This document shows, in pieces, positions 1 through 64,000 of a DNA stretch of 64,000 bases (position 1 is its first letter; each line of letters starts with the position of its first letter). Under the pieces are notes generated by a model. The model saw nothing but the letters and a program-made list of their open reading frames with translations. It was not told where the DNA came from and made no database searches. The DNA is taken from the NCBI GenBank assembly GCA_012031925.1, contig JAAUSE010000002.1, forward strand, positions 1-64,000, given 5' to 3'. This stretch comes from Candidatus Altimarinota bacterium (lineage in GTDB: Bacteria > Patescibacteriota > JACMRA01). The translations under genes and the position numbers were made by a program.

Positions 1-112
1 TTCTAATAGCTAAGGCTATCAAAAAATATTTTATGAAACCTCAGTAATTCACTATCTAAACTACTGATATGGAATTGTTTAACGCAAGAAGTCTAATAAA
101 TATAATAATATA

Positions 113-1183
113 ATGAATATAACAAATTATTTGGTAAACAATAATAAAAAGATATATAAGTTTTTTAAGAAACATTCAGGAATCAAGCAAAGAATTGAAT
201 TTTTTGATGTTGATTTTGAGAAGTCTTGGTACTTGATTTTTTTTAAAAAGCCATTTCAATTTTCTTTGGTAATTGTTTCTGAAACATTACAATCAGTTTT
301 TGGTTCTTTGTCCCCTTTAATCTTAGGTCTGTCTTTGTCCCAATTAAATTATCAATATTTACTCTTGTATGTGGTGGTATATTTTGTTTTGGAAATAATT
401 AATAGAATATCATTATATTATTTTGCTACAGCTTTTTCAAGTATTCAAGGAAGTTTATTGAACGCTTGTTATACTTATTTTTTGACTGTTGACCCTATTT
501 ATCATAGTACCAAATCTACAGGGACTATCCAATCTAAAATTGAGGCAACTGGAAGACAGTTGTCTTTTACTATTGATATTTTGCTTTTTAGTTTGATTGA
601 TATAGTGGTTGGTTATTTTACGGTTGTGGTTGCTTTAGGTGCTTTTTCAAACCAGCTTGCTTTGATTGGAATTGGATCTTTTTTGGCTATTAGTTTGGCT
701 TCATTTTATGGACATGTTGTTATTACAAAAGTTTTTATGCCTTTTTGGATTATTTATCGTGACAAAATTAGAGCTATAGCTACGGAAAACCTTTTTCAAA
801 ACTCATTTATAAGAGCTAGTTTTTCTACTACTGAACAAATATCAAAAACTATAAAATATGAAAAAATTGGATTTGAAGCACGTTCGATAATGGTATTGAG
901 TCGGAGTATATTGACTTTTGTAACCAGGTTATTGATTACTGGATCTGTAGTTTGGATGGTAATAGTAATGATTGAATTGATTAGTCAGAACAAAATAGAT
1001 AGTACACTAGCAATTGCACTTTTGTTAACCTATATGGCTGGAACAAGGCAAATAACTAGAGTTGGTCAAACTGTGGCAAATTTTTCTGAAGGTGTTGAGG
1101 ATATGAATGACTTATGGGATTATATTAGAACATTTGGTAAACAGACATATCCAGTAATTGATAAAGATGTCTATGAAAAATAA
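113..1183 (+). CDS. ABC exporter membrane subunit 1
   Basis: A 356-residue integral membrane protein with about six hydrophobic segments (first near residues 50-75) and no ATPase motifs. It is followed by a second similar membrane protein and then by a lone ABC ATPase, all on the same strand with overlap or short gaps. I therefore read it as one transmembrane half of a heteromeric ABC exporter whose subunits are encoded separately. Both membrane proteins share the pattern VDPI-H--KSTG/RSTG near residue 125, so they are diverged paralogues. The substrate cannot be told. A TATAAT box at 101-106 ends six bases before the ATG, so the message is probably leaderless. Confidence 0.7.
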   Translation: MNITNYLVNNNKKIYKFFKKHSGIKQRIEFFDVDFEKSWYLIFFKKPFQFSLVIVSETLQSVFGSLSPLILGLSLSQLNYQYLLLYVVVYFVLEIINRISLYYFATAFSSIQGSLLNACYTYFLTVDPIYHSTKSTGTIQSKIEATGRQLSFTIDILLFSLIDIVVGYFTVVVALGAFSNQLALIGIGSFLAISLASFYGHVVITKVFMPFWIIYRDKIRAIATENLFQNSFIRASFSTTEQISKTIKYEKIGFEARSIMVLSRSILTFVTRLLITGSVVWMVIVMIELISQNKIDSTLAIALLLTYMAGTRQITRVGQTVANFSEGVEDMNDLWDYIRTFGKQTYPVIDKDVYEK

Positions 1184-2222
1184 AGTTGAGCTTTTTAAAA
1201 ATTTGAGGAAGTTTTTTGGCTTTGCAAAACCCTTAATTTTGAGTGAGGTTGATTTTGGTCAACCTATTTATAGAATTTTTGGGCCGTATTTTCGATCTAT
1301 AACTTTTACATTTGTAATAGAATCAATGGTTTGGAGTTTTTTGACGCTAGCTCCAACATATATTGCTACTTATTTGTTTCAAGATGAAATATATTTTATC
1401 TATGGTTTTGTATTGGTGTTTTTGTTGATTTGGGTATTTGGTTGGGTGTCAATCTATTTTTATGCAAGGGCTCAGGCTCAACTAAGATCATCTTTTGAAT
1501 ATTCTTGTTACAAAAAACTTTTAGTTGTAGATCCTATTAATCATACTTATCGCTCAACTGGCAAAATTATTAACAAATGCACTAAAGCTATCAATGCTGT
1601 GGAAATTTTTTTTGATAATATCTTATTTGATATTTTGCCTACGTTTGTCCAGATAATTGTTATTGGTATTGCATTAACTAGTTTTGATACGTTTTTGGGA
1701 CTGGTGATTTTGTTGACATTGATTGTGATTGTAATTCTGACAACAATTAGTCAATTCTTTGTAGCACCGGTGTTGGTTGACAATGAAATTCGATATAGTG
1801 ATAAAGTCTCTGAAGTGACTGTAGAGGCTGTTGCTCAAATTGTCTTGATTAGGTCAGGATTTGCAACAAATATTTTTGTAATTAAGATAAAAAACAGACT
1901 AAAAGAATATTCTTCTGTATTGGCAACTATTTGGATGACTTATATATCTACACAAACTATACCTCGCTTGATGTTTATAATTAGTTTTGTTTATTTGGCT
2001 TTTACTCTTCGAGGTATGTATTTTGATGGTATGGTCGACTTGCCTTTGGTTACTGGGTTGTTGATAACTTACTTTTCCACTTTTTTGTTTGTGGTCAACT
2101 CTGGTAGAAAAATCCAAAACCTTATTACCAACTATAAACAGATCCAAGATGTGTATGTGTTGATTAATGAGTATGGAGAGCAAACTTTTCCTGTATTGGA
2201 CGATAATCAAAATAGTAATTAA
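1167..2222 (+). CDS. ABC exporter membrane subunit 2
   Basis: Second polytopic membrane protein of the cassette, about 350 residues with roughly six hydrophobic stretches. It overlaps the end of the first subunit by 17 bases and its stop lies 9 bases before the ATPase gene, which implies translational coupling. It shares with subunit 1 an N-terminal amphipathic stretch, a VDPIN-TYRSTGK motif and a C-terminal EYGEQTFPVLD that matches FGKQTYPVID of subunit 1. The two genes thus arose by duplication and probably form the heterodimeric channel. The start is uncertain: ATGs at 1167 and 1173 are both possible, and a TTG lies at 1158. Confidence 0.68.
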   Translation: MSMKNKVELFKNLRKFFGFAKPLILSEVDFGQPIYRIFGPYFRSITFTFVIESMVWSFLTLAPTYIATYLFQDEIYFIYGFVLVFLLIWVFGWVSIYFYARAQAQLRSSFEYSCYKKLLVVDPINHTYRSTGKIINKCTKAINAVEIFFDNILFDILPTFVQIIVIGIALTSFDTFLGLVILLTLIVIVILTTISQFFVAPVLVDNEIRYSDKVSEVTVEAVAQIVLIRSGFATNIFVIKIKNRLKEYSSVLATIWMTYISTQTIPRLMFIISFVYLAFTLRGMYFDGMVDLPLVTGLLITYFSTFLFVVNSGRKIQNLITNYKQIQDVYVLINEYGEQTFPVLDDNQNSN

Positions 2223-2231
2223 ACCAATAGT

Positions 2232-3020
2232 ATGTTTAGTATAAAAATCACACCTGCCAAATTCGACTATAACCACAAAACCAAAGTATTGGATGGCCAT
2301 TTTTTGGAATTAATGGTCAAAAAAACTCAGAAGAATAAGTTGTATGGTATTATAGGTCCGAGTGGTACTGGCAAAAGTACCTTGATAAGTATTCTTGGTG
2401 GGCAGTTGAATCCTCAAAAAGGCAATGTATTGATTGATGGTGTTGATATATACTCTGTGGGTGATCACTCAAGAAGAGATCTTATCGCTTTACAGATGCA
2501 GACAAGTACAAGTCTTCGGGGTAAATTAAAATATAATTTGTTGTTTGGTTTACCTGATAAAGCAATTGAAGATTGTAGGTATAATGATAAATATTTGGTT
2601 AAATTGTTAAAAAAGGTGGGGCTTTGGGATATTTTTGAACCCAAAGAAGGACTAGATACTTTGATTGGAGAAGGTGGGGTTAACCTTTCTGGTGGTCAGA
2701 GACAAAGATTGAATTTTGCAGGTCTTTATCTGCGTGCAAGGTATTTTGAACCATCGTTAATATTGATCGATGAGCCTACGAGCTCGTTAGATGAAATCAG
2801 TGAAAAAGCTATTACAAAGATGATAAAAGAGTTGTCTCAAGATTCACTTACCTTGGTTGTTGCTCATAGGTTAAAAACTCTTGATGAAGCTGAGGCAATT
2901 TTGGATTCTTCTTTGTTTAAGAGTGAGAAAGAGATGAGATTCTTGAAAATTACAGAACTAAAAATGAAATCAGATTATTATAAAGACTTAATCAGTGGGA
3001 AAGCTGTACTGGATGGCTAA
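2232..3020 (+). CDS. ABC transporter ATP-binding protein
   Basis: A 262-residue nucleotide-binding subunit. It contains a complete Walker A (GPSGTGKST, about residue 41), a Q-loop region (QMQTSTSLRGKLKYN), the ABC signature LSGGQRQR, Walker B LILIDEPTSSLD and the switch histidine in VAHRLK. The arrangement is that of exporter-type (ABCB/lipid A exporter-like) ATPases, but here without a fused membrane domain. It would power the two preceding membrane subunits. An adjacent DUF1697 gene follows after 8 bases, possibly in the same transcript but without an obvious functional link. Confidence 0.85.
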   Translation: MFSIKITPAKFDYNHKTKVLDGHFLELMVKKTQKNKLYGIIGPSGTGKSTLISILGGQLNPQKGNVLIDGVDIYSVGDHSRRDLIALQMQTSTSLRGKLKYNLLFGLPDKAIEDCRYNDKYLVKLLKKVGLWDIFEPKEGLDTLIGEGGVNLSGGQRQRLNFAGLYLRARYFEPSLILIDEPTSSLDEISEKAITKMIKELSQDSLTLVVAHRLKTLDEAEAILDSSLFKSEKEMRFLKITELKMKSDYYKDLISGKAVLDG

Positions 3021-3028
3021 TTATTATT

Positions 3029-3577
3029 ATGAAATACGTTGCATTATTACGAGGGATTAATGTCGGTGGGAAAAATAAGATTGATATGAAAATGCTCAAG
3101 AAGACATTTGAGCGTAAAGGATTGGAGAATGTTGTTACTTATATTAATTCGGGGAATGTTATTTTTGAGACAGATGCCAAAAGTGTGGAGGAGATAGTTG
3201 AAAAAATTGAGGAAGGAATTAAAGAAGATTTTCACCTCAATATAAGAGTCTTGTTAAGAGACTACCAAAACATAAAGTCTATTGTTGATCATATTTCTAA
3301 AGATTGGCTTAATAATTCGCAGCAAAGAACTGATATAATGTTTTTGTGGAATGAGGTTGATGAGCCAAAAGTATTAGAATATGTTAAGCAAAATCCTGAT
3401 GTGGATGTGGTTGAGTATTTTGAAGGCTCGATAATCTGGCATTTGGACAAGTCAAAGTTTAACCAAAGTAAGATGAATGATTTGGTTGGTACAAAACTCT
3501 ATAAACAAATGACTGTGAGGAATATAAATACAGTGAGAAAGTTAGTGAAGTTGTTAGGAGAGGATAGGGGTATTTAA
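3029..3577 (+). CDS. DUF1697 family protein
   Basis: 182 residues beginning with YVALLRGINVGGKNKI, the hallmark opening of DUF1697 proteins, followed by the typical TYINSGNVIFE and a C-terminal TVRNINTVRKL stretch. The length is right for the family. No biochemical role is established for DUF1697. It lies 8 bases after the ABC ATPase. The following 150 bases are very AT-rich and contain no gene. Confidence 0.85.
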   Translation: MKYVALLRGINVGGKNKIDMKMLKKTFERKGLENVVTYINSGNVIFETDAKSVEEIVEKIEEGIKEDFHLNIRVLLRDYQNIKSIVDHISKDWLNNSQQRTDIMFLWNEVDEPKVLEYVKQNPDVDVVEYFEGSIIWHLDKSKFNQSKMNDLVGTKLYKQMTVRNINTVRKLVKLLGEDRGI

Positions 3578-3730
3578 TTAGTAAAGACTTATATTTATTT
3601 AGCGATTAACTAAATACTTTTGTTGAATTTTTTATTTTTTTGTTTATTTAATGAGCTTTTGATTAGGTATTGAACTTTTTTGAAATTATAATTTTTTGAT
3701 ATAATTAGGTAGGTAAATTTTTTAAAAGTT

Positions 3731-3759
3731 TTGACTAGATTTATTTTGGGTGGTATAAT
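3731..3759 (+). promoter_or_regulatory. Sigma70-type promoter of the giant surface protein
   Basis: TTGACT at 3731-3736, a 17-base spacer and TATAAT at 3754-3759. This is a near-consensus promoter. It means the TTG codon at 3731 is not the gene start. The expected transcript starts near 3766, giving a leader of about 37 bases before the ATG at 3803. Confidence 0.75.
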
Positions 3760-3802
3760 CTTAGAAATTAGTTGTAATACGGCAACTATAACAAAAAGAA
3801 AT

Positions 3803-6800
3803 ATGTTACAAAAACAAAAATTGTGGAAGAAAAGTATTTTGAAGTTTTTTGGATTTTTTACCATCCTATTGTCGGTTTATTCGATGCTGAATATTGATTT
3901 GATATTTGAGTTGAATAATCAGTATGATGTTGAAACTGATGCTGCATTTATTTGTGATGATATTAGAGCAGATATTTGGTTTGCTAATGATGAGTCTGGA
4001 TCGGTTGATCCAACTGAGTTTAACCATGCTTTGGATTTTATGTATCAAATCAGTGACGGGTTTCCTTATGATGCCACAACTGGAGCTCAAGCTGGTGCTT
4101 ACGCTTGGGACACAACTGTGAATGATGTGATTATTCCTATAACTGAAGATTTTGGTGATCCTGATGATTCTGGTTTGATTCGAAATAGTAATCTAGTCAT
4201 AGATGGTGATGGTAAGGGTATTAGAGAATTATATGGTGCCAAGGCTGGCGGAGGTGGAACTCTTCTTGATCAAGCAACTCAACATATGGCAGATTTGATT
4301 AATGGAGGAAATGGTCGCAGAACAGGAGTACCACAAGTAGGAGTGCTATTAACTGATGCAAGCCAATCTCAACTTACAGGAACAGGGGGAGGAATTCCTT
4401 GGATAAATGCGGCTAATAATGTTAGAGCTGCTGGCCCTGATGGCTCTGCGTTAGTAATAGTTGTAATTGCTGAGGCTGCTACTGCGTATGGAAATGGATC
4501 TGGACCAGCTGGACCTACAATTGATGCAGCAGCAGGGCCAAATGGACTAGTTGTATCAGTGCCTACGTACGCAGATGCTTCGGATCCAACACAAAGTTAT
4601 ATAACTGATGCAATAAATGCTATTTGTGACATTGGTCAATTTGATGGAAAAATAGCTTTAGATAAGGTAGCAACATTTAATGATGAAAATAGCGATAGCT
4701 TGGCTCAGCCTGGTGAAACAATGACTTATACATACACTGTTACAAACACTGGTATTACAGATGTTGTTGATATTGTACTGACTGAGGATGCCGCATCATT
4801 ACTGGAACTGGAACTTTGCCTGCCCCAGTTTATGTGAGTGGAGATGAAAATATTGATGGGCAAGGAGATAACCCTGATTTGGCTAATGGCTCAACAGGTA
4901 GTGTTATTTATACGGCAGATTATACTTTGACACAAGCTGATATAGATGCTGGAATTGTAAGTAATCAAGCTTTTGTAGTTGCTGATGATGGAAATGGACT
5001 AACAATTATTGATTTTTCTGATGATCCATCTGATCCTACTACAGGAAATGATCCTACTATTACCAATCTGCCTCAATCTGATGAACTTAGTTTGATAAAG
5101 CTAGGAATGTTTGTGGATTTTAATACTAACAATAGTGCAGAAGTGGGTGAACCAGTAAACTATACTTTTACCGTTGAAAATACTGGTAATACTACTTTGA
5201 CAAATGTTATAATTGATGATTTGTTACCAGGTTTGAATATAGTGGGTGGTCCAATAGCTTCTTTGAATCCAGGTCAAATTGATAATACTACGTTTACAGC
5301 TACGTATCAAATTACACAGAATGATATAGATAACGGTTATGTGCAAAATTCAGCTACTGTTACAGCCCAAGACCCGGAGGCTAATGGTGTAACTGATGTT
5401 TCTGATAGTGGTGATGAGCTTGTGGAAACTCCTGATGCTTCTGGTACAACCAATGGAGATCCTACTGATGATCCGACAATTGTCAATTTACTTGATCCAA
5501 ACACTACTGATGCATACGATGATATAAATCAAACTCCTCAAGATACTCCTGTGATTGGAAATGTTTTGACCAATGATAGTGATGATGAAGGCGATGTAAT
5601 AAGTGTTACAAATGCAACTGGTTTGGATAGTTTTGGTTCTCCTGTTAATATTCCTATTAATGGAACACCAGTTAATATATATGACTCTTTGGGGAATTTG
5701 TCTGGATCTATAGCTATAAATCCGAATGGATCATATACTTTTGTCCCAAATACTAGCTTTATTGGAGAAGTAGAGATTATGTATACTGCAGTGGATGATG
5801 ATGCCGCTCCTGCAACTGATACAGCTAGGTTGACAATTGAAGTATTTGCAATAGATGACCCAGCTATTAACCAGGCACCTGATGCTAATTATGATGATGC
5901 AACAACTGAAGAAGATATTAATGTAAGTGGTAACATTATTACTAACGATTCTGATATTGATGGGGATACTCTTACAGTTGATTTGGCTCTGGTTGATCTT
6001 GATGGTGATGGAGATGTGGATGATGTTATTGTTTTAGGTACTCCAACAAATGTTTATGGAAAAGATTCTGGTAATAATGATGTTCTTGCTGGTGAGTTGA
6101 CACTTAACATTGATGGTACTTGGAATTTTGATCCAATTCCTGGATTTATTGGTGATGTGTTTGTGAACTATACAGCCCTAGATCCTGAAGGTTTAATGGA
6201 TGATGCTGATCTACATATTGAAGTCATTCCTGCAGACAATAATAATACATTTGCAACAGATGATACGAATAGTGGCCAAAGAGGTGAGGAACTTTTGGGT
6301 AATCTACTGGATAATGATTTTGATCCTGAGGTGGATAATCAAGTTGTCAATTCTGCTACTGATAGTTCTAATAATTCTTTAACAATTGATGGAACAACTA
6401 GCAACACTCTTCCAAGTGGTGGCAGTTTGATTATCGATACTGATGGAAGCTATGATTATACACCAGACCCGAACTTTGTGGGAACTGAGGTTGTGACTTA
6501 TGAAGTCTGTGACGATGGAACTCCTCAGGCATGTGATACAGCTACATTATATTTGACTAGTAACCAAATTACACCTTCGTTAAGTTCATTGAAAGTAGCT
6601 ACTGCAACTAATTATAATTCTCCAGTTGAAATTGGTGATACAATTGATTATCAAATTACTGTTGAAAATGATGGAAATGTTGTAGTGAGTAATATAATTA
6701 TTACTGATACCAAACTTGGTGGGGATATAACTTCTAACTGTGTATTTCCAATAGATTCGGCAACTGGTCTTAACCCAGGGGAAATTGCAACATGTATGGT

Positions 6801-9489
6801 TAGTTATACATTAACTCAAGATGATATTAATACTGGTTATGTTGAAAATACTGCAATTGCTGCTGGTGAAGATCCATTTGGTGATCCAGTGACTGACACA
6901 TCAGATGCGGGAGATGAAAGTGTAGAAACTCCAGACGGCTTGGGTGGAACTAATTCTGATCCAGCTGATGATCCAACAGTAGAAACTGTACCTCAAAATC
7001 CTGAGATTAGATTAGAAAAAACTGCTGTCTTCAATGATGAAAACGGTGACGGTGTGTCTCAAGTTGGTGAAACAATTACTTACCAATTTTTGGTTGAAAA
7101 TACAGGGAATGTTAATTTAACTAATGTTCAAGTGAACGATCCATTGATAACGGTTAATGGTGGTTCAATCTCAGTATTAGTGCCTGGTGCAATTGATGAT
7201 ACTACTTTTAGTGGAACTTATTCAATCACACAGATTGATATAAATGCTAGGAATTATACCAATAGTGCAACAGCTTCTGGGTTTTCTCCACTCAACGTTC
7301 TAGTAACTGATATATCTGATGATCCAACTGATTTGTCTGGAAATGATGATCCAACAATAATATTATTGATTCCAAATACAACTGTTGCAGTAAATGATGT
7401 AAATCAAACACCGTTTGGTATTCCAGTTAGTGGAAATATTAGTACCAATGATTTTGATGTTAATGGTGATGTTCAATCCATTGTTAGTGTAACTGGGTAT
7501 GATCAATTTGGAGCTCCATTGAATATTCCACTGGATGGAACACCAACTGAGATTTATACAAATACAGGAGATTTGGCTGGTGTGATTGAGATGAATAATG
7601 ATGGGACTTATACTTTCACCCCAGAGACAGATTTTGTGGGTGAGGTAACTTTGGATTATGAGATTATTGATGATAACTCAGCTCCAATTACAGATACAGC
7701 TATATTATCAATTGAAGTTCTCAATGAGGATGATCCAACTACCAATCAACCACCTGTGGCAATAAATGATACAGGAGTAACAACTCCAGGTAATACAATT
7801 AACTCAGATCTTATTAATAATGATAGCGATCCGGAAAATGATGTTTTATCTGTTACTGAAGTATTGGTCGATCTTGATGGTGATGGAGATGTGGATGATG
7901 TTTTGACACTAGGGATAACTACAACAATTTATGGAAGAGATGAGCTGAATAATGTGGTGGTTGCAGGGCAACTTACAGTAAATGTGGATGGTACTTATAC
8001 TTATCAATCTGAACCAGGGTTTTTGGGAACAGTGCCTGCTATTTATACAATTGAGGATGTGGAAGGGCTTGATGATACTGCAACCCTTGAAATTAATGTG
8101 GTATCAACAACATCTAATGCAACCTTTGCAAATGATGATGTAGAGATTGGTGAGTCAGGAGAGCCACTTACAGGAAATGTTTTGGATAATGATTCTGATC
8201 TCGAAGGTGATAATCAGATTGTTGAGAGTGCTAAAGATTTTCAAGGAAATACGTTGATATTTGGATTGCCTAATACTTTACCTAGTGGAGGTGTTATAAC
8301 AATTAATATGGATGGAAGTTTTGTTTATACACCGGATCCAGAGTTTGTTGGAACTGAGTTTATTGAATATCAAAAATGCGATGATGGTTTTCCTCAAGCA
8401 TGTAGTGTAGCAACATTATATTTGACAACCTTAGAGCCAAAAGATCCTGGCATAACAATTGATAAGACCCTTTATCTTGGACATGATAGTGGTGTCTTGT
8501 GTGGAGTATCATCTCAAGATGAAGTTATAGTAATTGATTCAACAAGATCTGACACTGATGTAACATATTGTTTTGAGGTAGAAAATACTGGCGAGACTTA
8601 TCTTGGATTGGTTGAAGTGACTGACGCAGTTCTTGGAATTGATCAAGATGATATGAGTATTCTTAGTGGGTCAACTCCAATTGCTCCAGGAGATACTTTG
8701 ATATATTATTATGAATATGTAACCAATACGAGTGTAGATAATGATGCAACTGTGAGAGCTACTATTACAGATGAGAATGAAAATATAATTGAATATAACT
8801 GTGAACTTCTTCTTCTTGATTTTGTTCCAAGCACTAGTTGTCCTGTAATGGCAGAAGATGATTTGGCTCTTTTGATTTATGTGTACGATCCTCCATTTGG
8901 AATCAAAACTGGAACTTATGATGGTAATAATATAATTAACTGGAATATGGTTTGGATAAATGACTCTAATTATAGTGCTAATGGTGTGGTTATAACAGAC
9001 GAAATTGCAGAAAACACTCAATTCTTTGGTAATTTGGAGTGTGTTGGTGAAGGTGTAACTGTGGTGAATAGTTGTGAATATGAAGCTCCTAGTCCAACTT
9101 ACCCAAGAGGAAGGGTAATAGTTAATGCTGATATTGGTCCTGATCTTGGTGGAACAAGTCAATTAGATTCAGTCAATGAATTAGTAATTAGCTTTGATGT
9201 TTTGATTAATGATACAACTGGAGGAACAGTTTATGAGAACCAAGCATTCTTGGAATATGATGTTGATAACGATGGTATACCTGAGTTTGTGGTTCCAACT
9301 AATGATCCATTAACAACTCAAGGTTTGGATTCAACAAGCGTAGTTATTCCTGAATTGAGTTTGCTTAGAACTGGAGGTGTGCTCAAAAACTCTTCTGTTA
9401 TGGCCGCGATGATGTTCTTAGTTGCTGGTGTAATGCTTGGTGGTGTTTCATTATCGAGTCTAAAAAATAGTTCCAAAATTGGATTTTAA
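3803..9489 (+). CDS. Giant vWA / DUF11 / Ig-like repeat surface protein (one frame break)
   Basis: About 1,895 residues when joined. The N-terminus is a signal-anchor ([20 protein letters not shown]). A von Willebrand A-like domain follows, with a DESGS MIDAS-type motif near residue 50 and LLTDAS further on. Then come DUF11-type repeats ([38 protein letters not shown]) and Ig/cadherin-like repeats rich in NDSD and [10 protein letters not shown], the latter plausible Ca2+ sites. The C-terminus reads LLRTGG, a hydrophobic helix and a short Lys tail, resembling a sortase-type or membrane anchor. The frame breaks near 4797; one extra base (for example T in the TT at 4799-4800) restores it. The ATG at 3803 fits the promoter just upstream. 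Likely a cell-surface adhesin or matrix protein. Confidence 0.8.
5491..8435 (+). repeat. Two copies of a ~1.07 kb three-domain Ig-like module inside the surface protein
   Basis: The block at about 5491-6570 (starting at [13 protein letters not shown]) recurs at about 7366-8435 (starting at [13 protein letters not shown]), offset by about 1,875 bases. Each block has three Ig/cadherin-like domains in the same order: an NTT-DDINQTP domain, a domain with [11 protein letters not shown], and a domain with GNVLDND / LPSGG / [10 protein letters not shown]. Two DUF11 domains lie between them. The blocks have diverged but align along their full length, so this is an old segmental duplication within the gene. 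Confidence 0.75.
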
Positions 9490-9490
9490 G

Positions 9491-9740
9491 AATAATAGAA
9501 ATAAGTAATCGTAGTACAGTTGGAGTTACTTGAGTTTGTTTTTGATTTGTGTATATCTTTGAGAAGTTTCTATGCTAACGAAAACTGATAACAAACTAAT
9601 TCCAAACATTTCTATGAACTCTTCAATAACTATTAGTATATTATATATAGTTGGATGAACCCAAGCAGTAGATATATACTCAAGAAGTATGACTAATGCA
9701 AAGCATAAGAAGGTTGTGAGAAGATAGATGTTTCTTTTTG
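9491..9740 (-). pseudogene. Truncated copy of the downstream membrane-protein gene (3' part only)
   Basis: These 250 bases match 11505-11754 with only about three substitutions and the same orientation. The matching segment covers the C-terminal ~70 codons of the minus-strand membrane protein plus about 35 bases beyond its stop. There is no start or N-terminal part, so it is a non-functional fragment. From 9741 to 9898 there is no coding sequence, only AT-rich DNA with a possible TTGACA box near 9829 ahead of the next gene. Confidence 0.85.
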
Positions 9741-9898
9741 ACTTAAAGTTGATTAGAAGGTTATGCAGTTTATATACAATATTTTGGTTTATTTAGTTAA
9801 TAAGCAATGCTGAGTACATGATCTTGACAATTTTTTTATTTTTTTTGATTAGTTATTTGTTTGAATAAATAACTGGTCCAAAATATTTAGGTAAAGAA

Positions 9899-10108
9899 AT
9901 GAGTGAAAAATACACGGTTGAGACTTCAACCAATACACCTACTGTAAGTGATTTAGTTGGTGGTTTGGCTGGAGCTTGGTTGTTACAAAAACCCGATTGG
10001 TCTGGAAATTATAGAACAACTATTACGGATAATGATGGAAATGTAGTTGCAACTGGAACTGGTGATACCAGAGAATCTTCTAGGGATGATGCTTATACTA
10101 ATCTTTGA
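9899..10108 (+). CDS. Small hypothetical protein
   Basis: 69 residues, not recognised. It opens with SEKYTVETSTNTPTVSD, has a short Gly/Ala/Leu stretch (LVGGLAGAWLL) and a C-terminal part (GNYRTTITDNDGNVVATGTGDT) that looks like a small beta-sheet. No signal peptide. It lies in the segment bracketed by the 250-bp direct repeats, so it is probably an accessory gene. It ends at TGA, one of the clear cases of TGA as a stop here. Confidence 0.5.
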   Translation: MSEKYTVETSTNTPTVSDLVGGLAGAWLLQKPDWSGNYRTTITDNDGNVVATGTGDTRESSRDDAYTNL

Positions 10109-10265
10109 ACTAATCATATTAAATTAGTGAGTAGAGTATCAGTCTTGATTCTACTACAAGGAACGCTTCCTTGTCTCTAATGTGTCGTTGCTGATGATAA
10201 TGGTTAAATCAGTAAATCCTATCTATCTTTTTTTGGAAGATAGATTGTTTTTTGGAGGAAATAAT

Positions 10266-10451
10266 TTGGCTAATAAAAAACAACAAAAAGAAGCTAAAAG
10301 AAGAGCTTTAGACAAAGCTCGTAGAAACAAGAAAAGTAGAGGTCAGAATCGAGAAAGAAATCTTGGATTGTTTGGAGAAGAGCACTCTAGACTAAACAAA
10401 GGATCCAAAAAAACTGGAGAACGAGGTTCTGGTAATCGTCCAAGAAAATAA
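10266..10451 (+). CDS. Small basic hypothetical protein with TTG start
   Basis: 61 residues, strongly basic: ANKKQQKEAKRRALDKARR at the start and a Gly/Arg-rich tail. The TTG start at 10266 is chosen because a good Shine-Dalgarno (GGAGG at about 10255-10259) sits just upstream, which is rare in this window. An inverted repeat (ATCTATCTT / AAGATAGAT, about 10219-10243) precedes the ribosome site and could modulate it. The composition suggests nucleic-acid or ribosome binding, but no family is recognised. Confidence 0.55.
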   Translation: MANKKQQKEAKRRALDKARRNKKSRGQNRERNLGLFGEEHSRLNKGSKKTGERGSGNRPRK

Positions 10452-10466
10452 TTTACAATAATCTTT

Positions 10467-10498
10467 GGCTGTCATACATATTATGGTAGCCATTTTTT
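10467..10498 (+). terminator. Rho-independent terminator
   Basis: A 10-bp stem, GGCTGTCATA / TATGGTAGCC, with a 5-base loop and followed by ATTTTTTA. It closes the transcript of the small basic protein. Confidence 0.8.
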
Positions 10499-10504
10499 AT
10501 TTTT

Positions 10505-11344
10505 ATGAACAAAGCAACATTATTTTTTGATAAGAGTAAATTTTTAATAAAGTCAGATGTTGATTATGGCTCATATTTTTTTTACTTAATGATAATATCA
10601 GATCAAAGTTTTGCTAAACCAATTGAACAAAAAGTTCAAAATTTTATAATTAACAGACAAGGGATTTATATTTTATTGGAATATTTTGATGAATTCTATA
10701 ACAGTCAAGCATTTATTAAGAATTTAAACCAAGTGATAATTAGTAAAAATCTTTTTATAAAATTAAAGAGAGAAGTTGGCACGATGACATTAGACTCGGA
10801 ATTTCAAGTATTAGAAAATACATATTTTTATCAAAACAAAATCAAGGGTTTAGAATTTCCAGTTAGTGATCTTTGTGTATCGTTGAATAATGCTACTTAC
10901 AGGCAAATATTAAAAATTCATAAATTGTTTACAGTTTCAGATAGTATAATAATTGATTCTATCAAACCTGAAATAGATATTGCGAATGCTACGATTACCA
11001 ACCTTCAAAAACCAGTGTCTGTAAAAGGTTTTGTCTATTCACTCCAAGTTATTACAACTAACAAGTATTTTTGGAGTGATCAAACAAAATTGATTCAAGA
11101 AAATGTGATGAAAAGTTTTGGAGTTGAAATTTTTATTAATACAATCTCCCAAAAAAATACTATTTATCTACTTATTTACTACAAAAAAATCAACCAAAGA
11201 GTTATGACTGGAGTAGTTAATAATTTTGTGATGAAAAGTATTAGGGATCTATCAAAACAAAAGAATTTAGATTTGTCAAAATTGAAATATTCTCAAAGAA
11301 TGATAGAAATATCAAAAATTTTAGTGTATTTAGGTTTTAAATAA
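10505..11344 (+). CDS. Hypothetical protein
   Basis: 279 residues, unrecognised. It is rich in Ile, Asn, Lys and Phe, with no signal peptide or clear membrane helix. The predicted character is alternating beta and alpha (FFYLMIISDQS, IYILLEYFDEFYN, NTIYLLIYYKKI). It starts just after a strong terminator, so it must have its own promoter. It sits inside the segment bracketed by the 250-bp direct repeats. From 11345 to 11504 there is only non-coding AT-rich sequence. Confidence 0.5.
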   Translation: MNKATLFFDKSKFLIKSDVDYGSYFFYLMIISDQSFAKPIEQKVQNFIINRQGIYILLEYFDEFYNSQAFIKNLNQVIISKNLFIKLKREVGTMTLDSEFQVLENTYFYQNKIKGLEFPVSDLCVSLNNATYRQILKIHKLFTVSDSIIIDSIKPEIDIANATITNLQKPVSVKGFVYSLQVITTNKYFWSDQTKLIQENVMKSFGVEIFINTISQKNTIYLLIYYKKINQRVMTGVVNNFVMKSIRDLSKQKNLDLSKLKYSQRMIEISKILVYLGFK

Positions 11345-11504
11345 TAACATCGAATGGAGTTAGACACCTGATAATTTTCTTCCTTGATCAAGTAGTTTAT
11401 AAGTATTTTAGAAAAGGGACTATACTACTTAATTTTTTGATTTCAAGAGGGTTGTTAGTTGCCTTGAAACATATTACCTACCAAATTAATATGGTTTATA
11501 AAAA

Positions 11505-11754
11505 AATAATAGAAATAAGTAATCGTAGTACAGTTGGAGTTACTTGAGTTTGTTTTTGATTTGTGTATATCTTTGAGAAGTTTCTATGCTAACGAAAACT
11601 GATAACAAACTAATCCCAAACATTTCTATGAACTCTTCAATAACTATTAGTATATTATATATAATTGGATGAACCCAAGAAGTAGATATATACTCAAGAA
11701 GTATGACTAATGCAAAGCATAAGAAGGTTGTGAGAAGATAGATGTTTCTTTTTT
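11505..11754. repeat. Direct repeat (second copy of 9491-9740)
   Basis: 250 bases nearly identical to 9491-9740, same orientation, 2,014 bases apart. This copy is part of the full-length membrane-protein gene. The sequence between the two copies carries three unrelated small genes. Confidence 0.9.
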
Positions 11755-12232
11755 GGTAAAGCTTGATTGAAGTGTAGAAGATCCAAATTATAATTGGGGA
11801 AAGGATAATTATTGCTAGCAAGTTGTATAATATCCAAGGTGAAGAGACATAACCATTTGAGAAGAAAAATTTGTCAAAGATACTTTCGATATTGGGTATA
11901 ATTAAAGTGATTGTTTGGTCTAAGTTTTCGTGTAGTTCTCCTATTTCATCTAAGCCAAGATAAACCAATATTATTCCAAGTATTGTCCAAAAAGTTGCTA
12001 TTATTTTATCAGAATTTTTTAATAGCTTTATGAGAAAAATATTAGCAAAACATAGAAATCCTACCAATATGTATTTGATTGACTGATAGAAAGTTGGTAT
12101 GTTTCTTTCAAGATCAAGGTTGAATAGTTGGTATCTGTATCCACCAATCAGATGAAGCAATATAACAAAACAATCTAAAATGAGTAAAATATAAAATATT
12201 AACCAAGGTTTTTGGTTGACCCTTTTGTGCAT
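11540..12232 (-). CDS. Polytopic membrane protein with DE...HE and EE..E motifs
   Basis: 230 residues with about six membrane helices. Acidic/His motifs sit in or next to helices: LDEIGELHENLDQ near residue 95 and EEFIEMFG near residue 205. Conserved acid/His residues in membrane helices suggest a metal-binding integral membrane enzyme, but this is inference and no family is named. A 3'-truncated copy lies at 9491-9740. No operon partner is evident; the gene points towards the repeat region. Confidence 0.6.
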   Translation of the reverse strand: MHKRVNQKPWLIFYILLILDCFVILLHLIGGYRYQLFNLDLERNIPTFYQSIKYILVGFLCFANIFLIKLLKNSDKIIATFWTILGIILVYLGLDEIGELHENLDQTITLIIPNIESIFDKFFFSNGYVSSPWILYNLLAIIILSPIIIWIFYTSIKLYQKRNIYLLTTFLCFALVILLEYISTSWVHPIIYNILIVIEEFIEMFGISLLSVFVSIETSQRYTQIKNKLK

Positions 12233-12378
12233 AATTTGATAAGTTCTGATCTTTTGAGGTTTTAAAAAATAAAAATATATTTAATATGATATCCTATAAT
12301 TATATTTCTAAGTCAATGAGCTTTTTTTGCCCTGTTGACATTTATCTATATACTATTTTGGATTAAGGTTATTATTTT

Positions 12379-12412
12379 ATGAAAGCTGCATATAATCTAA
12401 GGTATGGAACCA
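12379..12412 (+). pseudogene. Remnant of an oxidoreductase gene start (MKAAYNLRYG)
   Basis: Encodes M K A A Y N L R Y G and then quickly stops (TGA at 12415). The same ten residues open the intact oxidoreductase at 16481. Twenty bases are identical and the next codons differ synonymously (CTA AGG against CTG CGA, GGA against GGC). The fragment therefore comes from a homologous gene that evolved under coding constraint, not from a fresh copy. Together with 16481 it brackets the four-gene minus-strand operon. Confidence 0.75.
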
Positions 12413-12431
12413 TTTGAGATGGAGTAATTTC

Positions 12432-13541
12432 TTAGGGAATAGTTTTTACATTTTTTAGTCGGGGATAAATAATTGCTTCTTTGATATCGCTTCTTGCCAA
12501 TATCCAAGTAATAAATCTTTCAATCCCCATTCCAAAACCACTAGTTATTTTATAATTAGGTTGTCTACGCAAATTAATATACCATTCATAAGGTGAGTGG
12601 CTCAGATTTTGTCTAGCAAGGGAATTATACATTTCTGATACATTATTTTGTCGTTGACCAGCTCCAACAATTTCTCCTCCAAAGGAATTGTTTAACAAAG
12701 GTGGAAAAATCAAATCTGCGTTGAGAACACAATCACCCATTGGTTTTTGATAAAATGGTACTCTATCTCTATCAAAATGTGTAATCCAAAAAGGGGTCTT
12801 GATATTCAATATTCTAGCTAGCTTTGTTTCTCCAATGGCTGTAATATCTCTTCCAAAATCAGTATAGTTTACTAAATTTTTGTTTCCAGATTGTTCCAAA
12901 AGATTTACAGCTTGTGTAAATGTGAGTTTTGGAAACTCGTGAACCTCAGTTATTGATGATAGTGTTTTCATAGTTTTAGTGCTATCATTAGAAATTTTAT
13001 GAAGTAAGTTTTCAAAGTTTTGAATAGCTTCACAAAGAGTCTTTATGTATTTTTCTACTACCCATATTATGTCATCAAGCGTTCCAAGTATTTCTGCCTC
13101 ACAGTGATAAAATTGGTTCAGATGCCTAATATCAGGATTTTCTCCACGCATAGAAGGAAGATAACAATATAATCTTTCAAGACCGTTCATAAGTAACGGC
13201 TCAAACCCAAACTGTGATGAATCTACTAAAAATGTTTCAAGATTACCGAATTTGATTATTACTGCCTCCGAATCAGAACCAGGTCCCATCGGCGAAGAAA
13301 TGGATGGGGTAAGCATAAACAAATCTATGTTTTTGGCATCTACAATTCTACTAAAATAATAATCTGAAATTAGTTTTATGTAGTGTCTTAGAATGAGTAA
13401 ACCTTGATAGTAATGACTTGATGTAAGATCTAAATAATGATTTGTAGGATTATAGATTGGTATATGGTAATCAGATTTATCTAGGTGGATAAACTTGATA
13501 TCTTCGTTTTGTATTTGTTCATATATATTTTGTATGGGCAT
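12432..13541 (-). CDS. Asn/Asp-tRNA-synthetase-like class II core lacking the anticodon domain
   Basis: 369 residues with the class IIb synthetase catalytic fold. Motif 2 lies near residue 130 (SMRGENPDIRHLNQFYHCEAE) and motif 3 at the C-terminus (GFGMGIERFITWIL followed by EAIIYPR). The N-terminal OB-fold anticodon-binding domain of real AspRS/AsnRS is missing. Relatives of this shape include archaeal AsnRS-derived asparagine synthetases, so it probably activates Asp or Asn without (or with altered) tRNA use. It is last in a tight operon, 8 bases after the corrected end of the S66 peptidase. Asparagine synthesis is the conservative alternative to a role in a specialised product. Confidence 0.75.
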   Translation of the reverse strand: MPIQNIYEQIQNEDIKFIHLDKSDYHIPIYNPTNHYLDLTSSHYYQGLLILRHYIKLISDYYFSRIVDAKNIDLFMLTPSISSPMGPGSDSEAVIIKFGNLETFLVDSSQFGFEPLLMNGLERLYCYLPSMRGENPDIRHLNQFYHCEAEILGTLDDIIWVVEKYIKTLCEAIQNFENLLHKISNDSTKTMKTLSSITEVHEFPKLTFTQAVNLLEQSGNKNLVNYTDFGRDITAIGETKLARILNIKTPFWITHFDRDRVPFYQKPMGDCVLNADLIFPPLLNNSFGGEIVGAGQRQNNVSEMYNSLARQNLSHSPYEWYINLRRQPNYKITSGFGMGIERFITWILARSDIKEAIIYPRLKNVKTIP

Positions 13542-13549
13542 ATTTTTGT

Positions 13550-14538
13550 TTAATGATCTATTATTTGTATTTTTGTGTTATTGTTAATTGCCTCCATTTT
13601 GATTATTCCTCCAATAGGAAGTGTGACTATTGGTGTTGTATGTCCAAAGTTTAGGTTTGCAATTATAGGAACATTGGCAAATTCAGGTTTGGATTGAAAT
13701 ATTTTTTCTAATAGTTGTTTTGTCATTTTGGTATTTTTTGAAATTTTCCAACGAGAATTCCTTTGATTTGATTAAAATTTGGAAGATGGGTAATGGATTG
13801 AATTTGTCTATCAAACAACTCTGGATTTATTTCTGCATCCTCTTCACAAAGTAAAATACTGTCATGTAAATCTGGCATGAATTCAGTTCCTTGTAGTGCA
13901 TTTAAACAACGCAAATGACCACCAGTAGTTTTACCCATTGCATAACCTTCATTAATAATCCAATGTCCATCATTCTCCATCATAACTCTATTTTCTTGAT
14001 CTAGATACCAAGGATCATCACTCCAATCAGATGAAGGTAAAAGTTCAAAACTAGTAGTATTGTGACAACACTGGAAAAACATATTTTTGGAATATTCAAA
14101 ACCTTTTTTCATTGCCCAACTAGAAAAATGTGGACCAGAATATGTTATCATACCAGTTTTTGTAGTTATGGCATTTGCTACAGCTGTAATATCTGAAAAA
14201 CCACACAAAATCTTGGGATTATTCTTAATAAGATCATAATCGATATACTTTAGAAGCTGATTCGAATTGTAACCACCAATTACAGTTAATATTCCGTCAA
14301 CATTTGGATTTGCAAAGGCTTCATGTAAATCTTCAATTCTAGATTTTATACTGGAACTCATAAATTCATCTGCTTCATCTATGTTTTTTCCAAAACTAAT
14401 TGTATAGCCTACTTCTTGTAGATTTTGAATAGCTGATTGTATAATTGAATCACTTAGTAGTTTGCGACTTCTCGATAAAGCAATGACTCGAATATGAGAT
14501 TTAGAAGTCAGTTTTTTGGGTATAATTGTTTTAGTCAT
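13550..14538 (-). CDS. MccF-like S66 serine peptidase (one frame break)
   Basis: About 329 residues when joined. The S66 (LD-carboxypeptidase/MccF) family is shown by IGGYNSNQLL, the nucleophile motif CGFSDITA (near residue 113), YSGPHFSSWAM, GGHLRCLNALQGT and LLCEEDAE. The SDWSDDPWYLDQ stretch is typical of the MccF clade. The tail with the catalytic His (ANLNFGHTTP) is in another frame; adding one A to the AAAA at 13726-13729 (TTTT on the plus strand) joins it. MccF enzymes cleave the amide between an amino acid and a nucleotide, giving immunity to microcin C-type aminoacyl-nucleotides. That fits its place between two synthetase-like genes. A peptidoglycan-recycling LD-carboxypeptidase is the alternative. 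Confidence 0.8.
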
Positions 14539-14550
14539 TTTGAGTTGGGT

Positions 14551-15597
14551 TTAAAATTTTATAGATTTCTTTATCTTCTTTGGAATTAACTTTTCCTTCA
14601 AGAATTTGCGACTTGAAAAAATAATGAATTCATAAAGAAGCTCATTATTCTTTTGTACTTTTTTATTATTGATGTTTCGAATATAATTTTGGATATCTGA
14701 GTCTACATACCCTAAGTTAAGTGAATGATAGATAACAGATTTGATATATTTTTTCAGTATTCTAGATTGATTATTATCTCCAAAGGGTCTCAATCCTTCT
14801 AAGATCAGTCTATTGCTTGTAGTGAGACCATCCTCGAATCGTCTCAGAGATGACTCTTTTCCTTCAACTCTTTTTGAGTCTACTTGTTCCAAATCTAGAA
14901 TATGCGGCAAATTATACTTTTGTTTAAGAATAGTTGTTATACCGATTGCTAATTCAACTGCAAATGGACCTATTTGCGAATCTTCAATGACAATCAAATT
15001 TCCTACATCCTCTATCAAACCATGATTTTCCACTGCAAAATTGAAGTTTCTTCCTATCATACCATCCATACCAATTGCGTGTCGATAATAATTATCTGCT
15101 TTTGTGTTAAAAAGAATATTTTTTGAGATTAATTGAGAATTAGATTTAATAGCAGCTGCTAAATCTATGTCTTTATCACTTATATTCAAGTAAATTTGAT
15201 TGAGTGATACATCAAAAACGGTTTTAAGTAAATCTATTCCATCATGTAATATTTGGTCTAATTTGTTATAAGCAACTAAGGCACCAATACTAGGAAAAGT
15301 TGAACCCCAGTTTATTGTATTTTTGGTGTCCATGATATTTTTAACATTGTGAGTTCGAATACATTCTTGTTTCATAAAAATTCCTGAGTTTGGAATAATT
15401 TGGTTGGCAAGATATGGCTTGAAAACACTAATATGCGAACCGATGAATCTGACAGTTGGGTCGATATTGGAAGTTATAGGTACTTCTGGTATTTCTTGAT
15501 AATTTTTGGATGTAAAGAATTCACGAATATTTTCGATTTTTTTCTCTATCTCTACTTTATAATCTATTGATTGATGGTGTTTGTTAATTTCAAGCAT
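14551..15597 (-). CDS. AlaRS-like catalytic core (stand-alone paralogue)
   Basis: 348 residues. The N-terminal half follows the alanyl-tRNA synthetase core: IREFF near residue 23, PITSNIDPTVRFIG-H---FKPYL, and a motif 2 region MKQECIRTHN corresponding to Q-CIR in AlaRS. The segment FDVSLNQIYLNISDKDID and, later, LEGLRPFGDNNQSRILKKYI recall the AlaRS helical region. The editing domain and C-Ala are absent, and the length is well under half of a normal AlaRS. It is thus a trimmed synthetase paralogue that may activate an amino acid for a non-ribosomal use. It begins 4 bases after the corrected end of the methyltransferase and ends 12 bases before the S66 gene. The assignment rests on motif spacing by eye. 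Confidence 0.6.
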   Translation of the reverse strand: MLEINKHHQSIDYKVEIEKKIENIREFFTSKNYQEIPEVPITSNIDPTVRFIGSHISVFKPYLANQIIPNSGIFMKQECIRTHNVKNIMDTKNTINWGSTFPSIGALVAYNKLDQILHDGIDLLKTVFDVSLNQIYLNISDKDIDLAAAIKSNSQLISKNILFNTKADNYYRHAIGMDGMIGRNFNFAVENHGLIEDVGNLIVIEDSQIGPFAVELAIGITTILKQKYNLPHILDLEQVDSKRVEGKESSLRRFEDGLTTSNRLILEGLRPFGDNNQSRILKKYIKSVIYHSLNLGYVDSDIQNYIRNINNKKVQKNNELLYEFIIFSSRKFLKEKLIPKKIKKSIKF

Positions 15598-15601
15598 ATC
15601 C

Positions 15602-16380
15602 TTAATTTATTTTGTATGTGTATAGTGATAAAAATTGCGATTTTGGTATGATTTTGGCTAAGAATAATCCAATACTATCTTGTAGGATTCTTAGTGCTTC
15701 TATGTTCAGAGGATTTCCATGATAAGTGATGTTACAGGAGAGGGTTTTTCGTTTTGATTTGGTGATAGCTACCCCCATCAAATCGTTTAAGATTTTTCAG
15801 AGTAAAAGTTTTCTGAATCGAGCCGATACCCTGCTATTTTATTGATAATTGGTAAGGTTAACAGGTATGCTTTTAAGGTAGCACCTGTCCAAAAATTTGG
15901 AACTCCAAAAGACACAAAGCCACCTGGTTTTGTACAGCAAACCATTTCAATAAAAATTTTTTCAATTTGTTCTAATGAATAATGCTCAACAACACCAATA
16001 TTCCACACCAAGTCATAAGCAGAATAATATTTCCTAAGATTAAAAACATCACCAAGTTCAAATTTTATTTGTTTTGTTTTGAACCTCTTAGATACAATTT
16101 GTGCATATTTTAGTGCTTCGGGGGATATATCGAGGAGAGTTCTTGGGATGTTTTTGCCTAAAAGTATTGATGCTTTGCCAGATCCACAACCTGGTTCGAG
16201 AATTTGAGAAGATTCTGTTATCGAACAATAGTTTGTAACATACTTTGTTATACTTTCATAGTATTTTTGCCACCAATAGTGACTATAAAGCTTATTGTTT
16301 GAGTTATCAAATTCATTTTTAAAGACCAATGACCAAAACTTATTCTCATTTTCTATCACTGTATTTGATATTTGTGACAT
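15602..16380 (-). CDS. Class I SAM-dependent methyltransferase (one frame break)
   Basis: About 259 residues when joined. The Rossmann SAM-binding motif I is ILEPGCGSGKASILLG near residue 62. Motif II-like (LLDISPEALKYA) and the post-I acidic position (FELGDVFNLR) follow, then WNIGVVEHY and PGGFVSFGVP. The frame breaks at the A5 run at 15793-15797 (T5 on plus). One more A continues the protein to a stop 4 bases before the AlaRS-like gene. It is first in the four-gene minus-strand operon and would modify the product or an intermediate. The substrate is unknown. Confidence 0.75.
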
Positions 16381-16480
16381 ATTTTTTGTGTAAATCGTTT
16401 TTTTTTGTTCAAGAGATTAATACATTATTGTCGATAAATTGCTTGATATATTTAAACTAATATGATTTGATATTTGGTAT

Positions 16481-17452
16481 ATGAAAGCTGCATATAATCT
16501 GCGATATGGCAAACCCAGTGAAGTTATTGAAGTTGGTGAATTTGCAAAACCTAGACCTAGAGATGGCGAAGTTTTGATCAAGGTTCATGTAAGTTCAGTG
16601 AATCGAACGGATTGTGGGTTTTTGCTAGCTAAGCCTTGGATTGTAAGGTTTTTTAGTGGTCTGTTGGTTCCCAAAAATAAAGTGCTTGGATGTGAATTTG
16701 CTGGAGAAGTAGTTGAAATTGGTAAGGGTGTAAAAAGGTTCAAAGTCGGAGATAGAGTCTTTGGTTTTGATGATGATACTTTTGGTGGCCATGGAGAGTA
16801 TATGGCCATTGGCGAGAACAAAATGTTGACTAATATACCAGATAATGTTGGTTATGAAACTGCTGGTGTTGCGAGCGAAGGTTCGCATTATTTTTTGGAA
16901 TACCTACGAGCAAGTGGTGTGAGTAAAGGTGACAAAGTTTTTGTGAATGGTGGAACTGGGGCGATTGGTTCGGCAGCTATTCAGATATTGGTCAGTATGG
17001 GAGTGAGAGTTGATGCAACAGCTGGTAGTGAAAATATAGAATTGGTGAAATCATTGGGCGCTAAAAAGGTAATTGATTATACGAAAGAAGATTTCACAGA
17101 ATTGGATGAGAAGTTCGATTGGGTTTTTGATAGCGTAGGCAAATGTAGCTACCACATGTCCAAAAAAATTTTGAAAAAAGGTGGTATTTTTATGGCTAGT
17201 GAATTTGGTCCAAGGTTTAGTAACGTCTACCTAAGTCTTTGGACAAAAATATTTGGAGCAGTAGGGGAACACAAAGTAAAGTTTCCATTACCAAAAAACT
17301 CTCTAGAAGATTTGGAATATATTAGAGGTTTGTTGGAGTCTGGAAAATTCAAACCAGTAGTTGATAAAACCTATCAACTTGAGGAAATCGTGGATGCCTA
17401 TGAGTATGTTTTGACTGGAACCAAGGTTGGGAATGTTGTGGTAAAATTATAA
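16481..17452 (+). CDS. MDR-family quinone oxidoreductase (zeta-crystallin-like)
   Basis: 323 residues of the medium-chain dehydrogenase/reductase superfamily. The N-terminal GroES-like domain has VSSVNRTDCGFL, GCEFAGEVVEIGKGV and FKVGDRVFGF. The nucleotide-binding domain has VNGGTGAIGSAAIQI (NADPH-binding glycine motif), then SLGAKKVIDYTKEDF and a C-terminal VDAYEYVLTGTKVGNVVVKL. The zinc ligands of true alcohol dehydrogenases are not evident, so a zinc-free quinone/enone reductase is most likely. Its first ten codons recur as a remnant at 12379. It is divergent from the four-gene operon, with a shared 100-base promoter region. Confidence 0.85.
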   Translation: MKAAYNLRYGKPSEVIEVGEFAKPRPRDGEVLIKVHVSSVNRTDCGFLLAKPWIVRFFSGLLVPKNKVLGCEFAGEVVEIGKGVKRFKVGDRVFGFDDDTFGGHGEYMAIGENKMLTNIPDNVGYETAGVASEGSHYFLEYLRASGVSKGDKVFVNGGTGAIGSAAIQILVSMGVRVDATAGSENIELVKSLGAKKVIDYTKEDFTELDEKFDWVFDSVGKCSYHMSKKILKKGGIFMASEFGPRFSNVYLSLWTKIFGAVGEHKVKFPLPKNSLEDLEYIRGLLESGKFKPVVDKTYQLEEIVDAYEYVLTGTKVGNVVVKL

Positions 17453-17594
17453 ATATTTTAGTAGAAGCTTTGATATGTTGTTGACATGAAATCTTTAATT
17501 TGTAAAAAGTATTTGAAGAATTTAAAGATAAAGAATAGCTATTATTTAAAATAAACTTAATCAATAAAAATTTCAACTTGTATAATTTTTAGGT

Positions 17595-17623
17595 TGAAAA
17601 ATAGCTAGATTTTTCGTCTAGCT
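17595..17623 (-). terminator. Terminator of the small membrane protein gene
   Basis: Inverted repeat AGCTAGA (17603-17609) / TCTAGCT (17617-17623). On the minus strand it is followed by ATTTTTC, just downstream of the stop at 17637. Confidence 0.65.
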
Positions 17624-17636
17624 TGTGGGTATCAAA

Positions 17637-18008
17637 TTATTGATTATCTTGATTGTGTTTTTCCTTTACTTCTTGGTCAGCTTGATTAAGCACTTCTTCT
17701 TGAGAAACTCCCATTTCTACAGCTTTTGTTATAGACATAATTGCTTTGATTTCAGCAAGTGCAATACTATGCTCTAGTTGTCCGTGTTTGATTGAATTTC
17801 GGTCAGTTTGTGCTTCTGAAAATTTGGTTTCAACTTTATCAAATCTGTTATTCATATTAACAAACAGTGCGATAATTACTGTGATAAACAACCCAAGGAT
17901 CGTAAGTAGCCAATTGTTGATTTGGACAATACTAACTCCCTCAGTATTTGTTACATGATCCAAAACTGCAAAAATGTCAATATTAGACATCTCAAATTCC
18001 CTCAACAT
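17637..18008 (-). CDS. Membrane-anchored coiled-coil protein
   Basis: 123 residues. One N-terminal membrane helix lies at about residues 30-52 (NNWLLTILGLFITVIIALFV), followed by a charged helical region (NNRFDKVETKFSEAQTDR...) that probably forms a coiled coil. Not assigned to a family. A second ATG six codons inside is possible. It lies between the oxidoreductase and the methylase module, on the opposite strand to both, and has its own terminator. Confidence 0.6.
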   Translation of the reverse strand: MLREFEMSNIDIFAVLDHVTNTEGVSIVQINNWLLTILGLFITVIIALFVNMNNRFDKVETKFSEAQTDRNSIKHGQLEHSIALAEIKAIMSITKAVEMGVSQEEVLNQADQEVKEKHNQDNQ

Positions 18009-18152
18009 ATATTATATTTCTTAACACATCATATAAATCTCATAATGACAAAATATAATTAAATAATTTAACAAAGAGTATTTGGAAGGTTGAGATATCT
18101 AAGTTTACAAAATTGACAAAACCCTACTTATCGACAATGGTTACAGCAATAT

Positions 18153-19289
18153 ATGCCAAACAACAACCTCACTCAAGCCAAAAAAACCAAAAATGATGAA
18201 TTTTATACTCAGTATCCCGATATTGAAAAAGAAATCAATGCATATTTGGAATATGATGAGAATACTTTTCGTGGTAAAACAGTGTACTGCAATTGTGATG
18301 ATCCGTTTGAAAGTAATTTTTTTCGGTATTTTGTACTCAACTTTGATAGACTTGGACTCAAAAGTCTAATAACCACTAGCTATAGACCATCACCAATAGC
18401 TAACACTCAGCTGTCATTATTTGGTGATGATGTGACACTACCTGTTGTCAAAGGTAGGCCCAAAGTTACTGCCAATAAATTTATTATCAATGAAGTTGGA
18501 GATTTTGATGGCGATGGGAGTTTTGGTCTCAAGGATATTGCTGGGCAACTCAAAGCAAATAAAAACAATGATTGGTCACCGCTAGAAGGAGATGGAGACT
18601 TCCGCAGTCCAGAGTGTGTCGAGCTACTACAGCAAGCAGATATAGTAATCACCAACCCGCCATTTAGTTTGTTTCGTGAGTATGTCAAACAGATCGTAGA
18701 TCATAACAAAAAATTTTTGATTATTGGGAATATGAATGCGATTACCTACAAAGAGATATTTCCGTTGATTAAAGAAAATAGATTGTGGCTTGGTGCTACT
18801 AATTTTAATACAGGAATGTATTTTAAAGTTCCTGATAATTTTACTTATGCTCAAACTTATAAATTTGAAAGGATGAGAGATGGAAAGAAAGTTAGCAGAG
18901 TTCCAGGTGTTTGTTGGTTTACAAATCTTGATCATGGGAGACGACACCAACCTTTGCCCTTGATGAACATGGCTGATAATCGCAAATTTAACAAAAAGGT
19001 AATAAATAGTGATACCGCTTATCAAAAATATGACAACTATAATGCTATCGAAGTCCCGTTTACCAAAGCCATCCCTAGCGACTATGATGGGATAATGGGC
19101 GTACCAATTAGTTTTCTTGATAAATACAGCCCTGAACAATTTGAAATTATTGATATGTGTTCAAGTGCTGGTGGAAGCACAACTGGTACAGTTACTCCAA
19201 ATGAGTATGGATTGAGTATATCAGATAAAAGACCACTTTTAGGAGGAAAAAATACTTATGCTAGAATTTTATTAAAACATAAAAATTGA
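18153..19289 (+). CDS. EcoRI-type adenine-specific DNA methyltransferase
   Basis: 378 residues. The opening (AKKTKNDEFYTQYPDIEKEI, then VYCNCDDPFESNFFRYF) is characteristic of the EcoRI-methylase family, and the catalytic motif IV is ITNPPFSLF near residue 170. It methylates adenine in a duplex recognition site that I cannot predict. The gene is followed after 6 bases by a DUF2806-like gene and then by a DUF262/HNH nuclease, so the three probably form one restriction-modification operon. In a reduced CPR genome it is accessory. Confidence 0.88.
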   Translation: MPNNNLTQAKKTKNDEFYTQYPDIEKEINAYLEYDENTFRGKTVYCNCDDPFESNFFRYFVLNFDRLGLKSLITTSYRPSPIANTQLSLFGDDVTLPVVKGRPKVTANKFIINEVGDFDGDGSFGLKDIAGQLKANKNNDWSPLEGDGDFRSPECVELLQQADIVITNPPFSLFREYVKQIVDHNKKFLIIGNMNAITYKEIFPLIKENRLWLGATNFNTGMYFKVPDNFTYAQTYKFERMRDGKKVSRVPGVCWFTNLDHGRRHQPLPLMNMADNRKFNKKVINSDTAYQKYDNYNAIEVPFTKAIPSDYDGIMGVPISFLDKYSPEQFEIIDMCSSAGGSTTGTVTPNEYGLSISDKRPLLGGKNTYARILLKHKN

Positions 19290-19295
19290 ATTAGT

Positions 19296-20165
19296 ATGAA
19301 TGAAAGTGATGTAATAGGCCTTAAAAAATTAGTCGAAACTGTTTCAAATGGTTTAGGTGTACTTGGTAATCATTTTTTTGAGTTTGATGTAAAAAAAATT
19401 AAAAGAACTGGCAACGCAGAAGCTGAAGTTGAAAAAGAGAAAATTATAAAAAGAGCAGAAGGAAATGCAGCTTCTTTAGAAATAATGACGAGAGCGGAAG
19501 TAAGAGTAAAATTGATACAATACCAAGAGCAGATAAATTTGGAAAATATCTTTGCTGGTTCTAAAGATCTTTTGGAAGGTAAAAAGGTATCTGATATTCC
19601 AGTAGATAAGGACTGGTCTATGAGATTTATTGATATAGCTAAAGGTGTTAGTAAAGAAGAAATACAAGCAGTTTTATCACAAGTATTAGCAAGAGAAATA
19701 ATTAGACCAAATAGCTACTCATTAAAAACTCTTGAATTTTTAAAAAACTTAACAAAAGCTGATTTTCTATTTATGAGAAGGTTGCTGATAATAAGCAGTA
19801 TTTCTCAAGTTGTTTATATAGATAAAGATGATTGTGATAATGGTTTTTTTGATTTTAAGTACACCGACGTCATGATGTTTATTGAAATGGGTATTTGTAG
19901 ACCAAATATTAATTCTAATATAAAGTATAATGACTTTACTAGAGGTGCAATATTTGAGATTCAATTATTTAATAATTTTTCTAAAAGATATCAATATCAT
20001 GGTGATCAAAATTATGTCAGTTTTGGGGTAATTCAATTGACTCAGATAGGAAAAGAACTATGTACAGTCTTGGATCTAGATGGAAATGATAAGCAGCTAC
20101 AAATTGATTATTTTGAATCATTAAAAATTTATCTTAAATCTAAAAATATCATAGAAATAGAATAA
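19296..20165 (+). CDS. DUF2806-like protein in the restriction module
   Basis: 289 residues. It begins KKLVETVSNGLGVLG and has an Ala/Glu/Lys-rich helical part (GNAEAEVEKEKIIKRAEGNAASLEI). The middle contains VSKEEIQAVLSQVLAREIIRPNSYSLKTLEFLKNL, which is the pattern of DUF2806 proteins as I recall them. The C-terminal half looks alpha/beta. It is sandwiched between the EcoRI-type methylase and the DUF262/HNH protein with gaps of 6 and 24 bases. A role in target sensing or complex assembly is inferred only from position. Confidence 0.6.
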   Translation: MNESDVIGLKKLVETVSNGLGVLGNHFFEFDVKKIKRTGNAEAEVEKEKIIKRAEGNAASLEIMTRAEVRVKLIQYQEQINLENIFAGSKDLLEGKKVSDIPVDKDWSMRFIDIAKGVSKEEIQAVLSQVLAREIIRPNSYSLKTLEFLKNLTKADFLFMRRLLIISSISQVVYIDKDDCDNGFFDFKYTDVMMFIEMGICRPNINSNIKYNDFTRGAIFEIQLFNNFSKRYQYHGDQNYVSFGVIQLTQIGKELCTVLDLDGNDKQLQIDYFESLKIYLKSKNIIEIE

Positions 20166-20189
20166 CTATACAATTTACTTATAATTAAT

Positions 20190-21353
20190 ATGAAAACTAC
20201 ACTTAATACTACCACTAGCATCAAAGACATTTGTGATGGATTTGTGTATAATGAACTTGAAGGACGGGGGCTTTTTGGATTGTCTGGAAAATTGACTATT
20301 CAGCCTGAGTATCAGCGAAATTTTATTTATGCCGAAGAAAATAAAGAAATTCCTGTTATTGAATCTGTACTCAAAGGTTATCCACTTGGTTTGATATATT
20401 TTAACCAATTGGATGATGATAGGTTTGAAGTATTGGATGGTCAGCAAAGGATTACCAGTATCGGTAGGTTTGTTAGTGGAAAATTTGCTATCAAAGATGA
20501 GAATGGTATGGAACATTATTTTAGTGGGCTTGCTGAGGATAAACAAACTAAGATTTTGCAGACCAAATTGCTTATTTATGAGTGTGAAGGTACTGAGAGT
20601 GAGATAAAGGAATGGTTCAAGACTATTAATATTGCTGGTATACCTCTCAATAACCAAGAGCTACTCAATGCAGTGTATTCTGGTTCGTTTGTGACACTAG
20701 CCAAAGAAACTTTTAGTAATAATCAAAATGCTAATATTCAAAAATGGGAATCCTATATCAAAGGAAATGCTCGTAGGCAGGATTTTTTGGAGCGAGCTTT
20801 GGAGTGGGTAAGTAAAGATAATATCGGAGAGTACATGAGTCTTCATCGGTACGATGATAATATCAAAGAACTCAAAGTTTATTTTGATAGTGTGATTGAT
20901 TGGGTTTCATCTGTTTTTGTGGATGTGGTGGGTGAAATGAAGGGTTTGGACTGGGGGAGGTTGTATGAACAGTATCACAAGCGGTCTTATAATCCATCAG
21001 ATATTTCTGCACAATTTCATAGTCTTTACAGTAACCCTTATATCAATGATAAAAAAGGTATCTTTGAATATATCTTAGGTGGGTGTGCGGATTCCAAATT
21101 GCTCAATGTTCGAATATTCGATGATGCTATTAAAAAAACTGTATATGAGGAACAGACTAAAAAATCCAAGAAAGAAGAAATTTCTAACTGTCCACTATGT
21201 GCAATTGGTGATAATTCCAACAAAACTAAGATTTGGTTACTATCTGAAATGGATGCTGATCATGTAACAGCGTGGAGTAAAGGCGGTACAACAAGTAGCG
21301 AAAATTGTGAAATGCTTTGCAAAACTCACAACCGTGCTAAAGGAAATCGGTAA
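20190..21353 (+). CDS. DUF262 + HNH endonuclease
   Basis: 387 residues. The N-terminal DUF262 (ParB/Srx-like) domain has QPEYQRNFIY and VLDGQQRITSI, motifs used for nucleotide-dependent cleavage in GmrS-like proteins. The C-terminal HNH nuclease has a zinc-type CPLC, then DADHVTAWSKGG and CEMLCKTHNRAKGN. Next to an adenine methylase it is the likely restriction component of the module. The last ~85 bases are duplicated, with changes, at 22168-22252. Confidence 0.85.
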   Translation: MKTTLNTTTSIKDICDGFVYNELEGRGLFGLSGKLTIQPEYQRNFIYAEENKEIPVIESVLKGYPLGLIYFNQLDDDRFEVLDGQQRITSIGRFVSGKFAIKDENGMEHYFSGLAEDKQTKILQTKLLIYECEGTESEIKEWFKTINIAGIPLNNQELLNAVYSGSFVTLAKETFSNNQNANIQKWESYIKGNARRQDFLERALEWVSKDNIGEYMSLHRYDDNIKELKVYFDSVIDWVSSVFVDVVGEMKGLDWGRLYEQYHKRSYNPSDISAQFHSLYSNPYINDKKGIFEYILGGCADSKLLNVRIFDDAIKKTVYEEQTKKSKKEEISNCPLCAIGDNSNKTKIWLLSEMDADHVTAWSKGGTTSSENCEMLCKTHNRAKGNR

Positions 21354-21427
21354 AAAGCTCTCAAATAACTTAAATCTTGGCAACAATAAAAAATGAGCCA
21401 AGGTTTTCTTGACTCAGACTTGGTTGA

Positions 21428-21723
21428 CTATACACCATAGTTGTATTTTTTGAAAAATTCCCAAGCGATGGGATTGTTTTTTATCCAGTCTAAGTTTTTT
21501 GATTTTTCTGCAGTAAGTTCATCTGCAGACTTTTCTGGTGTAGTTGAGATTTCAAAGTCGCTATCAGTTCCTAAGATGAGATGCTGGCAAGGTTTGAATC
21601 GGTTTGAATCGATTGGGTTATCATTTTGATCATATGCAATATGATTGCGAACTTTTTGACTTTGATAGATCCAAGCGAGTCAGATTCTATGGTTACAGAT
21701 TTGATTGGTTGATTGAAAAACAT
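21428..21723 (-). CDS. Small hypothetical protein (one frame break)
   Basis: 98 residues when joined. It begins FFNQPIKSVTIESDSLGSI and ends NNPIAWEFFKKYNYGV. The frame breaks at the A5 run at 21653-21657 (T5 on plus); one extra A connects both parts. Its ATG lies 4 bases beyond the stop of the neighbouring minus-strand gene (21727-22017), so the two are coupled. Not recognised. It lies between the two copies of the HNH gene tail. Confidence 0.5.
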
Positions 21724-21726
21724 TTC

Positions 21727-22017
21727 CTAATCCTCCATAAAATTGACACTACCATCTGGTGAAATTAGCATTACTGATTCTTGAGAAAACGTCAATTTGT
21801 ATCTCCTTCCAACATTTTCAACAATATTTGGTCTGTTAGTAGCAATTTGTAGTATAAATGAAGTTTCACTTACACCGTACCAATACCCATCTGCCTGTAG
21901 TAATGTGTATCCAACCAGATCATCAAATAATGTCAAAAAATCTAATAAATCAGATTTTGAAACAACAGTATTTGAATTTGGAATATTTGTCCCCAAATAT
22001 AATTGGTAAAGCCTCAA
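21727..22017 (-). CDS. Small hypothetical protein, DUF3574-like pattern
   Basis: 96 residues beginning RLYQLYLGTNIPNSNTVVS, with FLTLFDDLVGYTLLQADGYW. The order (LYLGT, VS....FL, G-TLL-A-G-W) recalls DUF3574, but the match is only by eye. No signal peptide. It is first of a coupled pair on the minus strand. The pair sits in an ~800-bp segment bracketed by direct repeats of the HNH gene end. Confidence 0.45.
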   Translation of the reverse strand: MRLYQLYLGTNIPNSNTVVSKSDLLDFLTLFDDLVGYTLLQADGYWYGVSETSFILQIATNRPNIVENVGRRYKLTFSQESVMLISPDGSVNFMED

Positions 22018-22167
22018 AACTTTTAGTCCTCCGATAAAGAATATCTATTTTCTAGCACAATAATTGACAAAAGTCAATGGTAAGTTAATTTAGTCTGAAT
22101 ATGTTTGATGTGTACCCAAAGCTGTATAGAATCTCACTACTGAGTTAGTGAAACAAATTGAATCTGA

Positions 22168-22252
22168 GCGTGGAATATAGGCGGAGAAACAAGTAGCGAA
22201 AATTGTGAAATGCTTTGTAAAACTCACAACCGTGCTAAAGGAAATTGGTAAA
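22168..22252 (+). pseudogene. Remnant of the HNH gene 3' end
   Basis: 85 bases matching 21270-21354 with about seven differences and the same orientation. It encodes GETSSENCEMLCKTHNRAKGN and a stop, the end of a DUF262/HNH protein. No upstream part is present. The nearby bases 22018-22167 hold no gene that I can see. Confidence 0.85.
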
Positions 22253-22267
22253 TATTTTTGTAAAAAA

Positions 22268-22299
22268 GTGAGTCAGGAAATTACCTGATTCGTTTTTTA
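22268..22299. terminator. Bidirectional terminator
   Basis: Stem GAGTCAGG (22270-22277) / CCTGATTC (22284-22291). It is followed by TTTTTT on the plus strand and, read on the minus strand, by TTTTTT as well. It serves the minus-strand YdeI-like gene. Confidence 0.75.
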
Positions 22300-22689
22300 T
22301 ACATTTTTGAACCATTTTTTGGCGGACTCTCGACGGTGAGGGCAGCCGGGCCAGCAGCATGGGCGTTTTTTGCCTTCTAGGATTTCTTCTTGCAACCTTA
22401 CTAGATGTTCTTTTCTTGTTTTTTCTTGTTTGACAATAGTTGTCCAGCAAATCCATTCATTACGAGCAAGTGGAGTTAGATTGTTCCATTTTTGAAGTAA
22501 TTCTGAATTGGCTGTCAAAATATTTTTTAGATCAGCTGGGACTTGGTGGTTGACACCAGATGAGATTATATTTTGAGTCATGTGATTATATTCATTGTAA
22601 CGAAAAGGCTGATCTTTGTCAAGACTTGAAAATTGACTCTTTACAAGATTGTTTTTTTGTGTTATCGTTGAATCATATTTATCAAACAA
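22297..22689 (-). CDS. YdeI-type protein (bacteriocin-protection family)
   Basis: 130 residues with the family's C-terminal signature LTPLARNEWICWTT, KQEKTRKEHLVRLQEEI and GKKRPCCWPGCPHR. The middle part VPADLKNILTANSELLQKW is also typical. The N-terminal domain looks short. Proteins of this family are linked in the literature to protection from bacteriocins, but the mechanism is unclear. It is divergent from the helicase gene, whose ATG lies 6 bases from this start. Confidence 0.8.
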   Translation of the reverse strand: MFDKYDSTITQKNNLVKSQFSSLDKDQPFRYNEYNHMTQNIISSGVNHQVPADLKNILTANSELLQKWNNLTPLARNEWICWTTIVKQEKTRKEHLVRLQEEILEGKKRPCCWPGCPHRRESAKKWFKNV

Positions 22690-22695
22690 AACAAT

Positions 22696-23925
22696 ATGGG
22701 AAATTTTCAGCGCAATAAAAAGCGATACTCAAGTAATCGCGCGGGTGGTTTTGGCAATCATAGGAATAGACCACAAGGTGGTAGAGGAGGTAGACAAGGA
22801 CCTCAAGAAATGAAACCAGATTTTGATCTTTTTATTAAAAAAGCTAAACTAGTTAATGAAGAGGTTTTTGTTCCCAAGTATAAGTTTGATCAGTTTGGAT
22901 TGGATTCTAGATTAGTTGATAATCTGGCTAAGAGAAATTTCACAGATCCAACACCTATCCAGGATGAAGTTATCCCACATTTACTAAAAACCAAAGATAT
23001 TATTGGTATTGCTAATACTGGTACAGGCAAAACTGCTGCTTTTTTGTTACCACTTCTTCACCAAACTCTCAAAAATTTTGAAAAAAGGGTTTTGATTCTA
23101 GCACCGACTCGTGAACTCGCAATGCAGATTGAGGATGAAATCAAAGAATTAGCCAAGAATACTTCTATTACCTCAACCATTGTAGTTGGAGGGATGCCAA
23201 TATATCGTCAGATTGAGAGACTTCGCAAACCTAAGCATTTTATCGTTGGGACTACTGGCAGGACTCTTGATCTAGTCAATCAGAACAAAATCAAGCTTGA
23301 TAGTTTTGATACAATTGTACTTGATGAGATGGATCAAATGCTTGATATGGGATTTTTACCTGATATCAAAAAAATTCTGGCTGGAGTTAGAGATAATCGT
23401 CACCTTTTGTTTTTTTCTGCAACACTAGATAAAAATATTGAGTCAATTGCCAAAGAAATGTTGGTAGATCCAGTTCATATTTCAGTCAAAACTGGTCAAA
23501 CTACAGATAATGTTGAACAGAATGTTGTACGTCATACTCCAGAACAAGACAAGTTTGAGCTTCTTTTGGATAAATTAAATGAGGAGGGTGTTTCTAGAGC
23601 TATTATTTTTGATAATACCAAACACTCTGTCAAGAAGATTGAACAAAAGCTACTAGATAAAGGACACAAAGTAGTTGCAATTCATGGTAATAAGACTCAG
23701 TCTCAAAGAAAAAAAGCATTGGATGCTTTCAAAAATGGTAAAGCTCAGATTATGTTGGCAACTAATGTGGCTGCACGTGGATTGGATATTCCTAATGTAT
23801 CACATGTCTTTAACTATTCTTTACCTCAAAGTAAGGAAGACTATATTCATAGAATAGGTCGTACAGGAAGGGCAGGAAATATTGGGTTTGCTTATACATT
23901 TGTACCAACAAGTAGGTCTCATTAG
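22696..23925 (+). CDS. DEAD-box RNA helicase with DEMD motif
   Basis: 409 residues. A Gly/Arg-rich N-terminal tail precedes the two RecA-like domains. They carry the Q motif (FTDPTPIQDEVIP), motif I ANTGTGKT, Ia APTRELA, motif II VLDEMD, motif III SAT, then IIFDNTK, IHGNKTQSQR, ATNVAARGLDIP and HRIGRTGRAG. Motif II is DEMD rather than DEAD, and the usual GTPGR reads GTTGR, both mild departures. It would remodel RNA, for example in ribosome assembly or mRNA decay. It ends shortly after the last motif, with no C-terminal extension. Confidence 0.92.
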   Translation: MGNFQRNKKRYSSNRAGGFGNHRNRPQGGRGGRQGPQEMKPDFDLFIKKAKLVNEEVFVPKYKFDQFGLDSRLVDNLAKRNFTDPTPIQDEVIPHLLKTKDIIGIANTGTGKTAAFLLPLLHQTLKNFEKRVLILAPTRELAMQIEDEIKELAKNTSITSTIVVGGMPIYRQIERLRKPKHFIVGTTGRTLDLVNQNKIKLDSFDTIVLDEMDQMLDMGFLPDIKKILAGVRDNRHLLFFSATLDKNIESIAKEMLVDPVHISVKTGQTTDNVEQNVVRHTPEQDKFELLLDKLNEEGVSRAIIFDNTKHSVKKIEQKLLDKGHKVVAIHGNKTQSQRKKALDAFKNGKAQIMLATNVAARGLDIPNVSHVFNYSLPQSKEDYIHRIGRTGRAGNIGFAYTFVPTSRSH

Positions 23926-23983
23926 TTTTAAAAAAGTTATAATCTTGTAGAGATTGAATACCAGTGATATAATTATTAGTATA

Positions 23984-24571
23984 ATGTTTTCCACAGATAG
24001 ATATAGGTACCAAAGCCCACAAGAAAGAGCTAGGTTGTTAGCAGAGGAAGACTACGATTTGACAAATTTATTAGATCAGCCAAAGAATAATGAGATTAAA
24101 GTTGATAAAACAGAGGAGTTTGTCAATAATATGAAGGCATCTAAAAAAATTCTTAGTTTTGTCACAGAAAAAAATTTTGAATCTGGTAAAGATTGGGTTT
24201 TTCCTAAAAATAAGTTGCTCCAAAAAATAATTGATTCATCTGATAATCCACAGATACTTCAGGAATATATAAACAAAAAAATATCTGCTAATCAATTCAA
24301 TTCAGATGATTTGTATAAAATTAAAGATATTTCGTTGATTCAAGCTAAGAATATGCTTTTACTTAAGAAAATGGTTGAGACTTTTCGGCAGGTTTCTACA
24401 CCTAGTTATGATAAAGATATCATATTACTCCATAGTGTGGATGGAGGGGTTTATAATGCAAACAAAAGTGATTTTGCTAGTAATCCAAGAATGATTAATG
24501 AACAAATATTAAAACCACTATTACAACAAGCCAAAATATGTGGGATTGAAGAATTGTCTCAGCTGTTGTAG
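23984..24571 (+). CDS. Hypothetical protein
   Basis: About 195 residues, unrecognised. It begins MFSTDRYRYQSPQERARLLAEEDYDLTNLL and is mostly helical and charged, with no signal or membrane segment. The ATG at 23984 is preferred over upstream TTG codons; a TATAAT at 23967-23972 lies 11 bases before it, so the leader is very short. It is on its own between the helicase and a convergent gene. Confidence 0.55.
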   Translation: MFSTDRYRYQSPQERARLLAEEDYDLTNLLDQPKNNEIKVDKTEEFVNNMKASKKILSFVTEKNFESGKDWVFPKNKLLQKIIDSSDNPQILQEYINKKISANQFNSDDLYKIKDISLIQAKNMLLLKKMVETFRQVSTPSYDKDIILLHSVDGGVYNANKSDFASNPRMINEQILKPLLQQAKICGIEELSQLL

Positions 24572-24587
24572 GCTGGTTTCTTTACCT

Positions 24588-24611
24588 AAAAAAAGCAACC
24601 TATTGGTTGCT
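24588..24611 (-). terminator. Terminator of the secreted DUF4189-like gene
   Basis: Stem AGCAACC (24594-24600) / GGTTGCT (24605-24611). On the minus strand it is followed by a T run complementary to A7 at 24588-24594. It lies 26 bases past the corrected stop at 24637. Confidence 0.7.
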
Positions 24612-24636
24612 GTGTGATGAAAGTTATTTATTCTGA

Positions 24637-25160
24637 TTATTTTGCTTGACTGTAGTTGCTGGATTTTGATGTTGGAATTGCTTCTGAGTTTTTTCCTACA
24701 AAGCTCCATTGTTGTTGCTTGAGTTGATCAAAAAGAAGATTAATATGACAATTTGATTTTTGGCAGGAGCATTAGAAATACAAGCGTATTTGGATCCACG
24801 AATAGCATCTTTGATTGATTCGTTTGAGCTTGTAGCTCCAAGTCCAGCTTTTTTTTGAGCTAGAAAAGTTACAAATTTATCATTAATAATTTGCATTGAA
24901 AAAGCTACAAATCTTTTGTTTCCGCTCGAAAGTAGGAAGCAATTACCTTTGTTGGTTGATAAACATCTTTTTTTGGATAGATCAATGGCCTTATTGATTG
25001 TTGAATGTCCAAGCTCAATATAGAATTCATTTTTTTCATTAACGGTAATAGCATACCCATAACTGGCCTTTGATGTAGTTTTTTGCTCGGCTAGTACTGG
25101 ATTAGTTGGTAGTAATCCTATTAATAGTATAGCAGACAAAATTGATCGGTGTATTAACAT
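24637..25160 (-). CDS. Secreted DUF4189-like protein (one frame break)
   Basis: 174 residues when joined. It has a clear signal peptide (HRSILSAILLIGLLPTNPVLAEQ). The mature part has YGYAITVNEKN, HSTINKAIDLSKKRC, NCFLLSSGNKRFVAFSM and, after the break, KSNCHINLLFDQL. These resemble the Cys-containing DUF4189 domain of secreted bacterial proteins. The frame breaks at the A5 run at 24757-24761 (T5 on plus); adding one A carries it to a stop just before a terminator. The role is unknown, and its style is that of larger free-living bacteria. Confidence 0.55.
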
Positions 25161-25246
25161 TAAGAATGATCCCCAATAACAATAAAGTTTTGCTACACAA
25201 GTTTTGTTAATTTGTCAAGACCTTTGGATTACCTGATTACTTTTGG

Positions 25247-25275
25247 TTGAGCTTTTTTGGAAAATATGGTATAAT
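25247..25275 (+). promoter_or_regulatory. Promoter of a leaderless LOG-family mRNA
   Basis: TTGAGC at 25247-25252, a 17-base spacer and TATAAT at 25270-25275. The ATG follows only six bases later at 25282, so transcription should start at or next to the A of the start codon. Confidence 0.75.
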
Positions 25276-25281
25276 ATTAGT

Positions 25282-25950
25282 ATGAGTAAAATCCAAAACT
25301 TTGATAATCTTCAAACACTGACTGAGGATCAGTTTAATCTTTTGAAAGTAATCCAGACAGAATACAAGATGGGCATGCTTGCTTTGAATTCATTAGGGGC
25401 ACATACATTGACTGTGTATGGTGGTTCTATGGTGCAAAAAACTGATCTTGCTTATCACAATGTTTTGAAGATTTCTGAGCTATTATCCAAAAAAGGTTGG
25501 GGAATAGCTTCTGGTGGTGGCCCTGGTATAATGACTGCTGCTTTGGATGGTGCAAAAAAAGGTGGGAGTAAAGCAATTGCTTTTTGCATAGATATTCCTG
25601 GTGAATCACCAGCTCCCAATCGGGATGTGAGTTTGGTTTTTACACAATTCTCAGTTCGAAAATATATTTTAAGACAATCAGATGCTTTTGTCTTTGCCCC
25701 TGGTGGTTTGGGGACTCTTGATGAGTTGATGGAGCTTTTGACTCTTATAAAGACTAATAAGTATCCACAAAAACCTTTATTCTTACTTGATTCCAAATTT
25801 TGGAGTGGTTATATGAAATGGTTTGAAGAAATTTTGCTTAATGAACGAAAAGTTGTAGCACAAGATTTTTTGAAGTTATTTATATTAATTGATAAGCCAG
25901 AAGATATCATCAAACATATATATGGTAATCAAAATAAAATAACAGGTTAA
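25282..25950 (+). CDS. LOG-family (lysine-decarboxylase-like) nucleotide hydrolase
   Basis: 222 residues. The motifs SGGGPGIMTAALDGA and PGGLGTLDELMELL (PGGxGTxxE) define the LOG/TIGR00730 family. These enzymes cleave the N-glycosidic bond of nucleoside 5'-monophosphates, releasing a base and ribose phosphate. The ATG at 25282 is chosen because an excellent promoter ends six bases before it; the more upstream TTG overlaps the promoter. The next gene, a CAP protein, starts 11 bases after its stop. Confidence 0.88.
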   Translation: MSKIQNFDNLQTLTEDQFNLLKVIQTEYKMGMLALNSLGAHTLTVYGGSMVQKTDLAYHNVLKISELLSKKGWGIASGGGPGIMTAALDGAKKGGSKAIAFCIDIPGESPAPNRDVSLVFTQFSVRKYILRQSDAFVFAPGGLGTLDELMELLTLIKTNKYPQKPLFLLDSKFWSGYMKWFEEILLNERKVVAQDFLKLFILIDKPEDIIKHIYGNQNKITG

Positions 25951-25961
25951 TAAAAATTTCT

Positions 25962-26444
25962 TTGATAGGGTTTGTCATATCTGTGATAATTTTTGTATTG
26001 TTTTTGTTTCAAATGTCACAAGTGGTTACAGCTCGTGGAATTACATATCGTAAAGATGATTTGATGGCTTTGATAAATGCCAAAAGAATAAGTAACGGAG
26101 TTTCCCCACTTAAGTATAATCAGCAGCTTAATCAAGCAGCTCAACAAAAAGCTGAGGATATGTCAAAAAATAATTATTTTAGTCATGTTAGCCCGATTGA
26201 TGGAACTAAATGGTCAAATTTTATAGAAAGTAGTGGATATAATTATGTGGAAGCGGGTGAAAATCTTGCTAACGGGTTTGACAATCCTAACGAAATGGTT
26301 GAGTCATGGATGGACTCTCCAACACATCGCCAAAATATTGTTAGTAAAGGTATGAAAGAGACAGGTTTTGGAATTGCTTTGGGTAAGTTAGATGAAACTC
26401 CAACAGTGTTTGTTGTGCAAGTTTTTGGAAGAGAAAATAATTAA
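25962..26444 (+). CDS. Secreted CAP/SCP-domain protein (YkwD-like)
   Basis: 160 residues. An N-terminal membrane segment (FVISVIIFVLFLFQMSQVV) acts as signal or anchor, followed by a CAP domain: LINAKRISNGVSPLKYN, AEDMSKNNYFSHVSPIDG, EAGENLANGF, VESWMDSPTHRQNI and TGFGIALG. The acid/His residues of the CAP cavity (H in FSHV, E in GEN, H in PTHRQN) are present. The start is a TTG. It probably acts outside the cell; the exact role of bacterial CAP proteins is unsettled. Confidence 0.85.
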   Translation: MIGFVISVIIFVLFLFQMSQVVTARGITYRKDDLMALINAKRISNGVSPLKYNQQLNQAAQQKAEDMSKNNYFSHVSPIDGTKWSNFIESSGYNYVEAGENLANGFDNPNEMVESWMDSPTHRQNIVSKGMKETGFGIALGKLDETPTVFVVQVFGRENN

Positions 26445-26453
26445 ATAAATTTT

Positions 26454-27351
26454 ATGGGTAGAGATATTAATTTTGGTAAGCTTAACAAACAAGAATATTT
26501 GAAAAGCCAAAAATCTGTTGAACAGGTTTTGAAAGAGACGTTGCCTAGTTCATTGAAAGAATCAACAAGGTTAGATTATCCTGGATCCATGCGAAGATCT
26601 CTAACTAAATTGCGTGACTTTGAAAAAGATTTTGCTAAGGCTGGTGATGACTTGCACAAACTTTTTGTAGTAAAGGAGGGTGTGAGGAGGTTTTGGAAAT
26701 CTTTGACTAAGGGGTTTATTGTTGAGATGGGGGATAAGCTTACTTATCCAGATGAGACGGTAGAGAGTGTTAGAAAAAAGATAACTGATTTTGAAAAAGA
26801 GTTAGATTTGAAACTTGAGCATCTCCAAATGAAGAAAAAAGCCGAAAAAGATTTGGTTCTTGGAATACAAATGGAGAAGGAGGCCAAAAAACTATTAGAA
26901 ATTTTAGAAGATAAGCTGGATATTGCAATGAATAGGGTTGAAGAATTGAATTATAACCAAACTAAAAGACAGTTTAATCTAATTTTGAAAAAAAGCTCAG
27001 ATAAAGAGTTGTTGGATAAAGCTAATTTGGTATTTGCACAGATTGATCAGCTTTATCGAGAAATAATTGAGAAAAAAGACCAGGAAAAGAAGCAACAAGA
27101 TGTAGTTAGATATATTGTCTATTTTCAGAATCGATTAAAAAAAAATAACTGCTGTGGACTATAAACTCACGCAAAAAAAAGCTGAAGATGATATTGGCGC
27201 TATTGTGTCGTATGTGAAAAAGATTCCGCAAATGCTTAGTGAAATTGCTGACACAGAGTTTGTTAGTATTATAGATTTGCAATACAAAGAGCTGAGACAA
27301 GAGTTTGAAGAGTTTTATAAAATCAATAGTTTGAATATTAATATTGATTAG
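26454..27351 (+). CDS. Coiled-coil hypothetical protein (one frame break, extra A)
   Basis: About 298 residues when joined. It is highly charged and helical almost throughout (for example KKITDFEKELDLKLEHLQMKKKAEKDL), so it is probably a coiled coil, without signal peptide. Not recognised. The frame breaks in the A9 run at 27137-27145. Unlike all other breaks in this window it is repaired by removing one A (A8), giving RLKKITAVDYKLTQKKAEDD. It follows the CAP gene by 9 bases and may be in its transcript. Confidence 0.55.
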
Positions 27352-27378
27352 ATTTTTTATTTTTTGGGATAAAGTTAT

Positions 27379-27846
27379 TTATTTAAGACCGAACCAAGCT
27401 ATTGCTAGTGAATCAGCGGCATCATCAGGCTTAGGGATTTGATCTAGATTGTAAATTTTTTTGACTGCTTGTTGGACTTGCTCCTTGGTGGCTCTTCCGT
27501 ATCCACAGAGGGTTTGTTTGACTTGTAATGGCGTAACATCAGTTGTTTGTAGTCCGTTTTTTTTCATTATGTATAGCATCATGCCACGACTTTGAGCAAC
27601 ACTAATGACTGTTTTTTGATTTTTAAAAAAAATAAATACTTCTATAATTCCAACATTTGGTTGATATTTTTTTATGAGGCTTTCAAGGTCTTGACCAAGT
27701 TCAAGAAGTCTGTCAGGCATTTGTTCTTTGGGTGCGCTATCTGTGTGCAGAATTCCATATTCAAGTATTTGAGGATTTTGCCTAGTTCCAGTTACAAAAG
27801 AAAATCCTACTGTTGCAGTTCCAGGATCAATGCCTAATGTGATCAT
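27379..27846 (-). CDS. ruvC: Crossover junction endodeoxyribonuclease RuvC
   Basis: 155 residues. The RNase H-like active site is visible: LGIDPGTATVGFS (first Asp), GIIEVFIFFKN (Glu), and the C-terminal PDDAADSLAIA (two Asp). SVAQSRG is also typical. It resolves Holliday junctions, working with RuvA and RuvB; ruvB lies at 51.1 kb here and not in the same operon. The length is normal. Confidence 0.92.
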   Translation of the reverse strand: MITLGIDPGTATVGFSFVTGTRQNPQILEYGILHTDSAPKEQMPDRLLELGQDLESLIKKYQPNVGIIEVFIFFKNQKTVISVAQSRGMMLYIMKKNGLQTTDVTPLQVKQTLCGYGRATKEQVQQAVKKIYNLDQIPKPDDAADSLAIAWFGLK

Positions 27847-27945
27847 AGTTTTAATTTGAAGTAATAGTTATATTTTGACAAATCTTGATATACTTTCACT
27901 GCGTATGTTGATAGTTGTGGTGCAGAAAATTATATATATTTGTAA

Positions 27946-27969
27946 AGACCCGTTCATAAGAACGGGTCA
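27946..27969 (-). terminator. Terminator of the beta-barrel protein gene
   Basis: Perfect 9-bp stem GACCCGTTC (27947-27955) / GAACGGGTC (27960-27968) with a 4-base loop. It is followed on the minus strand by TTTACAAAT, 12 bases past the stop. Confidence 0.75.
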
Positions 27970-27980
27970 AGAGAAAAAGA

Positions 27981-28475
27981 CTAGAAATTGTAGCCGACAC
28001 CTCCTTTGATTTCAACATCATCTGTTTCGGTTAGATAATCTACACCTGCTGTAATAGTAACATCTTTGTTGACTTTGTAATCTACACCTCCTGTTATTAC
28101 TGGTTGGATTTGATTGTTGAAAGTGTTATAGTCAACTCCAGCACCTGCAAATGGTCTTATGCGATCAGTTAGTCTATAGTCAAGAGTTACAGGAACTCTT
28201 GCATTTACTTGGTGTTCGCTAAAGTATATTTGAGGTCTTATGGAAATATCAACTTTATCTGCTTTGTTTTTGTCAAGATCGACAATTTTGAATTTGGAAA
28301 TGACTCCAATGTTTTCTAGACCAGATTTACCAGCAACTCCAATATAATTATCAGAATTAACTCTTAATGATTTGCAATTGGATGAACCACACTCCGCCAA
28401 AACAATTTCAGATATACTTAAAGTTGCACAAATAATACCAAAGGCTATGAGGGATTTTTTTACAATAATCTCCAA
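27981..28475 (-). CDS. Outer-membrane-type beta-barrel protein
   Basis: 164 residues with a signal peptide (KKSLIAFGIICATLSISEIVLA). Alternating hydrophobic strands with turns follow: VPVTLDYRLTDRIRPFAGAGVDY, QPVITGGVDYKVNKDVTITAGVDY, VEIKGGVGYNF. It ends in Phe, as do substrates of the outer-membrane assembly machinery, and the GAGVDY/GGVDY repeats are typical of 8-stranded OmpA/opacity-like barrels. Such proteins need an outer membrane, which CPR bacteria are thought to lack, so gene transfer or an unusual use is implied. An own promoter is likely. Confidence 0.65.
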   Translation of the reverse strand: MEIIVKKSLIAFGIICATLSISEIVLAECGSSNCKSLRVNSDNYIGVAGKSGLENIGVISKFKIVDLDKNKADKVDISIRPQIYFSEHQVNARVPVTLDYRLTDRIRPFAGAGVDYNTFNNQIQPVITGGVDYKVNKDVTITAGVDYLTETDDVEIKGGVGYNF

Positions 28476-28514
28476 AATAATGGACGAGTAAATAATTAAG
28501 TATTTTTTAAATTC

Positions 28515-28667
28515 ATGTCAAGTTGGTTAAAGACTCCAGAAAAAATTCGTTATCTAGGCGGAGCTATTTTTGGAGATCGAAGATACAATGAAGTTTTTGT
28601 TCATCATAACAGGGTTCAATCTTTTTATAGTGACAGAGTTTTTCGAGAGGTTTTGAGAATTGGATAA
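28515..28667 (+). CDS. Small hypothetical protein
   Basis: 50 residues, MSSWLKTPEKIRYLGG at the start and RVFREVLRIG at the end. It is basic with no membrane segment. It is the only open frame in the 213-base gap between the barrel gene and topA, and codon use looks like its neighbours. No family is recognised and there is no Shine-Dalgarno. It may be a real small gene. Confidence 0.35.
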   Translation: MSSWLKTPEKIRYLGGAIFGDRRYNEVFVHHNRVQSFYSDRVFREVLRIG

Positions 28668-28688
28668 TGAATAAATTTATTCCAAACT

Positions 28689-30938
28689 TTATGCTAGCTT
28701 TTCTACGTATTTGCAAATTTTTCTATCTTGGTTACACTTGAGACCTTTACCTTTTTTGACAAGTTTACCATCTCTTTTGTTTTTTTGGCATTCGGGGCAA
28801 TCTCCATATGTAACATTTGTGACGGTGTGTTTGTTGCCAACTCTATACTCTGGACAAGCAATATAAGGATTTAGGCTGGATTTGGAAACCCTTACTATTA
28901 GAGCTTTGTTACACTCTTGACACTTGAGTCCTTTGGTCTGTGAATCAAACTCTTGGTGAGCATTTTGAAGAGCTGATTCATATTCTTTGTAGTTTTTGGC
29001 GAATTGGTGTTCGCGAGTAGCTTTGCACTGAAAGTATTCTCCGAAACGACCTATTTTGAGATCCATTTGACTTTGACATTTGGGACATTTTTCATCTGTT
29101 GTTGAGGAAGTATATTTGTCTGTAGATGTAATTCCATTGGATTTGGTCTCCACTTCTTTTTTGAAATTAGTCCAAAATTCATCTAAAACATTGTAATATT
29201 CTTTTTCACCCCGAGAGATTGAATCAAGTTCATTCTCCATAAAAGCAGTTAACTCATTACTAGTAACATCAATAAAGTTATCAACCAACAATTCATTGAT
29301 TCTCATTCCAAGAGTAGTTGGTTTCATTTGATTACCTTTGTTATCTTCAACATATTGTCTATCTTGAAGTGTGGAGATAATGCTGGCATAAGTAGAAGGT
29401 CGTCCAATACCAAGCTCTTCAAGTTTTTTGACTAAAGATGCAGCCGAATATCTATTTGGCGGAGAAGTAAAGTTTTGGTTGTAATAAATATCTGTAAGGC
29501 TGATTTTTTCTCCTTGTTCAAAATTAATTTCTTGTTTTTTGAGAATTTTTTCAGGAGTTAGAATTTTGCAACCAGGGTTGGTAGTCCAAACAATTGAGCC
29601 AGTAAATACATCTTGGTTAAAGTTGGTAGCTTCAAAAATTACTCTCATTCTTTCTTCATTGGTCATCTGACATTCAATCATTCTTTCCCAAATTAAAGAA
29701 TAGAGCTTTTGTTGCTTGGGATCAATTTTCCCAAGTAGACTTTGTGGAGTTCTGCTTGGATTTGTTGGTCTGATTGCCTCATGAGCTTCTTGCGAATTTT
29801 TGGATTTGGTTTTGTAATATTTGGGAGATTTGGGAAGATATTGAGGGTATTTTTGACTAATAAAATCTCTTGCTTTTTGGATTGATTCACTTGAAAGATT
29901 GAGACTATCTGTTCTCATGTAAGTAATCAAAGCAGTCGGTGAGCCATCAATATCAATACCTTCATATAGTCTTTGAGCTAATTGCATTGTGAGTTTGGGA
30001 GAGTAACCGAATCTAGAAGAGGCTGCTTGTTGCAAAGATGAAGTAGTGAAAGGAGCTCGGGTTGAGATAGTTTCTTTGCGGCTTTCGAGTTTGGAAATAA
30101 CAAAGGTTGGTGTCAACGCAAGGTTGACGGTATTTCTTTGAAGCTGTTCTTGAGTAGTTATTTCTTTAGCCTTTACACCACTTAGTTGTGTTGCTTTGAG
30201 ACAGAGTTGGTTTTCTTCAATATCACTATAGTCTTCTTTTTGAGACTTGGTTTCATGAGTTTCAAGATTCTTAAGTTTGGTAGTTTCATTAGCTTTTTTG
30301 AGATTTGGGTCAAAAGAGTTGAACCTTCCTTTGATTTCCCAGTATTCTTGGGGTATAAAATCAATTATTTCTTGTTCTCTTTCACAAATTAATCTGAGAG
30401 CGGGGGATTGGACACGACCAGCTGAAAGCCTGTAGTTTTTCATTGTTTTCCAAAGAACTGGTGAGAGTTTGAATCCAACTAATTTGTCTAGTACTTGCCT
30501 AGCTTGTTGTGCTTTGACTAGTTGATTGTTGAGAGGGCGAGGTTTGTCTAAAGCATTTTTAATAGCTTTTTGAGTGATTTCATGGAACTCAAGTCGTTTT
30601 ATTTTTGAAGTATTTTTGATCTTGAGAACTTCAGCTAAATGCCAAGATATAGCTTCTCCTTCACGATCAGAGTCAGTTGCAAAAAGAATATCTGGATCAT
30701 TTTTGGCAAGTTTGCGTAGCTCAGTGACAACTTTTTTCTTGGCGGGATCTATTTCATAGATAGGTTTGAAATCATTATCTATATCTATCCCATTAATTTC
30801 CAGTTTTTTTCCATCTTTGGTCTTGGTGTCGTTGGAAATCTTGCGAATATGACCTACAGAAGCCTTGACTACATATTGAGACCCTACAATTTTGGCAATC
30901 GTTTTGGCCTTAGCTGGGGATTCTACAATTATTAACAT
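28689..30938 (-). CDS. topA: DNA topoisomerase I
   Basis: 749 residues. The N-terminal TOPRIM domain has IVESPAKAKTI and ATDSDREGEAISWHL. The catalytic Tyr lies in TYMRTDSLNLS near residue 320, with HEAIRPT and GIGRPSTYA. The C-terminus has Cys-rich zinc-ribbon repeats (CPKCQSQMDLKIGRFGEYFQC; CQECNKAL...C; CPECQKN...C). This type IA enzyme relaxes negative supercoils. The gene is intact and of normal length, with no apparent operon partner. The IS element lies about 85 bases upstream of its start. Confidence 0.96.
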   Translation of the reverse strand: MLIIVESPAKAKTIAKIVGSQYVVKASVGHIRKISNDTKTKDGKKLEINGIDIDNDFKPIYEIDPAKKKVVTELRKLAKNDPDILFATDSDREGEAISWHLAEVLKIKNTSKIKRLEFHEITQKAIKNALDKPRPLNNQLVKAQQARQVLDKLVGFKLSPVLWKTMKNYRLSAGRVQSPALRLICEREQEIIDFIPQEYWEIKGRFNSFDPNLKKANETTKLKNLETHETKSQKEDYSDIEENQLCLKATQLSGVKAKEITTQEQLQRNTVNLALTPTFVISKLESRKETISTRAPFTTSSLQQAASSRFGYSPKLTMQLAQRLYEGIDIDGSPTALITYMRTDSLNLSSESIQKARDFISQKYPQYLPKSPKYYKTKSKNSQEAHEAIRPTNPSRTPQSLLGKIDPKQQKLYSLIWERMIECQMTNEERMRVIFEATNFNQDVFTGSIVWTTNPGCKILTPEKILKKQEINFEQGEKISLTDIYYNQNFTSPPNRYSAASLVKKLEELGIGRPSTYASIISTLQDRQYVEDNKGNQMKPTTLGMRINELLVDNFIDVTSNELTAFMENELDSISRGEKEYYNVLDEFWTNFKKEVETKSNGITSTDKYTSSTTDEKCPKCQSQMDLKIGRFGEYFQCKATREHQFAKNYKEYESALQNAHQEFDSQTKGLKCQECNKALIVRVSKSSLNPYIACPEYRVGNKHTVTNVTYGDCPECQKNKRDGKLVKKGKGLKCNQDRKICKYVEKLA

Positions 30939-31018
30939 ATTAGGCTTATATTAAGGTGTTTGTTTGAAGTAAAGCGAAAAAAAATGTATCTGTCAAATTT
31001 GCTAAACAGGCGGCTTTT

Positions 31019-32150
31019 AAATATGCACAAGTCCACTCACATATGGCAGTAAGTGATTGATAAAATATCAAATATCAATTAATTACAACACACCAATATG
31101 CCAATGAAAGTAGTTCATAAGAAATGGATGGGAAAAGAAATTAAAGCTCCAGTTTTATCAGATAATCAAAAGACAGCTAAGTTGAGAGAAAAGGTAGTTA
31201 TTCACTATCTTGAATTCGGATTAAAAAGTACACTATCAGCTTTTGATATTGGTGAGAGGACTTTGTTTAGGTGGAAAAAGAAATATATTGAAAGTGACTG
31301 CGATTATCAAGGATTGGTACCTGGAAGTAGGAAAAGAAAAACAAGAAATGTTAGACATATTGATTTTAGAATAATCAAATTCATTCAAAGAGAGAGGATG
31401 AAACAAATTGTTGGTAAAGAAAAACTATACCGTATGCTAAAGCCAACGTGCAAGGACTGGGGAATTAAGAATCCTAGTAATAGTACAATCGGTAGAATCA
31501 TAAAAGGAATGAAACAAAACAATCAAATCCCCTCATACGAGAAAGTAACTTACTACGCTACAACCTCTAAGATTATCAAGAAACAAAAGAAAAACATACA
31601 AAAACAAAGAAGAGTGGGCTTTACCCCTTCTTCTCCTGGTGAGCTTTGTCAAATTGATACTGTAGAAAACAGACTTCATAGTGTCAAAAGATACACTATC
31701 AATATTATTGATTTGTATACTAGATTAAGCTACTCCAGATCCTTTACTAAACTAAACTCTAAAAATGCTCAAGAGACGATAATTAGAGCTCAAAAATACT
31801 TTAAATTCAACATACAAAGAGTACAAACTGATAATGGCTTAGAGTTTCATAAAGACTTTGATAACTACTTAGAGAATGAAAAGATTATTCATTACTGGAA
31901 TTATCCTAAAACACCAAAGATGAATGCTTTCATTGAAAGATTTAACAAAACTATACAAGAAGAGTTACTATACAGAATATTACCTATCCTGAAAGATGAT
32001 GTTGAATATGTAAATGAAGTACTAATTCCACAGTATCTAAATTACTACAACAAACAAAGATTACACCAAGGACTTGACTATATGACACCATACGACTATT
32101 ATATCCAATATCGATCCAAACTGCCATATGTGGTGAACTAGTACAAAATA
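31019..32150 (+). mobile_element. IS481-like insertion sequence with 5-bp target duplication
   Basis: The element spans 31024-32145 (1,122 bp). Terminal inverted repeats begin TGCACAAGTCCACT on the left and TGTACTAGTTCAC on the right, and share the perfect 13-mer CACATATGGCAGT (31038-31050; complement at 32120-32132). The right repeat overlaps the end of the transposase gene. The direct repeat AAATA flanks both ends (31019-31023 and 32146-32150). Intact ends plus target duplication indicate a fairly recent insertion between topA and the kinase gene. Confidence 0.88.
31098..32141 (+). CDS. IS481-family DDE transposase
   Basis: 347 residues. The N-terminal part is a helix-turn-helix (STLSAFDIGERTLFRWKKKY). 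The catalytic rve-type core has the DDE residues in CQIDTVE, VQTDNGLEFH and NAFIERFNKT. The C-terminus has YYNKQRLHQGLDYMTPYDYY, typical of integrase-core transposases. The frame is open and complete, so it is probably active. It is the only mobile-element gene in the window. Confidence 0.92.
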   Translation: MPMKVVHKKWMGKEIKAPVLSDNQKTAKLREKVVIHYLEFGLKSTLSAFDIGERTLFRWKKKYIESDCDYQGLVPGSRKRKTRNVRHIDFRIIKFIQRERMKQIVGKEKLYRMLKPTCKDWGIKNPSNSTIGRIIKGMKQNNQIPSYEKVTYYATTSKIIKKQKKNIQKQRRVGFTPSSPGELCQIDTVENRLHSVKRYTINIIDLYTRLSYSRSFTKLNSKNAQETIIRAQKYFKFNIQRVQTDNGLEFHKDFDNYLENEKIIHYWNYPKTPKMNAFIERFNKTIQEELLYRILPILKDDVEYVNEVLIPQYLNYYNKQRLHQGLDYMTPYDYYIQYRSKLPYVVN

Positions 32151-32180
32151 TTGACAATAGGTTGATTTTGTGTTTATAAA
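32151..32180 (+). promoter_or_regulatory. Promoter of the kinase gene, next to the IS end
   Basis: TTGACA at 32151-32156, an 18-base spacer and TATAAA at 32175-32180. The -35 box starts immediately after the 5-bp target duplication of the IS. The insertion thus landed exactly at the upstream edge of this promoter and may affect its control. AGGAG at 32227-32231 is a good ribosome site for the ATG at 32238. Confidence 0.65.
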
Positions 32181-32237
32181 ATTTGCAGTAGTTTATTACT
32201 ACGGCTTGACAAACTAGATTGGATATAGGAGAAATTC

Positions 32238-33948
32238 ATGTTAATTGATGGTCGGTATGAAATTGGTGAAAAAATCGGCAGTGGTGGTTTTGGTGAAACA
32301 TTTTTGGGTATAGACACCAGAAGTCCATCTAGTAGTAAGATTGTTATAAAACAACTATCATATTATAATCGAGACAAATCAAGCATTTCTGAAGCAGAAA
32401 CAAGTGAAGTTAGAAGAAGGTTTAGGATAGAAGCTGAGGTCTTAGAAAAATTATCAATGGTAATTTGAATATTCCAAACCTAAAGGCTTATATTAATGAA
32501 GGAGATGAATTTTATCTTGTTCAAGAGTTTATTGATGGATATAATTTAGAGCAATTGCTTCAACAAAAGCTTTGGGATGAAGGTCAAATTAAGTGGTTTT
32601 TGAGCGAATCTCTAAAAATACTAATTTATATACACTCCCATAATGTTATACATAGGGATATAAAACCATCAAATTTTATGTTTGCAAGACATAATGATCA
32701 GCCAAAATTGTTTTTGATTGACTTTGGTGCAGTAAAGCAAGTAATCTATGATGATTCTTTAAATCAATCCACTATGTTGATAGGAACTAATGGGTATTTT
32801 CCACCAGAGCAATTTGCTGGTAATCCAAAATTTGCCTCAGATATTTATGCACTTGGAATGACTGCATTGCATTTATTAACTGGAAAAAGTCCGAACAATT
32901 TTGCTAAGTCAGAAAATGGAGTTATGGTCAATGTGGATGAATTAATCCCATTTGTCAGCTCTGAACTTAGAAAGATTATTCGAAAATGTGTTAATCCATC
33001 TTTATTGGATAGATATAATCTTGCTAGTATTGTTCTTGATGATCTTGAAAAGACTTCTAATTCTGATCTTGGTTACCAGGAGGCGATTAATCGAACAATC
33101 AAAAGTACGGAGTACATTCGCATTGATGCTGAGGAGCTTAATTCAACCTATAGTAAAAAAGATGGTTTGGAAGATAAAAAAGACAAAAACAACGTTTCAT
33201 CTACTTTGGTAGATAATGGAGAAATTTCAATGAGAATGAGTCCAAATCTTAAAGCTGGATTAGTTGTACTTACTTTGGGAGTAGTTTCATTTTTGGGGTT
33301 TACTGCACTTAATAAAAAAGACCAGCTACCACCTAAAGTTGCTACAACAAACGAAGCTAGTGAGCAGACCACAAAAAGTGTTCAAGCAGGATCAGACAAA
33401 AATGATGATTTACCGGAGAACTCTTCTAATAAACAAGAAAATTCTGATTCAGGTGCTTTGGAATTTTCGTCAAGTAGCAAGTTAGTCTCTGTAAAGGATG
33501 ATAGTGGTTTAATAGGGTTTGATGTTCCTGATAATTGGTTTTATTTTTCAGCTGCATGGGAAAAAATAAACAAAAAATTGGTGTCAAACTATTTGCGACA
33601 ATTGATCCATCAGATGATCAATCTAATGTTGCGAACTTCAAGGCCTCAAGTTTTTTTGTTGGAATTACCCAGGAATCAATAAATTTTATTGATTTGAGTA
33701 AGGATTGTAGTAGTGTTGATTTTTATAATAATCAACAAATTTTGAATTACAATGTTAATACCAAAATTTCTGATAAATGCGGTGCAGAAAAGGAAGCTAA
33801 ATTTGTTGAGTCAATTGGTACTTACAAAAATAGTTCAGGTCAATTAGTCTATTTTACTATACAGACGCAGACCCCTAATGAATCTGAGAGGGAAGTGATT
33901 GGAAAAATAATTAAAACGTTAAAATTTCCCATTTCTCAAAGTGGTTAA
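32238..33948 (+). CDS. Cyanobacterial-type Ser/Thr protein kinase (two frame breaks)
   Basis: About 570 residues when joined. The kinase domain has RYEIGEKIGSGGFGETFLG, the Lys in VIKQL, HRDIKPSNFM (catalytic loop), DFGAVK and GTNGYFPPEQF. A membrane helix follows (LVVLTLGVVSFLGFTAL, near residue 340). The Ser/Asn-rich linker leads to a C-terminal extracellular domain (FDVPDNWFYF, KLFATIDPSDDQ). EFYLVQEFI and this architecture are common in cyanobacterial kinases. Breaks: near 32446-32457 (one A in the A5 run restores EKIINGN; one A in CAATGG would give LSNGN) and in the A6 run at 33572-33577 (one more A). If truly broken it is a pseudogene. Confidence 0.78.
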
Positions 33949-33976
33949 ATTTGCTAACAATTTCGATTTTTTGATT

Positions 33977-34006
33977 TACCAGGCTTTTAAACCTGGTATT
34001 TTTTTT
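33977..34006 (+). terminator. Terminator of the kinase gene
   Basis: Stem TACCAGG / CCTGGTA (33977-33998) followed by eight T. It separates the kinase from the ribosomal-protein cluster. The remaining 34007-34146 hold no gene. Confidence 0.85.
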
Positions 34007-34146
34007 GGATGAATAGACTAATTTAGCTATTTTGTTATTTTATTCTAGCTTCTCTAGTTCTCAATACTTATAAACTATAAGATAGTTAAAAATCTGTTTT
34101 TTGATTGAAGCTTTTTGTTTGATGAGGGTTATATAATATAATACTA

Positions 34147-34176
34147 TTGACAAACTTTGGCTTTTTATTTTATAAA
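34147..34176 (+). promoter_or_regulatory. Main promoter of the ribosomal-protein operon
   Basis: TTGACA at 34147-34152, an 18-base spacer and TATAAA at 34171-34176. It leaves a leader of about 65 bases before rpsJ. I see no S4/L4-type regulatory structure in it. Confidence 0.7.
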
Positions 34177-34246
34177 ATGGGGTGAATTTATACATTATAT
34201 AATTATTATTAATAATTAGTTTTATAGTTAAGTACGCCATTAGATT

Positions 34247-34558
34247 ATGTCAGCAATGAAAATGAGAGTAAAAATATATTCCTTTGATCACAAGATTTTG
34301 GAAGAGGCTGTTAAGAAATTAATTCAGGTAATTGTTCGTTCTGGTGGCAAAGTTAAAGGACCAATTCCTATGAAAACCAAGAAAAAAATTGTCACTTTGC
34401 AGCGTTCAACTTTTGTTTTTAAAAAGGCCAAAGACAAACTAGAGTGTCGTATACATAAAAGACTAATTGATATTGATGATGTTAATAGTGAAGTTATTAA
34501 TAATCTTTCTACTCTGACCTTGCCTGCTGGAGTTGATCTTAATATTGAGACTGTATAA
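34247..34558 (+). CDS. rpsJ: Ribosomal protein S10
   Basis: 103 residues: MRVKIYSFDHKILEEAV at the start, GPIPMKTKKKIVTLQRS in the middle (the rRNA-binding loop) and CRIHKRLIDIDDV near the end, all standard S10. First gene of the cluster, as in the canonical S10 operon. Start at 34247 or at the ATG at 34256. A 23-base gap separates it from rplC. Confidence 0.95.
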   Translation: MSAMKMRVKIYSFDHKILEEAVKKLIQVIVRSGGKVKGPIPMKTKKKIVTLQRSTFVFKKAKDKLECRIHKRLIDIDDVNSEVINNLSTLTLPAGVDLNIETV

Positions 34559-34581
34559 CAATTAAATTTTAACTTTGAGAT

Positions 34582-35196
34582 ATGATTGGATTTGCGAAAA
34601 AAATTGGAATGACGAGGTTATTTATGAATGGTAAAAGTATGCCTGTAACTGTTATTCGTTTTGGTGACAGTCAGCTTGTACAGACTAAGATAGCCGACAA
34701 AGATGGTTATGATGCTGTTCAGATGGGTGCGTTTCCTAGAAAGAATTCATCAAAAATTTCAAAAGCTATTCAAGGACATACCAAAAAACACACTGAAAAA
34801 GATGTAACATTTAGAATTCTTGAAGAATTTAGAGATATTGACCTTGGAGGGAAAAAAACTTTTGGGATTGATGATTTTAGTGAAGGAGATGAAATTAATG
34901 TTACTGGAATTATAAAAGGTCGAGGGTTTACTGGAGTGGTTAAAAGATATGGTTTTCGGGGTCAACCTAAATCTCATGGACACGATCATGAGAGAGCTGT
35001 AGGTTCTATTGGAGCTGCTTGGCCTCAGAGAGTTAATAAAGGTATTAAGATGGCTGGTAGAAGTGGTAACAATACCAAAACTTTAAGAAGTGTGAATATA
35101 GTTTCAATTGATGTAGATAAGAAATTGATTTTTGTGAAGGGTTCTTTACCAGGCAGTAATGGAACTTATTTGAAAGTTAAGAAAATAATTAAGTAA
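34582..35196 (+). CDS. rplC: Ribosomal protein L3
   Basis: 204 residues with GFAKKIGMTRLF at the start and the L3 core GRGFTGVVKRYGFRGQPKSHGHDHERAVGSIG. The glutamine in RGQPKSHG is the residue methylated by PrmB in other bacteria. It binds 23S rRNA early in 50S assembly. One base separates it from rplD. Confidence 0.95.
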   Translation: MIGFAKKIGMTRLFMNGKSMPVTVIRFGDSQLVQTKIADKDGYDAVQMGAFPRKNSSKISKAIQGHTKKHTEKDVTFRILEEFRDIDLGGKKTFGIDDFSEGDEINVTGIIKGRGFTGVVKRYGFRGQPKSHGHDHERAVGSIGAAWPQRVNKGIKMAGRSGNNTKTLRSVNIVSIDVDKKLIFVKGSLPGSNGTYLKVKKIIK

Positions 35197-35197
35197 T

Positions 35198-35821
35198 ATG
35201 TCTTTGAGTGTAATTATTTTGGATAAGAAGGTGGATAAAAAAGAGGATGCTTTTGCATGTTTGAAGGGTTTTGAGCCAAAGTATAAACTTTTGAATGAAG
35301 TGATTAGAGCTGAGTTGCTAAACCTTCGAGCTGGAACGGCTCACGCTAAAGATAGGAGCGAAGTTCGTGGAGGAGGTAAAAAACCTTGGAAACAAAAAGG
35401 TACAGGAAGAGCAAGGCATGGTTCTACAAGATCTCCAATTTGGGTAGGAGGTGGTGTTACTTTTGGCCCTCGTAAAGATCGTAACTGGCATAAAAAGATT
35501 AACAAGTCTGCTAGAATATCTGCTCTAAAGACTGTTATTTTTGATAGACTTAGTGAAAAAGCAGTTTTGGAATTTACTCCCAAATTTAACTTTGGTAAAA
35601 CAAAAGACTTTATTGATCTTACCAACAAGGCTAACTTTGCTTTGAAATCTACTTTGATTGTTTATACTACAGAAGATAAACAAAAGATTAGAGGAGTTCT
35701 TAATACTGGTGTAAAGTTATCTAATGTTAAACAGATCAAAATTAATGAGATTGCAAATTCAAATAGACTTGTTTTTACTCCACTGGCAAGAAAAATGATT
35801 GAAGAAAGATTGCAAAAATAA
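35198..35821 (+). CDS. rplD: Ribosomal protein L4
   Basis: 207 residues. The exit-tunnel loop has AGTAHAKDRSEVRGGGKKPWKQKGTGRARHGS and GGVTFGPRKDRNW, typical of L4. The first part LSVIILDKKVDKKEDAF is normal. In model organisms L4 also controls its own operon; no matching leader structure was seen here. Confidence 0.95.
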   Translation: MSLSVIILDKKVDKKEDAFACLKGFEPKYKLLNEVIRAELLNLRAGTAHAKDRSEVRGGGKKPWKQKGTGRARHGSTRSPIWVGGGVTFGPRKDRNWHKKINKSARISALKTVIFDRLSEKAVLEFTPKFNFGKTKDFIDLTNKANFALKSTLIVYTTEDKQKIRGVLNTGVKLSNVKQIKINEIANSNRLVFTPLARKMIEERLQK

Positions 35822-35839
35822 TAAATTAGAATTACTCAT

Positions 35840-36145
35840 ATGACTGAATTTCAATTACTCCAGACTGAAAAATCTTACCTCGTACAAAAGCATAATTATT
35901 ACCTTATTCAATTTGCTGATAAAAGGTTTGAGCCTAATAAGATTGAGGTTATGAAGTTGCTTAAGAAAGAAGGTTACAATCCGCTTACTATTAAAGTTGC
36001 TAATCAATATAAAAAACTAAAAAGAAGGGGTAAGCAGAGTAACCTTATATCTATCAAAAGACCTAAAAAATACTATGTCAAACTAAAACAAGGAGAGTCA
36101 ATCAAATTTCCAGAAGATAATAATGCAAATAATGTAACTAAATAA
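35840..36145 (+). CDS. rplW: Ribosomal protein L23
   Basis: 101 residues. It has [36 protein letters not shown], the L23 fold near the tunnel exit where SRP and trigger factor dock. The C-terminal part has [12 protein letters not shown] and [14 protein letters not shown], as usual. It ends 4 bases before rpsS. In the canonical order rplB would follow here. Confidence 0.92.
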
Positions 36146-36149
36146 TATT

Positions 36150-36419
36150 ATGTCAAGATCACTTAAAAAAGGACCATTTTGTGAAGAAAAGCTACAAAAA
36201 AAAGTACAAAAGGCTAAAAATGATGCTGGTAAAACTAAAATCAAGACTTGGAGTCGAAGTAGTACTATTTTACCTGATTTTGTAGGTCTAACTTTTTTGG
36301 TTCACAATGGGAAGGCTTTTGTTGAGGTTTTTGTTTCCGAAGAAATGGTTGGTTGCAAGCTTGGTGAGTTTTCTGCTACTACAAAATTTATAAGACATGG
36401 GGGTAAGAATGCAAAATAA
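36150..36419 (+). CDS. rpsS: Ribosomal protein S19
   Basis: 89 residues with [10 protein letters not shown] at the start, [17 protein letters not shown] in the middle and [16 protein letters not shown] at the end, all diagnostic of S19. Its position before rplB is swapped from the usual rplB-rpsS order. Confidence 0.95.
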
Positions 36420-36430
36420 TAATTAGAAAT

Positions 36431-37261
36431 ATGTCAGTATTAAAAGTTTATAAACCAACAACAGCATCAAGAAGAAAAACTTCTGTAGTAGATTATTCAA
36501 AGATCTTGACTACTGATAAACCTTATAAAAAACTTCTCGTTCGCAAAAAGAAATCTGCTGGAAGAAATAGTAGGGGAAAAATAACTATTAGACACAGGGG
36601 GGGTGGTGCAAGAAAACAAGTTAGGATAGTTGATTTTAAGAGAAATTTTGAGAAAGGTGCAAAAATTTTGACAATTGAGTATGATCCAAATAGAAGTAGT
36701 TTTATTTCTTTGGTCCTTGATCTAAAAACTGGAGAAAAGAGTTATCTTTTACACACAAAAGGAACCGAAGTGGGGGATGTTATTTGTGCTAACACAGAAA
36801 TCAAAGATGGTAATACTGTGGCACTCAAAGACGTTCCTGTGGGTAATTTTGTATCCCAAGTTGAGCTGCGGCCAGGGCAAGGAGCAAAAATTATTCGATC
36901 TGCAGGTGTCTATGCAACTGTAACTGCCAAAGATGAAGAGTATGTTACGCTAAAACTTCCTTCAGGAGAGATTCGAAAATTCAACCGTACTTGTAATTGT
37001 GTTATTAACAGGGTAGGAAATGAAGCTTATGAGTTTGTGAGGATTGGAAAAGCTGGTCGTCAGAGACATCGTGGGAAAAGACCGACTGTTCGTGGTAAGG
37101 TTATGAATCCAGCAGATCACCCTCATGGTGGAGGTGAAGCTCGTAACTCTATTGGTATGAAGTATCCTAAGACTCCTTGGGGCAAGCATGCGATTGGTGC
37201 TAGAACAAGAAAAAATAAACGCTCTAATAAATTCATTGTTAAGAGAAGAAAGAAAAAATAA
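36431..37261 (+). CDS. rplB: Ribosomal protein L2
   Basis: 276 residues. It has YKPTTASRRKTSVVDYS, GRNSRGKITIRHRGGG and the peptidyl-transferase-proximal NPADHPHGGGEAR with the conserved His. The C-terminus KRSNKFIVKRRKKK is normal. It follows rpsS rather than preceding it. Length is as in the family. Confidence 0.96.
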   Translation: MSVLKVYKPTTASRRKTSVVDYSKILTTDKPYKKLLVRKKKSAGRNSRGKITIRHRGGGARKQVRIVDFKRNFEKGAKILTIEYDPNRSSFISLVLDLKTGEKSYLLHTKGTEVGDVICANTEIKDGNTVALKDVPVGNFVSQVELRPGQGAKIIRSAGVYATVTAKDEEYVTLKLPSGEIRKFNRTCNCVINRVGNEAYEFVRIGKAGRQRHRGKRPTVRGKVMNPADHPHGGGEARNSIGMKYPKTPWGKHAIGARTRKNKRSNKFIVKRRKKK

Positions 37262-37270
37262 TATAGAATT

Positions 37271-37597
37271 ATGACTAAGGCAAGTACAATTATTAACAAA
37301 AGTCCTCGAAAAATAAGACTTATAATCGACCCTATTAGGGGTGTGAGGTTAGATCAGGCAATTGAGATGATCAAGTTTATGAATAAAGGTAAGACTAAAA
37401 AAATTTATGATCTTTTGAGGTCTGCGGCTTCTAATGGTCAGCTTTCTGAATCAGATTATTCTAGCTATAAGATAGGTACGATTTTTGCGGAAGAGGCTCA
37501 GCGACTTTACAGAGTTGTTCCAAGAGCTAGAGGATCAGCTTTTAGGATAAGAAGAAGGTATTCTAGGGTGAAGGTAGAATTGGTTAAACAAGTTTAA
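37271..37597 (+). CDS. rplV: Ribosomal protein L22
   Basis: 108 residues: INKSPRKIRLIIDPIRGV at the start, DLLRSAASNGQ and the tunnel hairpin with RVVPRARGSAFRIRRRYSRVKVEL. It lines the exit tunnel. The following 39 bases hold a promoter-like sequence and the start of rpsC. Confidence 0.94.
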   Translation: MTKASTIINKSPRKIRLIIDPIRGVRLDQAIEMIKFMNKGKTKKIYDLLRSAASNGQLSESDYSSYKIGTIFAEEAQRLYRVVPRARGSAFRIRRRYSRVKVELVKQV

Positions 37598-37599
37598 TA

Positions 37600-37629
37600 T
37601 TGACAAAAAAAGAATTTAGTATTTATAAT
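37600..37629 (+). promoter_or_regulatory. Internal promoter before rpsC
   Basis: TTGACA at 37600-37605, an 18-base spacer and TATAAT at 37624-37629. The rpsC ATG begins only 7 bases later, so this promoter would give a nearly leaderless message starting at rpsC. Confidence 0.65.
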
Positions 37630-37636
37630 TAGCACT

Positions 37637-38319
37637 ATGGGTCAAAAAATATCAGTAAATTTATTTAGAGCAAAAAAAGATTGTCTAATGTGAACGCTAG
37701 TGACAGTGATGTTTCGGCTTTGCAAAGATCAGTGTGGTTTGCAACAGGTAGAAGCTACTCCAAACTGCTTCATCAAGATTTAGCTATACGTAAATTTATT
37801 ACTGACGAAGTTAGATCTGCTGGATTGGCTAATATTATAATTAAGAGGCAAGTAAGGAGAGTTGAGATTATTCTATATGTTACCAAGCCAGGAATTGTTA
37901 TTGGAAAAGGAGGTTCAACTATTAATAAATTAAAAGATTCTCTTGTTAAAAAATTCAAGCTTCCAAAAGATCTTCGTCTTAATATTGAAGAGTTCAAAGA
38001 TCCTAACAGATCTGCTCAGGTGATTGCTGAAGAGTTGAGTTTTGCTCTGAAGAAAAACGTTCCATATAGAAGATTGGCCAAATCATATCTTGAGAAGATT
38101 AGATATTCTGGTATTTTAGGGGCTAAAATTTTGATCAAGGGTAGACTTAATAAAGCTGAAATTGCTCGTAAAGAAGAATTTGCTTTTGGTAGTATTCCAA
38201 GACACACGATTGATGCTTCTTTGGATTATGCTGTGGTTCATTGTAGAACAACTGCTGGTATTCTTGGAATTAAAGTTTTACTTTATAAAGGAGATAAAAT
38301 TAAAAATTACACATATTAA
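37637..38319 (+). CDS. rpsC: Ribosomal protein S3 (one frame break)
   Basis: About 227 residues when joined. MGQKISVNLFRAKK is the conserved start. The rest, from LSNVNASDSD on, has the KH domain (IIKRQVRRVEIILYVTKPGIVIGKGGSTINKL) and the C-terminal domain (GILGAKILIKGRLNKAEIARKE; GILGIKVLLYKGD). The break is in the A7 run at 37672-37678; A8 restores GCA AAA AAA AGA. S3 is essential, so the cell must make it. It overlaps none of its neighbours and lies 6 bases before rpsQ. Confidence 0.93.
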
Positions 38320-38325
38320 AGAATT

Positions 38326-38553
38326 ATGACTGGAGTAGTGAATTCAAATAAAATGACAAATGCCTTGGTTGTGAAGGTTTATTCTGTCCAACTTCATCCG
38401 AAGTATAAAAAAAGATTTAAGACAAGCAAAAAGTATCATGTTGCTTGTAGCGATTCATCCAAATATGAGATTGGGCAAACTGTTGAGATTCAATCAACAA
38501 GACCGCTTTCTAAAACAATTAGATGGAGGGTTGTAGAAGATAAAAATAATTAG
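38326..38553 (+). CDS. rpsQ: Ribosomal protein S17
   Basis: 75 residues, MTGVVNSNKMTNALVVKVYSVQLHPKYKKR, then YHVACSDSSKYEIGQTVEIQSTRPLSKTIRWRVVE. S17 contacts 16S rRNA early in assembly. It precedes rplP here, whereas the usual order is rplP-rpmC-rpsQ. rpmC (L29) is missing from this position and from the cluster. Confidence 0.92.
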   Translation: MTGVVNSNKMTNALVVKVYSVQLHPKYKKRFKTSKKYHVACSDSSKYEIGQTVEIQSTRPLSKTIRWRVVEDKNN

Positions 38554-38557
38554 ATAT

Positions 38558-38983
38558 ATGTTGACACCAAAAAGAATAGTACACAAAAAAGTTTTTAATA
38601 GACTGGGGCAGAAAAGAAGAGGAACTTTGAAGAGGGGTAGCACTTTGGTATATGGTGATTTTGGACTCAAAGCTATGAGTAGTAATTGGTTAACAAGTAG
38701 GCAGATTGAGTCAGCTAGGAGAGTAATTTCTAGAAGATGCAAGGGTGGTAAGGTTTATATAAGAATTTTTCCTGTGCGTCCTGTTACTCAAAAAGCAGCT
38801 AATATTCCTATGGGAGTTGGGGTAGGTAGTATTGAATATTTTATGTTTCCAGTCAAACCAGGTAGGCTTATTTTTGAGGTGAAAGGCGTACCAGAGGATA
38901 GGGTTAAGGAAGCTTTTAGAATTGCTTCTCACAAGCTGCCATTCAAGACAAAAGTCATTTCTAAGGAAACAGAATTGAATTAA
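38558..38983 (+). CDS. rplP: Ribosomal protein L16
   Basis: 141 residues: MLTPKRIVHKKVF, GDFGLKAMSSNWLTSRQIESARRVISR, IRIFPVRPVTQKAANIPMGVGVG, and GVPEDRVKEAFRIASHKLPFKTKVI. This is standard bacterial L16 near the A-site of the 50S subunit. It is placed after rpsQ, which is unusual. Confidence 0.95.
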   Translation: MLTPKRIVHKKVFNRLGQKRRGTLKRGSTLVYGDFGLKAMSSNWLTSRQIESARRVISRRCKGGKVYIRIFPVRPVTQKAANIPMGVGVGSIEYFMFPVKPGRLIFEVKGVPEDRVKEAFRIASHKLPFKTKVISKETELN

Positions 38984-39007
38984 CAAATAATCGAATAATA
39001 ATAGAAT

Positions 39008-39379
39008 ATGCTTCAAGATAGATCAATGTGTAAAGTAGCGGATAACTCAGGCGCCAATTTAGTAATGCTTTTTGCTGTCAATGGAAAAAATAACAAAAAA
39101 TCCGCTAAAATAGGGACTGTTGTTGTTGGCTCAGTAAAAAAAGCCTCACCCTCTGGCAAAGTTAAAAAAGGTCAGGTTGTGTATGGTGTAATTGTACGGG
39201 TCAGAGCAAAAGTAAATAGGAAAGATGGAACATCAATAAAGTTTTCTGATAATGCTATTGTAATTATCAACAAAGCTAATAATGAGCCAATTGCAACTCG
39301 TGTGTTTGGTCCAGTTGCTAGGGAGCTTAGAGATAAGGGTTTTAATAAAATAGTTTCATTGGCTGAGGAAGTACTATAA
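39008..39379 (+). CDS. rplN: Ribosomal protein L14
   Basis: 123 residues: MLQDRSMCKVADNSGANLVMLFAV, VKKGQVVYGVIVRVRAKVNRKDGTSIKFSDNAIVIIN and TRVFGPVARELRDKGFNKIVSLAEEVL. A full-length, standard L14. It includes an intact A7 run in frame (GTA AAA AAA GCC), which shows that A7 does not always break frames here. Confidence 0.96.
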   Translation: MLQDRSMCKVADNSGANLVMLFAVNGKNNKKSAKIGTVVVGSVKKASPSGKVKKGQVVYGVIVRVRAKVNRKDGTSIKFSDNAIVIINKANNEPIATRVFGPVARELRDKGFNKIVSLAEEVL

Positions 39380-39391
39380 AATAATAAGAAT

Positions 39392-39784
39392 ATGTCAGTA
39401 GCAAAAATTCAAAAAGGAGATAATGTGGTTATAACAACTGGAATGTTTAAAGGGCATCAAGGAGTTGTTACGAAAGTAGTTAAGATACTTAGACGCAATG
39501 GACTTATTCAAACAAAAGTAAGTGTGTCTGAAGTCAAACAATTAGTTGATTATAAAAAATCTAATCGTCAATACGATGTTCCTGGACAAAAGGGACTCAA
39601 GGACAGATTAATTGATGCTTCTAATGTTAGTATGGTTGACGAAAAAGGAAAAATTACTAAGGTTAAGATAGAGTTAGATGATAATGGTAAAAAATCTAGA
39701 ATTTTTAAATCTACTAGTAAAAAAATTGTGCGTCAGGATTTTAGAAAAAAAGATGAATTGAAATCTAAGCAAGATAAGAAATAA
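39392..39784 (+). CDS. rplX: Ribosomal protein L24
   Basis: 130 residues. The KOW motif is GDNVVITTGMFKGHQGVVTKV, followed by VDEKGKITKV. The C-terminal extension is longer and more basic (IFKSTSKKIVRQDFRKKDELKSKQDKK) than in E. coli. L24 starts 50S assembly. rplE starts two bases after its stop. Confidence 0.9.
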   Translation: MSVAKIQKGDNVVITTGMFKGHQGVVTKVVKILRRNGLIQTKVSVSEVKQLVDYKKSNRQYDVPGQKGLKDRLIDASNVSMVDEKGKITKVKIELDDNGKKSRIFKSTSKKIVRQDFRKKDELKSKQDKK

Positions 39785-39786
39785 TT

Positions 39787-40335
39787 ATGAGTGACTCAAT
39801 TAAACTACAATCGACCGAATATTATACTGCAGCTAAAAATGAACTTTTGAAAGAATCTAAAGATGCTAACGTTTTTGCGCTTCCAAAAATTGATAAGATT
39901 TCAATTAATGTTGGTATTGGCGATTTTAAAAATGATTCCAAGCTTAGATCTGATGTTGAAAAATACTTGTTTCAGTTGACGGGCCAAAAGCCAAAGGTTG
40001 TTCAATCTAAGGTCTCTGTAGCTGGATTCAAATTAAGAAAAGGTGAACCTATTGGTATGGTCTTAACTTTGCGTGGTAAGAGAATGTATGATTTTTTGTT
40101 AAATCTTGTTTTTTTATCTCTCCCTAGGACTAGAGATTTTAGAGGAATACCTGATAGTAGTTTTGATAAAGAGTACAAGTCTTACAGTCTTGGCATTAGA
40201 AGCTCATCTGTTTTTCCACTGATTGGATTTGATACTGGTATCAATTTTGGTATGCAAATCAACTTGGTTTTTAATCAAGGTCGTGAAGAGAATAAAAAAC
40301 TTCTACAAAAACTTAATTTTCCTTTCAAAAAATAA
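39787..40335 (+). CDS. rplE: Ribosomal protein L5
   Basis: 182 residues: ALPKIDKISINVGIGDFKNDSKL, GQKPKVVQSKVSVAGFKLRKGEPIGMVLTLRGKRMYDFL, and LPRTRDFRGIPDSSFD. L5 binds 5S rRNA in the central protuberance. The length and motifs are normal. Confidence 0.95.
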   Translation: MSDSIKLQSTEYYTAAKNELLKESKDANVFALPKIDKISINVGIGDFKNDSKLRSDVEKYLFQLTGQKPKVVQSKVSVAGFKLRKGEPIGMVLTLRGKRMYDFLLNLVFLSLPRTRDFRGIPDSSFDKEYKSYSLGIRSSSVFPLIGFDTGINFGMQINLVFNQGREENKKLLQKLNFPFKK

Positions 40336-40341
40336 TTAAAT

Positions 40342-40527
40342 ATGGCTAGAAAAGCATTAATAGTAAAAGCATTAAAAACTCCTAAATATTCTACAAGATT
40401 AGTTAGAAGATGCAAGGTTTGTGGTCGTAAAGGAGGCTACTTAAGGTATTTTGATATGTGTAGGATTTGCACAAGAGAGGCTGCAAATGATGGTCTTTTG
40501 AATGGATTTTTTAAGAGTAGTAATTAA
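40342..40527 (+). CDS. rpsN: Ribosomal protein S14 (zinc-binding type)
   Basis: 61 residues with RRCKVCGRKGGYLRYFDMCRIC, a C-x2-C...C-x2-C zinc finger. This marks the short zinc-type S14. The last part is REAANDGLLNGFFKSSN. In frame between rplE and rpsH, as usual. Confidence 0.95.
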   Translation: MARKALIVKALKTPKYSTRLVRRCKVCGRKGGYLRYFDMCRICTREAANDGLLNGFFKSSN

Positions 40528-40541
40528 TAAAATTGAATAAT

Positions 40542-40913
40542 ATGTCGTTACAAGATTTGATGAGTGATTTCGTTGCAAGAATTAACAATGCTGTTATGGT
40601 AGGCAATGAGAATGTGGTGGTTTTGAAAAACAACTTGGTGATTGAAGTTAGTAAAAAACTTGTTACTTTGGGTTATTTGGAGGGTTTTGAAGAACAAGAA
40701 AGGACTCTTACATTGCAAATAAAGCTTAATGGAATTAGTAGTATAAAAAGATACTCCAAACCAGGGCATAGGCAATATTTTTCATATAAAGAATTTCCTA
40801 AAATAATTAATGGTATGGGTTATAATATATTGACTACATCTAAAGGAGTAAAAACAAATATAGAAGCGAAGGAAAAAAAATTAGGTGGTGAACTACTTTT
40901 TACTATTTTTTAA
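40542..40913 (+). CDS. rpsH: Ribosomal protein S8
   Basis: 123 residues from the ATG at 40542 (a TTG lies three codons upstream). It has SLQDLMSDFVARINNAV and SVKR-like ISSIKRYSKPGHRQY. The C-terminal sequence (GYNILTTSKGVKTNIEAKEKKLGGELLFTIF) matches S8's usual GxxIlsTskGvmt..A...giGGe.l.yv. S8 is a primary 16S binder and in other bacteria a translational repressor. Confidence 0.92.
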   Translation: MSLQDLMSDFVARINNAVMVGNENVVVLKNNLVIEVSKKLVTLGYLEGFEEQERTLTLQIKLNGISSIKRYSKPGHRQYFSYKEFPKIINGMGYNILTTSKGVKTNIEAKEKKLGGELLFTIF

Positions 40914-40923
40914 AGAATATTAC

Positions 40924-40953
40924 TTGACAAACAAAGCAAAATTAGATTATTAT
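40924..40953 (+). promoter_or_regulatory. Internal promoter before rplF
   Basis: TTGACA at 40924-40929, an 18-base spacer and TATTAT at 40948-40953. The rplF ATG follows 9 bases later. This suggests an additional, nearly leaderless transcript for the second half of the cluster. Confidence 0.55.
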
Positions 40954-40962
40954 ATATAGGAT

Positions 40963-41505
40963 ATGTCTAGAGTTGGGAAAAAGGAGATTATGATACCAAG
41001 TGGAGTGATTGTAGATTTTGACAAGTCTAATAATATTGTTACTGTAAAAGGTGCTTTGGGAGAGCTTAAGGTTGGTGTTTTGGACTTTGTTTCTTTAGCA
41101 ATAGATTCAGACAAAATTACTGTCAAGGTAGATGATGAGAATACAAAATTTCAAAGATCAATGTGGGGGACAACTCGCTCATTGATTCAAAACGCCATTG
41201 CAGGAGTTAGTCAGCCATTTAAGAAAGAAATTGAGCTTAATGGGGTTGGTTATAAGATGGCTTTATCAGGTGCTAACCTGGTTTTGAACATTGGTTATTC
41301 TCATCCAATAACTGTTGAAGTTCCAGGAGCAATTAAGCTAAAACTTAATAAAAATGTTTTAGAAGGTGAATGTATAGATAAACAATTAATTGGCGATTTT
41401 TTTACTAGTGTCCACAATATGAAACCTGCGGATCCGTACAAGCATAAAGGATTTAAATTCCCAGGTAGATATTATAGGAAGAAAGTTGGAAAGAAAGCAA
41501 AATAA
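40963..41505 (+). CDS. rplF: Ribosomal protein L6
   Basis: 180 residues: MSRVGKKEIMIPSGV, WGTTRSLIQNAIAGVSQPF, ELNGVGYKM, and the C-terminal YKHKGFKFPGRYYRKKVGKKAK, all standard for L6. It binds near the sarcin-ricin loop. Its end comes 7 bases before the ATG of rplR. Confidence 0.95.
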   Translation: MSRVGKKEIMIPSGVIVDFDKSNNIVTVKGALGELKVGVLDFVSLAIDSDKITVKVDDENTKFQRSMWGTTRSLIQNAIAGVSQPFKKEIELNGVGYKMALSGANLVLNIGYSHPITVEVPGAIKLKLNKNVLEGECIDKQLIGDFFTSVHNMKPADPYKHKGFKFPGRYYRKKVGKKAK

Positions 41506-41512
41506 TCTCAAT

Positions 41513-41833
41513 ATGTCAACTAGATTAATAAAAAAGAATAGATCAAAAAAGAAATTAGATTATGACCAGCATGTGGTTGTTGTGTACCGTTCAAATAAAA
41601 ATATTGTTGCTCAGCTAATTGAACCTAAGACTAAAAAAACCCTTGCAACAGCTAATTCTTACCAAGAAAAAGGAACAAAAATTGAAAGATCTACCAAGGT
41701 TGGTCTTAAAATGGCTGATATTATTAAAAAAAAGAAAATCACCAAAGTTCTTTTTGATAGAAATGGATATTTGTACCATGGTAGGGTCAAGGCTCTTGCT
41801 GAATCCATAAGAGAAAATAATGTTAATATCTAA
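41513..41833 (+). CDS. rplR: Ribosomal protein L18
   Basis: 106 residues from the ATG at 41513. It has VVVYRSNKNIVAQLIEPKTKKTLATANS, GLKMADIIKKKKITKVLFDRNGYLYHGRVKALAESIREN, which is typical L18 (5S rRNA-binding). Ends 16 bases before the rpsE ATG. Confidence 0.93.
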   Translation: MSTRLIKKNRSKKKLDYDQHVVVVYRSNKNIVAQLIEPKTKKTLATANSYQEKGTKIERSTKVGLKMADIIKKKKITKVLFDRNGYLYHGRVKALAESIRENNVNI

Positions 41834-41849
41834 TAGATTAATTATATTT

Positions 41850-42542
41850 ATGTCAGAAGAACAAATTAAAAAAAATACTGTGGAAGAAACAAATCAATCA
41901 ACTTCCAAAATAAAAGAAAGTTTTAAGAGCTCAAGCCAAGAAAAAAAACCTTTTAGTAATAATTCTGGGGATAATAGAAGAGGTGGTTCTAGAAATTTTG
42001 GAGGTGGTAGAAGAGAAGGTGGTTTTGGAAAATTTGCAAAAGATAATAAAGGTGGTAGATTTGGTAGAAGAGGTGGGAGAAATAATAACCGAAGAAACAA
42101 ACCTGAAGAAAAAGATGATTTTGATAGCCAAGTAATTCAGGTTAAGAGGGTTACTAGAGTTGTGAAGGGTGGTAAGAGAATGAGATTTGCTGCACTTGTA
42201 GTAGTTGGAGATAAAAAAGGAAAAGTTGGGTATGGTTTGAAAAAAGGTATGGACTTTCAGGAGTCTGTTGCAAAAGCCACTAGACAGGCTAAGAATAATC
42301 TTATTGATCTAAAGATAAATGAGAATGGGACATTTGAGTTCTTATCGCTGGTTAAGTACAAAGCAACCTCTGTTATGTTGAAGCCTGCAAATTCTGGAAC
42401 TGGTTTGATTTCAGGTGGATTTGTGCGACCGGTACTTGAATTAGCTGGTTTGAAAAACTGTTATACTAAGATCATTGGAAGTAACAACAAAGTTTCTGGA
42501 GTTCAGGCTGTATTTGAAGCTCTCAAACAATATGCCAAATAA
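41850..42542 (+). CDS. rpsE: Ribosomal protein S5
   Basis: 230 residues from the ATG at 41850. A long N-terminal Gly/Arg/Asn-rich extension of about 85 residues (GGSRNFGGGRREGGFG and similar) precedes the S5 core: VIQVKRVTRVVKGGKRMRFAALVVVGD, GYGLKKG, SGTGLISGGFVRPVLELAGLKN. The tail resembles RNA-binding RGG regions and is an added feature. Next is tsf instead of the usual rpmD. Confidence 0.93.
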   Translation: MSEEQIKKNTVEETNQSTSKIKESFKSSSQEKKPFSNNSGDNRRGGSRNFGGGRREGGFGKFAKDNKGGRFGRRGGRNNNRRNKPEEKDDFDSQVIQVKRVTRVVKGGKRMRFAALVVVGDKKGKVGYGLKKGMDFQESVAKATRQAKNNLIDLKINENGTFEFLSLVKYKATSVMLKPANSGTGLISGGFVRPVLELAGLKNCYTKIIGSNNKVSGVQAVFEALKQYAK

Positions 42543-42562
42543 AAACCAAACTAAAATTTATT

Positions 42563-43144
42563 ATGTCTTTAGAATTAATTAAAAGTATAAGAAGCCAGAC
42601 TGGCCTACCTCTTAAGGATATTAAGAAGGCAGTTGAAGAAATTGGTTCAGATGAGCAAAAAATTATAGATCATTTGAGAAAACAAGGTATTCTAAAACAA
42701 AAATCTAGGCAGGATAGATCCACAAATCAAGGAGGAGTATTTGCTTATACTCATGATAATAGAATAGGTGCTATGATAGAGTTAAAATGTGAGACAGATT
42801 TTGTATCTAGATCAGATATTTTTAAAGAGTTGGGTATGGATTTGGCTTTGCATATTACAGCTTTTAACCCAAAATTTGTGTCTAGAGATCAAGTTGATCA
42901 AGATTTTATAAATAAAGAATTAGAAATTGCTCGTGAACAACTAGTCAATGAGGGTAAGCCTGAAGATAAGATTGATATGATATTAAAGGGTAAAAAATCA
43001 AAAATTGAAGGGGAGTTTAGCTTATTGTCACAACCTTTTTTGAAAGATTCATCAAAATCTGTTGAAGATCATATTGCAAGTGTTGTTCAAACAACTGGTG
43101 AAAAAATAGTTGTTTCTAGATTTGTAGTTTTTCATTTAGCATAA
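42563..43144 (+). CDS. tsf: Translation elongation factor Ts (short form)
   Basis: 193 residues. It begins MSLELIKSIRSQTGLPLKDIKKAVEEIGSDEQKIIDHLRKQGI, the UBA-like N-domain that holds EF-Tu. It then has GAMIELKCETDFVSRSDIFKELGMDLALHITAFNPKFV with the TDFV motif used to displace Mg2+ from EF-Tu. The second half of the core is missing relative to E. coli (283 residues), as in other compact forms. Its place in the spc-type cluster, where rpmD normally lies, is unusual; it is usually next to rpsB. Confidence 0.92.
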   Translation: MSLELIKSIRSQTGLPLKDIKKAVEEIGSDEQKIIDHLRKQGILKQKSRQDRSTNQGGVFAYTHDNRIGAMIELKCETDFVSRSDIFKELGMDLALHITAFNPKFVSRDQVDQDFINKELEIAREQLVNEGKPEDKIDMILKGKKSKIEGEFSLLSQPFLKDSSKSVEDHIASVVQTTGEKIVVSRFVVFHLA

Positions 43145-43157
43145 TAATATATATAAT

Positions 43158-43858
43158 ATGGCTCATATAAAATTAGAAGTAAAAAAAGAGAGATTAGTGG
43201 AAATCAATGTAGGAAACTTCGTAGGGATGGAATACTTCCTGCTGTTGTTTATGGTAAAGATCAAGAGAGTCTGATGATTCAATTACCTACAAGTATGTTT
43301 TATAAAACTTACAAAGAATCTGGAAAGACTAATGTTATTGATCTTACTATTGATCAAAAATCTACACCAGTAATTATACATAGTATTGATATAGATCCAG
43401 TTTTTAACGAAGCTAGACATATTGATTTTTTGGCTGTTGATCTCAAACAAAAAATTCAAACTCAAGTACCTCTTGTTTTTGTAGGAGAACCAATTGGAGT
43501 CAAAGAAAAAGGTGCTGTGTTAGTTACTAATTTTGAAGAGATTGAGGTTGAGGCTTTGCCTGATGATATTCCTTCAGAAATCGAAATTAACGTTGAGAGT
43601 TTGGAGGATATTGGTGATTCAATTACTGTTGAGAGTCTGCCAAAAAATGATTTGTATGAGATTGTTTCTGATATGGCCTCGACTATTGCTGTTTTGGTGG
43701 CTCAATCCACTGAAGAAGATTTCGCAAGCGATGAAGGGGAAACTCTTGTTGATGAGAATGGAGAAGAGATAGTTAGAGATACTGAAGAAAGTGGAGAGAA
43801 TACAAATCCTGAAGGTGGTAAATCTACTGAGACTGGGAGTAAGGAAAAAACTGAATAA
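43158..43858 (+). CDS. rplY: Ribosomal protein L25/CTC (one frame break)
   Basis: About 233 residues when joined. MAHIKLEVKK is followed, after the break, by REISGNQCRKLRRDGILPAVVYGKD, the hallmark of L25. Then come the CTC/TL5-type beta domain (PVIIHSIDIDPVFNEARHIDFLAVD; VPLVFVGEPIGVKEKGAVLV) and an acidic C-terminal tail. The A7 run at 43181-43187 needs one more A. L25 binds 5S rRNA. Its position between tsf and rplO is not canonical. Confidence 0.9.
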
Positions 43859-43896
43859 ATTTGAATTAATAAAATCGTATGTTTAGTACAAATAAT

Positions 43897-44291
43897 ATGA
43901 AAAAATTACCAAGACCAAAAAAAGAGTTGGTAGAGGTGAGGGTTCTAACAGAGGGAAAAATGCTGGAAAAGGTCACAAAGGTCAGACTAAAAGAGGTCAT
44001 GTCAGAATTGGATTTGAAGGAAATCAGACACCATTAGTTAGAAGACTTCCAAAACTTAGAGGGTTTAATAACTATGATAAAAAGAATAGTGTTACATTGA
44101 CACTTTCTGCATTGGATAAAGTCTATTCTAAAAATAATGTGGTTAATATTATTACTTTAAGAGAGAAAAGTTTAATTTCTTCAAAAATTAAAAAAGTAAG
44201 AATTATCAAGACTGGCGAACTAAAGAATAAACTTAAATTCGAAGAGAGTGATAGTCTTTATTTGACAAAAGGTGTAAAAGCTATTATATAA
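43897..44291 (+). CDS. rplO: Ribosomal protein L15 (one frame break)
   Basis: About 131 residues when joined. MKKLPRPKK continues, after the break, as RVGRGEGSNRGKNAGKGHKGQTKRGHVRIGFEGNQTPLVRRLPKLRGFNNY, the standard L15 start. The C-terminal part is a shortened L15 core (TLSALDKVYSKNNVVNII, VRIIKTGEL, KGVKAII). The A7 run at 43917-43923 needs one more A. secY, adk, map and infA, which normally follow, are absent; a tRNA gene and rpoA follow instead. Confidence 0.9.
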
Positions 44292-44338
44292 AATAGTATT
44301 ACGTTAAAAATCTGATGTAATAAAAGTTCGTCAGATTT

Positions 44339-44415
44339 GGGTGTGTAGCTCAGCTGGTTAGAGCACTTCACTGATAATGAAGAGGTCAGAGGTTCGAGTC
44401 CTCTCACACCCACCA
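44339..44415 (+). tRNA. tRNA-Ile (GAT)
   Basis: 77 bases with CCA encoded. Acceptor GGGTGTG / CACACCC, anticodon stem CTTCA / TGAAG with loop CTGATAA (anticodon GAT), and T-arm AGAGG-TTCGAGT-CCTCT. It lies between rplO and rpoA, within the ribosomal-protein cluster. Confidence 0.97.
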
Positions 44416-44566
44416 CGCTAGGAAAATTCTATTTTAGTTATGTTTTAGCAATCTAGTTTTGATTAGCCATGAATAGCCATAGTATTTAACTAAGTTACCG
44501 GTTTTAAACTTTTTATAACATTCAAATACAAATTAATTAACAAAATAATAATTTAATAAAAGTGAT

Positions 44567-45496
44567 ATGCTCGACAATTTTCATCTAACACAAGTACCAA
44601 TCAAATCTTCATTAATTAATCACTCAGAAAGTAGAGCAACTTTGCTTATTCAGCCTTTGTTACCAGGTTTTGGCTATACTTTGGGAAATTCTATACGTAG
44701 AATAATGCTTTCAAGTATTCCTGGTTACGCTATTACCAAGATTAGGGTGAATGATCTTACACACGAATATCAAGCTATTGAAGGTGTTGTTGAAGACGCT
44801 TTGGATGTTATTTTAAACATTAAACAGATCAAGCCAAAGATTCTTACAGATGATGAGACTGTCTCTTTGATACTAAAAAAAGACAAGCCAGGGGAGGTTA
44901 CAGCTAGAGATTTTACTAAAGATGCTCGTGTTGAGATTGTTAATCAAGATGAATATATTTGTTCTTTGGATAAGGGTGGTAAGATTGAAGTTGAGATTGA
45001 AATTTCACGTGGGATTGGTTATCTTTCTGCTGATGAAATTGATTTTTCAAGTAATACTAATCCTAATCAAATGATGGTTGATGCTTTGTTTAGTCCAGTA
45101 AGTAATGTTTCTTTGAAAGTTGAAAAAGTTCGTGTTGGAGAAAATACTAACTTTGATAAGATTGAAATTGATTTTGAAACTGATGGAACTGTAGAAGCAC
45201 AGAAAGTTGTTGATTATTCTCTTGATCTAATTATTGATAATTTTGTGAAAATCAGATCTGCTTTTGGTGTTCCTGAAATTTCAGAACCACAAATAAATGC
45301 CAAAGAAAAGAGTTCTGAAGTAGAAGCAAAAATTGAAAATGATTTGGACTTACCTAAGAGGATAAAAAACATTTTAGAGAAGAATAATATTTCTAATGTT
45401 GAAGAGCTAAAGAAAAGAGTTAAGGAAATCCAAGATTTTCCTGGAATCACAGAAAAAGCTGTCAAAACAATTAAGAATTATCTAAAAACTAAGTAA
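44567..45496 (+). CDS. rpoA: RNA polymerase alpha subunit
   Basis: 309 residues. The N-terminal domain has ESRATLLIQPLLPGFGYTLGNSIRRIMLSSIPGYAIT (assembly with beta/beta'), then EYQAIEGVVEDALDVILNIKQI. A compact C-terminal domain follows (LPKRIKNILEKNNISNVEELKKRVKEIQDFPGITEKAVKTI). The place next to ribosomal genes is usual, but rpsM, rpsK, rpsD and rplQ are missing around it. The upstream 150 bases follow the tRNA and could hold its promoter. Confidence 0.95.
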   Translation: MLDNFHLTQVPIKSSLINHSESRATLLIQPLLPGFGYTLGNSIRRIMLSSIPGYAITKIRVNDLTHEYQAIEGVVEDALDVILNIKQIKPKILTDDETVSLILKKDKPGEVTARDFTKDARVEIVNQDEYICSLDKGGKIEVEIEISRGIGYLSADEIDFSSNTNPNQMMVDALFSPVSNVSLKVEKVRVGENTNFDKIEIDFETDGTVEAQKVVDYSLDLIIDNFVKIRSAFGVPEISEPQINAKEKSSEVEAKIENDLDLPKRIKNILEKNNISNVEELKKRVKEIQDFPGITEKAVKTIKNYLKTK

Positions 45497-45506
45497 ATTT
45501 TGATTT

Positions 45507-45932
45507 ATGAATCAGATAAATTGGTTTAATTTTGTAGATTTGGAGTATTGGTTTGAAGGTGTAGCTGGATCAACAGCAATAACCTCTCCGTTGACTGTGA
45601 ATACAATTTATTATCAATTTTTTGTTGTTTTGTTTGGAGTTTTGTTTGGATTGGGGGTAATCTTATTTTTCTCAAAAAACTTTTTTAACAAGTATAATCC
45701 ATTGAACACCAAGATGGAAGTATGGGGAAATAATTTTGTGTGGATGGGACTACTTGGTGGGTTATGGTTGTTTCTTAGGCAAGCTGAAGTTGGTTTTTTG
45801 GGTGCTAGAATGTGGTTGTTAGTCGGTGTGTTTTGGATGTTAGTTCTTATTTTTATTATTGTTAAGTATTTTTTGTATGTGTACCCTTTGGAAAGAGCTT
45901 ACTTTTTGAAACATCACAAAACTGAAAAATAA
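45507..45932 (+). CDS. Small polytopic membrane protein
   Basis: 141 residues with three to four hydrophobic helices (YYQFFVVLFGVLFGLGVILFF; FVWMGLLGGLWLFLRQ; MWLLVGVFWMLVLIFIIVKYF). Rich in Trp and Phe. No family recognised. It begins 10 bases after rpoA and is probably co-transcribed. The function is unknown. Confidence 0.6.
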   Translation: MNQINWFNFVDLEYWFEGVAGSTAITSPLTVNTIYYQFFVVLFGVLFGLGVILFFSKNFFNKYNPLNTKMEVWGNNFVWMGLLGGLWLFLRQAEVGFLGARMWLLVGVFWMLVLIFIIVKYFLYVYPLERAYFLKHHKTEK

Positions 45933-46045
45933 TTTCGGTTGAGTATGCTATCGTTGTAAGACCAAAGTAACAGAAAACAACTCTAAACAGAATTTTTCTA
46001 AAACTTGACATTTATTGGATACTTACTTTTAATCATCGGATTAAT

Positions 46046-46434
46046 ATGTCAGGAATTTTTGGTAAAATTATAGCAGGTGAAATTCCTAGCTATAAAGTAC
46101 ATGAGGATAAAAATACCTTTGCCTTTTTAGATATTCACCCAAAACAAAAAGGACATTTGTTGGTGGTGCCAAAAATTGAAATAAATCACTTTGAGGATAT
46201 GGATGATGATTTGTATAGTTCTGTTTTTTTTGTTGTAAAAAACTAACTAAAGCTCTTAACAAATGTAATTGGGGCGAAAGGGTAGGTTTAATAATTGAAG
46301 GTCTGGAGGTGTCTCACGCTCACATTCATCTTATTCCAATTACAAATTTAGGTGATTTACATACTCAAGCAAAGATTTTTCAAGAGGATGAGATGAAAAG
46401 AGTACAAGAGGAGATAATAAAAAATATTCAGTAA
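46046..46434 (+). CDS. HIT-family nucleotide hydrolase (one frame break)
   Basis: 129 residues when joined. It begins SGIFGKIIAGEIPSYKVHEDKNTFAFLDIHPKQKGHLLVVPK and has, after the break, the HIT motif HAHIHLIP. The break is in the A6 run at 46237-46242; A7 gives VVKKLTKALNKCNWGERVGLIIEGLEVSHAHIH. These enzymes hydrolyse nucleotide phosphoramidates such as AMP-lysine adducts. The stop overlaps no gene but lies one base before murC, so the two are coupled. Its own promoter probably starts with TTGACA at about 46006. Confidence 0.88.
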
Positions 46435-46435
46435 T

Positions 46436-47713
46436 ATGATGATATATTTTGTAGGGATTGGGGGTACTGGTATTTCTCCGTTAGCTGGTTTGGCTATTGA
46501 CTGTAATATGGATATTGCAGGTTCGGATGTGGGTGAGAGTTTAGGGACTAAAGAGATTGCGAAGAGAGGTGTTAAAATCAATTATTTGCAAGATGGAGAA
46601 TACTTAGAAGTTTTGCACAAAAAAACAAGAATTGATTGGTTGGTTCATACAGCAGCAGTAGAGCTTGACCATTTGGAATTAAGAAAAGCTAAAGAGCTTG
46701 GAATTAGGGTTACAAAAAGAGATGAGTTTTTGAATTTTATTTTGAGAGAGAAGAATCTCAAACTTGTTGCTGTGGCAGGAACTCATGGAAAAACTACTAC
46801 CACATCAATGATTGTATGGGCAATGAAACAACTTAAAATCCCTGTAAGTTATCTAATTGGGTCTCAGATTTCTTTTGGTCAATCTTCACAACACCAAAAA
46901 GGAAGTGAGTATTTTATATTGGAAGCAGATGAGTTTGATAGGAATTTTTTGAAATACGATCCAGCCATTAGTTTGATTACTAATGTTGATTACGACCACC
47001 CTGATGTGTATTTTGATCAAGGTGAGTATAACCAAGCTTTTGCTGATTTTTTGGCCAAAACAAAACAATTAACTTGTATTTATAAACCTGATTATACGAA
47101 AATTGACTCCTTAAATAAATTTCAAAATATTGATGTGATTGATCAAAAAAGTGAAGAATATACACGAATTTCTAAAAAAATCAAGCTGATTGGAAAGCAC
47201 AATCGTGACAATGCTTTTTTGGCTGTTAAGGCTATGAAAAAGATTTGTAGAATTTCTGAAGAAGAAATAATTAAAAGCATGTCTACTTTTCCTGGCTCAA
47301 AAAGAAGAATGGAGAAAATTATGAATGGTCTATACTCAGATTACGCACACCATCCAACTGAAATTGCTGCAAGTCTACAAATGGCTAGTGAGATTAATGG
47401 AGATGCTATTGTTGTTTATCAACCACATCAAAATGTTCGACAACACAAAGTGAAAGAATTATACAAAGATTGTTTTGATAGAGCTAGTAAAGTTTATTGG
47501 TTGCCAACACATTTGAGTAGAGAAAGTAAAGAGTTAAGGGTGATTGAACCAAAAGAACTAGTTGAAAATGTTGAGGATAATATTAAAGTTGAAATTGCTG
47601 AACTTGGAGAAAGTCTCAAAAAAAATATCGTCAAACACTTAGAGGAAAACAAAACTGTAATTTGTATGGGTGCTGGGAGTATTGATGGTTGGCTTAGAGA
47701 GAATTTTATTTGA
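46436..47713 (+). CDS. murC: UDP-N-acetylmuramate--L-alanine ligase
   Basis: 425 residues. The N-terminal Rossmann GIGGTGISPLAGLA is diagnostic of the MurC/Mpl type. Then come HTAAV, the ATP-binding AGTHGKTTTTSMI, EADEFDRNFL, ITNVDYDHPDVY, and GSKRRMEKI with DYAHHPTEI and YQPHQNVR in the C-domain. It adds the first amino acid to UDP-MurNAc in peptidoglycan synthesis. It follows the HIT gene by one base. Mpl is a possible alternative, but the size and motifs favour MurC. Confidence 0.88.
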   Translation: MMIYFVGIGGTGISPLAGLAIDCNMDIAGSDVGESLGTKEIAKRGVKINYLQDGEYLEVLHKKTRIDWLVHTAAVELDHLELRKAKELGIRVTKRDEFLNFILREKNLKLVAVAGTHGKTTTTSMIVWAMKQLKIPVSYLIGSQISFGQSSQHQKGSEYFILEADEFDRNFLKYDPAISLITNVDYDHPDVYFDQGEYNQAFADFLAKTKQLTCIYKPDYTKIDSLNKFQNIDVIDQKSEEYTRISKKIKLIGKHNRDNAFLAVKAMKKICRISEEEIIKSMSTFPGSKRRMEKIMNGLYSDYAHHPTEIAASLQMASEINGDAIVVYQPHQNVRQHKVKELYKDCFDRASKVYWLPTHLSRESKELRVIEPKELVENVEDNIKVEIAELGESLKKNIVKHLEENKTVICMGAGSIDGWLRENFI

Positions 47714-47761
47714 CATATTTGATATTTTGTGATTGAGTATATTATATTTGGAGGACTAGAA

Positions 47762-48643
47762 ATGACTAAATATCTGTTCGAAGGTGACATGATTATGTCG
47801 GAGTATCAGACAAAATTTCCAACAACGATGTCGGATTTTTCTGAAAATTCATTGGAGAGTAGTTATAAGCAAAAAGTGCTTACTAATAAAATAAATTCTG
47901 ATAAGGAGTATATAATTGATTTAATAAATAAATATAACATTCCAAGTAATGATAAATTGTTTGGGTTGTTAGGTAATATTGATGAATTTTTAAATTACGA
48001 TGTAATTACTAATTCTTTTGGGATCGATAATTTTAGACTCAAATCGCTACTTGCTTTGATTGGTGAGCTTGGCTTGCATATTGTTGATAAAAATATTCTG
48101 ATAATTATTCTGATTCGTCAGATAAATTTACTCAATCTTAGAAGTCACAATCTTAATATGTTTAATTTTGAGAATGATATTGATTTTGTTAATGATATTT
48201 ACAGAAGCGCTAGCTTTCTTTTAATTGATAATTATTGGTTGTTTTTGCTATATACATCTTCTTTGATGAATAAAGATATTACATGTAAAAAATTTGGACT
48301 TAGTTCTGATGATTTTTTGAAAGTAGAAAACGATCAAGAAATCTTGAAAGTGAACTTATCAAAATGGGAAAGTGTGATTTGTGAAATCACTCAAGTCACA
48401 AAACTTAAACTTTATAATAACCCTGCTGATGTTTTGTCAGATTATTTGATAGGAAATGATGTACCCAAAATTGAGTATATTCAGTCTTATGATGGGATGG
48501 AGGTGATGAGAATAAGACAAGAATTGAAAATTTTAGTTGGCTCAGAGGATAGCTTCAACAAAATTATACATTTATCTAACAGACTGAGAATAATTGAAAG
48601 AGAAAAAAACATTCTAGAAAACACTCTTGGTTATGTTTGTTAA
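47762..48643 (+). CDS. Hypothetical protein
   Basis: 293 residues, helical and Asn/Ile/Leu-rich, without signal peptide or clear family. The ATG at 47762 is chosen because GGAGG at 47750-47754 is a clear ribosome site; further upstream starts lack one. It begins MTKYLFEGDMIMSEYQTKFPTTM. It ends just before a strong terminator, so it closes the HIT-murC transcript or is a single gene. Confidence 0.6.
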   Translation: MTKYLFEGDMIMSEYQTKFPTTMSDFSENSLESSYKQKVLTNKINSDKEYIIDLINKYNIPSNDKLFGLLGNIDEFLNYDVITNSFGIDNFRLKSLLALIGELGLHIVDKNILIIILIRQINLLNLRSHNLNMFNFENDIDFVNDIYRSASFLLIDNYWLFLLYTSSLMNKDITCKKFGLSSDDFLKVENDQEILKVNLSKWESVICEITQVTKLKLYNNPADVLSDYLIGNDVPKIEYIQSYDGMEVMRIRQELKILVGSEDSFNKIIHLSNRLRIIEREKNILENTLGYVC

Positions 48644-48649
48644 ATTTGT

Positions 48650-48674
48650 ACCACCTGTAATAGGTGGTTTTTTT
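48650..48674 (+). terminator. Rho-independent terminator
   Basis: Stem ACCACCT (48650-48656) / AGGTGGT (48662-48668) and a run of T to 48674, six bases after the preceding stop. Confidence 0.88.
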
Positions 48675-48709
48675 GACTTTTCTATTATTATATAATATTG
48701 TTTATGTGA

Positions 48710-49857
48710 ATGAAGATGAAAGAAAAACTTTTTGAAATAAATGCAAAATGTTCTAAATCAATGGCAAGAGCAGGTGTGGTAAGTCTTCCTAATGGTAAGG
48801 TTGAGACTCCTATTTTATGCCGATTGGGACTCAAGGGACAGTCAAAAGTTTGGATAAGGCAGAACTTGAGAAGCTGGGTTCGCAGATTATTCTTGGGAAT
48901 ACTTATCATCTTTGGTTGCGGCCAGATCTTGATGTTTTGGAGTCTGCAGGAGGTCTTCATAAATTCTCAAATTGGGATAGACCAATTCTAACTGATAGTG
49001 GAGGTTTTCAAGCATTTTCTCTAGCCAAAATAAGAAAGTTTTCTGATGAAGGTGTTACTTTTAGTTCACATCTCAACGGTGAGAGACGGTTCTTGTCTCC
49101 TGAAGAATCTATGAGGATTCAAACAATAATTGGTTCCGATATTGCTTTGGTTTTGGATGAGTGTTTGCCAGCTGAAGTTAGTAAAGTTGAGGCCAAAAGG
49201 GCTATGAAAAGGACTTGGGAATGGGCCAAAAGGAGTAGAGATGAATTTGAAAAACTTAGAAAAAAATCCTTGCACCAAAATAATCTTTTTGGAATTCCTC
49301 AAGGTGCTCAATTCAATGATCTTCGTGTGGAATCTGCCAAAATGACAATGGATCTTGGTTTACCAGGTTATTCGATTGGTGGTGTGGCTAATGGTGGGGA
49401 ACCGGAAGAAATAATGTATTCGCAGGTGTTGGAGCAAACACAAATTCTTGAGGAAGAAAAACCCAGACATCTTCTTGGGGTAGGTACTCCAAGAGATATT
49501 GTGGAGATGGTGGCACGTGGGATTGATATGTTTGACTGTGTAATGCCTACAAGAAATGCTAGACATGGTAGTCTTTTTGTGGGTGTTAGTGATTTTGGTT
49601 ATATTAATATCAAGATCAAAACAAAAAGATATGAAAAAGATTTTTCACCAATTAATTTGAATTCCAAATTTGAAGAACTGCGAACATATTCCAAAGCTTA
49701 TTTGAGACATTTATTCATTTCAAAAGAATTACTTGCTTTTCGATTGGCTACATTGAATAATTTGGAATTTTATTTGGATTTGACTAAAAGGATTAGAGAA
49801 AAAATTATTAAAGATGAGTTTGGGGGGTTTTGGAAAAATTTTGGACAGATAGATTAA
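48710..49857 (+). CDS. tgt: tRNA-guanine transglycosylase (one frame break)
   Basis: 382 residues when joined. It begins with FEINAKCSKSMARAGVVSLPNGKVETPI, which connects through FMPIGTQGTVKSLDKAEL if one T is added to the T4 at 48813-48816. It then has LGNTYHLWLRP, TDSGGFQ (active-site Asp), YSIGGVANGG, LLGVGTPRDIVEMVARGIDMFDCVMPTRNARHG (second catalytic Asp). It exchanges guanine-34 for a queuine precursor in tRNAs with GUN anticodons, such as the tRNA-Tyr (GTA) in this window. The zinc-binding C-terminal cysteines are not seen and the C-terminus is short. Confidence 0.9.
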
Positions 49858-49885
49858 CAAAGAATATTTTGAAAAACAAAAATTA

Positions 49886-49908
49886 CTCCTTTAGGGAGCT
49901 TTTTTTGA
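49886..49908. terminator. Bidirectional terminator between tgt and 5S rRNA
   Basis: Short stem CTCC / GGAG followed by seven T on the plus strand and by TAATTTTT on the minus strand. It serves tgt and the convergent 5S gene. Confidence 0.55.
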
Positions 49909-49910
49909 TA

Positions 49911-50023
49911 CCGGCTTTGGCCTATTTTCCCCGGAATCTGCATTCCAGTATCTTCGGCGGAATTATGTTTCAAGACTCTGTTCGGAATGGGAAAAGTTGT
50001 TACAATAACCCTTGAAAAACCAG
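49911..50023 (-). rRNA. rrf: 5S ribosomal RNA, isolated
   Basis: Read on the minus strand it has the conserved 5S segment CCCATTCCGAACAGAG followed by GAAACATAATTCCGCCGA and CCGGGGAA-type loop E/helix IV sequence. Ends pair as helix I: CTGGTTTT / AAAGCCGG. Length 113 bases. No 16S or 23S gene is near; it follows xseB on the same strand. The exact ends are from pairing only. Confidence 0.85.
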
Positions 50024-50083
50024 TTGTATATTTGTGAACAAAGATTAAATTTTTGTCAAGACTTTGAAGATTTCAAAAGAGTT

Positions 50084-50293
50084 TTATAAATCTTGAGTAT
50101 TAGAAGGTGTAGTGGAATTTTGCTCACTAAGAGTGGTTAATTTATTCTCAATTTTGGTGAGTTCTTTCTCAACTTCTTCTTTGATTTTGTAGGCTTCTTC
50201 AAGAAGAGGTATTGACTCTGATAAGGTCACTTTTTTTTGTTCTAGGGTTTGCTGGATTTCTTGTAATCTAAGTAATTTTTCTTCTAATGTCAT
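50084..50293 (-). CDS. xseB: Exodeoxyribonuclease VII small subunit
   Basis: 69 residues, MTLEEKLLRLQEIQQTLEQKKVTLSESIPLLEEAYKIKEEVEKEL. This matches the XseB pattern of two helices, with L..iv..LE....L..s...fe.g. It would form exonuclease VII with XseA (not in the window). It begins 2 bases after the DsbA-like gene and is followed by the 5S gene. Confidence 0.8.
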   Translation of the reverse strand: MTLEEKLLRLQEIQQTLEQKKVTLSESIPLLEEAYKIKEEVEKELTKIENKLTTLSEQNSTTPSNTQDL

Positions 50294-50295
50294 AT

Positions 50296-51030
50296 TTATT
50301 CTGCTAAATGTTTATCTAAGATTGCAGTAACTTGCTCAAGAGATTGTCCACCACTCCACCAGTCGACCACTTCTCCATCTTTCATAATTACTATTGTAGG
50401 GGTACCTGAAGGCTCACCTGTTGGTTTGGTTGCACCAGTTACAGAACTTGCTGGGAAAAAGGATTGATTGAGATCTCTTTGATCAAATTCAATTAGTTTT
50501 TCAATATCTCGATTTCTTTTGTCTAATTTCCATTGGTTAATGTCGAGGCTAAGATCTAGAGCTATTTCTTCCATAAGACTGTTACCTAGCTCGTCTTGTC
50601 TTTCATAGACTGCATCAATAAACTCAACGTACTTGCCTTGTTTTTGTGCTGCATGCGCTCCTTTGGCTGCCTCTTTGGCAAAAATATGAATTGAATCGAG
50701 AGGGTTGTTTTTGTATATGAATTGAACTCTATCAGAATATTGTGACTTAATTGTAGTTAGAGTAGGGTGAAAGCTTCTACATGCGGGGCATTGAAGATCC
50801 AAAAAATAGAAGAATTTTACCTTGGATTCTTGTGGTCCCACAGTGTAATTATCTGCTCTGATTAAATCTTTTTCAAACTCATATCCAGTTGAACCAGAAC
50901 TTCCCAAGGCTGTAGATAAGGTTGTAAAAAACAGTATAACAAATCCAATTATTGATAGTGTTTTGGTGAGCGAAGGTAAAAAATTCCAAATAGGTGTAAG
51001 AAAGTTTTCTTCTTGGTATGGTTTTGTCAT
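50296..51030 (-). CDS. Membrane-anchored DsbA-like thioredoxin-fold protein
   Basis: About 244 residues from the ATG at 51030. An N-terminal membrane helix (LSIIGFVILFFTTLSTAL) places it outside the membrane. The DsbA-type core has FFYLDLQCPACRSFHP (active site CPAC), QFIYKNNPL, AHAAQKQGKYVEF and the cis-Pro loop GEPSGTPTIVIMKDG. It probably forms disulfides in exported proteins; the large surface proteins here carry many Cys. It lies two bases before xseB and is divergent from ruvB. Confidence 0.85.
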   Translation of the reverse strand: MTKPYQEENFLTPIWNFLPSLTKTLSIIGFVILFFTTLSTALGSSGSTGYEFEKDLIRADNYTVGPQESKVKFFYFLDLQCPACRSFHPTLTTIKSQYSDRVQFIYKNNPLDSIHIFAKEAAKGAHAAQKQGKYVEFIDAVYERQDELGNSLMEEIALDLSLDINQWKLDKRNRDIEKLIEFDQRDLNQSFFPASSVTGATKPTGEPSGTPTIVIMKDGEVVDWWSGGQSLEQVTAILDKHLAE

Positions 51031-51123
51031 GACTATGATGATTGATAAACCTTGAAGAAATGTCAAGAAGTAGATGAAAGAATATTGTTGACATTTGTTG
51101 GTTATTTGCTAAGTATTGGTACA

Positions 51124-52155
51124 ATGATTATATCAAATCATCTTCAGGAAAACGATCAAAAAAATAAGATTCAATCCAAAGCCCAAGAGGAGTTAGCAGA
51201 TCTAAATGCTCAGCTCAAAGAGTTTGAGAATAACTTGAGACCTAAGAATATGAATGCTTATATTGGTCAAAAAAAAGTTGTCAGACAGCTAAAATTGATT
51301 ATTGATTCGGCTAACATTCGTTCCGTTTTGCCCGAACATATTATGTTTTATGGTCAACCGGGGCTTGGTAAAACCACCTTGGCTAGTTTAATTAGTAACG
51401 AACTAGGAGCTCACCTCAAAACTATTGCTGCTCCAGCACTTCAAAAATCAGGTGATGTGGTTAGCCTTTTGATTAACATGGAGCCAAATACTATTCTTTT
51501 TATTGATGAAATTCATCGACTCAAAGCACCCTTGGAAGAGATAATGTATTCAGCAATGGAGGACAAAGTTGTGGATTTGGTTATGGGTAAAGGTCAGGGT
51601 GTGAGTTTGGGAAGATTTGATCTAAATGATTTTATGATTGTTGGTGCTACCACACAGCTTGGAAAAGTTTCCAAACCTCTCAAAGATAGATTTCCGACGC
51701 TTTTTCAATTGGAGCCGTATGATGAAGTTGATATTTTGGAACTTCTTGATAAGAATTTGGATGTGCTCAAAATCAAAATGACTGAAGATGCTAGGATAGT
51801 TTTGGCGAGAAGATGTAGAGGAGTTCCTAGGATTGCTAATAATATTTTGAAAAGATTTAAGGATCTTCAGGTTGTTCACAAGATTAGAGAGATTGATAAA
51901 ACCACAACACTGGAATTTTTGGATGAGCTCGGTGTACACGAAAATGGATTGACCAAATCTGATATTTTGTATCTAAAATCACTCAAAGATAGCTCACTTG
52001 GGTTGAAGACTTTATCAGGGATTTTGTTAGAAGAAGCTGAGACTCTTGAAACAGTTGTTGAGCCTTATTTGATTCATCTTGGTTATGTTGATAAATCTAG
52101 CGATGGAAGAAGACTTACGCCCAAGGGTAAGGTGTATGTTGAGAATAAATTATAA
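51124..52155 (+). CDS. ruvB: Holliday junction branch migration ATPase RuvB
   Basis: 343 residues from the ATG at 51124. The AAA+ motor has NLRPKNMNAYIGQKKVVRQL, HIMFYGQPGLGKTTLASLI (Walker A), TILFIDEIHRL (Walker B), GATTQLGKVSKPLKDRF (sensor 1/Arg finger) and RRCRGVPRIANNIL. The C-terminal winged helix ends YLIHLGYVDKSSDGRRLTPKGK. The N-terminus upstream of LRPKN is longer than usual and the start is not certain. Partner RuvC is at 27.4 kb; RuvA is not in the window. Confidence 0.93.
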   Translation: MIISNHLQENDQKNKIQSKAQEELADLNAQLKEFENNLRPKNMNAYIGQKKVVRQLKLIIDSANIRSVLPEHIMFYGQPGLGKTTLASLISNELGAHLKTIAAPALQKSGDVVSLLINMEPNTILFIDEIHRLKAPLEEIMYSAMEDKVVDLVMGKGQGVSLGRFDLNDFMIVGATTQLGKVSKPLKDRFPTLFQLEPYDEVDILELLDKNLDVLKIKMTEDARIVLARRCRGVPRIANNILKRFKDLQVVHKIREIDKTTTLEFLDELGVHENGLTKSDILYLKSLKDSSLGLKTLSGILLEEAETLETVVEPYLIHLGYVDKSSDGRRLTPKGKVYVENKL

Positions 52156-52227
52156 TTGTTTTGGTTTGTACAATAATAATATTAGTTCTTTGAGTTTGTT
52201 GGATTAATTGAGAATATTAGGGAACTT

Positions 52228-52650
52228 TTATTTAATTATAGCTTTGGGTGTTATCCAGACATGATAATTAATAGCTATTATTCCAATTAAAACCTGAATA
52301 TCAGCAAGATTGATGTGACTAAGAATTAACGGAAGATAGTCAGCTACATTTTCAAAAATATACCTTTCAATTAAATTACTCCAAGCACCACCAAGTACCA
52401 AACCAGAAATAATTGGGTAAGTTTTGATAAACTTGAACTGCCAAAAACCATATGTAGTAAATAGAACAATCAAAGTTATTGAAAATATATTTAAAGGAAG
52501 GTTGAAGATGAATTTGTTGGGTATATAAAAATATTGATTGTATCTGATAATTGATGAGAAGAATAAATTGAGAAAGATTAGAAAAATAAAAGTTGTGGGG
52601 AAAAGATATTTTTGAGATTGTTGGTACTGACTTGGTTGTTCTTGGTTCAT
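52228..52650 (-). CDS. lspA: LspA-like signal peptidase II
   Basis: 140 residues from the ATG at 52650, with four membrane helices. The signature region has GLVLGGAWSNLIERYIFENVADYL and INLADIQVLIGI. These match LspA's GGaxGNxxDR...V.DF and N.ADs. The two catalytic Asp positions (VADY and NLAD) are kept, but the Asp of NxxDR is Glu. It would cleave lipoprotein signal peptides after Lgt (gene at 54.8 kb). The Glu and the short size leave some doubt. Confidence 0.72.
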   Translation of the reverse strand: MNQEQPSQYQQSQKYLFPTTFIFLIFLNLFFSSIIRYNQYFYIPNKFIFNLPLNIFSITLIVLFTTYGFWQFKFIKTYPIISGLVLGGAWSNLIERYIFENVADYLPLILSHINLADIQVLIGIIAINYHVWITPKAIIK

Positions 52651-52758
52651 GTTGATATTCTTAAAAATTTTTGGATTTTGGACAAGTTGCCTAAATCTCA
52701 AAGTTTGTGTATAATACAAAGTGATATAGATCAAACTAATTTAAGGCATATATAAGCA

Positions 52759-54675
52759 ATGGCAAACACAAAAAAGATCTTTAATAATATATCGACTTCG
52801 AAAGTGGTCCAGGTGGTTTTATTTTTGGCTTTTTTGGTGATATTTTTGTGTGGACTTTTTCTTTTTGTTTTTAGGAATGTTAATTTTTCTAGAGCAGCTT
52901 TTAATAGTTCAACTGGGAGATATGAAGATACAATTATTATTCCACACCAAATTGCTGAATATACTTATTCGTATGAGAATACGACTGGGGTTTCTCAACA
53001 GGCTTATTTTGAATTATCTTTGGGTAATTCTTCTGGTTCTTTTCCAAGCGAGGTGTTGAGGGTTGTAAAAGTTACTGACTCTTATCCAATAAGTCCTGCT
53101 GGAAATTTGATTGGGGGAGGCTCGGTTAATGAAGTTTCTGTGAGTTCCTCAAGTTATTTTAGTGGGAATAAGTTATTTGTTAGAGTAGCTCCTCAGAATA
53201 ATTGTGTAGCTAGGCCAATTGGTGGTTGTCAAAATGCCGCACTTTCTCCGGGGGTTAGAGGTAAAATTACTATTCAAATAGCTTTTAGGAACGATCCACC
53301 AGGTGGGCAACATCTTTTTGAGGGTAGTGGTGGATTGATTTTACCAAACAGTTCTAGTCCAGCTAAAATTGGTTGGAGAATTAGTGCAAATCTTAAGGGG
53401 AGTAATTTTGTTTTGGATACCAAATCCACTCCTCAAGCTGTGATTGCTGGTCCAGGTGGTAACGGCTCTCCTCTTTTTGGCTCTAATTTTACTGTGGTGG
53501 TTAGTAATATAAAATCAATTGATGGAGGTAGTCTTCAAGCTCCTGGAGGTAAGTGTATTGCTAATGTTGAAGGGACAGAATATGTTGCTACAGGTATTAG
53601 TAATGGCAAATGTGTGATAAATATTGGTAAAGAAGCTTTGTCAACGGTTCCTGGAGGTACTGTAAACATCAACGATGGGGGATTTCCAATCAGTGCTTCT
53701 AAAAATGTTAATTATTCTTCAGCTAATTCTATTACAGATATTTCAGGATATGTTGCTAGTGTAGATAATGTAGTAGAAAGTGTTTCAGGTGATGGTTATG
53801 TGGTTTATTTTTCTTTAACTGGTTTTAAAAATGGTGAGAGTGATATTCACACACAATTTTATTTTGACAATGAACAATCTAACACCACTAACAAAGTTCA
53901 CTATGGGGTTTCACCTTTCATTATTCCAAAATCAAGTGCTATTGATGGTGCTAGACAAATATGTGTGGTAGTGGCTAGACCAGATAATTCAATTATTGAA
54001 GGTAGTGGTAATTGTAGAGACTTAAAAGCTAAAGAAGAGCAAGTTCTCAGTGAAGAAGGAAAAACCCCTATTAGTAGCTCTGATATTGCTGATCTAACTT
54101 TTACTTGCCAAATTGGAATAATCAACACAGCAATTAGTTGTGATATTCTTTTTCCAGAAAATAAGACATTGCCATCAGCTGGTTTGAAAGTGGCTGTAGG
54201 AAATGTTGGTTTAGGTGGTCAATGTAGCAAATCAGGTGATGTAGCTACTTGTGAAAAAATTCCAGTAGGAAATGTTTTGGGGTCTAACCTTATATATGCT
54301 TCCGTAGGTGAAGAAGAGCCACAATTGAGTGGTGAAAAAGCAATTTTGTTAGATGAAAATGGGCAAGGACTAGATGGTGCTTTAGCTACTGGGGAAACTT
54401 TGAGTGAAGATGAAATTAATCAATTGAGACAACTGGCTGAACAATTTGGGTTGAATTTTGATCAAATAATAGAAGAAAATGGTGGGGTTGCTCAAGGTGG
54501 TGCAACAATATCTACGGTTACTGATATAGATGATCTTTCTAGAACTGGTGCAGGTGTTTTGATCACTTTTGGGAGTATTGGTTTCGTGTCAATATTAATA
54601 ATTTATTTGGTGTCAAGAAAGCAATATATAACTTCGAGAAGAAAAGTTAATGTTGTTCAAACCAAAAGAAAATAA
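52759..54675 (+). CDS. Surface protein with C-terminal TG-type anchor
   Basis: 638 residues. One hydrophobic N-terminal segment (VVLFLAFLVIFLCGLFLFVF, residues 16-36) exports it. The middle is Ser/Gly/Asn-rich beta-type sequence, with several Cys pairs (NNCVARPIGGC; FTCQIG...ISCDI; GQCSKSGDVATC). The end is DLSRTGAGVL, a membrane helix and a basic tail (RKQYITSRRK), like LPXTG-type anchors and like the giant protein at 3.8 kb. Substrate or partner is unknown. TATAAT at about 52713-52718 could be its -10 box. Confidence 0.68.
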   Translation: MANTKKIFNNISTSKVVQVVLFLAFLVIFLCGLFLFVFRNVNFSRAAFNSSTGRYEDTIIIPHQIAEYTYSYENTTGVSQQAYFELSLGNSSGSFPSEVLRVVKVTDSYPISPAGNLIGGGSVNEVSVSSSSYFSGNKLFVRVAPQNNCVARPIGGCQNAALSPGVRGKITIQIAFRNDPPGGQHLFEGSGGLILPNSSSPAKIGWRISANLKGSNFVLDTKSTPQAVIAGPGGNGSPLFGSNFTVVVSNIKSIDGGSLQAPGGKCIANVEGTEYVATGISNGKCVINIGKEALSTVPGGTVNINDGGFPISASKNVNYSSANSITDISGYVASVDNVVESVSGDGYVVYFSLTGFKNGESDIHTQFYFDNEQSNTTNKVHYGVSPFIIPKSSAIDGARQICVVVARPDNSIIEGSGNCRDLKAKEEQVLSEEGKTPISSSDIADLTFTCQIGIINTAISCDILFPENKTLPSAGLKVAVGNVGLGGQCSKSGDVATCEKIPVGNVLGSNLIYASVGEEEPQLSGEKAILLDENGQGLDGALATGETLSEDEINQLRQLAEQFGLNFDQIIEENGGVAQGGATISTVTDIDDLSRTGAGVLITFGSIGFVSILIIYLVSRKQYITSRRKVNVVQTKRK

Positions 54676-54754
54676 GGCTAAATATGATTACTGAAAAAAT
54701 AAAAACTTTTTAAGTGTTTGTTTAATAAAAATTAAAAACCTATCAACAGGGTTT

Positions 54755-55771
54755 TTGCGATTTGATGAGTATCAAAGACTAAGTGTTGTTTTTTTAATAA
54801 TTAGTTTGTTGTTTGCTAGTATATCTTTTTATCCTTTTAGTAAGGTTTTTTCTGGTGATTGGAAAGTTAATCAACAAGTTAGTCTAATATTGTGGGAACC
54901 TGAGGTTAGTCAATCTAATACTATTTTTAATGGGATTTTGAGTATTCGATTTTATTCTGTATGTCTTCTTTTGGCGGTTTTTTGTGGATATTTTTTGGCT
55001 CTTTATTTGGCAAAAAAACATTATATTGTTTCGACTATAGTTGACAGATTATTGGTAGGAATGGTGGTTTTTGGTTTGATTGGGGCTAGATTGTTTTTTG
55101 TAATATTTAATTGGGAAGCTTTTAGTGGTGATAAATTACAGGCACTGTTTATTTATCAAGGTGGTTTATCATTTTTTGGAATGTTTTTGGCGGGATTGAT
55201 TTATCTTTGGTTGTATTCTGCGAGGTTTAAGTTTAATATGTTTGAGTTTTTGGATTTTTTGACGCCATCGCTACTTTTGGGTCAAGTTATTGGTAGATTT
55301 GCTAATTTTTTTAATTACGAAAGCTATGGTGGCCCAACTAGCGTCTTTTGGAAAATGTATGTCCCTGATAGTGCTAATTTTTATGAGAATTTGAATCAAA
55401 AGTTTTTTCATCCAACGTTTTTGTATGAGATTATTCCCAACTTTATTTTGCTACTGGTATTATTATGGAACTATCGTAGATTAACCAAAAGAAAAGCTGG
55501 ATTGGTTTTTGGTTTTTATGCTTTAGGTTATGGGATAATTAGGTTTTTTGTAGAATTTTTTAGGTTAGATGCATTGGTTATTGAGCTTCCTAAATATTTT
55601 CATTGGCCTATTTTATCAATTGAGATACATGAAATTCGAGTTAGTCAGCTGGCAGCTTTATTTCTAATGTTAGTTGGGTTAATTGTTTTGAAGTTTCGAT
55701 CAGAAATTGTATATATTCGTAAATCTATGATTGATCTCAAAGTAAAAAAAGATCGAAGAATAAAGGTTTGA
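54755..55771 (+). CDS. lgt: Prolipoprotein diacylglyceryl transferase
   Basis: 338 residues. The Lgt signature is GQVIGRFANFFNYESYGGPT, with the conserved Arg and the Asn/Glu. Other landmarks are GLIGARLFFVIFNW, YQGGLSFFGMF, HPTFLYE and YGIIRFFVEFFR. Several membrane helices are evident. It adds diacylglycerol to lipobox Cys, before LspA. The start is a TTG at 54755 preceded by a hairpin (AAAAACC / GGGTTTTT) that might be a terminator of the preceding gene. Confidence 0.9.
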   Translation: MRFDEYQRLSVVFLIISLLFASISFYPFSKVFSGDWKVNQQVSLILWEPEVSQSNTIFNGILSIRFYSVCLLLAVFCGYFLALYLAKKHYIVSTIVDRLLVGMVVFGLIGARLFFVIFNWEAFSGDKLQALFIYQGGLSFFGMFLAGLIYLWLYSARFKFNMFEFLDFLTPSLLLGQVIGRFANFFNYESYGGPTSVFWKMYVPDSANFYENLNQKFFHPTFLYEIIPNFILLLVLLWNYRRLTKRKAGLVFGFYALGYGIIRFFVEFFRLDALVIELPKYFHWPILSIEIHEIRVSQLAALFLMLVGLIVLKFRSEIVYIRKSMIDLKVKKDRRIKV

Positions 55772-55822
55772 CATTGAATATTATTTTGTTTATGATTTTG
55801 GGTAGTAATTTGAATCTATTTT

Positions 55823-56439
55823 ATGAATGATAAGTCAAATAAAATTAGTATTATAGTGGCCATCTTTGCAGTTATCTTGATTTTGGGTGGTATTTATCTT
55901 CTCAATGAAAGTTTTAATAATTCTCAGCCAACCAGTCTTAAACAAGATTCTAAGGACAAAACTATGACTTATAGTGTGGTTGAGGAAGATGTTGATTCTG
56001 AGTCAGAAGAAAAAGAAGAATTATTTAGCACGAGTAAGGTTGATGATAAGTCGGATGAGACTAAAAAAGTTGTTAAGGATCAAAAGCAAAAGCAGGATAA
56101 AGATGAAGAGGAGCTAAAAAAGCTGAAGAAGAGAAGAAGAAAGAAGAAGAACTAAAAAAAGCTGAAGAAGAGAAGAAAGCGGCGGAGGCAGAGCTTGAAG
56201 ATAACCAGATGATTGTTACCATTGATAGCACAGATGGGTATAATTCAACTGTTAGTATAGTAGAATGTGGAGTTCCTAACGCTTTGGCTTGTGTTCCTGG
56301 TGAAGTGTTGCAACTTCGAGCTTTGCAAGAATATGCCACAATTACGCAAGGGAGTAACTACAAACTTTCTGGTAATATTTATGAAGTTGATGGTTATATA
56401 TATATAGATACTTTGGATAGTGTAGATTTGGTAAAGTAG
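55823..56439 (+). CDS. Membrane-anchored Lys/Glu-rich protein (one frame break)
   Basis: 205 residues when joined. An N-terminal membrane helix (IIVAIFAVILILGGIYLL) leads to a long Asp/Glu/Lys coiled-coil linker and a small C-terminal domain (NQMIVTIDSTDGYNSTVSIVECGVPNALACVPGEVLQLRAL). The break is in the A6 run at 56116-56121. A duplicate of the same motif (CTAAAAAAAGCTGAAGAAGAG) 40 bases downstream has A7 and stays in frame, which shows the missing A. Not assigned to a family. Confidence 0.6.
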
Positions 56440-56538
56440 TTGGTAATCTTTAGTAAATATTGTATTAGGAAAGAGGTCTAATTATTTTCGCTCAGAATAT
56501 ATATATCTGAAAAATGAAAAAGATTTTCAACAGTTTGC

Positions 56539-56567
56539 TTGACAATCTCTTATTATCTATTTAGTAA
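56539..56567 (+). promoter_or_regulatory. Promoter of tRNA-Tyr
   Basis: TTGACA at 56539-56544, a 17-base spacer and TAGTAA at 56562-56567. The mature tRNA starts about 27 bases later. 56440-56538 holds no gene. Confidence 0.65.
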
Positions 56568-56593
56568 TATTACACTGGAGTAATCCATAGTAT

Positions 56594-56680
56594 CCGGAGT
56601 TGGCCGAGTGGTCAATGGCAACAGACTGTAAATCTGTCGGGCTTTGCCCTACCCAAGTTCAAATCTTGGACTCCGGACCA
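56594..56680 (+). tRNA. tRNA-Tyr (GTA)
   Basis: 87 bases, CCA encoded. Acceptor CCGGAGT / ACTCCGG, anticodon stem ACAGA / TCTGT with loop CTGTAAA (anticodon GTA), long variable arm of the class II type (GGGCTTTGCCC) and T-arm CCAAG-TTCAAAT-CTTGG. It is a natural substrate of Tgt, encoded at 48.7 kb. Confidence 0.96.
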
Positions 56681-56694
56681 GTATATCGATATAG

Positions 56695-56804
56695 TATATC
56701 GATTTACGAAAGTTTCAAAACCTTCTAGGTTTTGTTACATCGTCGAGAGACAAATTTTGGTGAATTGTTATATCGATTTACGAAAGTTTCAAAACCTTCT
56801 AGGT
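56695..56804. repeat. Pair of 36-bp direct repeats with a 38-bp spacer
   Basis: The 36 bases at 56695-56730 recur exactly at 56769-56804, starting TATATCGATTTACG and ending ACCTTCTAGGT. In the first copy the end forms a hairpin, CAAAACC-TTCTA-GGTTTTG, which may terminate tRNA-Tyr. Only two copies are present. The sequence lies between tRNA-Tyr and tRNA-Gly. No gene is seen in 56681-56921. Confidence 0.8.
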
Positions 56805-56921
56805 GTTAGTTCTTTTAAATAAAAGTATACTGATAACTAGTTTGTTTTGTAGAACGCGAGAAATTAGTGAAATGGAGTAAAATTTTGTAACGCTAAGTAA
56901 AAAGAAATGACATTAATTGAG

Positions 56922-56996
56922 GCGGGTATTGTATAGTGGTTATTACCTCAGGTTTCCAACCTGATGAGAAGGGTTCGATTCCCTTTACCCGCTCCA
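56922..56996 (+). tRNA. tRNA-Gly (TCC)
   Basis: 75 bases, CCA encoded. Acceptor GCGGGTA / TACCCGC, anticodon stem TCAGG / CCTGA with loop TTTCCAA (anticodon TCC), and T-arm AAGGG-TTCGATT-CCCTT. A normal glycine tRNA, consistent with UGA not being read as Gly. Confidence 0.96.
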
Positions 56997-57020
56997 CATC
57001 GTAATAAACTTTTTTATGTT

Positions 57021-57047
57021 TCACTTTGCTGATAGTAAAGTGATTTT
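57021..57047 (+). terminator. Terminator after tRNA-Gly
   Basis: Stem TCACTTT (57021-57027) / AAAGTGA (57037-57043), followed by TTTTATA. Confidence 0.6.
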
Positions 57048-57070
57048 ATAAGTGTGTTTGTTGTTCTATT

Positions 57071-57096
57071 TTCTTAAAAAACAAATTTTTTAAGAA
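57071..57096. repeat. Perfect 11-bp AT inverted repeat
   Basis: TTCTTAAAAAA / TTTTTTAAGAA with a 4-base centre (CAAA). It lies about 95 bases upstream of the grpE -35 box. It could be an operator or an extra terminator; I cannot tell. No gene is in 56997-57190. Confidence 0.55.
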
Positions 57097-57190
57097 GCTA
57101 CAAGAATATCTTTAATTTTGTTTGTTTTTTATTACATATTTGTTGTGAATACTTCCAAAGATTAATTTAGAATAAGTGGATTAAAAATTT

Positions 57191-57219
57191 TTTACAAAAA
57201 CACTATTATATAGTATAAT
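57191..57219 (+). promoter_or_regulatory. Promoter of grpE
   Basis: TTTACA at 57191-57196, a 17-base spacer and TATAAT at 57214-57219. No CIRCE element is visible, so this heat-shock gene is not obviously under HrcA. Confidence 0.7.
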
Positions 57220-57248
57220 ATACATTAGCTTTTGAAGAGTTTAGGATT

Positions 57249-57884
57249 ATGGCCAATAAGAAATCAAAAAAAAGTGAAAAGAAAAAACCTACAGCAACAC
57301 CTCTTGAGAAGGTTAAAAAAACCAAAACAAAATTAGTTTATAAAAATATGCAACCTAATAATATAAAGGATTTTCAAGCTCAAAAAGGCTTGGAAAAACA
57401 TATTCAAGATCTTAGCCAGCAGATTGCATCTAGTGAGGTTGCTATAGCATCAAAAACTAGAGAAATTGAAGATTGGAAAGATAAAAGTTTGAGATTGGCT
57501 GCGGAATTGCAAAATAACCAAAAACAACAAGAACTTGATATTGCTCAGACCCGTAAAAGAATAAAAAAACAAACTGTTGATAGTATATTTTCTTTCTTGA
57601 ATACCTTGCAGATTTCTTTTAATTATAAGCCAATTACTGATGATCAGAAGGTGATTGGTTTTATTAAGACTCTTGAAGTTAGTTTTGATCAGGTTCTCAA
57701 AGAATTAAGTGGGCTTGGTATAGAAATTATCAAGGTGCAGGTAGGTGATGAATTTGATCCGGAGTTTATGACAATATTGAGTGATACAAGAGAGAATGAT
57801 TCAAAGGCTATAATCAAACAAGTGGTGAGTGTTGGTCTAAAAATTGATGATCAGATTATCCAACCGGCGGGTGTTATGTTGTAG
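57249..57884 (+). CDS. grpE: GrpE nucleotide exchange factor
   Basis: 211 residues. A basic N-terminus (KKSKKSEKKKP) leads to a long coiled coil (HIQDLSQQIASSEVAIASKTREIEDWKDKSLRLAAELQNNQKQ). The C-terminal beta domain has VDSIFSFLNTLQISF, VSFDQVLKELSGLGIEII and VGDEFDPEFMTIL. It ends VSVGLKIDDQIIQPAGVML, as in GrpE's GY...rvlRpA.V.V. It releases ADP from DnaK. dnaK and dnaJ are not adjacent here. Confidence 0.88.
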   Translation: MANKKSKKSEKKKPTATPLEKVKKTKTKLVYKNMQPNNIKDFQAQKGLEKHIQDLSQQIASSEVAIASKTREIEDWKDKSLRLAAELQNNQKQQELDIAQTRKRIKKQTVDSIFSFLNTLQISFNYKPITDDQKVIGFIKTLEVSFDQVLKELSGLGIEIIKVQVGDEFDPEFMTILSDTRENDSKAIIKQVVSVGLKIDDQIIQPAGVML

Positions 57885-57987
57885 AAATGGTTCGATAAAT
57901 ATGAACTGATGATATTTAATGGTATTTTGGGATTGTTTCTTGGATAGTTTTTGAATTTCAAGCAAAGTGAAGATTTTGTTAGAGGTT

Positions 57988-58016
57988 TGACAGGGTTGAT
58001 TTTTTTTGAAATAATC
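57988..58016 (+). promoter_or_regulatory. Promoter of the PEGA-like membrane protein gene
   Basis: TTGACA at 57988-57993, a 17-base spacer and AATAAT at 58011-58016. The ATG follows 16 bases later. Confidence 0.55.
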
Positions 58017-58032
58017 TGATTAATTATTTTTT

Positions 58033-59409
58033 ATGAAGCCTGGATTGAGAAGATTTTTTTTCTTTGCTTATACTATTTTCTTTGTGGCTCTTACGCCATT
58101 GTTGATTTTGGTTTCACTAGGTTATGATATTAATTTTGAAGATTGGGAGTTGACACCGACCTTGAAGGTTGAGGTAAAAAGTTTACCTAGGTCTTCTGAG
58201 GTTTTTTATAGTAATCAAAAAGTTTTTGACACTCCAGGGGAAGCTAAAGTTTTGGGTGACAAAATTGTAGATATTAGTATTAGGGCTAGAGGTTTTGTTG
58301 AAGAAGAATTTCAATTATGGTCAAAACAAAGGAAAAACGAAGCAGTTAGTATTGACTCTTTGGCTATGTTACCTTTGGAGTCAGAGGTTTTGGAAAATTT
58401 TGATGATCAAAAAGCGATAACTTTGTTTTCTGATGGATTTGTCCTTCTAAAGCAAAATCAAGAATATTTTGTTAGTTCTTTTTCTTTTGGTGGGGTTGAA
58501 AGTCAAATTAATAAGGTTGTAAATATTGAGAAAAAAACCATAGATAAAGGGCGTTGGGAGAGAGTTGATAATGGTGTTTATTTTAAAAAAGATCAACAAT
58601 TATTGATGTATAATTTGAAAGGTGTTTGGTACCTAGAACCTATAAATGAAATTGATTATGAAGTTGAGAGTTTAGAATTGTTAAACCAAACAGAGGTGGT
58701 GTTTCTTAACACTAGGCAGGAAATTTGGTCTTATAACCTAAATACGAAACTTAAAAAATTTGTTGATTCAGGATACCAAGGAATAGACTCAAGTGTAGTG
58801 CCAAATAGGATTTGGTTGTCTAAAAATTCTAATATATACGAAGTGAATCGCGAAGGAGTTACTTCAGATGACTTTGTTGTAGATATTGATAATTTGTATT
58901 TGAATCATGTTTTTGATAGTCACACAAATCCAAAACTTAATCTAGATTTTAAAGCTCTGAATGTGAGTCAGGGATTGGTTTTTTTGCAAGATGGAGTTTT
59001 GGTGTTTGTACCAGATTTTGATAGGCAAAAATGGTATGTTATGGCAGATAAAGTAGAAAAAGTAGATTCATTTGGACAGACAGTGTTTTGGCTAGATGAT
59101 CAAAGAGTTCTTTGGGATTATAATTTTAGTCTAAGGGATTTGGATCGAGTTGGTCAGATTGGTTATAGTGGTGAAACCACTGATGTTGAGATGGAGTATT
59201 ACTCCCCTTGGAAAAGATTGTTTGTGTACACTGATGATGAAGTTTACTCTATATGGAAAGATAATGGAACAGATAATGAGGCGATTTTGCAGTATAGTAT
59301 TGTAAGATGGGTAAATGGTTTTTTTTGCCAAGATGAGATAATTGAAAGAAATCAAATATGTATAGATGAGAATTTGATAATAAAGTATAGTAATAAGAAT
59401 TTATTTTGA
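58033..59409 (+). CDS. Membrane-anchored PEGA-like protein
   Basis: 458 residues. An N-terminal membrane helix (FFFFAYTIFFVALTPLLILVSLGY) is followed by a beta domain (PTLKVEVKSLPRSSEVFYSNQKVFDTPGEAKVLGDKIVDISIRARGFVEEEF) with the PEGA pattern. The large C-terminal part has repeating beta-strand blocks with Trp and Asp (VFWLDDQRVLWDYN; KRLFVYTDDEVYSIW) and could be a beta-propeller. Surface exposure is likely; the function is unknown. Confidence 0.65.
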   Translation: MKPGLRRFFFFAYTIFFVALTPLLILVSLGYDINFEDWELTPTLKVEVKSLPRSSEVFYSNQKVFDTPGEAKVLGDKIVDISIRARGFVEEEFQLWSKQRKNEAVSIDSLAMLPLESEVLENFDDQKAITLFSDGFVLLKQNQEYFVSSFSFGGVESQINKVVNIEKKTIDKGRWERVDNGVYFKKDQQLLMYNLKGVWYLEPINEIDYEVESLELLNQTEVVFLNTRQEIWSYNLNTKLKKFVDSGYQGIDSSVVPNRIWLSKNSNIYEVNREGVTSDDFVVDIDNLYLNHVFDSHTNPKLNLDFKALNVSQGLVFLQDGVLVFVPDFDRQKWYVMADKVEKVDSFGQTVFWLDDQRVLWDYNFSLRDLDRVGQIGYSGETTDVEMEYYSPWKRLFVYTDDEVYSIWKDNGTDNEAILQYSIVRWVNGFFCQDEIIERNQICIDENLIIKYSNKNLF

Positions 59410-59458
59410 TTGACAGCTTGAGGTAATTTATTGATGATAAGACAAATTATCAACATAT

Positions 59459-61558
59459 ATGGCCAATAAACAAAATCTTGAGGAAAATGTAAATTTGGAA
59501 AATCAATCTACTAATGTAACCACAGCTCCAAAAGTGGCAAGGGTGGCTGTTGAACCACAATATGGCGGCCCTGAAATGAGTTACAATCAGGGTCAATATC
59601 AAGGTCAAGGTAATGTTGCTCAGCAAAACTGGACTGCCAAAGCTAACACTACTTCTATACCTAACGATCAAACAGCTGGACAAAATTATTATAATAATGT
59701 TGCACAAAGTGTATCTGATAATCAGTATTTTAATGTACAGGGAAATCAACCTTCTCTTGTTAACTCAAACGAATTAAACAAACCCAAAAAAGCTGGATTT
59801 TTTAGGAGGTTTACGGATTATTTGATAGTAAGGTGGTGGTTGGTTTTGCTGCTGGTTATAGCTATAGCTCTTTCTAGTCTTGGTTTTTATGCTTTTCAAC
59901 TTTCTCAAAATAGTACAAAAGAAACTTTTAGTGATGTTAAGGCTTTTATTGAGGCACCTACGACTGCATCTTCTGGCTCTCCTGTTAGATGGAAAGTCAG
60001 GGTAGTAAATCAGAATAATGTATCAATTCAACAGGTAGAAGTAAAATTAAATTTTGATAGAACTTTTCGCTATACTAAAGCAATTAATCCTGATCCTGCT
60101 GATACTTCGGGTAATTTGTATAAACTAGCAAGTCTTTCTGCTCAGGCGGAAGGGACAAATGAGGCAATTATACAATTTGAAGGAACTTTATCAGGAAATA
60201 TTGATGAAGAAGCTGTGATGAGTGGCGAAGTAACTTATGTACCAACTCCTTTAGCTGGTAGAGAGAATTCAAGAATTGGAGTGCCTATTGAGGCGGAGAG
60301 AACAAGAATCACTTCTCCTCAAATTGGAGTAACAATGACACCAACCCAAAGAGATGTTCAAAATGGTAGTGAGGCTGAGATTGCAGTAGTTTTTGAGAAT
60401 TTGTCAGAAAAAGAATTAAAGGATCTAAGAGTCAGGATGACTTATCCTGATAGGGGGGGATTTACTTATTCTAGCTCGGAACTGATTTTGGATAATACAA
60501 CTGATGTTAAAACTGTTCCTGATGATGGTAATAATGTTTGGTTTATAAGTAGTTTACCGAGATTGAGAACTCAAACTCTTAAGGTAAAGGGAATTGTTCA
60601 AGGTGCGGATGGGGTTAAGTTAAATTTTTTGGTAGAGATAGATACTTTGGGATCTGATGGTACATATCAATCACTAAGAAGCACAACAACTGACGTGGTA
60701 GTTACATCTCAGCCATTGGTGTTAACAACGGAAGTTGAGGGTAGAACTGCTTCAAAGACATATCAACCTGGAGATACTTTGACTTTTGTTATTAACTACC
60801 AAAACAAATCTAATAGACCTTTGACTAGCTTGGAGATATTAGGTTTTGTTGATGATGAAGCTAATGTATTAGATTACAAAACTTTGGCATACGTTGGGGG
60901 TACAAATGGAGATTTGAATAATAATGTAGTTCAATGGACTGCTAGAGGGGTTCCACAACTTGAGACTTTGCCTCCACAAGCACGAGGTACATTGAAATAT
61001 TCTATAAGGGTTAAGCCTGATGCTTTTGCTAACCTCTCTTTACCACAAACTGCTTATACACTTCGTCCTAGGGCTGAAGCTAGATCAAGAGAAATAAAAT
61101 CTATTCAGTTTTCTGGTGAAGAGTACAAGGCTTTGGGGGAATTATCCTTCGCTCAAGATCCTATAACTAAAGAGATTTCCAAAACCAAAGCAAATGTGGA
61201 AGTTACTTGGATACTCAAATCAAGACAGACTAAGATTAATGATGTTAAGGTGGAAGCTATAACCACTTTACCACCAAGTAGTTGGAAAAATATAATTGTA
61301 CCTGATGATCAAAAAAACAAAATTTCTTATAACCCTGTAAATGGTAAAATTGAGTGGGTACCTGGTTTTGTTGAACAGTATAGTGGTAATGGAAAAGATC
61401 CATTAAAAGTTACTTTTACAATAGAAGTGAATGCTCAGGAAAACCAATCACTTAAGAGTATTAGCGTTTTTGATAGCCCTACTATAGTTGGGGTTGATGA
61501 TTTTACTGGTGAGAGGTATGAGCTTAGTGGGGACGTAGTAAAAGCTCAAAAAAATTGA
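59459..61558 (+). CDS. Membrane-anchored DUF11-like repeat protein
   Basis: 699 residues. A cytoplasmic Gln/Asn-rich region of about 110 residues precedes one membrane helix (WWLVLLLVIAIALSSLGFYAF, near residues 125-145). The outer part has several Ig/DUF11-type domains (VRWKVRVVNQNNVSIQQVEVKLNF; AEIAVVFENLSEKELKDLRVRMTYP; LTFVINYQNKSNRPLTSLEILG). No C-terminal anchor, so type II topology. It may link the cell membrane to the surface layer. It ends at TGA. Confidence 0.7.
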   Translation: MANKQNLEENVNLENQSTNVTTAPKVARVAVEPQYGGPEMSYNQGQYQGQGNVAQQNWTAKANTTSIPNDQTAGQNYYNNVAQSVSDNQYFNVQGNQPSLVNSNELNKPKKAGFFRRFTDYLIVRWWLVLLLVIAIALSSLGFYAFQLSQNSTKETFSDVKAFIEAPTTASSGSPVRWKVRVVNQNNVSIQQVEVKLNFDRTFRYTKAINPDPADTSGNLYKLASLSAQAEGTNEAIIQFEGTLSGNIDEEAVMSGEVTYVPTPLAGRENSRIGVPIEAERTRITSPQIGVTMTPTQRDVQNGSEAEIAVVFENLSEKELKDLRVRMTYPDRGGFTYSSSELILDNTTDVKTVPDDGNNVWFISSLPRLRTQTLKVKGIVQGADGVKLNFLVEIDTLGSDGTYQSLRSTTTDVVVTSQPLVLTTEVEGRTASKTYQPGDTLTFVINYQNKSNRPLTSLEILGFVDDEANVLDYKTLAYVGGTNGDLNNNVVQWTARGVPQLETLPPQARGTLKYSIRVKPDAFANLSLPQTAYTLRPRAEARSREIKSIQFSGEEYKALGELSFAQDPITKEISKTKANVEVTWILKSRQTKINDVKVEAITTLPPSSWKNIIVPDDQKNKISYNPVNGKIEWVPGFVEQYSGNGKDPLKVTFTIEVNAQENQSLKSISVFDSPTIVGVDDFTGERYELSGDVVKAQKN

Positions 61559-61666
61559 GACTATTAGTCAAACTTATTCTGGTAAATTAAGACAAGACCT
61601 GTGCCTTTAGTTATATCATGGAGATTGCTTGACAAAAATTTATAACTGCTTAATTGTTGATATTGC

Positions 61667-62833
61667 ATGACCGTAAAGATGAAAGACACACAGCCGTCAA
61701 TGAAAGATTTGTTGACTCACGTGAAAGATCCAATAGAATTTCAAGAAGGAGAGACTATTAAGGGAGTAGTTTTGTTTGTTTCCAAAAATGAAGTAATTGT
61801 TGATGTACCTAATGTTGGATTGGGTGTAGTAAGAGGTAAAGAATTATACAATGAAGAGTATTTATCAGGAATTAAAGTGGATGATGAGGTAGAGGCAATT
61901 CTTCTTGATCTTGATAATGAAAGAGGGATGATTGAACTTAGCTTTAGAGCTATAGGAAGAGATAAGATTTGGACAGATGTTAAGAATGTTTTTGAAAACG
62001 AAATTACAGTTGATGCTAAGATCAGAGATGCTAATCGTGGTGGGTTTTTGGTAAGAGTTCAGGGTGTTGATGGTTTTTTACCAGCATCGTTATTATCACC
62101 AATGCATGCAGTAAAACAAACTGGTATTGAGGATAAGAGCCTTTTGAATCAAATGAAAAAATACGTGGGTCAGAATTTTAAAGTAAAAGTAATTAGTATT
62201 AATGAGGATGCGGATACTCTTATAGTTTCTGAAAAAGCAGTTAGTGATGAGTTAGCTAAAGAAAAACTTTCCAAATATAAAGTTGGTGATATTATTGAAG
62301 GCACAGTTGTTGGTGCTGTTGATTTTGGTATATTTGTACGATTTGACGAAGACCTTGAAGGCTTGGTTCATATCTCTGAGATTGCTTGGAAAAAAGTTGA
62401 CGATCCAAGAATTGAATACAAACTTGGTCAAAAATTCAAAGCTAAAATTGTTGAGATTGATAACGAGAATAGGATTAACCTTTCTATCAAACAGTTACTT
62501 CCAAATCCGTGGGTAGATTTTGCAAGTAAAACAAAAGAGGGTGATAAATTTGTAGGTACAGTATCGAAGATTGTGGCTTATGGTGCTATCATTGTTAATG
62601 ATGATGATATTCAAGGATTGTGTCATATAACTCAAATGAGTGAAGAAAAAATTGAGAATCCATCTCAAATTCATGGAATTCTTAAGATTGGAGAATCTAA
62701 AGAGTTTACAGTACTTGGGGTTGATGTTGATGAAAAATTATATTTGACTTTGTTAGATTTTAAAAAGGCTAAACAAGTTCAAGAAGATTTGATTAAACAG
62801 AGTGAGGAATTATCTAATACCAAAGAAGGTTAG
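61667..62833 (+). CDS. rpsA: Ribosomal protein S1-like, four S1 domains
   Basis: 388 residues with four S1 RNA-binding domains, at about residues 22-90 (EGETIKGVVLFVSKNEVIVDV), 105-185 (NRGGFLVRVQGVDGFLPASLL), 204-274 (GTVVGAVDFGIFVRFDEDLEGLVHISEIAW) and 290-360 (GTVSKIVAYGAIIVNDDDIQGLCHITQMS). It is likely the S1 protein that helps mRNA binding at the ribosome, which matters given the rarity of Shine-Dalgarno sites here. A TTGACA box is at 61629-61634. The start could also be the ATG at 61679. Confidence 0.85.
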   Translation: MTVKMKDTQPSMKDLLTHVKDPIEFQEGETIKGVVLFVSKNEVIVDVPNVGLGVVRGKELYNEEYLSGIKVDDEVEAILLDLDNERGMIELSFRAIGRDKIWTDVKNVFENEITVDAKIRDANRGGFLVRVQGVDGFLPASLLSPMHAVKQTGIEDKSLLNQMKKYVGQNFKVKVISINEDADTLIVSEKAVSDELAKEKLSKYKVGDIIEGTVVGAVDFGIFVRFDEDLEGLVHISEIAWKKVDDPRIEYKLGQKFKAKIVEIDNENRINLSIKQLLPNPWVDFASKTKEGDKFVGTVSKIVAYGAIIVNDDDIQGLCHITQMSEEKIENPSQIHGILKIGESKEFTVLGVDVDEKLYLTLLDFKKAKQVQEDLIKQSEELSNTKEG

Positions 62834-62898
62834 GGTTTGATGATAAAATTTGACTTAAATTAGTTTGATAAAACATTATTTTATTGAGGGAAAGTTAT

Positions 62899-64000
62899 AT
62901 GAATAGTAAGAGTGATAATCGGCTGTATGATAAAAGCCAAAAGCAAAAATCCAAGAGTAGTTTGGCTAAAAAGCTAAGCGGAGTTTATACGTTTGGTAAT
63001 AATAAGTTCAATCAAGTTAGGGATAGGGTTTCATATAACAAAACAGAATCATCTCAAAATACTACAAAACAAGCTTATAAAGGGGATGAGAATTTTAAAG
63101 GTTCTAATTTTTTAACTGGAGCTATCAACAAGGTAAAATCTACAGCTACAAATATTAAAAACAAACCTAACTCTATAGTTTCTTTGAGTAAGATTATTGG
63201 TGATAGAACTAACCCTAACTCCTTTAGCTCAGTATTTAATATGGATCATGAACATATCAAAGGCATTAAGAGAGTTTTTCGAAAATCTATTAGTTTTTTA
63301 ATTTTATCATTACTTTCTTTTGGAGTCCTTACTTTGATTAGTGTTTATCCTTTTGCAACTAATCCACTTTTGATTTTGTGTTTGGCTCTTATCTTTATAA
63401 TTACTACTAATATATTTTTTATCATTCTTGCTGATAGGAGTTATTTGCTTATCAATCTAATTGGACAGTTGGTTTTGTTCTTGATAATAAATAGTTTTGT
63501 TGGTCAAATGTTTACTTTGGTTACTTTGTTTGGTGTGTTTTTGATTATTTTTTTGTCTTATTTGGGATACGTAGAATTGGAAAAAATTCAGCTTGGAAGT
63601 AGGTTATTTGTAATCAATCAGATTACAAGTGAGTCTACTAAAATCCTTTGGGTTGTGGTTTTTTTGATTATTTCACTGGGTCTTTTTAACCATATTACTC
63701 ACATTGGAACGATTGAAGCTTTTGATAAATATGTAGTTAATAATAGCACGGTTTTTGATGGTGTGATTCTTGGTGAAAGTACAGGCATTCCAATTAACAG
63801 ATTTTTTGTAAATGAAGGGTTTTTGAATGAAAAGAACGAACTTAATTTGAGTGGGTTTTTGGCTGCTAATTATCTTGATGGACAAGCTGTTGTTTCGTTA
63901 ACTGAACAAGATGAAATAATACTCAAGTGTGAGAATGAAAATGGAGTTGATAATTGTGGAGATGTAGTCTTGGAAGAAAGGATGAATAGATTAAATAGAT
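62899..64000 (+). CDS. Polytopic membrane protein, cut by the window end
   Basis: At least 367 residues, open to the last base. The first ~115 residues are polar and basic (NSKSDNRLYDKSQKQKSKSS...). They are followed by five or more membrane helices (SFLILSLLSFGVLTLISVYPF; LLILCLALIFIITTNIFFI; NLIGQLVLFLIINSFVG; VVVFLIISLGLF) and then a probably extracytoplasmic part with GVILGESTGIPINRFF. No family recognised. AGGGA-like bases precede the ATG at 62899. Confidence 0.65.
   Translation, partial: MNSKSDNRLYDKSQKQKSKSSLAKKLSGVYTFGNNKFNQVRDRVSYNKTESSQNTTKQAYKGDENFKGSNFLTGAINKVKSTATNIKNKPNSIVSLSKIIGDRTNPNSFSSVFNMDHEHIKGIKRVFRKSISFLILSLLSFGVLTLISVYPFATNPLLILCLALIFIITTNIFFIILADRSYLLINLIGQLVLFLIINSFVGQMFTLVTLFGVFLIIFLSYLGYVELEKIQLGSRLFVINQITSESTKILWVVVFLIISLGLFNHITHIGTIEAFDKYVVNNSTVFDGVILGESTGIPINRFFVNEGFLNEKNELNLSGFLAANYLDGQAVVSLTEQDEIILKCENENGVDNCGDVVLEERMNRLNR

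What the first reader, a model, noticed from the sequence alone, without database searches (positions are those of the whole stretch)
12379..16480. Operon of two trimmed class II tRNA-synthetase cores, an MccF-like peptidase and a methyltransferase
Seen: four minus-strand genes with gaps of 4, 12 and 8 bases (after frame repair). They encode a SAM methyltransferase, an AlaRS-like core, an S66 peptidase with MccF-clade motifs, and an Asn/AspRS-like core without anticodon domain. Known: MccF hydrolyses aminoacyl-nucleotide amides and protects against microcin C-type synthetase inhibitors; stand-alone class II cores can make amino-acid amides, adenylates or asparagine. Inference: the set may build and self-protect against, or degrade, an aminoacyl-nucleotide or amino-acid conjugate. 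I know of no described cluster with exactly these four genes.
Basis: partly seen in the sequence, partly recalled or inferred. Interest (0 to 1): 0.82.

Follow-up and report, generated by a model that had tools for sequence, protein, structure and literature searches.

The report
Agrocin-like aminoacyl-nucleotide antibiotic gene cluster
A four-gene operon in a tiny, probably symbiotic bacterium looks like a compact kit for joining an amino acid (probably alanine) to a nucleotide to make a natural inhibitor of protein synthesis, related to the antibiotics agrocin 84 and ascamycin, with an interchangeable enzyme that probably chooses the amino acid.

Summary
The four genes are real, contiguous and on one strand. 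Two carry single frameshifts at A-runs, probably assembly errors. The set is not orphan. The AsnRS-like protein is a homologue of AgnA, the agrocin 84 synthetase (34.5% identity). The S66 protein is MccF-like, not LdcA-like. The AlaRS-like protein is a degenerate AlaRS comparable by description to AcmF, which N-alanylates the nucleoside sulfamate ascamycin from Ala-tRNA. The exact order MTase–AlaRS-like–S66–AgnA recurs in Moranbacteria and Colwellbacteria; variants occur in other Patescibacteria, Clostridia, Chlamydiae, Actinomycetota and Bacillota plasmids (which add an MFS pump and a complete spare AlaRS). Across 83 AgnA loci, S66 (59) and methyltransferase (56) are constant partners, while the aaRS-like core is exchanged (Ala-, His/HisZ-like, Pro-type). 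Best reading: a modular cluster making an aminoacyl-nucleotide, probably an N-aminoacyl phosphoramidate mimicking an aminoacyl-adenylate, with MccF-type self-protection. Homology, recurrence, swapping and loss of ATP-site residues were tested; chemistry, product and target are inferred. A 21-bp direct repeat flanks the operon and AgnA is rare in the phylum (3 of 380 genomes), suggesting horizontal gain.

The parts
15602..16380 (-). SAM-dependent methyltransferase (MTc type); single frameshift near 15790, C-terminus continues in another frame to 15602
   Evidence: PF13649 49 bits; 46% identical to the methyltransferase at the same place in Colwellbacteria L044; shifted C-terminus matches homologues
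14551..15597 (-). AlaRS-like core ('AlaC'), proposed amino-acid selecting N-aminoacyltransferase
   Evidence: PF01411 34 bits; family profile matches AlaRS fragments 1riq/9jdn (E 2e-17); AlphaFold pLDDT 84.6, best fold match E. coli AlaRS 3hxu TM 0.73
13550..14538 (-). MccF-like S66 serine peptidase, proposed self-immunity; single frameshift near 13745; catalytic His lies in the shifted part
   Evidence: 300 bits to BA_5613/Lmo1638, ~115 to MccF, ~54 to LD-carboxypeptidases; 62% identical to L044; C-terminus in another frame 54% identical
12432..13541 (-). AgnA-like (agrocin 84 synthetase family) AsnRS/AsnA-derived enzyme without anticodon-binding domain
   Evidence: 34.5% identical to AgnA of pAgK84, 55% to Bradyrhizobium elkanii pUSDA76, 60% to L044; AlphaFold pLDDT 94.2, best fold matches AsnRS 1x54 and archaeal AsnA 3reu
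12378..12407 (+). left copy of the flanking direct repeat (21 bp exact, 30 bp at 90%), remnant of a gene start (MKAAYNLRYG, with synonymous differences)
   Evidence: only two copies in the window and in the genome, none in 100 shuffles
16480..16509 (+). right copy of the direct repeat, at the start of the intact oxidoreductase gene
16481..17452 (+). neighbouring zinc-binding/quinone oxidoreductase gene whose 5' end is duplicated across the operon (flanking gene, not part of the system)
   Evidence: PF13602 81 bits

Best explanation
The operon is a small, horizontally acquired biosynthetic cluster for an aminoacyl-nucleotide that mimics an aminoacyl-adenylate, most likely an N-aminoacyl phosphoramidate of the agrocin 84 / phosmidosine kind. 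Proposed roles: the AgnA-like enzyme uses its intact class II ATP site to build the common nucleotide-nitrogen (P-N) part. The methyltransferase caps the linker or another part. The AlaRS-like core selects the amino acid (probably Ala, possibly Gly) and transfers it to the nitrogen, most likely from aminoacyl-tRNA, as AcmF does with a sulfamate. The MccF-like S66 enzyme cleaves the acyl-N bond inside the producer as self-immunity. Shown here: the gene families, their recurrence, the exchange of the core, and the loss of its ATP-site residues. Inferred: the reaction order, the P-N bond, the donor, the product and its target.
For: AgnA homology. The pAgK84 agrocin cluster has agnA, an adjacent SAM methyltransferase, MccF-like agnC5 and resistant LeuRS agnB2 (PMC4392301; PMC5059758). 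A Peribacillus plasmid holds the same quartet, and an Exiguobacterium plasmid three of the four, each with an MFS pump, ATP-grasp enzyme and complete spare AlaRS, the arrangement of a producer with a resistant target. Exact order MTase-AlaC-S66-AgnA in L042 and L044; related sets in L053, L056, L058, L064, L065, L082, L087, L111, L114. AlaC and S66 are fused in one 692-aa ORF in L051. Over 83 AgnA loci: S66 within 8 kb in 59, methyltransferase in 56, AlaC 15, His/HisZ-like core 16, never both (Fisher p=0.028). On the AgnA tree the three selector types need 13 changes, at least 7 each for AlaC and HisC forced by well-supported branches, so AgnA looks amino-acid independent and the core a swapped module. 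Of 17 AlaC rows, all keep motif 2 Arg and the Ala-binding-site Asn, 16 lose the motif 2 Glu, all lose the Trp before the Asn, 15 lose the motif 3 Arg, and most change motif 3 Asp to Glu, while the genome's own AlaRS keeps them all; AcmF is described with similar losses including D232E. MccF cleaves the amide of acyl phosphoramidates (PMC3817062). The genome's only two S66 genes both lie beside AlaRS-like cores.
Against: No product, activity or expression data. No exporter and no spare synthetase beside the window operon. Two of the four genes are frameshifted in this assembly, so the local copy could be a relic. I found no biochemical description of AgnA's reaction in the papers I could read; P-N bond formation is my inference. 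MccF itself is effective mainly on Asp/Glu adenylates, so the substrate range of this S66 protein is unknown. The Ala assignment rests on ancestry; four AlaC clusters carry GlyRS copies, so Gly is possible.
Confidence: 0.62

Rival explanations
1. The locus is a resistance or detoxification island: the MccF-like enzyme destroys aminoacyl-nucleotide antibiotics made by others and the remaining enzymes modify or use the breakdown products.
For: The MccF-like proteins nearest to this one (BA_5613, Lmo1638) come from bacteria not known to me to make such compounds; the window operon has no exporter or spare synthetase; Patescibacteria are reported to carry resistance genes (PMC9927545).
Against: S66 immunity alone would not need AgnA, MTase and an AlaRS-like core in fixed company; relatives include the agrocin 84 producer and plasmid clusters with pump and spare AlaRS.
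Confidence: 0.12
2. The cores transfer an amino acid to another acceptor (tRNA, protein, lipid or cell-wall precursor), a modification pathway rather than a small-molecule product.
For: AlaC keeps a tRNA-recognition-like segment; aaRS paralogues are known to modify proteins and lipids (own knowledge); genes for HD, amidohydrolase or HAD proteins recur nearby.
Against: The constant partner is AgnA, whose named homologue makes an antibiotic, together with an MccF-like enzyme; AlaC swaps with His- and Pro-type cores.
Confidence: 0.1
3. Ordinary amino-acid metabolism: the AsnRS-like protein is an archaeal-type asparagine synthetase A and the rest are unrelated neighbours.
For: NCBIfam asparagine synthetase A models match (NF005055 149 bits) and PGAP gives relatives that name; fold match to archaeal AsnA, TM 0.82 on the target.
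Against: The score is far below the curated cut-off (149 vs 389); the loop used for the amino acid in AsnRS/AsnA is replaced by a conserved motif TTGSISSPMGxGSDS shared with AgnA; the neighbours are constant across phyla.
Confidence: 0.05
4. A dead remnant: an inserted cluster already decaying by frameshift.
For: Frameshifts in S66 and methyltransferase, also apparently in the methyltransferase of the second cluster in the same genome.
Against: Each shift is single, at a homopolymer, with conserved sequence up to the natural end; tsaD is shifted in the same assembly. The recurrence elsewhere is unaffected either way.
Confidence: 0.11

Closest known systems
Agrocin 84 biosynthesis (agn operon, pAgK84)
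   Same: AgnA homologue (34.5% id), SAM methyltransferase beside agnA, MccF-like S66 (AgnC5, 26% id to the window S66); the active moiety TM84 has an N-acyl phosphoramidate in place of the adenylate anhydride and inhibits a tRNA synthetase (PMC5059758).
   Different: No AlaRS-like core; the acyl part is a methylpentanamide attributed to agnC genes; agrocin has a resistant LeuRS (AgnB2), transporter and sugar-phosphate uptake tail; the window has none of these.
Ascamycin biosynthesis (AcmF / AcmD, Streptomyces sp. 80H647)
   Same: Truncated AlaRS-like protein with lost ATP-site residues, N-alanylating a nucleoside from Ala-tRNA; a complete resistant AlaRS also in the cluster, as in the plasmid relatives here (PMC12945691).
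   Different: Ascamycin is a sulfamate; no AgnA or MccF-like partner is described there; its alanyl-removing enzyme AcmE is an alpha/beta hydrolase, not S66.
Microcin C / MccF
   Same: MccF-like immunity peptidase; MccF cleaves the acyl-phosphoramidate amide.
   Different: No ThiF-like MccB found in the genome; no peptide precursor identified.
Phosmidosine (Streptomyces, no cluster paper found)
   Same: A nucleotide phosphoramidate thought to inhibit ProRS (PMC7689648). The Streptomyces NBC_01707 cluster L034 (AgnA-like, MTase, FAD/molybdenum hydroxylase, ProRS-like, S66) would fit it.
   Different: The link between L034 and phosmidosine is my inference; the window has an Ala-type core.
Archaeal asparagine synthetase A (3reu/3p8t)
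   Same: Free-standing AsnRS-derived catalytic domain with the same fold.
   Different: Different conserved amino-acid loop; far below the family cut-offs.

Membership tests
AgnA (agrocin 84 synthetase) family | AsnRS-like catalytic domain without anticodon-binding domain, homologous to AgnA over its length | tested here: met
   34.5% id over 339 aa, E 3e-52; residues such as P84 G88 S89 D107 S108 Q110 R132 E134 E341 R342 invariant or nearly so across the family
AgnA (agrocin 84 synthetase) family | catalyses a step in nucleotide antibiotic synthesis | not testable with these tools
   needs biochemistry
Agrocin 84 cluster | resistant LeuRS (AgnB2) and agnC-G genes | tested here: not met
   absent around 9000-20000 of the window; the window is therefore not filed as an agrocin cluster
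AcmF-type AlaRS-like aminoacyltransferase | truncated AlaRS with catalytic and tRNA-recognition parts only | tested here: met
   profile alignment to AlaRS residues 6-357, that is the core and the first part of the tRNA-recognition domain; fold match 3hxu
AcmF-type AlaRS-like aminoacyltransferase | loss of ATP/alanine-activation residues (described for AcmF as N219Q, D232E) | tested here: inconclusive
   motif 3 Asp to Glu and motif 3 Arg lost, in line with AcmF's description, but the Asn is kept; AcmF sequence not available for alignment
AcmF-type AlaRS-like aminoacyltransferase | uses Ala-tRNA to N-alanylate a nucleoside | not testable with these tools
   needs biochemistry
Canonical AlaRS | intact motif 2 Glu, motif 3 DxGxGxER, editing and C-terminal domains | tested here: not met
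   length 348 aa; the genome has a separate AlaRS encoded in two parts
MccF-like S66 peptidase | closer to MccF-like than to LD-carboxypeptidase (LdcA) | tested here: met
   300/115 bits vs 54 bits
MccF-like S66 peptidase | Ser-Glu-His triad | tested here: inconclusive
   GFSD Ser and EEDAE Glu in the main frame; NFGH His only in the shifted frame
Microcin C system | ThiF-like MccB adenylyltransferase | tested here: not met
   PF00899 not found in the genome (81% complete), found in 12 of 14 control genomes
Archaeal asparagine synthetase A | score above the curated cut-off | tested here: not met
   149 vs 389 bits

The most novel reading that the evidence does not exclude
There is a widespread, modular class of aminoacyl-nucleotide biosynthetic clusters. 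A constant AgnA + methyltransferase + MccF-like unit makes and guards the nucleotide part, and an exchangeable degenerate tRNA-synthetase core (Ala, His/HisZ-like, Pro and others) programs the amino acid and so the target synthetase. Ultra-small Patescibacteria and a Woesearchaeote carry it as a mobile cassette, perhaps to act on their hosts or competitors.
Probability: 0.42. Interest if true: 0.9.

Novelty: new variant of a known kind. Interest (0 to 1): 0.78.

Why it matters
If right, it links two rare antibiotic chemistries (agrocin 84 and ascamycin) into one modular logic. The amino acid, and thus the inhibited tRNA synthetase, would be readable from the type of degenerate synthetase in the cluster, making product and target predictable from sequence. 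It would give Patescibacteria, usually seen as metabolically minimal, a compact four-gene chemical tool. It also offers candidate enzymes for biological P-N bond formation, and a candidate cluster for phosmidosine, for which I found no cluster paper.

Tried and rejected
A first whole-genome scan with the single AlaRS-like protein found no relatives; the AgnA-family alignment succeeded. A search of the phylum with the AlaRS-like protein returned almost only housekeeping AlaRS. The phage hit was a normal AlaRS. The idea that all such clusters are bounded by duplicated gene starts was tested: AgnA was bracketed in 7 of 14 loci with repeats, random points in 5.4 +/- 1.4, so it is not shown as a rule; the window's own repeat stands by itself. 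Microcin C rejected (no ThiF). Agrocin 84 proper rejected (no LeuRS or agnC-G genes nearby). Archaeal AsnA rejected on score. The His-type core has only a weak profile match to HisZ (E 0.02), so its name is tentative. Selector types are only slightly clustered on the AgnA tree against shuffles (7 of 200 as low), as expected of swapping.
Full report
Observation. Pfam and NCBIfam identify an AsnRS/AsnA-like protein, an S66 peptidase, an AlaRS-like protein and a SAM methyltransferase. Reading on in the other frame, the gaps are 4, 12 and 8 bases. Each frameshift sits at an A-run, and the shifted part still matches intact homologues to its natural end (S66: 54% identity over the last 65 residues; methyltransferase C-terminus). 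A housekeeping gene that I read as tsaD is shifted in the same assembly, so assembly indels are the likeliest cause; a dying operon is not excluded.

What the proteins are. The AsnRS-like protein is a homologue of AgnA, the agrocin 84 synthetase (34.5% id over 339 residues; 55% to a Bradyrhizobium elkanii plasmid protein). The family keeps the class II ATP-binding motifs but replaces the amino-acid loop of AsnRS by an invariant-rich motif. Its model (pLDDT 94) is closest to AsnRS and archaeal AsnA. The S66 protein is MccF-like (300 bits to BA_5613/Lmo1638, 115 to MccF, 54 to LD-carboxypeptidases). The AlaRS-like protein ('AlaC') matches AlaRS residues 6-357 by profile and AlaRS catalytic fragments by fold (pLDDT 85, TM 0.73), so it has a tRNA-recognition-like part as well as the core. 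In 17 AlaC sequences the motif 2 Arg and the Asn of the alanine site are always kept, the Trp beside that Asn is always lost, the motif 2 Glu is lost in 16, the motif 3 Arg in 15, and in most the motif 3 Asp is Glu. The genome's own AlaRS keeps all of these.

Recurrence. They do. A Peribacillus plasmid holds S66, AgnA-like, methyltransferase and AlaC with a complete AlaRS, an MFS transporter and an ATP-grasp enzyme; an Exiguobacterium plasmid holds a similar set, without S66 in the stretch read. A scan of GTDB genomes with the AgnA family gave 80 loci, about thirty of them close relatives, nearly all from Patescibacteria. The exact order MTase-AlaC-S66-AgnA is found in L042 and L044, and variants in about a dozen further loci. 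In L051 AlaC and S66 are one ORF. Over 83 AgnA loci, S66 lies within 8 kb in 59 and a methyltransferase in 56. Methyltransferases are common, but S66 genes are few per genome, so the S66 link cannot be chance; the window genome has only two S66 genes, both beside an AlaRS-like core.

Module exchange. Where AlaC is missing, another synthetase-like protein is often present: a His/HisZ-like core (16 loci), ProRS-like proteins or class I LeuRS-like genes. AlaC and the His-like core never share a locus (0 of 15 and 16, Fisher p = 0.028). GlyRS copies occur only with AlaC (4 of 4). On a maximum-likelihood AgnA tree the Ala, His and Pro labels need 13 changes where 2 would suffice, with at least 7 each for AlaC and HisC forced by well-supported branches (bootstrap not fully settled). 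AgnA's job is therefore probably common to all, and the core is the exchanged part, most simply the amino-acid selector.

How it most likely works. Two characterised systems frame the reading. Agrocin 84's toxic moiety carries an N-acyl phosphoramidate in place of the adenylate anhydride and inhibits LeuRS; its plasmid encodes AgnA, an MccF-like protein and a resistant LeuRS. Ascamycin is made by AcmF, a truncated AlaRS-like enzyme that lost ATP-site residues and moves Ala from Ala-tRNA onto a nucleoside sulfamate, with a resistant AlaRS copy as immunity. I propose that AgnA makes the nucleotide-nitrogen part, the methyltransferase caps it, AlaC adds the amino acid from aminoacyl-tRNA, and the S66 enzyme cleaves it in the producer, as MccF does. 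The families, constancy, exchange and residue losses are shown; the P-N bond, donor, order, product and target are inferred. A Streptomyces cluster with AgnA, methyltransferase, molybdenum hydroxylase, ProRS-like and S66 genes fits phosmidosine, listed as a phosphoramidate antibiotic and a probable inhibitor of ProRS; its proline, 8-oxo-adenine and O-methyl groups are from my own knowledge, and the link is a prediction.

Mobility. The operon lies exactly between two copies of TATGAAAGCTGCATATAATCT (30 bp at 90%), the start of the neighbouring oxidoreductase gene, with synonymous differences between the copies. No other copy exists in the genome. AgnA is found in 3 of 380 sampled genomes of the phylum and in none of five other genomes of the same family. 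Together this points to horizontal gain. Similar duplicated gene starts flank some other clusters (L065, L060, L040), but a control did not show this as a general rule. The host is a Patescibacterium: two same-phylum genomes in that search have contigs of the same lengths as named Patescibacteria records.

Limits. No chemistry or expression was tested. The literature available was open-access PMC only; a published account of these clusters elsewhere cannot be excluded. The window copy lacks exporter and spare synthetase.

Noticed in passing
G000:C43 (L008:5243-6139) and G000:C47 (L121:679-1662); also L128:2505-3461: The housekeeping AlaRS of this genome is encoded in two separate genes on different contigs (298-aa catalytic part and 327-aa tRNA-recognition/editing part); same-family genomes also show ~310-350-aa N-terminal frames.
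   Followed up: partly
L007:7489-11075 (G000:C35): Second, different cluster in the same genome: AlaRS-like 274 aa, S66, two dCTP-deaminase-like proteins and a methyltransferase (apparently also frameshifted), without AgnA.
   Followed up: partly
L051:11841-13919: AlaRS-like core and S66 peptidase fused in one 692-aa reading frame in Parcubacteria OLB19.
   Followed up: yes
L034 (Streptomyces sp. NBC_01707 plasmid), 9974-18116: AgnA-like, methyltransferase, FAD/molybdenum hydroxylase, ProRS-like and S66 genes: a candidate phosmidosine-type cluster.
   Followed up: partly
L058, L082, L087, L053: GlyRS genes, in three loci two copies, occur only in AlaC-type clusters, suggesting Gly as amino acid or GlyRS as target.
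   Followed up: partly
L060: A Woesearchaeota (DPANN archaeon) contig carries AgnA, S66, ProRS-like and His-like cores between duplicated 5' ends of a neighbouring gene.
   Followed up: no
window 9491-~9790 and 11505-~11800: Nearly identical ~300-bp segments 2014 bp apart: a partial copy of the 230-aa membrane protein gene at 11540-12232.
   Followed up: no
window 18153-20165: EcoRI-type adenine methylase (PF13651, 443 bits) followed by a DUF2806 gene.
   Followed up: no
L029 (Bradyrhizobium elkanii pUSDA76) 8961-12746: Conjugative plasmid, near nodU, with S66, AgnA-like, HAD and methyltransferase genes; its AgnA-like protein falls in the mostly Patescibacteria clade.
   Followed up: partly
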